Origin: a virus
Virus record (IMG/VR): IMGVR_UViG_3300034101_001533
Location: 1 to 25,963 of that record
Length of the DNA stretch: 25,963 bases
Strand: one strand, 5' to 3'
Shown here: positions 1 to 25,963 of the stretch, in pieces
Numbering within the stretch: position 1 is the first letter of the stretch
How the letters are laid out: each line of letters starts with the position of its first letter
Position numbers and translations under genes: made by a program
The notes under the pieces: model-generated
Told to the model about the DNA's origin: nothing
Database searches by the model: none
The model's input: the letters and a program-made list of their open reading frames with translations, nothing else

Positions 1-253
1 CATCCGCGAACCAGGGCCAGCCGTAAAGACTGCCCCCAGACCGATGGAACTTGACCAGCGTCCACAACAACCCGGCGGCCTCATCGGCAGGCTTAGAAGC
101 CCGCCAGCCGCCCGTCCTGGTATTCAGGCAACCCCGCACCGCCCGCACGGCTAACTCGTCAGAGGGGACCGCAACAGTCCCTCCCTCACGGAGTTTTCGT
201 AACGGATCGGCAAGAGCAGCCATCACTGCCAGGGAGTGATCCACTTTTGACAT
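1..253 (-). CDS. Unrecognised protein, 3' end outside window (partial)
   Basis: This leftward reading frame is open from an ATG at 253 to the window edge, giving 84 codons with no stop. GGAGG lies a few bases upstream of that ATG on the minus strand, which is why I chose this start. An in-frame ATG at 379 would add 42 residues; a TGA sits two codons before it and its ribosome site is weak. The peptide begins MSKVDHSLAVMAALADP and later has a Trp/Gly-rich stretch (TGGWRASKPADEAAGLLWTL). I recognise no family. It is divergent from the gene at 817, with the repeat-rich control region between them, so it may belong to a separate, perhaps early, transcription unit. It could be a phage or a host gene. 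Confidence 0.6.
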   Translation of the reverse strand, partial: MSKVDHSLAVMAALADPLRKLREGGTVAVPSDELAVRAVRGCLNTRTGGWRASKPADEAAGLLWTLVKFHRSGGSLYGWPWFAD

Positions 254-500
254 GGAGCCTCCAGAGAGTTTGGCCTCATCAGTACCCGCATCACGGGTAG
301 ACCGCACAAGGCGGTTTCGGCCTGGGACACCGAGACGTTTGCCCAGAATCGTCGTATAAGGGGCCGGTTTTCCCCACATCGCTCAAGGCGACCGGATAGC
401 ACCAAGCAAGGGACACCTCCTTTGCTGCCCGCATGCGGATAGTACCATATAGTACCATTCCGCAGGCGGAGTGAAACCGCGGACGATTGCCGCGACGTAT

Positions 501-524
501 CTATACCATCGACGTACCATCCGG
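501..524. repeat. 24-bp direct repeat, copy 1
   Basis: A 24-bp sequence starting CTATACCATCGACG is identical to 669-692. It contains TACCAT at 504-509 and again at 515-520, 11 bp apart, about one helical turn. It runs into a dyad of CCGGGAA (521-527) and TTCCCGG (538-544). A diverged relative at 441-462 has TACCAT at 443 and 453. The arrangement looks like a protein-binding site repeated three times. Confidence 0.8.
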
Positions 525-626
525 GAAGGAAAAATCTTTCCCGGACGGGCCGCGATGAGAACGCGGGGCAGTCGCAACGCGGAAAACCGCGAACGAACGA
601 AAACCGCGGGAAACCGCGATTGAATC

Positions 627-660
627 ACAATCGTTCCGCGTTGGGAACGGTTGCGATTGT
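627..660. repeat. Imperfect inverted repeat in control region
   Basis: ACAATCG (627-633) pairs with CGATTGT (654-660). Inside it, CGTTCC pairs with GGAACG around a GCGTTG loop, with four extra bases on the right arm. It lies between the AAACCGCG cluster and the second 24-bp repeat. Confidence 0.55.
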
Positions 661-668
661 TACGCCCC

Positions 669-692
669 CTATACCATCGACGTACCATCCGG
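669..692. repeat. 24-bp direct repeat, copy 2
   Basis: Identical to 501-524, with TACCAT at 672-677 and 683-688. It is followed immediately by a perfect 6-bp hairpin, CCGAAA (694-699), loop GAT, TTTCGG (703-708). Both copies therefore sit next to a dyad, although the dyad sequences differ. Confidence 0.8.
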
Positions 693-738
693 CCCGAAAG
701 ATTTTCGGATTTACTATTTCACGGCCGGAAAACCGCGA

Positions 739-766
739 TTGAACCGGGCCGGGAATCCGATAGTAT
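739..766 (+). promoter_or_regulatory. Candidate sigma70-type promoter
   Basis: TTGAAC (739-744) and TAGTAT (761-766) are separated by 16 bp, about 50 bp upstream of the start at 817. The -35 box overlaps the end of the last AAACCGCGATTGAA word, so a protein bound there could control this promoter. Confidence 0.4.
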
Positions 767-816
767 GGGCAGACCGCCCGGGGGTTTCCCGGGGGATACA
801 TTTGGAGTGTTTCACC

Positions 817-1770
817 ATGTCGAAGCGAAACAAACTGACGGAAGAACAGCGGGCCGCCAACCGGGCAAAGAAAACCGCAAAGATGCGGCAACGGATGGCC
901 GGGATTGTTCATAGGCTTTTCGGGAGCCTCACGCCGGAACCGGTTCCCGGAACGGTTTTCGATCCGTTGGCCTATCTAACGTGTCCGGGCCGGTTCCGCG
1001 ACGTGCGGGCCTTCCTGCGATATCGGGCCGCCCGGGCCGGAGTCGGTGCGGGATTGCCGCGAGAGTTGAGGGCCGCCGCGTTAGATGATGCGGCCCAGAA
1101 TGGCCTAGACTTTTTCACGGCCCGCGATTACTCGGCGGCCGGTTTCGACGCGGACGCGGCCGCGTTGGCCGTGCTATCGGCGGCACGGTGGTGCGACCGG
1201 GCGAGGTGGCGTTCCATCGACGCCGACCGGGCATTTGAGAACGGAGCGACCTACCCCGGAGACTACGTCTTGTGGAACCGGGCCGCCGCATCCCGGACAG
1301 GAAACCCAGCGGCGGAAGTCGCCGCCGCGGAATCGTTGGGCATGGCATGGGGGGAAGTGTTTCCGGCCTGCCATGAAATCCCCGGCCCGGCCGTAGCGTT
1401 GCCGGGGGGGCCGTCCGGCCGCGGTGAAACCGATGGCCGTATGATCCGCGACGGCGGCCGTATTCGGTGGCGAATGAAACGGGGCCGCGGCAGGGCAAAG
1501 ACATTCGCCCCGGGCATTGTGCGGGATTCAATCCCAACAACGGCCCCGCGATACGTTCGCGGCCCGATGCCAGCGGGGAACGGGGGGCCGACTGAATGGC
1601 GAAAGATGCCCGGGGAGCCGGTGTCATACGCCGCCGATCCAGAAGCGTATCGGGCCGCGGTTGCGGCGTATCGGGAGCCCGGCGAGCCGAACTATGGGCA
1701 GGAAGCACGGGCCGCCCGCGAGGCGTTCGACACTTGGCGGGCCGCGTTGGCCGAGCGGTACGGCGACTAG
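817..1770 (+). CDS. Orphan protein of unknown function, GGCC-rich gene
   Basis: This is a 317-aa protein. I chose ATG 817 because GGAG lies at 804-807, 9 bases upstream; the longer open frame from 739 has no such site. The N-terminus is strongly basic with a predicted helix (residues about 1-30, many Lys/Arg/Gln). The middle is Ala/Arg-rich, and the C-terminal half is rich in Gly, Pro and Arg and is probably partly disordered. I recognise no catalytic motif. The gene stands alone between a candidate promoter and a strong terminator, unlike the packed array to its right. By hand count it has about 29 GGCC words in 954 bp, against about 6 in the 1.1-kb capsid gene, so its base use differs from the virion genes. 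It could be an early or accessory gene, or host-derived. Confidence 0.7.
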   Translation: MSKRNKLTEEQRAANRAKKTAKMRQRMAGIVHRLFGSLTPEPVPGTVFDPLAYLTCPGRFRDVRAFLRYRAARAGVGAGLPRELRAAALDDAAQNGLDFFTARDYSAAGFDADAAALAVLSAARWCDRARWRSIDADRAFENGATYPGDYVLWNRAAASRTGNPAAEVAAAESLGMAWGEVFPACHEIPGPAVALPGGPSGRGETDGRMIRDGGRIRWRMKRGRGRAKTFAPGIVRDSIPTTAPRYVRGPMPAGNGGPTEWRKMPGEPVSYAADPEAYRAAVAAYREPGEPNYGQEARAAREAFDTWRAALAERYGD

Positions 1771-1797
1771 ACGCGGGCCGATAGAGTGACGCGGGAG

Positions 1798-1831
1798 CCC
1801 CGGCCGGGGATGAAACTCGGCCGGGGTTTTT
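1798..1831 (+). terminator. Rho-independent terminator
   Basis: CCCCGGCCG (1798-1806) pairs perfectly with CGGCCGGGG (1818-1826) across an 11-nt loop, followed by five T (1827-1831). It lies 28 bp after the stop of the orphan gene and isolates it from the virion genes downstream. Confidence 0.9.
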
Positions 1832-2266
1832 CATTGGCGAACGGGGACGGGGAAGGGGAAGGTTTGCCAATGCATGGCGAACCAGCGGCCCACGTTTTCC
1901 GGCCCGATTCGGAACCTTGCAAAATCGTAAGGTATCGATCCGCCAATATCCCGCAAACCTAAGTCTATGCTGGCAAATGGTTTGCGACACGGGCACGGAA
2001 CGAGAGACACACCCCCCGAGGCCCCCCATCGCGTCGCGCCTATCAGGTCATATCCCTCCCTGGATTTTTTCACCCCACTAGCCCCCACATGACTCTCGCC
2101 CGCGTTTTGCCCCCCTCCGCCGTGTGTCGCGGCCGTTTGTTGCTGCGTGTCGCTCGCGTTGAATCGCCGTTCTCCGCCGCATAGCGGTCGTCGGTGTCGC
2201 ACTGGTTGGCATGGAGTCTCTGACGAGCGACATCTTCTGGTTGGACTGGGAGGATGATGAAGTTTG
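1832..2266. other. Gene-poor leader before the virion array
   Basis: I see no convincing gene in these 435 bp. A 30-codon frame at 1870-1962 follows a purine-rich stretch (AAGGGGAAGG) but looks weak. There is an 8-bp inverted repeat, CGCAAACC (1952-1959) and GGTTTGCG (1979-1986), with a 19-nt spacer, and three GTGTCGC words at 2124, 2147 and 2194. A promoter for the downstream array is expected here, but I could not find good -35/-10 boxes. The antisense frames crossing it share no clear features. Confidence 0.5.
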
Positions 2267-2368
2267 ATGCACGGTGAGTGCGTTGAATGGGGCAATGGTC
2301 AGGTATGGAAGCTGGCCAAGCGAGCGTGCGTTGATGAATTTCAGTTCCAAGCCGATGGCTGGGTATAA
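2267..2368 (+). CDS. Possible 33-aa small protein
   Basis: The frame starts MHGECVEWGNGQVWKLAKR, is rich in Trp and charged residues, and reads like a genuine small phage protein. GGGAGG (2248-2253) is 13 bases upstream of ATG 2267, a rather long spacing. It ends at TAA 2366-2368, 14 bp inside the next gene if that gene starts at its ATG 2355. If instead the next gene starts at 2274, this frame is largely its shadow. The two frames are not separable by composition. Confidence 0.3.
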   Translation: MHGECVEWGNGQVWKLAKRACVDEFQFQADGWV

Positions 2369-2789
2369 GCCGTACCAGTTTTTTCCAGAGGCTTCGGGTG
2401 CTGGGCTTCCCGAGACGGCTGCTGACGCCGAGGTGGCCTCCTGGCCTGATGTGCCGGCGATGGCTCATCGTCCCGGGACAGTGGGCCCGATGGGTTTTGG
2501 TCGGCCCACGGTGGATGACTCGGCCAAGCCGCAGTTGGCCTTCAACGACATCTTCCCCGGGTTGCCCGCCAACCCGTTCCAGCCGATGGATCCGGACGAG
2601 GCCATGCGGCAGCTTCGCATGGAGCGGGCCCGGCAGAGCTATGAGCGGAACTTCGGCATGCACCATGCCGATGGGGCTTCCATGGCATCGCAGGGCAACC
2701 AAGCCAGCATTGACTTTTTACTGGAGCGCATCAAGCGGGCTCGGGCCGAGGGCGCTTACCAGAGTGGCGACTACAAGAGGAGAATGTGA
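2274..2789 (+). CDS. Unknown phage protein, first gene of virion array
   Basis: The protein has up to 171 aa. Starts are uncertain: GTG 2274, ATG 2295, ATG 2334 and ATG 2355 are in frame and none has a well-placed ribosome site. ATG 2355 would leave room for the 33-aa frame at 2267. The middle is Pro/Gly/Ala-rich. The C-terminal third (PMDPDEAMRQLRMERARQSY onward) is charged and helical and ends basic. I recognise no family. The gene ends in TGATG shared with the next start, so translation is probably coupled. Confidence 0.6.
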   Translation: MSALNGAMVRYGSWPSERALMNFSSKPMAGYKPYQFFPEASGAGLPETAADAEVASWPDVPAMAHRPGTVGPMGFGRPTVDDSAKPQLAFNDIFPGLPANPFQPMDPDEAMRQLRMERARQSYERNFGMHHADGASMASQGNQASIDFLLERIKRARAEGAYQSGDYKRRM

Positions 2790-3091
2790 TGAGTGCAATG
2801 GGGAATCTGGCGAATTGGGAAGCGCGTGCCGGGTACGGCCTGGACGCGCTGGGGCGGCCGTCGTACCAGAACCAGTTTTCGATGGGCGCTGGGCCCCGAG
2901 ATCATCTGGCCCAGACGGCGATTCACAACGACCTCAAGGCTCGCGCCGCCGCGGATGACCCCGAGGGCATGCTGATCCGCGAGCTGCTGGAGCAGTTCAA
3001 GCGCCAGAACCTCCCTGGCAATGTCAGGCTGCCGGTGTTTCCGCTGGTGCCGGCAGGAAACTTCTCGTACCAGAACGTCGAAGGCAAGTAA
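2789..3091 (+). CDS. Unknown small phage protein (100 aa)
   Basis: The ATG at 2789 overlaps the previous stop by one base, with a GAGGAG-type site at about 2777-2783. The N-terminal half is Gly/Asn/Gln-rich, the middle (residues about 45-75) is a charged helix, and the end is hydrophobic with aromatic residues (VRLPVFPLVPAGNFSYQN). There is no signal peptide or membrane span. TAA at 3089-3091 abuts the next GTG start. Function unknown; a minor virion or assembly role is only a guess from position. Confidence 0.65.
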   Translation: MSAMGNLANWEARAGYGLDALGRPSYQNQFSMGAGPRDHLAQTAIHNDLKARAAADDPEGMLIRELLEQFKRQNLPGNVRLPVFPLVPAGNFSYQNVEGK

Positions 3092-3259
3092 GTGGACCGA
3101 GACGGCGACAAGGTGCGTCAGTTGCGGCGCGGGTTGTGGGACAACATCCGTGCCAAGCGGGAGCGTGGTGAGGCTCCGGCCAAGCCGGGCGACAAGGACT
3201 ATCCCGACTCTAAGCAGTGGAGGAAGCTGAGTGGACAGGGACGGCGACAAGATTCGTAG
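3092..3259 (+). CDS. Small basic phage protein, Trp-Asp-Asn-Ile type (55 aa)
   Basis: GTG 3092 follows the previous TAA directly, so expression is probably by re-initiation. The protein starts VDRDGDKVRQLRRGLWDNIR and continues with a Lys/Arg-rich stretch containing AKRERGEAPAKPGDKDYP. Short proteins with a W-[DS]-N-I-x-[AK]-[KR]-R pattern followed by a Lys/Pro/Gly segment are common in phage genomes, and their function is not known. The 3' end overlaps the next gene by 29 bp. Its first nine codons are nearly repeated at the start of that gene, suggesting a local duplication. Confidence 0.65.
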   Translation: MDRDGDKVRQLRRGLWDNIRAKRERGEAPAKPGDKDYPDSKQWRKLSGQGRRQDS

Positions 3260-3506
3260 TCTGATTCCCAACCGTCCCGTCAGGGACACGCAGGGCGGCA
3301 AGAAGTTTGTTGTCCGCGCCAAGGTCGGGGATGAGGAGCGGCTGGTCCGATTCGGGGACGCCAGCATGGGGCACTACAAGGAAGGCTCCTCCGACCGCGG
3401 GCATGGTGATGAGGGGCGTCGGGCCAACTTTAAAGCCCGGCATAACTGCGACGAGAAGACCGACAAGCTGAAGCCCGGCTACTGGTCCTGCAACTGGAGC
3501 TGGTGA
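3231..3506 (+). CDS. Conserved small phage protein ending YWSCNWSW-like (91 aa)
   Basis: GTG 3231 is preceded by AGGA (3221-3224). After the N-terminal VDRDGDKIRSL, the protein shows GGKKFVVRAKVGDEERLVRFGD, then a HYK motif, HGDEGRRANFKARHNC and a C-terminal KPGYWSCNWSW. The series FGD, HYK, HGD, RR, F-KARH and PGYWS-W-W recurs in a family of short proteins found in phages and large viruses, sometimes filed as a domain of unknown function (I think DUF5754). Role unknown; location among virion genes suggests a structural or packaging-related part. The stop overlaps the next start as TGATG. Confidence 0.75.
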   Translation: MDRDGDKIRSLIPNRPVRDTQGGKKFVVRAKVGDEERLVRFGDASMGHYKEGSSDRGHGDEGRRANFKARHNCDEKTDKLKPGYWSCNWSW

Positions 3507-4708
3507 TGGCTGATGAACTCCGTGCCGGGAATCGCCCGTGGTTTCCCCGCTCTAGCCGCAACTTCTCGCTTGGCAACATCACGGAAGATGTGACTGACTG
3601 GTATTACCAGAGTCAGGCTGCCTCGGAGGACCGTGCCCGTCAGGCTGCGGCGGATGCCATCAACCCGCAGTTAAACACACAGGAAGGTTCGGCGGCGTAC
3701 CGCTTTGACCCGCAGCAGCAGCCCGGCCGATATGTGCAGGCGCTGGTGGAAGATGTGTCGGCTGGCGTCCCCGCCCCCGCGGCGCAAGAGACGGCTGGGT
3801 TTCAGAGCCCGTTCCAGCGATCCAAGCTCCCGCAGGCGCGGCAGTCTGGCCTCCAGCAGGCTGAGATGATGGAGCAGATGCTCGCGGCGTACGGCAAGCC
3901 GGTGAACGGCATGTTCCCGGCCGCTTGGCGGCAGTTGCCCGAGGAGCTGGCGCTGGACATGTACGCCTACGCCACCAACCAGGGCGGGTATCGGGATCGC
4001 CTGACGAGCCCGACAGAAACCACGGGCGTCTTGGGTGAGGGCTCTCCAGTCAACACTGCGTTGACCTGGGGGCAGTCGCTCCCGTCCACGCTGTATGCCA
4101 TCGGGGAAAACGTCGGCAATGCGGCCGATTACGTGACCAGCACGGCCATGGGTGGCATGCCCGGAAAACAGTTCCCAGATGCTGCGAAGAAGCTTTCGTA
4201 CGCAGTCAACACACTCACGGCACCGGGGCAAGCGATTGCCGAGGCCGCGGGCTACGCGCCGCAGGCAGGCGAAGGTCACTCCGCGTGGTCGGACATGAAG
4301 GATACGCGGAAGGATTTCGATGCCGGGGTGAACTGGGGGCAGATGGGATACACCCCAACGCCCTACGGAACGACCATGTACGACGCCATGCAGTATGGCA
4401 GCCTGTCTGACGAGGCGCAGAGCGTCGATCTCCAAGAAGGCAAGGACTACTTCATGGGCCAAGGGGTTCCGGAAACCCCGGCGTACTTCCTTGGGATGGC
4501 GACCGACGATCTCTTCAACCCCGTGTTCGATGCTCCTGGCATCGCCGCAGCAAGCAAGACTGGTCGGTTGCTCCCAATCGCCAAGCAGATCGGCATTGAG
4601 TTCGCACCCGGTCAGGTGATGACCGGCATGAGCATGGCCGCGCAGATCCGTGCCAAGCAGTTGGAAGATCAGGCGAGACAGGACGAACTGATCGGGAGGT
4701 TGCGGTAA
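3506..4708 (+). CDS. Putative internal virion protein, unknown family (400 aa)
   Basis: I chose ATG 3506, which overlaps the previous stop and has GGAG at 3496-3499. The N-terminal 120 residues are Gln/Ala-rich and low in structure. Residues about 120-300 mix helices with Gly/Ala/Thr segments, and the C-terminus is a charged helix (MAAQIRAKQLEDQARQDELI). No catalytic motif is evident. The composition and the position just before an ADP-ribosyltransferase-like gene resemble pieces of large polyvalent or internal virion proteins that some phages inject. The adjacent genes could thus be separated modules of such a protein; this is inference. Confidence 0.55.
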   Translation: MADELRAGNRPWFPRSSRNFSLGNITEDVTDWYYQSQAASEDRARQAAADAINPQLNTQEGSAAYRFDPQQQPGRYVQALVEDVSAGVPAPAAQETAGFQSPFQRSKLPQARQSGLQQAEMMEQMLAAYGKPVNGMFPAAWRQLPEELALDMYAYATNQGGYRDRLTSPTETTGVLGEGSPVNTALTWGQSLPSTLYAIGENVGNAADYVTSTAMGGMPGKQFPDAAKKLSYAVNTLTAPGQAIAEAAGYAPQAGEGHSAWSDMKDTRKDFDAGVNWGQMGYTPTPYGTTMYDAMQYGSLSDEAQSVDLQEGKDYFMGQGVPETPAYFLGMATDDLFNPVFDAPGIAAASKTGRLLPIAKQIGIEFAPGQVMTGMSMAAQIRAKQLEDQARQDELIGRLR

Positions 4709-5568
4709 TGGCAGGACCGGGAGCAGTCGATGACGTACTGCGAGCCATCGCTGGTCAGGCGGAGCAGCCCAAGTACATCCGGGCGTATCACGGGAGTCCT
4801 CACAGCTTCGACAAGTTTGATGCGTCGAAGATCGGGACGGGCGAGGGCGCGCAATCGTATGGCCACGGGCTGTACTTTGCGGGCAACGAAGATGTGGCGG
4901 ATGTCTATCGCAAGGCTTTGTCTGGGCCATACTCGCAGGCGCTTGCGCCAATGGAGGACATCCCAAAGTTCTTCGCGCCCGGCAATGTCGTCCCCGGCTA
5001 CGGGGGGCGCGACAAAGTGCTGCGATTTTTCCCCGGCCCAGATAATGAGCCGTGGAACTGGTCCGTAGAGGTCGTTGGCGCGGATGCGGCTGGCGTCCCA
5101 AAGCCGTACGAACGGCCACGCATACACAAAACACACCCGGCAATGCGAGACGTCGATGCATTTTTCGGCAGAGAGCCGACTAGACCGGGGCATGGATACG
5201 AAGTGGAGCTAGGGGTGCCCGAGGGAGCGTTGCTGGACTGGGACGCTCCGTTACGCAGTCAGCCTGTTGTGTCGCGGCGGATTCCGGACTATGCGAAAGC
5301 CATGGATGCTGATGCCACGGGGTACAACCTGTACGACTGGATGAAGTTGTGGCATGGCGGCCCGCAGGGGGCGTCTGAGGCCCTGCTAAAAGAGCATGGG
5401 ATCCCGGGCATCCGCTACCTGGACGGGAACTCACGCGCAGCAGGCCAGGGCACCCGCAACTACGTCATGTTCCCCGGCACCGAAGACTCCATCCGCATCT
5501 TGCGGAAGTACGGGCTGATGGCGCCAGTGACGGCTGGGCCAGCCGCGCAGTCCGGTAGAGAGCGGTAG
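4708..5568 (+). CDS. ADP-ribosyltransferase-like protein (ART-PolyVal type)
   Basis: This 286-aa protein starts at ATG 4708, overlapping the previous TAA, with GGGAGG at 4694-4699. Residues 26-58 read AYHGSPHSFDKFD, SKIGTGEGAQSYG, HGLYFA: the His (28) and Tyr (56) motifs of the H-Y-E class of ADP-ribosyltransferases, in the form seen in the ART domain of phage polyvalent proteins. The C-terminal GIPGIRYLDGNSR and TRNYVMFPG blocks also match that domain. These enzymes transfer ADP-ribose from NAD to a protein or nucleic acid. The third catalytic residue is not certain from inspection. Family members are usually parts of very large injected proteins; here the domain stands nearly alone among virion genes. 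It might be carried in the particle and act early on the host; substrate unknown. Confidence 0.8.
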   Translation: MAGPGAVDDVLRAIAGQAEQPKYIRAYHGSPHSFDKFDASKIGTGEGAQSYGHGLYFAGNEDVADVYRKALSGPYSQALAPMEDIPKFFAPGNVVPGYGGRDKVLRFFPGPDNEPWNWSVEVVGADAAGVPKPYERPRIHKTHPAMRDVDAFFGREPTRPGHGYEVELGVPEGALLDWDAPLRSQPVVSRRIPDYAKAMDADATGYNLYDWMKLWHGGPQGASEALLKEHGIPGIRYLDGNSRAAGQGTRNYVMFPGTEDSIRILRKYGLMAPVTAGPAAQSGRER

Positions 5569-5574
5569 CCGGCC

Positions 5575-5600
5575 ATTAGTCCTGTAGCACCAGGACTAAT
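5575..5600 (+). promoter_or_regulatory. Hairpin that can hide the ribosome site of the next gene
   Basis: ATTAGTCCT (5575-5583) pairs perfectly with AGGACTAAT (5592-5600) across an 8-nt loop. The AGGA at 5592-5595 is the only ribosome-binding site for ATG 5603, and it is paired with TCCT in the folded form. Translation of the next gene could therefore depend on opening the hairpin. There is no T tract, so it is not a standard terminator. Confidence 0.6.
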
Positions 5601-5602
5601 GC

Positions 5603-6172
5603 ATGGCCAGCCCAAAGCGCGTCGATGAGCTGCTGGAGGTGTTGGCCCGTAACGCAGCGCCGCGCTCCCACTACGTCTCGCATCAGTCCAGCAACTTGGA
5701 CAGTCTTGCGGCGGGATTCCAGGAACGCCCATACGGCATATCTTTCGCCCGCGCTCCGCATGAGCGAATGAGCAGCCCGACCGGCTTGGAGCCCGAGGGG
5801 CGCCGAGGAATCGTCTATGCCAGGGTGGACGGGAGGGGCGTTGATTACAGCCGCCCAGAAATTCGGGCACTACTTGACGAACTCAATGCCGCCGCCATTG
5901 AGGCCGGTGGGTCTGCTGACGCCGTGATTCCCGCGCTGCGCAACTCCGGCGTGGATTGGGTCAATAACTGGAACAGTATTGGGGCTGCCAATGAGCTGCA
6001 TGTCTTGCGGCCCGCAGCCGTGCAAGTTCGCCGCGTTTTTGAGCTGCCACTGGACAGGGGCTACCAGTTTCCGCGCCCCCCCGACGCGCTGCCGGCCCGC
6101 ATGCACGCAGACCCGTCCGTGCCACTTGAGTGGTTAAGTGCCCCCATACGGACAGTGCGCGCTAGGCCGTAA
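5603..6172 (+). CDS. Unknown protein, possibly a divergent ADP-ribosyltransferase-like domain
   Basis: This 189-aa protein starts at ATG 5603 after AGGA (5592-5595) inside a hairpin. The pattern SHYVSHQSSNLDSL, then RPYGISFARAPHERM, a strand GIVYARVDGRGVDY, a helical central part, and a C-terminal GAANELHVLRPAAVQVRRVF recalls the order of an ART fold: N-terminal His/Ser strand, G-x-S-F strand, and late E-x-x-V-x-x-P-x-x-V strand. I cannot assign catalytic residues with confidence. It follows the clear ART-like gene and may be a second effector or its partner. It could equally be an unrelated structural protein. Confidence 0.5.
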   Translation: MASPKRVDELLEVLARNAAPRSHYVSHQSSNLDSLAAGFQERPYGISFARAPHERMSSPTGLEPEGRRGIVYARVDGRGVDYSRPEIRALLDELNAAAIEAGGSADAVIPALRNSGVDWVNNWNSIGAANELHVLRPAAVQVRRVFELPLDRGYQFPRPPDALPARMHADPSVPLEWLSAPIRTVRARP

Positions 6173-6203
6173 CAAAATCGACCCCTCCGAGGCATTGGTC
6201 ACT

Positions 6204-6229
6204 TAGATCCCCCAACCCCCGATCTAGGA
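6204..6229 (+). promoter_or_regulatory. Hairpin beside ribosome site of scaffold gene
   Basis: TAGATC (6204-6209) pairs with GATCTA (6221-6226) around a C-rich 11-nt loop. AGGA (6226-6229), the ribosome site for ATG 6235, starts on the last stem base. It resembles the arrangements at 5575 and 10461. Confidence 0.4.
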
Positions 6230-6234
6230 CGACC

Positions 6235-7245
6235 ATGGCTGACGAAGAAGTTCTGAACGACGCGCCGGTATCAGAGGCTCCCGAAGCCCCTGTCTCCGAG
6301 GCCCCGCAAAGCGCTCCGGCTGAGTACGGCGGTTTCGATACGCCCTATTCCGCGTTCAAGGCGCTGCCTGACTTCCAGGGCCAGGACGATCTGGCCATCG
6401 CCCGCAACCTGTATCAGGCATACAGCGGGTACGGCGAAGCCCAGCGGCAGCTCCAGCAGTACCAGAACATCATTCCGCACGCCACGGAATACCTCCAGAA
6501 CAAGCAGGCGTATGAGCAGTGGAAGGCCGCCCAGGCGCAGGCCCAGGCCCCCAAGCCTGCTGAGAAGCCGAAGTGGTGGAACCCGCCCGCCGTCGATGAT
6601 TCCTACAAGTCCTGGATCATCCGCGACCCTTCCACGGGCAAGGAAGTCATCGCCCCCGATGCCCCATATGAGGCGAAGGTCGCCCTCCAGAAGTATCAGG
6701 CGTATACCGCCGACTTTGCCCGCAAGTTCGTCACCGATCCCGAGAACACGCTGAAGCCCTTCATTGAGGATGTGGCGCGGCAGAAGGCCGAGGAACTTGT
6801 TCAGGCCCAGCTCGGGCAGTACACGGCGAAGAACTACGTTCAGTCGCTTGAGCAACAGAACTCCGACTGGCTGTACGACCAGTCAGGAAACATCAGCCGG
6901 GAAGGCCAAGCCATTCAGGCGTATATCCAGCAGGCTTCCGAGATCGGGATTTCCAACCCCGAGGCCCGCTGGAAGTACGCCACTTCGATGCTGCAACGGG
7001 ATCTTTTGAACCTCCGCTACCAGCAGTTGTCCTCTGCCCCGCCGGCGCAGGGTTTTGCCGAGCCTGCCGCGCCACAGGCACCCCCGGCTGACCCAGTGGC
7101 ACAACAGAACATGCAGTTCCTTCGGGAGCGTGCAACCCGTACCCCGAATCGGAGTGCAGGAACCAGTGAGCCTCGGGCACCGCGCCAGAGGATGAGTTTT
7201 GAAGACCGGCTGAAAAGCCAGCTCGTAACTGATGGAGTCATCTGA
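6235..7245 (+). CDS. Capsid scaffolding protein (putative)
   Basis: This 336-aa protein lies immediately upstream of the major capsid gene, overlapping it by one base. It starts acidic with a repeated APVSEAPE segment, continues with Gln/Ala-rich helices likely to form coiled coils (residues about 60-260), then a Pro/Ala/Gln linker, and ends in a basic segment (PRQRMSFEDRLKSQL). Acidic N-terminus, helical core, basic C-terminus and this position are what known scaffolding proteins show; the basic tail usually contacts the capsid protein. Sequence identity in this class is low, so the call rests on architecture and context. AGGA at 6226-6229 serves ATG 6235. Confidence 0.75.
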   Translation: MADEEVLNDAPVSEAPEAPVSEAPQSAPAEYGGFDTPYSAFKALPDFQGQDDLAIARNLYQAYSGYGEAQRQLQQYQNIIPHATEYLQNKQAYEQWKAAQAQAQAPKPAEKPKWWNPPAVDDSYKSWIIRDPSTGKEVIAPDAPYEAKVALQKYQAYTADFARKFVTDPENTLKPFIEDVARQKAEELVQAQLGQYTAKNYVQSLEQQNSDWLYDQSGNISREGQAIQAYIQQASEIGISNPEARWKYATSMLQRDLLNLRYQQLSSAPPAQGFAEPAAPQAPPADPVAQQNMQFLRERATRTPNRSAGTSEPRAPRQRMSFEDRLKSQLVTDGVI

Positions 7246-8357
7246 TGAGCAGCAGTGTGGATTGGGCTCGTTCAATTGCAACGACGATTGTCAATCACCT
7301 CCGGGAAGAGGAGATTGCATCGCTTCGTAAGTACAAGTTCTTTGCCGCTCTGGAGGGTGCCGGGCAGATCCGGACCAACATGAGTGGCCGTGGCTTCGAC
7401 TGGGAAATCCAGTACCGGAACCACAATCCCAGTGGCAACAATGGTGAGACTCCTCGGAGCTTCGCCCGCGAGAACCTCTGGAAGAAATTGGAGTTGGAGT
7501 ACCGGGGTGCCCAGGTCACCGACGCGATCTACAAGCGGGAAATGCTTGAGAACCGTTCGGCCCAGGCTCTGGTCCAGGTCGCTGGCAAGATGGCGAGTCG
7601 TCTGCTCACTTCGATGGAGCAGTATCTCGCCAAGGAGTGGGTGCAGGACGGTTATGCGTCGGGCAATGAGCTGCGGTTCCATGGCATCGAATCGTTCATG
7701 GGCGCGACCCAGACGATTGATTCGACCGCCACGGGCTACAGCCCGCGCTCGTCCAACGCGGCCGACCCGTTCTTCGCCCCCAACGACACCTATGCCGGTC
7801 TTTCGACCGTCCTCGGTGCGTACGGTGGCAGTGCGACCACGCAGGGTTTCTGGCCCAACGGGAATTCCGACCCTGAGTTTGATTTCTTCAGCCCGGTGAT
7901 TGTGAACGCGGATTCGTCCTACTTCGGTGCCAGCACCTGGAAGGACAACTGCGTGAAGGCCGTCCGCGAGGCGCTTCACCAGACCCGCCGCAACGACACC
8001 AAGGAAGATCAGGTGGACATGGTCCTTCTGGACCGCCGGTTGTTCATCGACTTCCTCAACACGCTGGATTCCAAGGAGCGTGTGATCGTCAGCCGCCAGA
8101 ACGGTCTGCGGAGCTACGGCTTCACGGATGTGTTTGAGCTGGACGGCGTTGAGGTGTCGGCGGAGAACTCGGTTCCGGCCAACACCGGCTACGGGCTGGC
8201 GGTCGGCAACATTGAGTTGCTCTGCATGGAGTCCCAGCTCATGGTGAGCGAGGGTCCGTTCTACGACGAACTGACCCAGCAATTCCGGTACGTGGTTTCG
8301 ACGCTCGGCAACCTGAAGTTCAAGTCGCCGCGCAACTTCTTCAAGCTGATTGCCTGA
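7245..8357 (+). CDS. Major capsid protein (HK97-fold, putative)
   Basis: The protein has 370 aa and a start with GGAG at 7234-7237. The N-terminal segment (WARSIATTIVNHLREEEIAS) is helical, as in the N-arm of many HK97-fold capsid proteins. The middle holds long helices (residues about 75-130) and the domain with DMVLLDRRLFIDFLNTLDS and RVIVSRQNGLRSYGFTDVFE. A beta-rich C-terminal part follows (VGNIELLCMESQLMVSEGP). Position between a scaffold-like and a decoration-type gene supports the call. The length fits the family without an N-terminal maturation domain. Codon use is regular and G-ending or C-ending, consistent with high expression. Confidence 0.88.
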   Translation: MSSSVDWARSIATTIVNHLREEEIASLRKYKFFAALEGAGQIRTNMSGRGFDWEIQYRNHNPSGNNGETPRSFARENLWKKLELEYRGAQVTDAIYKREMLENRSAQALVQVAGKMASRLLTSMEQYLAKEWVQDGYASGNELRFHGIESFMGATQTIDSTATGYSPRSSNAADPFFAPNDTYAGLSTVLGAYGGSATTQGFWPNGNSDPEFDFFSPVIVNADSSYFGASTWKDNCVKAVREALHQTRRNDTKEDQVDMVLLDRRLFIDFLNTLDSKERVIVSRQNGLRSYGFTDVFELDGVEVSAENSVPANTGYGLAVGNIELLCMESQLMVSEGPFYDELTQQFRYVVSTLGNLKFKSPRNFFKLIA

Positions 8358-8375
8358 CCAAGGAGAACAAAGAAG

Positions 8376-8930
8376 ATGAGTCTGTACGTTGATCCGCCGT
8401 TCGCTCTTGGTCAGACGCTTGGCGTCTCGTCCGCTTCGGATGGCGGTGGATGGGTTGGTGCGGTCAAGGTGTTTCCGGATGTGAATCCGGTCACTGGCCG
8501 GATCCGCAGCAACCGGGTGAAGAAGTGCATTGCCGTGCGGAACACCTCGGGCGTGGCCCTCCTGCCGAAGCGGGTGGTCACGTTCAAGAGCGGTTCGATC
8601 ACGGAGGTGGATGGCTACACCAACGTCACCGACCAAGCGTCGGCTGGCGTGGTGGATGAGCATCTGCCTGCCGCGGGTGTGGCTGCCAACGATGTGTTCT
8701 GGATTACGATTGACGGCCCGACCGAGGTCAAGCTCGGCCCGGCGCAGGAAGCGGCCGTGAACACCGTTCTGGTGGCTCTCACGGCGGCGACCAGCACGGT
8801 GTCCACTACGGCGGGTCAGGCTCAGACGGGCGCTGCCACGTTCCTTCAGAACGGCTACATCGGCCGGGCTCTGTCGGCTGGTACGACCGGTCAGAACGTC
8901 CTTGCCATTGTCAATCTGGTCCGCAGTTGA
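8376..8930 (+). CDS. Capsid decoration or head-stabilising protein (putative)
   Basis: This 184-aa protein follows the capsid gene by 18 bp with a strong AAGGAG (8360-8365). It is Val/Ala/Thr/Gly-rich with alternating beta strands, including SNRVKKCIAVRNTSGVALLP, VDGYTNVTDQASAGVVDEH and NDVFWITIDGPTEVKL. That pattern resembles the small beta-barrel proteins encoded next to major capsid proteins (often annotated as DUF2190-like or head decoration). It ends just before a double hairpin, so capsid and this gene may form the most heavily transcribed unit. The exact role is inferred from position. Confidence 0.65.
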   Translation: MSLYVDPPFALGQTLGVSSASDGGGWVGAVKVFPDVNPVTGRIRSNRVKKCIAVRNTSGVALLPKRVVTFKSGSITEVDGYTNVTDQASAGVVDEHLPAAGVAANDVFWITIDGPTEVKLGPAQEAAVNTVLVALTAATSTVSTTAGQAQTGAATFLQNGYIGRALSAGTTGQNVLAIVNLVRS

Positions 8931-8935
8931 GTCTT

Positions 8936-8990
8936 CCCCTTCGGGGGTTCGGGGGGCAGCCGGATGGAGGGAAACCTCCTCCGGCTGTTT
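8936..8990 (+). terminator. Double hairpin after capsid/decoration genes
   Basis: Two adjacent hairpins follow the stop at 8930. The first is CCCC-UUCG-GGGG (8936-8947), a very stable tetraloop. The second is CAGCCGG (8957-8963), AT, GGAGG, GAAA loop (8971-8974), CCTCC, T, CCGGCTG (8981-8987), then TTT. The U tract is short, so this is probably a partial terminator or an RNA-end stabiliser that lowers expression downstream relative to capsid. Confidence 0.7.
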
Positions 8991-8996
8991 CCATAT

Positions 8997-9173
8997 ATGA
9001 ACGACCTGATCTACGCGCTGATGAATGACCAAGCGGCCATCCAGAACCTGGACTATCTGCGGCAACTGATCGCAGAGGCTCGGGCGGATGTGCCGTATGA
9101 GGACATGCAGCGTTTGCGCATGCTCCAGTACCAAGGCGCGCCGATGACGACTGAGCCACAGGAGGATCGCTGA
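8997..9173 (+). CDS. Small unknown protein (58 aa)
   Basis: I chose ATG 8997 because the earlier in-frame ATG 8964 lies inside the strong hairpin at 8957-8987. No clear ribosome site precedes 8997, so the start is uncertain. The protein is mostly helical and acidic, with MNDLIYALMNDQAAIQNLD at the start and a polar tail. Its end contains GGAGG (9161-9165), the ribosome site for the next gene, and the TGATG overlap couples them. Function unknown. Confidence 0.5.
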   Translation: MNDLIYALMNDQAAIQNLDYLRQLIAEARADVPYEDMQRLRMLQYQGAPMTTEPQEDR

Positions 9174-10447
9174 TGCTTTGGCAAAAGAGCCCGCAGTACG
9201 AAGGCATGCCGCATGAGGAGTACCTCCAGACTGAGGAGGGGCAGCGATGGTTGCAGGCGAACCGCCGGTGGAGCGACTGGATGCAGCGCGGCGGGCCACG
9301 GCAACTAGCGCCCGTAGCTGGCCCTCCTGCGCCAAAGCCGCTCCCTGCCCCAGCGGGCAAGCCGGCGCCCACGGCGCGCCCGTTGCCATCACTCCCTGCT
9401 AACTGGCGGGGCACGCGGGAACAGGCGGCTGCGATGGGCTTTGGGTTCGATATCAAGGGGCGACCGCAGTACATGCGGAACCAGCCGCCAGCCGCAGACA
9501 AAAAGGCCAGCATGGGAGGTTCGTCTGGTGGCTCAATGCCTTACGGGACACTTCTCCGTGAAGGCCCCATTCCAGGCGGCGGCGTGCCATCCAGTGGCTC
9601 GCAAGACCCTTTTGTGAGAGGTAATTGGGGGCAACCGATTGGCCCTAATCCGGCTTTCGGCGCCGCCATGGGCTTAGAGTGGGACGGGAGTCAGTGGGTG
9701 AAAAAGAACCCCAATGCCGACCTAGAGCGTCAGGCGGCGGAGCTAGAGCTTCGTCGGCAGCAGTGGCAGTTCGACCAGATGACCAAGGACGGCGGCGGGT
9801 CGCCGCAGGCTCCGGACCTCCGCAAGCTCATCGAAGAGCAGCGTCGTCAGATGGACCAAGATGACCAGATGCGGAAGGTTGCCGAGATGCTGGCCAACGA
9901 GCAGCGTGGCCGGGACGTTCTGGCTAGCGGCGAGGAGTGGCGTTGGGACGGGAACAAAATCGTCCCGCTGGATGACAAATACCGACAGTCCCAGAAGGCT
10001 GCGGGCCGCAAGCAGGCTGCCGAGCGGGACAACTTCCTGATCGAACAGGAGAACCGCAGGTCCGTTGCGGGCAATCGCCGTTCGACGGCGGACGGCGGCA
10101 GCGGCAAGCGCATCGGCCCCGTGACTGGAGTTGATGAACGCGGCAATCGCATTGGCCCGGGAGCAGCCCAGCCGATACCGCCCCAGGACACGGGCACGCC
10201 GTATGGCGAATGGATCGGGATTGATCCTGCTGGCCCTCGCATTCAAGACTTCCAAGACCGCGACGGGGACGGCGTTGATGATCGCTATCAGTCTGGCCCA
10301 GGTGCGCCCAGTCAAAGGCGACTGCCTGCTGGGGGCGGCGGGTCGTCCGGTGGCAGCAGATACTCTCCCGAAGACATCGCCTACATCCAGGCGCAGCAGC
10401 GGATGCTGCAAGAAGGCCGCGGCGGAGTGGCGGGATATCGCCGGTAA
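9173..10447 (+). CDS. Unknown virion-associated protein with Ca-binding-like loop (424 aa)
   Basis: ATG 9173 overlaps the previous stop. Residues about 1-45 are Trp/Gln-rich, 45-80 are Pro/Ala-rich, and 80-175 are Gly/Ser-rich and disordered. Residues about 180-290 form charged helices rich in Gln/Arg/Glu that could be a coiled coil. Near residue 365 the sequence QDRDGDGVDDRY carries the D-x-D-x-D-G-x-x-D pattern of a calcium loop (EF-hand or dockerin-like). The remainder is Gly/Ser/Gln-rich. No enzyme motif is seen. A linker-like or internal structural protein seems likely, but this is inference. Confidence 0.55.
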   Translation: MLWQKSPQYEGMPHEEYLQTEEGQRWLQANRRWSDWMQRGGPRQLAPVAGPPAPKPLPAPAGKPAPTARPLPSLPANWRGTREQAAAMGFGFDIKGRPQYMRNQPPAADKKASMGGSSGGSMPYGTLLREGPIPGGGVPSSGSQDPFVRGNWGQPIGPNPAFGAAMGLEWDGSQWVKKNPNADLERQAAELELRRQQWQFDQMTKDGGGSPQAPDLRKLIEEQRRQMDQDDQMRKVAEMLANEQRGRDVLASGEEWRWDGNKIVPLDDKYRQSQKAAGRKQAAERDNFLIEQENRRSVAGNRRSTADGGSGKRIGPVTGVDERGNRIGPGAAQPIPPQDTGTPYGEWIGIDPAGPRIQDFQDRDGDGVDDRYQSGPGAPSQRRLPAGGGGSSGGSRYSPEDIAYIQAQQRMLQEGRGGVAGYRR

Positions 10448-10460
10448 CTGTATACTTGTC

Positions 10461-10478
10461 CACCTACCCCCCAAGGTG
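10461..10478 (+). promoter_or_regulatory. Hairpin enclosing ribosome site of glycosyltransferase gene
   Basis: CACCT (10461-10465) pairs with AGGTG (10474-10478) around an 8-nt C-rich loop. AAGG (10473-10476), the ribosome site for ATG 10483, lies in the 3' arm. A TATACT box at 10451-10456 just upstream could be a -10 element, but no good -35 is present. Confidence 0.45.
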
Positions 10479-10482
10479 ACAC

Positions 10483-11883
10483 ATGCAACAAAAGTTTACA
10501 GTCGGTATCGTCACGTTCTCTTACGGCGGCAACGGCGGCATCTCCTCGGAGGTGCCTGACATCCGTGAATGGATGGTGCCGCTGGCCAGTGACATCTCCA
10601 AGGATCCGCGGGTGGAGAGCATCCGCATCTGGAACCTTGCTGACACGCCGATCACCATGACCCGCAACCGGGCTGTGATGCAGGCCCGGCAGAACGGCGT
10701 CGATGTCCTGGTGATGGTCGATTCGGACATGAAGCCTGACTTGTATGCCGGGCATCCGGACGCCAAGCCATTCTTCCAGTCGTCGTTCGACTTCTTGGTG
10801 AACCACTACCACAAGGGCCCCGTGGTCATCGGTGCCCCGTACTGCGGCCCGCCGCCCGTGGAGTGCGTCTACGTGTTCCGCTGGAACAACATGGCCAGCG
10901 AGAACCCCAACCCGGATTTCCAGTTGGAGATGTACGACCGCCACACGGCCGTGAAGATGGGCGGCATCCAAGAATGCGCCGCCCTGCCGACTGGCCTGAT
11001 CATGTACGACATGCGGGCCTTTGAACTCACGGAGCCCAAGCAGGACGGTGACAAGCCGTGGTTCTATTACGAGTGGAAAGACCACTACGCCGCCGAGAAG
11101 GCTTCCACCGAAGATGTCACCATGACCCGTGACCTGTCCATGGTCGGCACGCAGAAGCTGGGCTACAACCCGGTGTTCTGTAACTGGGATGCGTGGGCCG
11201 GTCACTGGAAGCCGAAGTGCGTCGGCAAGCCCCAAGTGATTTCGGTGGACGGTATCTCGCACAAGCTGAAGGACTGCTGGGAGGCCAAGGTGGAACCCGG
11301 CACCAAGCTGGTGGAGTTTAAGTCGTCCGTGAAGCTGCCCGCGCAGCCCGCGTTCGACGGCATGGGCATGGACCTTCCCGGCCCCGACGCCAACGCCCTG
11401 GCAGCGATGGTGACGCAGTTCACACAGGAGCATGGCCGCCCCCCTGTGGTGTGCGAGGTGGGCTCATGGGCGGGTCGGTCTGCGATCACCATGGCCAAGG
11501 CCGGCGCCAAGGAAGTTGTGTGCGTCGATACGTGGGAGGGTTCTGAGAACGACGAAGGCTGCAAGGCATACGACGGTTCCCGCGGCACGCCCATCCAGGT
11601 CTTCCTTCGCAACACGCAGGGGCTGCCGATCCAGGCGTGCTGTGCCCGTTCTCCTGACGCCGCCGAGCGGTTCAAGGACGGGGAGTTCGACATCGTCTAC
11701 ATCGACGCCGAGCATGACTACGAATCCGTGAAGGCCGACATCGAAGCGTGGAAGCCAAAGGCCAAGCACATCTTGGCCGGGCATGACTACCACTCCTTCC
11801 CCGATGTTCGGCGGGCAGTGAAGGACTGCGGGATTACCCCGCATGTCGAAGGCAACGTGTGGATGACGAGTGTCGGAGCCTGA
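10483..11883 (+). CDS. Glycosyltransferase-methyltransferase fusion
   Basis: This 466-aa protein has two domains. Residues about 1-270 look like a GT-A glycosyltransferase: a first strand KFTVGIVTFSYGG, the ITMTRNRAVMQA helix, and VDVLVMVDSDMKPD with a D-S-D (80-82) that fits the nucleotide-sugar/metal-binding DxD. Residues about 310-466 look like a class I SAM-dependent methyltransferase of the Methyltransf_24 kind: VVCEVGSWAGRSA (motif I near 322-334), VVCVDTWEG (acidic residue 349), and FDIVYIDAEHDYESVKADI (D408), then GHDYHSFPDV. The predicted reactions are sugar transfer and methylation, perhaps sequential on one glycan. It sits between capsid and terminase genes, so the target may be a virion protein or host surface sugar; neither is shown. 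It is cytoplasmic, with no membrane span. Confidence 0.8.
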   Translation: MQQKFTVGIVTFSYGGNGGISSEVPDIREWMVPLASDISKDPRVESIRIWNLADTPITMTRNRAVMQARQNGVDVLVMVDSDMKPDLYAGHPDAKPFFQSSFDFLVNHYHKGPVVIGAPYCGPPPVECVYVFRWNNMASENPNPDFQLEMYDRHTAVKMGGIQECAALPTGLIMYDMRAFELTEPKQDGDKPWFYYEWKDHYAAEKASTEDVTMTRDLSMVGTQKLGYNPVFCNWDAWAGHWKPKCVGKPQVISVDGISHKLKDCWEAKVEPGTKLVEFKSSVKLPAQPAFDGMGMDLPGPDANALAAMVTQFTQEHGRPPVVCEVGSWAGRSAITMAKAGAKEVVCVDTWEGSENDEGCKAYDGSRGTPIQVFLRNTQGLPIQACCARSPDAAERFKDGEFDIVYIDAEHDYESVKADIEAWKPKAKHILAGHDYHSFPDVRRAVKDCGITPHVEGNVWMTSVGA

Positions 11884-12496
11884 AAAAGTCTGCATAGAGT
11901 GCGGGCTAGCGTGGCCCGCTACCACGGCCCACTTCCACAAGTCCAAGGATGGATTCCACGCCCGCTGCCGAAAGTGCCGGAACAAGAAGATCCGCGGCGA
12001 CCGCAAGGGCAAGCGGAACAAGAAGCTAGACGAGATTGAGAAGGGCGCGGTCAAGCACTTCGTTGCCGCCGCCCGTGTCGGCGGGGCCCGCATCCCGCAC
12101 TCCTCGGAACTCTTGGAAGTTCTCATGGAGTATTTCGGCGGCACGCGCGGGTTCGCCAATCTCTTTATGAAGCAGTTCTACGACGCGCCCGTTGGTGGTG
12201 CGTTCAGGACCAAGATGCTGGACACCGTGGTTCGGCTGGTCAAAGACAACACGGCCATGGGCGGCGCCAAAAAGCCCCTGGAGCTGATGTCGGAAGAAGA
12301 GTTGGAAGCCGAGCTTCGGCGGCAGGTGATCGAAGCGGCCATGCAGATGAAACACATTGAGGTCGTAGATGAAGTGCGAGGATTGCCGCTGGTGGATTCC
12401 AGTGGAGGAAGAGATGCAGGGGGAGTGCCATCGGTATCCGCCGACGCTCCTCGGGCAGAGGGGCTGGGATCGATTCCCCGAGACGATGCCCACTGA
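11870..12496 (+). CDS. Zinc-ribbon protein, candidate small terminase subunit
   Basis: GTG 11870 overlaps the previous gene by 14 bp; GGA at 11861-11863 is a weak site and no upstream Met is available. Residues 8-36 form CIEC, 21 residues, CRKC: a four-Cys zinc ribbon of the kind found at the N-terminus of many phage and HNH-type proteins. A very basic stretch follows (KKIRGDRKGKRNKK). Helices then run through residues about 60-165, ending MSEEELEAELRRQVIEAAM. Position directly before the large terminase and a DNA-binding-like N-terminus suggest the small terminase subunit, but no helix-turn-helix is obvious. The last 43 residues share DNA with the four-Cys gene at 12369 and look unconstrained. 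Confidence 0.6.
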   Translation: MSEPEKVCIECGLAWPATTAHFHKSKDGFHARCRKCRNKKIRGDRKGKRNKKLDEIEKGAVKHFVAAARVGGARIPHSSELLEVLMEYFGGTRGFANLFMKQFYDAPVGGAFRTKMLDTVVRLVKDNTAMGGAKKPLELMSEEELEAELRRQVIEAAMQMKHIEVVDEVRGLPLVDSSGGRDAGGVPSVSADAPRAEGLGSIPRDDAH

Positions 12497-12554
12497 TTTC
12501 TGTGGCGAATATGAAGAAACACCCCCGCCCAATTCAGCCCCCCCAAACTCCTGA
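12369..12554 (+). CDS. Small four-Cys protein overlapping its neighbours (61 aa)
   Basis: ATG 12369 has GAGG at 12359-12362, 6 bases upstream. The protein begins MKCEDCRWWIP, then GECHRYPPT (Cys 20) and a Trp-rich middle, PETMPTDFCGEY (Cys 45). The series C-x2-C-R-[WF]-W, G-x-C-x-R-x-P-P, W-x-x-x-P-x-T and D-F-C-G-E is a recurring small putative metal-binding family in phages and bacteria. It overlaps the zinc-ribbon gene by 128 bp in another frame, and possibly the 5' end of the terminase gene. The conserved pattern makes me believe this frame is real. Confidence 0.7.
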   Translation: MKCEDCRWWIPVEEEMQGECHRYPPTLLGQRGWDRFPETMPTDFCGEYEETPPPNSAPPNS

Positions 12555-14190
12555 CGAGCCGCTGGGTGAGATGACCCAGCACCAGCTCGGCCAGCTCAAG
12601 GACGTTCAGTCGGCTCTCACTGAGCGGCGGCTGGAGGCCCTGCGGCTGTATGAACCCATGCCGCACCAGGACGAGTTCCATAGCTGCATGGCATCGGAGC
12701 GGATCGTTCTGGGCGGTAACCGAGGCGGCAAGACGCTGGCGGTTGCGGTGGAGGCGGCCCGAGCGGCTACGGGCCAGGATCCCTATGGCAAGTACCCCAA
12801 GGAAGGCGGCAACCTCGCCATCATCGGCCGGAACTGGCCCCACATTGGATTGGTGATTTACCCAATCCTCCTAAAAGCCGGGGCGTTTCGGATCATCAAG
12901 GACGAGAAGACTGGCCAGTGGCGGTCGGTGCGGAGCGGCGATGACAAGAGCAAGAGCAAGCCTGCTCCTCCGCTGATCCCGCCGCGGCTGGTGAAGGACA
13001 TCTCTTGGGTGCTGAAGAACGCGGGCTACCTCAACAAACTTGAGTTGACCAACGGCTGGACGATCTGGTGCTTCTCGTCTGAGGGAGAGCCGCCGCAGGG
13101 CTATCAGGCCGACCTTATTTGGATTGACGAAGACGTAACGAATGAGGCTTTCGTCGGTGAGTCGCAGGCGCGGCTCGCAGATCGCAAGGGCCGCTTTGTG
13201 TGGTCGGCTATGCCGCACTCCAAGAACGACGCGCTGATCGGCCTGTGCGAGCGAGCCGACCGGGCGGTGGAGGAAGGGCGCACGGACGCCATCATCAAGA
13301 AGTTCACCTTCCGCTTCTTGGACAACGCCTTTATCGATTCGGAGGAAAAGAAGAAGAACATTGAGCGGTGGAGCGCGCTTGGGCAGGACGAACTGCGGAT
13401 GCGTGCCGAGGGTGAGTTCACCACCGAATCCACGCTCATGTACCCGACGTTCAACCGCAGCGTGCATCTCATGCCGCGCACGGAACTGCCGGAAGGTGTG
13501 GTTCCGCCCGACTGGACACGGTATGTGGCGATTGACCCCGGCCACGCGGTCATGGCGACCATCTTTGCCGCCGTGCCGCCGCATGAGCGGTTTATGCTGA
13601 TCTACGACGAACTGTACATCCGCAACTGCAACGCGCTGATTTGGGGCGAGCAGTTCTATGAGAAGGTCCGCGAGCAGCACATTCACGCGGCGATCATGGA
13701 TATGCACGGCGGCCTGCTCCGCGATCTGGGCTCGGGCCGCCTGCCGCATGAACTGTACTCGGAAGAACTTAAGAAACGGAAGATTCGCTTCGCCATCGGT
13801 GGGCACGGGTTTATTCCGGGTTCCGATGACATCCCGGCCAGAACCGCCATCGTCCGGCAGCTCCTGCATATCCAAGGCGACGGGACAACCCGACTCAAAA
13901 TTCTTGAGGGCTCCTGCCCCAATCTGCTGCGAGAACTGAAGCGGTATCGCAAGAAGACAACGACGGTCAACGGTCAGGTCTTTGTCACCGATCAGCCCCA
14001 GACCCGAGGCGAGGTCCACGCCTGTCAGTCGCTGGAATACCTCTGTGCCTACGAACCCAAGTACCACGCCCCGCCACGGACTTTCGGTCCCGATCCATGG
14101 TGGGTGAAGTGGCTGTCGGAGCGCAAGCGCCGCCAGCGGGAGTCGGTTGACCCCCATGTAATCCTCGGGCCCTCTAGGAGATTGCCGTGA
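12511..14190 (+). CDS. terL: Large terminase subunit (DNA-packaging ATPase and nuclease)
   Basis: The motor that pumps DNA into the procapsid through the portal and cuts it. With ATG 12511 it has 559 aa. LGGNRGGKT (about 67-75) is a Walker A loop, LIWIDED (202-208) is Walker B with its catalytic Glu, and the adenine/target region MPHQDEF precedes Walker A. The C-terminal RNase H-like nuclease shows VAIDPGHA (Asp 342) and IMDMHGG (Asp 397), and a late Asp/Glu-rich helix region. Start choice is uncertain: GTG 12502, ATG 12511 and ATG 12571 are in frame without a good ribosome site; ATG 12571 would avoid the overlap with the four-Cys gene. Length and motifs are normal for the family. Confidence 0.95.
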   Translation: MKKHPRPIQPPQTPDEPLGEMTQHQLGQLKDVQSALTERRLEALRLYEPMPHQDEFHSCMASERIVLGGNRGGKTLAVAVEAARAATGQDPYGKYPKEGGNLAIIGRNWPHIGLVIYPILLKAGAFRIIKDEKTGQWRSVRSGDDKSKSKPAPPLIPPRLVKDISWVLKNAGYLNKLELTNGWTIWCFSSEGEPPQGYQADLIWIDEDVTNEAFVGESQARLADRKGRFVWSAMPHSKNDALIGLCERADRAVEEGRTDAIIKKFTFRFLDNAFIDSEEKKKNIERWSALGQDELRMRAEGEFTTESTLMYPTFNRSVHLMPRTELPEGVVPPDWTRYVAIDPGHAVMATIFAAVPPHERFMLIYDELYIRNCNALIWGEQFYEKVREQHIHAAIMDMHGGLLRDLGSGRLPHELYSEELKKRKIRFAIGGHGFIPGSDDIPARTAIVRQLLHIQGDGTTRLKILEGSCPNLLRELKRYRKKTTTVNGQVFVTDQPQTRGEVHACQSLEYLCAYEPKYHAPPRTFGPDPWWVKWLSERKRRQRESVDPHVILGPSRRLP

Positions 14191-14507
14191 GTTCCTATGA
14201 CATGCCCAAGGCCGACTTGGGCGACATTGTGCTGTTCTACGCCCATGAAGGGGCCACCCCGGTCCCGGCGATTGTGTCCGTGGTCGCCTCTCGCACGCTC
14301 ACCCTCTGGGCGATTGCGGGCGAACTGGGCGGCGTGGTGAAGCCCTCGGTCCACCACCTTACCGACCCGGGCGTGAACGACTTCCCCGATTGGAAGCGTT
14401 ATGGCTACTGGGACCACAAGCCCAAGGATTCGGCCGTCTCCATTCTGAGCGAGAAACTCAGCCTGTTGGAGAAGAAAGTGGCCGCCACAGCCCCGAAAAA
14501 GGCTTGA
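14187..14507 (+). CDS. Unknown small beta-rich protein (106 aa)
   Basis: GTG 14187 overlaps the terminase stop (GTGA) with AGGAG at 14176-14180; ATG 14202 is an alternative start. Residues about 8-50 are beta strands (LGDIVLFYAHEGATPVPAIV, RTLTLWAIAG) in a pattern like a small SH3-type barrel. A His/Asp/Trp-rich segment follows, then a C-terminal coiled-coil helix (SAVSILSEKLSLLEKKVAAT). It lies between terminase and portal. Function is unknown; it may be a head-completion or packaging accessory protein. Confidence 0.65.
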   Translation: MSSYDMPKADLGDIVLFYAHEGATPVPAIVSVVASRTLTLWAIAGELGGVVKPSVHHLTDPGVNDFPDWKRYGYWDHKPKDSAVSILSEKLSLLEKKVAATAPKKA

Positions 14508-14528
14508 CCGGACACTAGTCGGTAGGAG
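14507..14528 (+). promoter_or_regulatory. Short hairpin and ribosome site before portal
   Basis: ACCG (14507-14510), a bulged G, AC, loop ACTA, then GTCGGT (14518-14523) form a six-pair stem. It overlaps the stop codon of the preceding gene. AGGAG (14524-14528) follows at once, 6 bases from ATG 14535. Confidence 0.4.
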
Positions 14529-14534
14529 AACTCC

Positions 14535-16538
14535 ATGGCTGACGAGAACCCGCTGCGCCCACTTTGTAAGCGCTGGATCGAATGCGTCCGGCAAGCTGAA
14601 AAATACAAACGTCCCTTCAGCGAGGACGCTGCGGAAGCCATGGGGTTCTTTGCCGGTGACCCCGACTTCATGTGGAAGGACTCCTACGCTCGCGGTGAGC
14701 GGGGATACATCAAGGGGATGGACCCGCCCCCGTTCCGCATGATGGTCAACCGCGTGTGGGAGGCCGTTCGTCTCTTCACGGCAGTCATCCATCACCGCAA
14801 CCCGACGCGGACGGTGTCTCCCAAGGACTACCCCATCCTGGGCCCGCAGCTTCTCGGCATCTTCCCCCAGCCCCCTGTCCCGCAGATGGGGCCGGACGGC
14901 CAGCCGGTCATGGGCCCAGACGGCCAGCCGGTGATGATGCCCGATCCGGGGATGATGCAGTACCAGCAGATGCTCCAGCAGCAGCAGATGATGCTGGAGC
15001 GCCGCAAGGTGGTTGCCAAGCTCTTGGAGGACTACCTCAACTACACGCCCAACGAACTCAACCTCAAGCAGCACTCACGCAAGGTGGTGGAGGAGGCGTT
15101 TATCAAGGGCGCGGGTGTGTGGTGGCATGAGCTGTACACACCTCCCGGCGGCACGGTGAAGATGGCCGGGTCGTTCTACGACACCATCGACAATCTGGTC
15201 TGGGATCCCGACGCCGACGAGTTTGAGGACATCCGCTGGGCGGCTCGCCGCAGAGTGCAGCCCATCGATGAGGTGGCTGCGAAGTTCGGCCTGTCCCGTG
15301 ACGACTTGAAGGGTTCTGTGGAGTCCTACTCCCGGCAGGCCGATGCGACCGAGCGCGGCTATCAGCATGAGAAGAAGACCGGCAAGACGAACGACCTGAT
15401 CGTCTACTGGGAGATTTACTCCAAGACCGGCTTTGGCGACAGGCTCAAGGACGCCGACCAAGACCTGCGTGGCAAGTTCGACGCCCTCGGCCCCAACTGC
15501 TACATCGTCGTTGCCGAGGGTGTGGATTTCCCGCTCAACATTCCTCCGGCGATGATGCAGGAGGAGGTCGATGAGTCCGGCATCCCCCCTACCCTGTTCA
15601 TGGCTGCCCAGTGGCCGATCCCCTTCTGGGCCGAGCCGAGCGGATGGCCGTTCACGCCGCTGGTGTGGCACGGCAAGCCGGGCTACTCCTGGCCCATCTC
15701 GCTGATCCGCCCCGGGATCGGGGAATTGAGATTCATCAACTGGGCGATGTCGTTCCTCGCCACCCGCATTGCCACCTCCAGCCAGACGCTCATCGGTGTG
15801 GCCAAGCATGCGGACCCGGATCTCAAGGCCAAGATCCTGGAGAAGAACGAGGGCGGGTTCAACATCGTTGAAATCTCCGAAGCGGTCGGCCGGTCGGTGA
15901 ACGATGTGATCTCTGTCTTCCAGATGCCTGGGGTGACCCAGGACATGTACAACATCATCCAAGCCGTGACCGAGCTGTTCGACCGCCGCGTCGGGCTGAC
16001 CGAGCTGATTTACGGCATGACCAGGGCCTCCTTCCGGTCGGCAGCAGAGGCCGCCGTGAAGTCGGAGCAGATCAGCGTCAGGCCCGACGACTACGCTTCG
16101 ATTTTGGAAGATGCGTTGTCCGAGGTCGCTCGCAAGGAAGCGCTTCTCGCCCGCTGGATGGTCTACCCGCAGGACGTTGCTCCCATTCTGGGGCCGATGG
16201 CTGCCCAGGCGTGGCAGTTGCATGTGCAGGGCGAAGACCCTGAGTCGGTCGTCCGTGAATATTCCTATCGCGTGGAGGCTGGTTCGGCACGCAAGCCGAA
16301 TATCGCCACCAAGGTGGAGAACATGAACAACGCCATGCAGATAATGATGCCCGTGGCGCAGGGTCTGTTGCAGTCTGGCCAGCCGCAAATCTTCAACGCC
16401 ATGCTGGAGGACTGGGGCGAGGTGATGAACGTGGACATCAGCCGCTACATGGTCCCGCCTCCGCCCCCTCCGCCTCCCGGTCCTCCTCCAGTCCAGCCGC
16501 CCGAAGCCCCACCCGAAGCCCCTCCCCAAGGCCAATAG
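14535..16538 (+). CDS. Portal protein
   Basis: Portal subunits form the ring at the capsid vertex through which DNA passes. This 667-aa protein shows the features of podovirus-type portals: an N-terminal helical part, RMMVNRVWEAVRLFTAVIHH (helix before the wing), ISLIRPGIGELRFINWAMSF, and the crown/stem region LTELIYGMTRASFRSAAEAA, with SVRPDDYASILEDALSEVAR after it. Residues about 115-155 are an insertion of Met/Gln/Pro/Gly containing two copies of an 8-residue repeat (MGPDGQPV) and a Gln run. The C-terminus is a Pro-rich tail (PPPPPPPPGPPP). AGGAG precedes the start. It sits after the terminase, an unusual place relative to T7. Confidence 0.88.
   Translation: MADENPLRPLCKRWIECVRQAEKYKRPFSEDAAEAMGFFAGDPDFMWKDSYARGERGYIKGMDPPPFRMMVNRVWEAVRLFTAVIHHRNPTRTVSPKDYPILGPQLLGIFPQPPVPQMGPDGQPVMGPDGQPVMMPDPGMMQYQQMLQQQQMMLERRKVVAKLLEDYLNYTPNELNLKQHSRKVVEEAFIKGAGVWWHELYTPPGGTVKMAGSFYDTIDNLVWDPDADEFEDIRWAARRRVQPIDEVAAKFGLSRDDLKGSVESYSRQADATERGYQHEKKTGKTNDLIVYWEIYSKTGFGDRLKDADQDLRGKFDALGPNCYIVVAEGVDFPLNIPPAMMQEEVDESGIPPTLFMAAQWPIPFWAEPSGWPFTPLVWHGKPGYSWPISLIRPGIGELRFINWAMSFLATRIATSSQTLIGVAKHADPDLKAKILEKNEGGFNIVEISEAVGRSVNDVISVFQMPGVTQDMYNIIQAVTELFDRRVGLTELIYGMTRASFRSAAEAAVKSEQISVRPDDYASILEDALSEVARKEALLARWMVYPQDVAPILGPMAAQAWQLHVQGEDPESVVREYSYRVEAGSARKPNIATKVENMNNAMQIMMPVAQGLLQSGQPQIFNAMLEDWGEVMNVDISRYMVPPPPPPPPGPPPVQPPEAPPEAPPQGQ
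14886..14933 (+). repeat. 24-bp tandem repeat within portal gene
   Basis: Two 24-bp units (14886-14909, 14910-14933) encode MGPDGQPV twice and differ at three bases. They lie in a low-complexity insertion, a place likely to expand and contract by slippage. Confidence 0.75.
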
Positions 16539-16544
16539 TCCTGT

Positions 16545-17075
16545 ATGACATACCCACCTGAGATCGAAGCCGCTGGCGAATGGGCCAAGAGCCGCTATGA
16601 GAAAGCCCTGCCCTACGGGGAGAAGTGGGCCGCTATGGTCGCCCTCCAGCAGCCGCCTGGAACCAAGGGAAGCGACCGGGCGTTTCTCCAGGGACGGCAG
16701 AACAACGAGCAGTTGGACGAGATGCCGAAGCGTCAGGCGCAGTACGTCGCCCGTGAGGCCCGGCAGGCAGGGATCAACATCTCGGGGAAATACTATTGCG
16801 CCGGGATAGCCGACAAGCGCGGCTGGAAAGACCCCGCGGCGTGGGTCAGCAGCAACGACGATGTTCTCAGCGTGGCCCGCAAGCGGCGCCTGCACGTTAC
16901 GGGAAGCGTGAACTACGATCCCGGCGAAGCCCCGCCGAAGCGCGTGGTGCTGTCGGAGAGCATCATCAAAGACGAACTCCGCAAGGAGAAACGCAAGAAC
17001 CCCAACGCCAAGGTCGGGGAGCTGCGAGAGAAGATCATTGACAAGCACGCATACAAGGTGAAGGGACGGCTATGA
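16545..17075 (+). CDS. Unknown phage protein (176 aa)
   Basis: ATG 16545 lies 6 bp after the portal stop with no good ribosome site; AAGG is about 14 bases away, so coupling to portal is likely. The protein is hydrophilic. The N-terminal half is helical (IEAAGEWAKSRYEKALPYGE), with GTKGSDRAFLQGR and NISGKYYCAGIADKRGWKDP in the middle. A short region AWVSSNDDVLSVARKRRLHV follows, then a Lys/Arg-rich C-terminus (SIIKDELRKEKRKNPNAKV). I recognise no domain. The basic tail may bind nucleic acid. Position suggests a head or connector role. Confidence 0.65.
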   Translation: MTYPPEIEAAGEWAKSRYEKALPYGEKWAAMVALQQPPGTKGSDRAFLQGRQNNEQLDEMPKRQAQYVAREARQAGINISGKYYCAGIADKRGWKDPAAWVSSNDDVLSVARKRRLHVTGSVNYDPGEAPPKRVVLSESIIKDELRKEKRKNPNAKVGELREKIIDKHAYKVKGRL

Positions 17076-17401
17076 ACGAGATCGCACGGCACTTTTCCCC
17101 CGGCTCGGTGATTACGGCCAACTCCTCGGCCGCCACAACGGCAGGCATGATTCCTTTCGGCCGTTTTGGCGGTGCGTGCGTGATGATTGCCGCCACCAAC
17201 TCTTGCACGCAGATCAACTGGCACGGGACCGTAGACCCGGCCGTGACTCCGCGGGCCATCTATTCGGATGGCGCGGCCGTCACCTCTGCCGTCACGGTTG
17301 GGATCATCCCCGTGCCCGACGCCTGCTTCGCCGTTAACTATGTGGTCCCCGTCGTTGTGGGCGGGACAACCTGTGCAATGACCGTCATGGCCAAGGGGTG
17401 A
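17072..17401 (+). CDS. Small beta-rich, Cys-containing protein (109 aa)
   Basis: ATG 17072 overlaps the previous stop (ATGA), with GGGA nearby. The protein is Val/Ala/Thr/Gly-rich with four Cys and alternating strands (VITANSSAATTAGMIPFGRF, AVTVGIIPVPDACFAVNYVV). It resembles in size, composition and strand pattern the product at 24123, and both could be small decoration or tail-associated beta-sandwich proteins. There is no Lys-rich or signal segment. Function unknown. Confidence 0.6.
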   Translation: MNEIARHFSPGSVITANSSAATTAGMIPFGRFGGACVMIAATNSCTQINWHGTVDPAVTPRAIYSDGAAVTSAVTVGIIPVPDACFAVNYVVPVVVGGTTCAMTVMAKG

Positions 17402-17404
17402 GTG

Positions 17405-18202
17405 ATGGCGTTTGAATACGCTCCCGGCAGCAACGCGCCGATTCGGGTCCGTGAGTCGGTCGTTGTGAACGAGACTCCCACTGCGTCAGAGTTGGAGGAA
17501 GGCGAACTGGCCCTCAACAGCGCGGACGGCACTCTGTACTTCCAGACCGCGTCTGGAACTATCAGCCAGTTCCCGGGTGCGACGGGCTTTAAGAAGATCG
17601 TCGCTTTAACGCAGGCCGCCTACGACGCCCTGGCCGTCAAGGATTCACAGACGCTGTATGTTGTTAAGGGTTCTGGCCCGTTGATTTCTGGTGTGGCTAG
17701 CGTCAACGGCCAAACGGGCAACGTGAGTCTCGCGTACTCATCGCCCGGCCACACGCACACAGCCGGTGAGGTCGGACTGCCGTCGATTTCGGTCGGCGCC
17801 CTGACGTACGCACAGGGCGCCTCCAGCAGCGATTACTACGAAGTTGCTGGCATGTCTGTGAACCTGTCCTCGCCCGGCGCATACGATGTGCGGGTCGTTC
17901 TGGTTGGGGCCAGCACCAGCGCCGTGTCTGGCGGCGCGCTGGTTGCTATCAACGGCGCGTCCTACGTGGGCTCTGCGCCCCCGACTGGCTACGCCCTATA
18001 CGGCGGCGCGGAATTGGTTGGCAATACCGCCCAGGCCATGTCTGCGTCTACGTCCGGCGCGTTGTCGGCTGCTTTTGTTTACGCCACATCCGCCGCTGCC
18101 ACGCTGGCCGTTCGGTTCAACTCCGCCTCTCCGCCAGACAACGCCCATCTGGTGCCCGGGTCGCACATTATCGCCATTCGGTGCGGCGACGGGCCGTCCT
18201 GA
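17405..18202 (+). CDS. Tail-fibre-like protein
   Basis: I chose ATG 17405; a GTG sits one codon earlier. A GGGGTGAG-type site precedes it. Of 265 aa, residues about 20-60 contain SELEEGELALNSADGTLYFQ, the stretch typical of phage fibre N-termini that recurs where a coiled or beta shaft starts. Residues 98-127 contain SVNGQTGNVSL and HTHTAGEVGLP, a common fibre repeat motif. The C-terminal half is a Ser/Ala/Gly/Val-rich beta domain. Such proteins form trimeric fibres or appendages that touch the cell. It lies far from the nozzle gene but in the tail half of the array. Confidence 0.7.
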   Translation: MAFEYAPGSNAPIRVRESVVVNETPTASELEEGELALNSADGTLYFQTASGTISQFPGATGFKKIVALTQAAYDALAVKDSQTLYVVKGSGPLISGVASVNGQTGNVSLAYSSPGHTHTAGEVGLPSISVGALTYAQGASSSDYYEVAGMSVNLSSPGAYDVRVVLVGASTSAVSGGALVAINGASYVGSAPPTGYALYGGAELVGNTAQAMSASTSGALSAAFVYATSAAATLAVRFNSASPPDNAHLVPGSHIIAIRCGDGPS

Positions 18203-18229
18203 CCGTCACTAGATCACCGAGGCAAGCCC

Positions 18230-19012
18230 ATGTGTGCGATGAATCCCCGGCTGCTGCGTCCCAAGGCGAGCGGCTACGTCGCCACCGACGCAGATGCACG
18301 CGCGTACCTATCGTCTGTCAAGACTGCCGATGGCTCCAGCCTGGAGCCGGCGGTGGCGAAGGCCATCAACGATTTCGTTGCAGGTTGCAAGACCGATGCG
18401 ATCTGGGATGCCATCAAAGCGTGCTGCATCCTATGCGGAGCCAAGACGCTTTCCGGTGCGTTGACGCCGCTGAAGGGTGCCGCGCCGACCAACAACGGGC
18501 CGTTCGTCGCGGGCGACTACAACCGAGAAACTGGCCTTGTCGGCAACGGGTCAACCAAGTGGCTGGACACCAGCCGCAACAACAATGCTGATCCGCAAGA
18601 TAACAAACACTTTTCGGTTTACAGGTCGGTGGCAGCAACGAATGACGCCGGGCTTTTTGGAAGCAACGACACTACCACTGGGCATTCACACGTCTACACC
18701 GGGTTTGGGGCTTTCTATTTTCGCCACAACGCGGCAACTGCTGACATTCAGGCGTTGAGTGTGAATGCAGGCGCAGTCTTTTTGGGTGCATCCCGTTCGT
18801 CTTCTTCCAGCTTTGGTTATCGAATCGGCGCGAACAGCTATACGGCTACGGTTGCAAGCCAAACGCCTGCCAACTCCAACTTCCGCGCGTTTGAGACGGG
18901 TGGGCGCACCAACGCACGCCTAGCGTTCTATTCCATTGGTGAAGCCGTAGACCTTGCGTTGCTGCGGACGCGGGTCGATACGCTCATCGCCGCAATACAG
19001 GCAGCCATATGA
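18230..19012 (+). CDS. Putative receptor-binding or lectin-like tail protein
   Basis: This 260-aa protein has GAGG 8 bases before ATG 18230. The first 80 residues are helical and Ala/Asp-rich (YVATDADARAYLSSVKTADG) with a Cys pair (KACCILCGAK). The rest is Asn/Ser/Thr/Gly-rich beta sequence ending NARLAFYSIGEAVDLALLRT and a final helix. The concluding pattern FYSIGEA-DLA-L-R is common at the end of phage proteins with a concanavalin/LamG-like sandwich in tail or structural proteins. Carbohydrate binding is plausible. I do not see enzyme residues. Confidence 0.65.
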   Translation: MCAMNPRLLRPKASGYVATDADARAYLSSVKTADGSSLEPAVAKAINDFVAGCKTDAIWDAIKACCILCGAKTLSGALTPLKGAAPTNNGPFVAGDYNRETGLVGNGSTKWLDTSRNNNADPQDNKHFSVYRSVAATNDAGLFGSNDTTTGHSHVYTGFGAFYFRHNAATADIQALSVNAGAVFLGASRSSSSSFGYRIGANSYTATVASQTPANSNFRAFETGGRTNARLAFYSIGEAVDLALLRTRVDTLIAAIQAAI

Positions 19013-19320
19013 CGCTCTCCGGCCTGACTCTCCCAGTGTCCTATGAATGGGGCGTGGCTCACGCCCTCCTGTTCAGCGCTGCCTTGGCCCAGCGGCTTGG
19101 CGAGGTGCAGGCCCAGCATGGCGACCCGCGCCATGTGCCATCCCCGCGCCGCCTGACCGATGGGCGATTCATGCTCACCGCCGACATCCTGACCGAGTGC
19201 GTGCCCGGCGGGCTGGTCTACGGTGGGTTCAGTCATCTGGACGCGGCCCGGTTTGATGAAATCGAAGTGGTTCCGCTGGCAGAGGTGTCGGCTTTGCTGC
19301 CGGTGGCACCGTCGCCATGA
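19009..19320 (+). CDS. Unknown small protein (103 aa)
   Basis: ATG 19009 overlaps the previous stop (ATGA). The protein starts with a moderately hydrophobic helix (WGVAHALLFSAALAQRLGEV), continues with a basic part (DPRHVPSPRRLTDGR) and ends in beta sequence with acidic residues. There is no membrane span by eye. The stop overlaps the start of the 30-aa membrane peptide. Function unknown. Confidence 0.55.
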   Translation: MTLSGLTLPVSYEWGVAHALLFSAALAQRLGEVQAQHGDPRHVPSPRRLTDGRFMLTADILTECVPGGLVYGGFSHLDAARFDEIEVVPLAEVSALLPVAPSP

Positions 19321-19409
19321 CCCTCCGGCATTTCCTGCTGTTCATGGTCCTCTCCGCCGCCGTCCTGGCCGCCATGATGGCCGGTTTTCTGGTGTTTCTG
19401 CGGGCCTAG
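19317..19409 (+). CDS. 30-aa single-span membrane peptide
   Basis: ATG 19317 overlaps the previous stop (ATGA) and reads to TAG 19407-19409. After MTLRHF the sequence is almost wholly hydrophobic (LLFMVLSAAVLAAMM then AGFLVFL) and ends RA, giving one transmembrane helix with a charged residue at each end. Small single-span peptides are sometimes holin-like or regulate other lysis proteins, but this one has no nearby endolysin. The clean span and the coupled start make chance less likely; a role is not established. Confidence 0.5.
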   Translation: MTLRHFLLFMVLSAAVLAAMMAGFLVFLRA

Positions 19410-19411
19410 TT

Positions 19412-19430
19412 CTGGGGCAATAGTCCCTAG
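19412..19430 (+). promoter_or_regulatory. Hairpin just before adaptor gene
   Basis: CTGGGG (19412-19417) pairs with CCCTAG (19425-19430), one pair being G-U, around loop CAATAGT. It ends four bases before ATG 19435, which has no clear ribosome site of its own. Confidence 0.35.
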
Positions 19431-19434
19431 AGCC

Positions 19435-20559
19435 ATGGCGTACCTCACGTATTACGATGCCGTCGAATCGCTGATCGTCTCCTCCTTTGGCGGCCCCCAG
19501 GACGCCGAGCAGCGGGACATCCGTACGGCCATTCACCGGGCGTACGACGAACTGACGACCATCCGGGACTGGGCCTACTACCACGTACACGGCCGGATCG
19601 TCCTCCAGGCTCCGTACGACACCGGGACGGTCACCTCCAGCGGTGCCACAGTGACGCTCACGGGCGGCACATGGCCCACCTGGGCCGCCAGCGGTGCCTA
19701 CCTGAAGGTCGGTGAGGAAATCTGCCGCGTGGCCTCCCGCACCTCTGGGAGCGTTGTGGTCCTGGATTCCGACCTTGCCTTGAAGGCCGACGTTACGGGT
19801 GCGTCCTACACGCTGTACCGCAGCGTCTACCCGCTGCCGGATGACTTCCGGAACCTGGACGAGCCCAGCGACGAATACAACTGGTGGAGTGGCCTGTATG
19901 TGACCCCTGATCAGGCCATGAAGATCGAACGGGTCAGCAACTCCTCCGGGGAGCCGTACCACTGGACCTTGATCAAAGACCCTGACTCGTCCGGCTGGGC
20001 CATCAAGGTGGTTGGGTATCCCACCGGCACGCAGACGTTGGATTTCACCTATCGTCGCACGGCCCGGCCGATTCGCTACTCCGGCCATGAGGCTGCCCTG
20101 CGTCAGGGAACGCTGGCCCGCTCCACCACCGCGGTGACCGGAAGTGGCACGGCGTTCTCTTCCGCCATGGTGGGGAGCGTCCTGCGGATTGGCGACACCA
20201 CCAACATCCCTGGTCCGATTGAATCGCTGAACCCGTGGGTGTCGGAAGCCAAGATCACGGCGGTCGCCAGTGCGACTAGCCTCACCACGGATGCGTCCGG
20301 AACCGTGGCATCGACCACCAAGTACCTGATCACGGACCCCTTGGACCTTGCCCCGCACATGCACGGGGCCATGGATTCGGCGTGCGACTACTGGCTGGCC
20401 CGAATCCGCGGATCGGGCGAGGACAAGGCGTTCCAGCTCTACCAGCGGGATCTCCGGCTGGCGATGGAGCAGGACCAGCTCGCCCCGCTCTCAGGCCGGT
20501 CCCGCTACGTGTGGCATGACGGCGGCTGGCGGAGCCCGCTCCAAGCGGATGTCGGATGA
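19435..20559 (+). CDS. T7 gp11-like adaptor (tail tubular A type)
   Basis: This protein joins the portal ring to the nozzle in short-tailed phages. It has 374 aa. The N-terminal helix DAEQRDIRTAIHRAYDELTT with RDWAYYHV, the block SVYPLPDDFRNLDEP, and the C-terminal helix-bundle segment HGAMDSACDYWLARIRGSGE and ALFQ-type residues fit the adaptor family. Two beta segments interrupt it: TGTVTSSGATVTLTGG with an ending RTSGSVVVLDSDLA (about 60-120), and QGTLARSTTAVTGSGTAFSS with SATSLTTD (about 220-290), both of the G-T-V-x-T-G-S-G-T type. Order adaptor then nozzle supports the call. Confidence 0.8.
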   Translation: MAYLTYYDAVESLIVSSFGGPQDAEQRDIRTAIHRAYDELTTIRDWAYYHVHGRIVLQAPYDTGTVTSSGATVTLTGGTWPTWAASGAYLKVGEEICRVASRTSGSVVVLDSDLALKADVTGASYTLYRSVYPLPDDFRNLDEPSDEYNWWSGLYVTPDQAMKIERVSNSSGEPYHWTLIKDPDSSGWAIKVVGYPTGTQTLDFTYRRTARPIRYSGHEAALRQGTLARSTTAVTGSGTAFSSAMVGSVLRIGDTTNIPGPIESLNPWVSEAKITAVASATSLTTDASGTVASTTKYLITDPLDLAPHMHGAMDSACDYWLARIRGSGEDKAFQLYQRDLRLAMEQDQLAPLSGRSRYVWHDGGWRSPLQADVG

Positions 20560-20825
20560 TCACCATCGACACATGGCGTGGGCTCGTCACTAACGGCAGC
20601 CCGTATGCGTTGCCCGTGGGGGCCGCGGTGACGCAGGTCAACTTCCAGTGCCGCCGCCCCGGAGAGCTAACAGCCCGCGGCGGGCAGGTGGCGGCATCGT
20701 TTAGCTCGCACGTTGCTGGGGCCACGCAGGTCGTTGAAATGTTTCGCTGCCCTATAGGTGCGTCTGAGTGCGTTCTGTACCAGTCGGCTGATGGCGTCAT
20801 CAGGATTGCGAGAGGTTTTACGTGA
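20556..20825 (+). CDS. N-terminal part of nozzle protein (gp12-like), 89 aa
   Basis: ATG 20556 overlaps the adaptor stop (ATGA). The sequence GLVTNGSPYALPVGAAVTQV and GELTARGG resembles the start of gp12-like nozzle proteins, where it is normally continuous with the rest. Here it ends RIARGFT at TGA 20823-20825, and the next frame starts on GTG 20822. One extra base in the TTTT run (20816-20819), or a -1 slip on it, would join the two frames through RGFYVSA. It may be a true separate subunit, a programmed frameshift or a sequence error. Confidence 0.6.
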   Translation: MITIDTWRGLVTNGSPYALPVGAAVTQVNFQCRRPGELTARGGQVAASFSSHVAGATQVVEMFRCPIGASECVLYQSADGVIRIARGFT

Positions 20826-23041
20826 GCGCACTTTCAGGCGGCAGCTCGCTGTCCACTGTCTGGCCCGTGACCTTTGCCCGCGGCCGGAACGGTGACGTTT
20901 ATGGCGTGAATGGCGAGGCCCGTGGCATTCGCTGGGACACGGTCGCCGGGGTGGAGCAGCTTGGCATATCGGCCCCCGCCTCCGCGCCCACCATCACGGT
21001 CGGAGGCGGAACCGCCAAGTACGACGTAGTCGGCGTGATGGTCACGGACCCCGGTGCGTGCTACAGCAAGACGCCGACGCTGTCGTTTAGTGCGTCTGGT
21101 TCGCAGGCCCCGCAGGCAAAGGCCAATCTTGCCCATGGCCACTGCGGCAGCGTCAGCATGCTGAAGTACGGGAATGGTTTCACCTCCCCTCCTACGGCTA
21201 CCGTTTCCGCTCCAGATGCAGCGGGAGGCACAGGGGCCGTGCTGGCGGTAACCACCTCCAGCTTTACGATTGATCTCCCGGGCGGCGGCACGGAAACACG
21301 CTACCGCGTTGCGAGCGTGAGCGTTTCCGCTGGCGGGTCAGGCTATTCTGGTCGTCCGCAAGTTATTTTTTCCGGAGATGGGGCCGGTGGTGCCATCGCC
21401 ACGGCCACCGTGTCGGCGGGCGTCATTACTGCCGTGACTGTCCGGCGTGGCGGCGTATATGAGACTGCCCCGACCGCAGTCATTGTGGCCGACTACGACA
21501 ATATCCCGCGTGATGCGGCCGTGGCTCCGGTCACCCAGCCCGCCATCATTGGTAAGTATTGGTGTGCGATCCGATACATAGACGACACGGTTCCCGAAAA
21601 GCGCGGGCCCATCCCGTCCAGCATCAGTGAACTGACCAGCATCGAAGTGTCCAGCGCGGCGCCGGGGTTCACTTGGAACTGGTCCAACGCTGGCATGGAA
21701 TCCCGCGTAGACAAGATTGAATTGTGGAGAACCACCGCAGACCAAGTCTTGGTTCTGTACAAGGTGGCCGAGGTGTCGAAGGGCACCACTACCTACGCCG
21801 ACAGCTTGTCCGACACGCAGCTCTCCGATCCTTCCCGGACGGGCTTTGCGGCCCTGCCCATAACGCTTCCTAACGGCCAGACAAACGCCCGGCGTTTCAA
21901 TCCGCCGCCGCAGAACAAGCGCGTGGTGACCATCTTCCAAGACCGGGCATGGTATGCCGTCGATGTTCCCGGCAAGAAATTCAAAGGCACCTCCGACTCC
22001 AACGCCGCGGAGCCGAATGCGTTGTACTTCTCTGAGGCCGACGAGCCGGAAAGCGTTCCGGAAGTCAACCAAATCGTTATCCAAGAGAACGTCAAGGGGC
22101 AGGATCGGGTCACCGCCCTAATGCCTTTTGGCGGCGGCATGGTGGTGTTGCAAGAGAGGCACGCCTACCGTCTGTCATTCGTATCGCAGCCCCTGATCGA
22201 CGCCAGTGTCACACTGATCGGTCAGCGAGGCTGCCTGAACCAGCGATGCTGGGATGTGTTTGACAACGTCGCATACGTGGTCGATAGCCTTGGGATGTAC
22301 ATCCTGGATGGCTCGCAGGCTGTGCCGCTCTCGGACCCTGTGGAAACCTACTGGTCTGACAACATCATCCACTGGGCCTCCTCAAAGTGGTTTTTCGTCC
22401 GCGTCGATCCGGTCAGCCGCATCGCCCGATTCTTCTTCTCGGTCACTGCCGGATTCCCTGACCGCGCCCTGTGCTTCCATCCCACCACCAAGGCGTGGTG
22501 GCTGGAAACCTACGCGCAGACCTTTGCGGCGGCGGAGTGCCTCTCCGCGGGCGGCAGGCAGAGCATGGTTGTGGGCGGCCAATCTGGGGCTTTGCTAAAG
22601 TTCGACACGGGCGGTGCGGACGTTCCAGCGGCTGGTGGCTCCGCGTCGATATCTTGCCAACTGCGGACTGGCAATATGTCCCTGGACCCCAAGCAGAATG
22701 ACCGCGCCATCCGTGTGCTGTACGCGCCGACCACCGCGGACTGCAACTTGTCGCTGGCTCTGCATTACAACGGGTCTTCTAGTCCCCGCAACGCTGCTGT
22801 CGCCACCGACCGCGGCGGCGGCTTCACCACTACGGGCGGAGCCGCGGCCACGTTGAACCTCAAGCGTTCCCGCTCGGCGCTTGGTGACGCTACTGGATAC
22901 GCGGTGTGTCACTACGCGGGCCGCATAGACGAGCGGTCGGTCGGCACCGACAGGCACCTGGCCGTTGCGTTGTCTTTATCTAGGCCAAGCTCTGAAACTG
23001 TCACCGTGTACGGCACTGCTGTCGGCGGAGTGTCCCAGTAA
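20822..23041 (+). CDS. Tail nozzle protein (T7 gp12-like), main part
   Basis: The nozzle is the tail tip through which DNA leaves. This frame has 739 aa from GTG 20822. It has beta-propeller features: DGDVYG-like opening, long strands such as RVVTIFQDRAWYAVDVPG, then ALYFSEADEPESVPEVNQ, GQDRVTALMPFGGGMVVLQE and VFDNVAYVVDSLGMYILDGS, as in gp12-type proteins. Residues about 45-225 are an inserted beta region with G-x-G-[YF]-x-x-x-P motifs (NGFTSPPTATVS, GSGYSGRPQVIF, GGVYETAPTAVI). The C-terminal part is beta-rich and Arg/Thr-rich (residues about 590-739). The small upstream gene carries the missing N-terminus. Confidence 0.8.
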   Translation: MSALSGGSSLSTVWPVTFARGRNGDVYGVNGEARGIRWDTVAGVEQLGISAPASAPTITVGGGTAKYDVVGVMVTDPGACYSKTPTLSFSASGSQAPQAKANLAHGHCGSVSMLKYGNGFTSPPTATVSAPDAAGGTGAVLAVTTSSFTIDLPGGGTETRYRVASVSVSAGGSGYSGRPQVIFSGDGAGGAIATATVSAGVITAVTVRRGGVYETAPTAVIVADYDNIPRDAAVAPVTQPAIIGKYWCAIRYIDDTVPEKRGPIPSSISELTSIEVSSAAPGFTWNWSNAGMESRVDKIELWRTTADQVLVLYKVAEVSKGTTTYADSLSDTQLSDPSRTGFAALPITLPNGQTNARRFNPPPQNKRVVTIFQDRAWYAVDVPGKKFKGTSDSNAAEPNALYFSEADEPESVPEVNQIVIQENVKGQDRVTALMPFGGGMVVLQERHAYRLSFVSQPLIDASVTLIGQRGCLNQRCWDVFDNVAYVVDSLGMYILDGSQAVPLSDPVETYWSDNIIHWASSKWFFVRVDPVSRIARFFFSVTAGFPDRALCFHPTTKAWWLETYAQTFAAAECLSAGGRQSMVVGGQSGALLKFDTGGADVPAAGGSASISCQLRTGNMSLDPKQNDRAIRVLYAPTTADCNLSLALHYNGSSSPRNAAVATDRGGGFTTTGGAAATLNLKRSRSALGDATGYAVCHYAGRIDERSVGTDRHLAVALSLSRPSSETVTVYGTAVGGVSQ

Positions 23042-24126
23042 TGTTTACGCAGCAGTCTGGCCAGATCGAAAACGCCCTCCGCAGCGGTGGCGTTCCGGAC
23101 ATCTCCGCCAAGGAGATGATGCAGGGTGTCGCTAACTGCCGGTCGCCGCTAGAGCATCGGGGCAGCGCTGCGTTCACCCGGAACCCGCGTGACAATCGCA
23201 GCCTGTTTCCGGGCCAGCCACCAACCGGAGGGACGCCGAATTTCTATCTGTCGCCGTCCGTCATCGACAGATCGGTCATCATCAACATCCCGCCGTGGCA
23301 GCACGTACCGTGGACCCCCATTCCGTACCCGGACTACCCAGACTGGCAGCCCATCCCGTACCCCGACTGGGCCGCCGGGCAGTACCAGTGGGACGACGTA
23401 AGCGTCATCATCAACAGCCCGACGTACATGGGCCCCGTGACGACCAACAACGTCACCACCAACAATGTTAAGTCTAACACCATCAACAACGATGGGGACA
23501 TCACCAACAACAACACCATCGTCAACGAAGGCCCGGTAACCATCAACGGCCCGGTTCATCACAACCACAACGTGGTTAACCAGAGCAATGTCACCAACAA
23601 GAACACGGTGATCAACGAAGGCGACGTCTACAACGAGGGCGCCACCTACACGGACGTGTCCTACAACTACAACACCACAAACTTTGGCGACACTACGAAC
23701 TACGGCCCGACCACGGTCAACCAGTTCTTTTCCTCTGGGCCGAGCGAGTTCAGCGGTGATACCTACATCGCAGGCGATGAGCTGAATGTCACCAGCGTTG
23801 TCGTCAACATTGGCGGCGACACCACTACTAACGTCACCATTGAAGGCGACACCATCACCATCGACGGGGACACCACCTTCACTGGCGATGTGTACTTCCC
23901 CGACCCCAGCAATCCTGGCGGGCCCCCCCTGGGCCCACTCAGCGTGATACAGGCCAGCTTGGTCACTGGCATCATGTGGGACGGCGCTACCCTGACGAAG
24001 AGCTATCGCACATTCACGGTTCTCGGAACCGTTGGGGCCGAGCAAACAAGCACCATTGTTTCCGGCGTGGCCTGCCCTTCGACTCCATTGGGCAGTAGCG
24101 CTAGCAACTACGTGGACATGCCATGA
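23041..24126 (+). CDS. Asn/Thr-rich, solenoid-like tail fibre or spike
   Basis: ATG 23041 overlaps the nozzle stop. The 361-aa protein has a short helix-like N-terminus with FTQQSGQIENALRSGG that may attach to the tail. Residues about 75-115 are Tyr/Trp/Pro-rich (PWQHVPWTPIPYPDYPDWQP). Residues about 135-287 are dominated by Asn, Thr, Val and Asp in alternating short strands (NNVTTNN, NTINNDGD, NTIVNEGPVTING, VINEGDVYNEG, TTTNVTIEGDTITIDGD), as in triangular or parallel beta-solenoid shafts of fibres. A C-terminal domain of about 60 residues follows. No cleavage motif was seen. Cell binding is inferred. Confidence 0.65.
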   Translation: MFTQQSGQIENALRSGGVPDISAKEMMQGVANCRSPLEHRGSAAFTRNPRDNRSLFPGQPPTGGTPNFYLSPSVIDRSVIINIPPWQHVPWTPIPYPDYPDWQPIPYPDWAAGQYQWDDVSVIINSPTYMGPVTTNNVTTNNVKSNTINNDGDITNNNTIVNEGPVTINGPVHHNHNVVNQSNVTNKNTVINEGDVYNEGATYTDVSYNYNTTNFGDTTNYGPTTVNQFFSSGPSEFSGDTYIAGDELNVTSVVVNIGGDTTTNVTIEGDTITIDGDTTFTGDVYFPDPSNPGGPPLGPLSVIQASLVTGIMWDGATLTKSYRTFTVLGTVGAEQTSTIVSGVACPSTPLGSSASNYVDMP

Positions 24127-24476
24127 GCAATCCCAACATCAAGGCCGCTAGTGCGATCACGGCGTTTAACGCCCCGGTCTGGGTGGGCACCACCTACGCC
24201 GCGGTGGTCAGCAACGCCACCACCAGCAATGCGTTGCAGAAGATTAGCAGCGTGCATATCTGCAACATCACGGCCGCCACTAGCTGCGCAGTCACAGTGG
24301 CTCTCTCCAACGGCACCACCTACTACCACGTTGTCGCCGGGCAGGCCGTCACGGCGTCCGTGCAGCCAGTCACGCGGAACACTCCCATCTACCTGGAGGA
24401 GGGCGACAGCATCTGTATCTATGCCGCCACCTCTGGCCACCTCCAGGCTGTATTCAACTACGAGCAGGTGCAGTGA
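24123..24476 (+). CDS. Small beta-rich protein (117 aa)
   Basis: ATG 24123 overlaps the previous stop (ATGA). It is Ala/Thr/Val/Ser-rich with alternating strands (ISSVHICNITAATSCAVTVA, TYYHVVAGQAVTASVQPV) and ends with an aromatic-rich strand. The pattern resembles small head-fibre or tail decoration proteins and the product at 17072. Two Cys are present. Function unknown. Confidence 0.6.
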   Translation: MSNPNIKAASAITAFNAPVWVGTTYAAVVSNATTSNALQKISSVHICNITAATSCAVTVALSNGTTYYHVVAGQAVTASVQPVTRNTPIYLEEGDSICIYAATSGHLQAVFNYEQVQ

Positions 24477-25138
24477 CCCTCCGCCTCTATAACGGCCGAT
24501 GGCTTATTTTTGGATCCGGCATCGCCAACAGCGATGTGTGCTGCTGCCCAGAGCCACCTCCTCCAGGAAGCGGCACCTATCCGTGTGACTGCTTTGATTT
24601 TTGGCCGGAGTCCCTGACGCTAGATATCACGGGATTGGCCGACTACCCAGTGCCTGGGGCCGGTCTGTGCAACTGCCCTGCGGACGGGTACGGCCCGGGC
24701 TTCAACCAATCGGTCGTCTTGGACTTTGCAGGCGTCGTCACGTTTGATGGCTGCCCTGCGCTCCCGGGCACTGCCAACTCCCGCGTCCGTACGCTTAACT
24801 CGCTGCGGAATGCAACGGTGTATTCCGACCAGAATCCCTTCGGGCTGGCAGTGTACCGGGGATCCATGACGAACGGATCCTGCGACGAATACGGCGTGGA
24901 GGCGATTCTAAACAAGAGTGCGTTCGGTGGTTTTTGCGATGTCACTGTTGTCCTAGACAAGCTGGCGGCTGGTTCGCCGGACCTCTGCGACCCGTGGCTG
25001 CAAGCTTCGGCCGCGTGCAGTGCGTGGGTTCTGGGCGGCACGTTCAATACTTCCTGCGCTTCTGCCAATCTCACGGTGCAATCGTCCTACTTCGGCGGCG
25101 ATGCGACGATGGGGCAGACCGCGGCCACGGTGGTGTGA
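24473..25138 (+). CDS. Cys-rich protein, 13 Cys (221 aa)
   Basis: GTG 24473 overlaps the previous stop (GTGA). The N-terminus (MTLRLYNGRWLIFGSG) is beta-like, then CCC at about residues 23-25, a Pro/Gly linker, and YPCDCFDFWPESLTLDITGL. Further Cys pairs occur (CNC and single Cys later), 13 in all. The remainder alternates Asn, Ser, Thr, Val strands. Cys in x-C-x-C and CCC arrays with a beta domain of this kind appear in extracellular and virion proteins where disulfides or metals stabilise the fold. There is no signal peptide. It lies among fibre-type genes and may be a tail-tip or adhesin part. Unknown family. Confidence 0.6.
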   Translation: MTLRLYNGRWLIFGSGIANSDVCCCPEPPPPGSGTYPCDCFDFWPESLTLDITGLADYPVPGAGLCNCPADGYGPGFNQSVVLDFAGVVTFDGCPALPGTANSRVRTLNSLRNATVYSDQNPFGLAVYRGSMTNGSCDEYGVEAILNKSAFGGFCDVTVVLDKLAAGSPDLCDPWLQASAACSAWVLGGTFNTSCASANLTVQSSYFGGDATMGQTAATVV

Positions 25139-25140
25139 CC

Positions 25141-25521
25141 ATGGCGACGACGTACTGCCAGTTTGGGGATCCCGTCTCCGGGGTGAGGCGATGTTTGGTC
25201 TGCGGTCGCACAGTCTTCAGCACGGCGGCCCGCGTCTCGGCTAGGTGCCGCAAGGCCGTCATCGGCCCCGGAACAGAGCTGAAGTCCCTTTTGGCCGCCT
25301 TTGGGATCACCGCCACCCCAGACTGCCAGTGCAACCGCATGGCTTCGCAGATGGACGCCTGGGGCCCCGAGGAGTCGGAGCGGCGGGTGGAGGAGATTGT
25401 GGACGCCATGCAAGAGGCCGCCGCAGCCAGGAGCCTGCCATTTCTCAGGGTGATCGGCCGCAAGCTGGTCCGAATCGCCTGCCAGCGCGCCCGCCGGAAA
25501 TCCGCGCGGGCGGGACATTAG
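25141..25521 (+). CDS. Zinc-ribbon protein of unknown role (126 aa)
   Basis: I chose ATG 25141, three bases after the previous stop; the longer open frame upstream overlaps the Cys-rich gene and looks spurious. Cys 6, 18, 21 and 36 (CLVCGRTV with flanking Cys) suit one zinc site, and Cys 62 and 64 (CQC) lie later. After CNRMASQMDAWGPEES, helices of acidic then basic character follow (RRVEEIVDAMQEAAAARSLP, then RKLVRIACQRARRKSAR). The Cys-rich part plus a C-terminal helix ending in basic residues recalls small phage proteins of the pattern C-x-C-x-x-[RM]-x-x-x-M-[DN]-x-W-G. Function unknown. Confidence 0.65.
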   Translation: MATTYCQFGDPVSGVRRCLVCGRTVFSTAARVSARCRKAVIGPGTELKSLLAAFGITATPDCQCNRMASQMDAWGPEESERRVEEIVDAMQEAAAARSLPFLRVIGRKLVRIACQRARRKSARAGH

Positions 25522-25539
25522 TTAGGTAGGAGCATAGAT

Positions 25540-25963
25540 ATGTACAACCCATTCGGCCCCGTCCGCGGCGTTCCCCAGCAGCCCCAGCAACCCCCGCAGG
25601 GGTTCCCGTCTCCGCAGGGGCGCCAGCCTCCACAAGCGCCGTCGCAGGGCCGCGGCCTGCTTGGGCAGTTTGGAGGCTTTGATCCTAGCGCCTACGCCGC
25701 TGGCGCGCAGGCCCAGTCTGCCAAGGACCAAGCCGCGTTCTCTGCCTACGGAAACTTGGGGATCGCTGGCCAGAACGCCATGGGCCAGTACGGGATGAAC
25801 CGTGACGCCCAACTTACCAACCAGTCCATTGCTGCCGCCAATGCCTACGGGCAGATGGCCAACAACTACTACAACACCATGGGCCAGCTTGGGCAGACGG
25901 CCGCCGGCCTGAGCGCCGCTGGGCTGAACGCTGGAGCGCAGTCTGCTAGCGGAAACATGTCCA
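25540..25963 (+). CDS. Low-complexity virion protein, 5' part (partial)
   Basis: ATG 25540 has AGGAG at 25528-25532, 7 bases upstream. The frame is open to the window end, 141 codons. The first 40 residues are Pro/Gln/Gly-rich, then a long Ala/Gly/Gln/Asn/Tyr-rich stretch (FDPSAYAAGAQAQSAKDQAA, GLSAAGLNAGAQSAS). Long Ala/Gly/Gln-rich proteins at this place after tail genes are often internal virion or ejection proteins, but the domain part is outside the window. Call is tentative. Confidence 0.55.
   Translation, partial: MYNPFGPVRGVPQQPQQPPQGFPSPQGRQPPQAPSQGRGLLGQFGGFDPSAYAAGAQAQSAKDQAAFSAYGNLGIAGQNAMGQYGMNRDAQLTNQSIAAANAYGQMANNYYNTMGQLGQTAAGLSAAGLNAGAQSASGNMS

Follow-up and report, generated by a model that had tools for sequence, protein, structure and literature searches.

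The 25,963 bp of DNA analysed here, hereafter the window, form a virus record and encode a P22-like portal, a large terminase subunit and a capsid protein. The phage belongs to an uncultured group with relatives of about 60 kb, so that the window covers part of a genome; the records of 11 relatives measure 59-62 kb, and three of the relatives' records fetched carry terminal repeats of 124-127 bases that resemble those of circular assemblies. Close to the left end of the window, a control region separates a leftward gene from a rightward gene that we call the cassette gene (Table 1). The leftward gene (5-253) has no PHROGs or Pfam match, and no tRNAs were found in the window. Further to the right, a predicted protein (4708-5568) has a weak match, under the curated cut-off, to ART-PolyVal (ADP-ribosyltransferase of polyvalent proteins).

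Searching viral contigs with the capsid protein gave 131 relatives, of which 80 were kept. Among bacterial contigs the same protein had two matches, at 93% identity in a Pirellulaceae MAG and at 76% in a second MAG, which is labelled Ignavibacteriales. Because capsid relatives occur in MAG contigs (Pirellulaceae), the host is probably a planctomycete, an assignment that carries the caveat that MAG binning can err. All 11 relatives' records encode a resolvase-type recombinase, which suits a temperate life without proving one. One record of 117,778 bases (G004, with L017 and L036) has two capsid genes about 57 kb apart with differing cassettes, and represents either tandem phages or an assembly join. 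Contigs C68, C176 and C178 of the Pirellulaceae MAG G018 (L164, L166-L168, L171) are pieces of apparently two relatives, again with differing cassettes, through co-residence or a binning artefact.

Table 1. Features of the control region and its flanks (window coordinates; a dot marks features given no strand).
Feature	Position	Strand	Basis
First leftward gene; start codon at 253, runs off the left end of the window	2..253	-	ORF
Left boundary element CTGCCCGCATGCGGAT; common to relatives with differing cassettes	425..440	.	sequence comparison
ATAGTACCAT x2 (TACCAT pair 443/453); likely -10 region of a leftward promoter	439..458	-	sequence, weight matrix
AAACCGCG word 1	474..481	+	word count vs shuffles
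Repeat R1, 24-bp copy; leftward reading, T-rich box at right, TATA-like left end	501..524	-	direct-repeat test
Hairpin / T-rich box adjoining R1	517..548	.	sequence, folding
AAACCGCG word 2	584..591	+	word count vs shuffles
AAACCGCG word 3	601..608	+	word count vs shuffles
AAACCGCG word 4	611..618	+	word count vs shuffles
Repeat R2, identical to R1; start-to-start spacing 168	669..692	-	direct-repeat test
Weak hairpin CCGAAAGATTTTCGG after R2, listed as terminator-like	694..708	+	folding, terminator scan
AAACCGCG word 5	730..737	+	word count vs shuffles
Likely rightward promoter TTGAAC-16-TAGTAT (739-744, 761-766)	739..766	+	weight matrix, score 10.9
317-aa cassette gene of a new protein family (class with A5); putative reader of R	817..1770	+	ORF, profile comparisons
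Single-copy conserved noncoding element GTCATATCCnCCCCTGGATTTTTTCACCCC..., near right end of exchanged segment; not phage-specific	2047..2091	+	comparison

The preliminary description of this DNA had noted three pairs of TACCAT (443/453, 504/515 and 672/683), two identical 24-bp repeats and five AAACCGCG words, and all of these are borne out, the pairs at their exact positions. Six of the seven TACCAT copies of the window sit in the control region; the total is unremarkable (at least seven in 21 of 100 shuffles), and the clustering is the striking part. The spacing of 10-11 bp within pairs, which had been taken as helical phasing, is not general, since one relative (L025) keeps an 11-bp pair and another (L024) has one TACCAT per counterpart of the 24-mer. 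All five window copies of AAACCGCG lie in the control region, against 1.08 expected, and five copies were reached in none of 100 shuffles. The 24-bp pair, whose copies we call R1 and R2 and whose sequence we call R, is the best direct repeat of the region (score 24; none of 40 dinucleotide shuffles exceeded 11). At the site of the ATAGTACCAT doublet (439-458), many relatives have a AGTAATACGTTACT-like near-palindrome instead. The 17-mer TACCATCGACGTACCAT matched 10 viral contigs with one copy each and was taken as chance.

In a weight-matrix scan, TTGAAC-16-TAGTAT ranks best on the + strand of the region, and a strict consensus scan of positions 200-1000 listed no promoter. A candidate promoter had been described as overlapping the last AAACCGCG word; the candidate is present but abuts the word without overlap. 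The best leftward match of the region has a -10 TACTAT at 449-454 (score 8.0). That R itself is a leftward host-type promoter was rejected, as the 67 copies gave no significant result (p=0.10). As for the hairpins said to follow both 24-bp repeats, the first (514-552) is strong at -21.8 kcal/mol (z -4.48) and the second (682-716) weak at -5.8 kcal/mol (z -0.63); another in the window, at 571-663, is also strong. Across the phages compared, hairpin excess at p<=0.05 was found beside R1 in 19/34 phages, beside R2 in 5/33 and in a control stretch in 12/34. Hairpins, not clearly above the control stretch in 34 phages, were rejected as a defining part of R.

Homologous control regions were collected from 38 loci, the window included, and 34 remained after removal of near-duplicates (L043, L085, L088 and L161). 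Also dropped were L053 and L054, with anchors in apparent coding sequence, and the loci equal to others (L036 to L035, L089 to L088, L016-L018 to L014); the region of MAG contig L164 was read and left out of the counts. In 33 of the 34 regions, the best direct-repeat pair at a distance of 60-300 bp tops all 40 dinucleotide shuffles. L084 has a single R copy, the best pair differs from R in L040 and L160, and its second member lies outside R2 in L058; the R copies of these four were entered by hand. R1 and R2 are 77-214 bp apart over 33 phages. Conservation of the repeats in close relatives was a check set out earlier, and the answer is divided: the layout is kept, but the letters differ, with another repeat standing at the same place.

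What the repeats share is a frame. On the leftward strand, the 67 copies of R show a T-rich box, either GATTTTTTCC or GGAATTGTTC, separated by about 11 variable bases from a TATA-like box; the common frame is GATTTTTTCC-N-TATATA; repeats of class C, a class of the adjoining gene (see below), have GTTC in place of GATTTTTTC. For the 23 of 33 two-copy phages that were picked by eye for register (10 left out), a choice that flatters the within-phage values, identity within a phage and between phages is 88% and 31% for the 8-base core, 86% and 69% for the T-rich box, and 78% and 45% for the TATA-like box. An inverted copy of R lies in the last 85 bases before the cassette gene in 10 of 33 phages (p<=0.02; L084 left out of the test). 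It matches over 16 consecutive bases in L077 and coincides with the best predicted rightward promoter of the region in L037 and L061. The remaining 23 phages, the window among them (p 0.22), have none at p<=0.02.

The repeats are also nearly private to this one place. Both in the window and in the records of nine relatives, R cores (2 mismatches allowed, 4 for three long ones) occur in the control region in 2-3 copies. G010 has two extra core matches at 4 mismatches of 18, one R copy alone passes the core threshold in G009, and the sole extra match of whole R strings at 68% identity is one of 18 of 26 bases in G014. Within these records R is thus essentially confined to the control region, a few weak matches apart, and in this is unlike stoperators or a sigma regulon. 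To the right of R1 in some relatives (e.g., L022, L037 and L041), a CTGxCxGCAT...CCAG motif is similar to the left boundary element, a likeness that duplication of a unit could account for.

The genes to the right of the region fall into three classes, which profile comparison shows to be related (E 1.6e-13, 4.6e-12 and 1.4e-6). As judged from sequence, the family is new and very diverged, with no relative in the libraries searched. Nothing significant was found for the window's protein against PHROGs and Pfam, for six family members against Pfam and six against PHROGs, for 17 class-A members against NCBIfam or for 12 class-C members against Pfam; the best E across these family searches was 0.015, below significance. 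Among solved structures, profile searches hit chains with no relation to the family, the best at E 0.011. A direct search of viral contigs with the window's protein found no relatives, nor did tblastn against the phage records, and relatives were reached via the capsid gene and family alignments.

Structure prediction gave a fairly confident model for class A (pLDDT 81.6, pTM 0.56) and a poor one for the window's protein (pLDDT 44.6). Foldseek returned nothing at E<=0.001 for the class-A model. When 111 Foldseek chains were re-ranked structurally, transcription-initiation or sigma entries took ranks 1, 2, 3 and 5, with Z 5.7-6.5, a range in which the tool warns of common helical arrangements. 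Of these chains (9isn_F, 9m9e_F, 9m7y_F and 6dxo_A), the title says sigma factor for 9isn_F alone; the other three we take to be sigma chains from title or recall. The alignment to sigma region 2 covers residues 24-104 of the class-A model at its widest consistent range. Unrelated chains follow at Z 5.7-5.0; rank 4 is DdrC, and RECQL5 stands at Z 5.3. Comparison of the cassette family with phage (A7) or host (A8) sigma profiles by hhalign gave E 0.095-0.68, no match, and the positive control, A7 against A8, gave E 2e-8. A sigma factor, suggested by eye and by the structure ranking, is not supported as the identity of the cassette protein because the sigma profiles are negative while the control works; a sigma-like fold is only hinted at by the model.

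Gene and repeats change together, also among phages whose capsids are much alike. The window and L014 have nearly the same capsid (similarity 0.99), yet score 0.02 in the cassette protein and 0.25 in R. In a Mantel test on 28 phages (6 of the 34, without a capsid gene in their locus, were dropped), similarity of the cassette protein correlated with that of R at r=0.635 (0 of 2000 permutations) and with that of the capsid at r=0.137 (41 of 2000); for R and capsid, r was 0.168 (11 of 2000). With the effect of the capsid removed, the protein-R correlation stood at 0.626 (0 of 2000). The protein's correlation was lower with the 70-base leader (0.378), with the spacer (0.367, for which no permutations were run) and with the left boundary (0.17). 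Because R and the gene adjoin, the protein-R correlation is in part plain linkage; the excess of R over the equally linked leader and spacer argues for a functional tie between R and the protein. A counter-case is the class-C pair L072/L077, in which the proteins are similar (0.79) and the letters of R differ.

The edges of the exchanged segment can be seen in pairwise comparison. Positions 1-262 of the window are found at 96.6% identity in L022 and L025. Likeness to the left flank stops at the boundary element, at 436 in L037 and 434 in L061, and in both it resumes on the right from about 1,915 to 2,050. In 10 of 11 relatives' records, irrespective of the cassette they carry, the noncoding element at 2047-2091 clearly exceeds background; it could be a late promoter or a packaging site. 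Contigs end near this conserved element in several cases (within about 40 bases in L087 and in L062 of record G016, about 100 in L027 and about 220 in L030), which might reflect physical genome ends there.

We propose that the control region and the gene at 817-1770 form an exchangeable specificity cassette, that is, a regulator gene together with its own sites at a divergent switch, and we put the chances of this reading at about even. The gene would encode a DNA-binding regulator that recognises R1 and R2 and, in about one-third of the relatives, the inverted copy near its own start as well; the presence of that copy before the gene (10/33) suggests self-control. Binding to R would set the diverging leftward and rightward transcription, including that of the regulator's own gene. 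Related phages have versions here that are unrelated in both gene and sites, so each would be blind to the sites of another, and the outcome would be superinfection specificity. What we observe is a conserved layout, private repeats that are essentially confined to the locus, and gene and repeat versions that change jointly among phages of similar capsid; we infer from this that R is bound by the protein, that the binding regulates transcription and that superinfection is thereby decided. Several findings speak against the model, among them linkage as part of the protein-R correlation, the differing R of L072 and L077, and the exceptions L040, L160 and L084. In the window, R1 and R2 share no bases with the predicted rightward promoter, and the inverted copy is missing. 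The leftward-promoter test of R was not significant, hairpins beside R hardly exceed the regional background, and the searches placed the cassette protein in no recognised DNA-binding family, with a poor model for that of the window.

Of the two interpretations offered in the preliminary description, an operator array or an iteron-type replication origin between divergent genes, the operator reading is the better half and is partly supported in changed form. The region lies where the genes diverge, it holds the same place in relatives, and its repeats track the neighbouring gene; the operators themselves are predicted. If the specificity cassette is real, it would be an immunity-type switch in little-studied phages, probably of planctomycetes, with a new protein family. 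Its natural sets of matched sites and proteins would make the specificity code of a new DNA-binding family readable from sequence, and cassette versions would serve as a marker of superinfection groups in metagenomes. Among the titles listed in a search of open-licence literature, none concerned such a region.

The origin reading, which we consider unlikely, would have R1, R2 and the words bind an initiator encoded next door and the A/T-rich boxes melt, with the diversity of the repeats reflecting incompatibility. A/T-rich boxes do adjoin R although the genome is GC-rich, and a neighbouring gene that co-varies with the sites suits an initiator as well as a regulator. The 38 proteins of one relative include a helicase, SSB, ERF and an exonuclease, with no replication initiator among the matches listed (25 of 60 PHROGs families). 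The iteron form of the reading found no positive support: each phage has two copies 77-214 bp apart and no regular array (33 phages). A switch of GC skew near the region was the check set out for an origin, and it came out in part. In the three terminal-repeat records, the minimum of the cumulative skew falls no more than about 1 kb from the region, but the maximum, at 49-53 kb, is not opposite the region and lies near the change in gene direction; mechanical ORF calls in these records run mostly rightward from the control region to about 53 kb and leftward more often beyond it. Because of the position of the maximum, skew does not separate an origin from gene direction, and as an origin test it was set aside as not decisive. 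In G011, gene direction is mixed past about 53 kb (mechanical ORF calls), and the skew declines between 13 and 33 kb too, where most genes point rightward.

Less probable still, in our view, is a promoter lock, in which the common frame of R would serve as a promoter for a conserved phage sigma factor encoded elsewhere, and the private core in the spacer would be recognised by the cassette protein. A Sigma70_r2 gene lies away from the cassette in 12 of 16 relatives' records, the four without one being among the shorter (43-54 kb), and identity to the first of ten aligned copies is 51-94% for the other nine. R does have a common frame of T-rich and TATA-like boxes, the inverted copies of L037 and L061 coincide with the best predicted rightward promoters of those regions, and the conserved element at 2047-2091 also contains GGATTTTTTC; the phage sigma factor would perhaps read this element too. 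Against this, GATTTTTTC-like words occur elsewhere as well, mostly in coding sequence, class-C repeats carry GTTC instead, and the leftward-promoter test gave p=0.10, with a host-type matrix where a phage sigma factor could read another motif. If true, the lock would mean that related phages share a transcription machine and keep private switches that are changed by cassette exchange. In a MAG phage contig, the Sigma70_r2 gene faces a serine recombinase gene (L197-L207 are the sigma copies).

Control at the RNA level, with R1 and R2 in a rightward leader transcript or small RNA pairing with the inverted copy at the ribosome-binding site, is the most doubtful of these readings: it could draw on the inverted copies near the start codon in 10/33 phages (16 consecutive bases in L077) and on the strong hairpins at 514-552 and 571-663, but 23/33 phages, the window included, have no inverted copy at p<=0.02, hairpin excess is moderately above the control beside R1 (19/34 against 12/34) and found in 5/33 phages beside R2, and no Rfam RNA family was found in the window.

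The locus shares traits with several known systems. In P1 c4 and P4 CI, immunity is exerted by an antisense RNA that pairs at the ribosome-binding site. The inverted copies near the ribosome-binding site in some relatives recall this arrangement; the window (p 0.22) and most relatives tested differ in having no such copy (10/33 have one). Iteron-type origins consist of an array of regularly spaced direct repeats. The present region resembles them in its direct repeats, A/T-rich stretches, neighbouring gene and local GC-skew minimum, and departs from them in its two copies, variable spacing and the absence of a recognised initiator family.

The sigma factors of phiEco32-like phages are described as having promoters whose places, not letters, are conserved while the factor diverges (PMC8948821). 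Places rather than letters are likewise kept here, and the class-A model hints at a weak likeness to sigma region 2. In those phages the promoters stand before many genes, whereas R is confined to one locus and sigma profiles gave no match to the cassette protein. In Cluster A mycobacteriophages, repressors and sites differ between phages and correlate, with up to 30 sites in a lysogen (PMC6550527), and a second study describes a monomeric repressor on an asymmetric site (PMC9283540). Asymmetric sites with a phage-specific motif are thus common to both systems, the motif correlating with the repressor there and with the cassette protein here. The described stoperators, up to 30, are spread genome-wide, unlike the two or three copies of R in one region; in the nine records and the window, R was found in the control region, except for the two weak matches of G010.

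Lambdoid immunity regions decide which phages can share a host, and related lambdoid phages carry unrelated gene-plus-site versions, each of which ignores the sites of the other. Searches for the HTH_3 and S24 repressor families had hits in none of 11 phage records, and no CI/Cro-type protein was found there. The sites also differ in kind, being asymmetric direct repeats of a framed core, and immunity is here a putative outcome. The likeness lies in a divergent switch whose private operators would be exchanged, together with their putative reader, among otherwise similar phages, as seen in the correlation of the cassette protein with R (r=0.635) against that with the capsid (0.137) across 28 phages.
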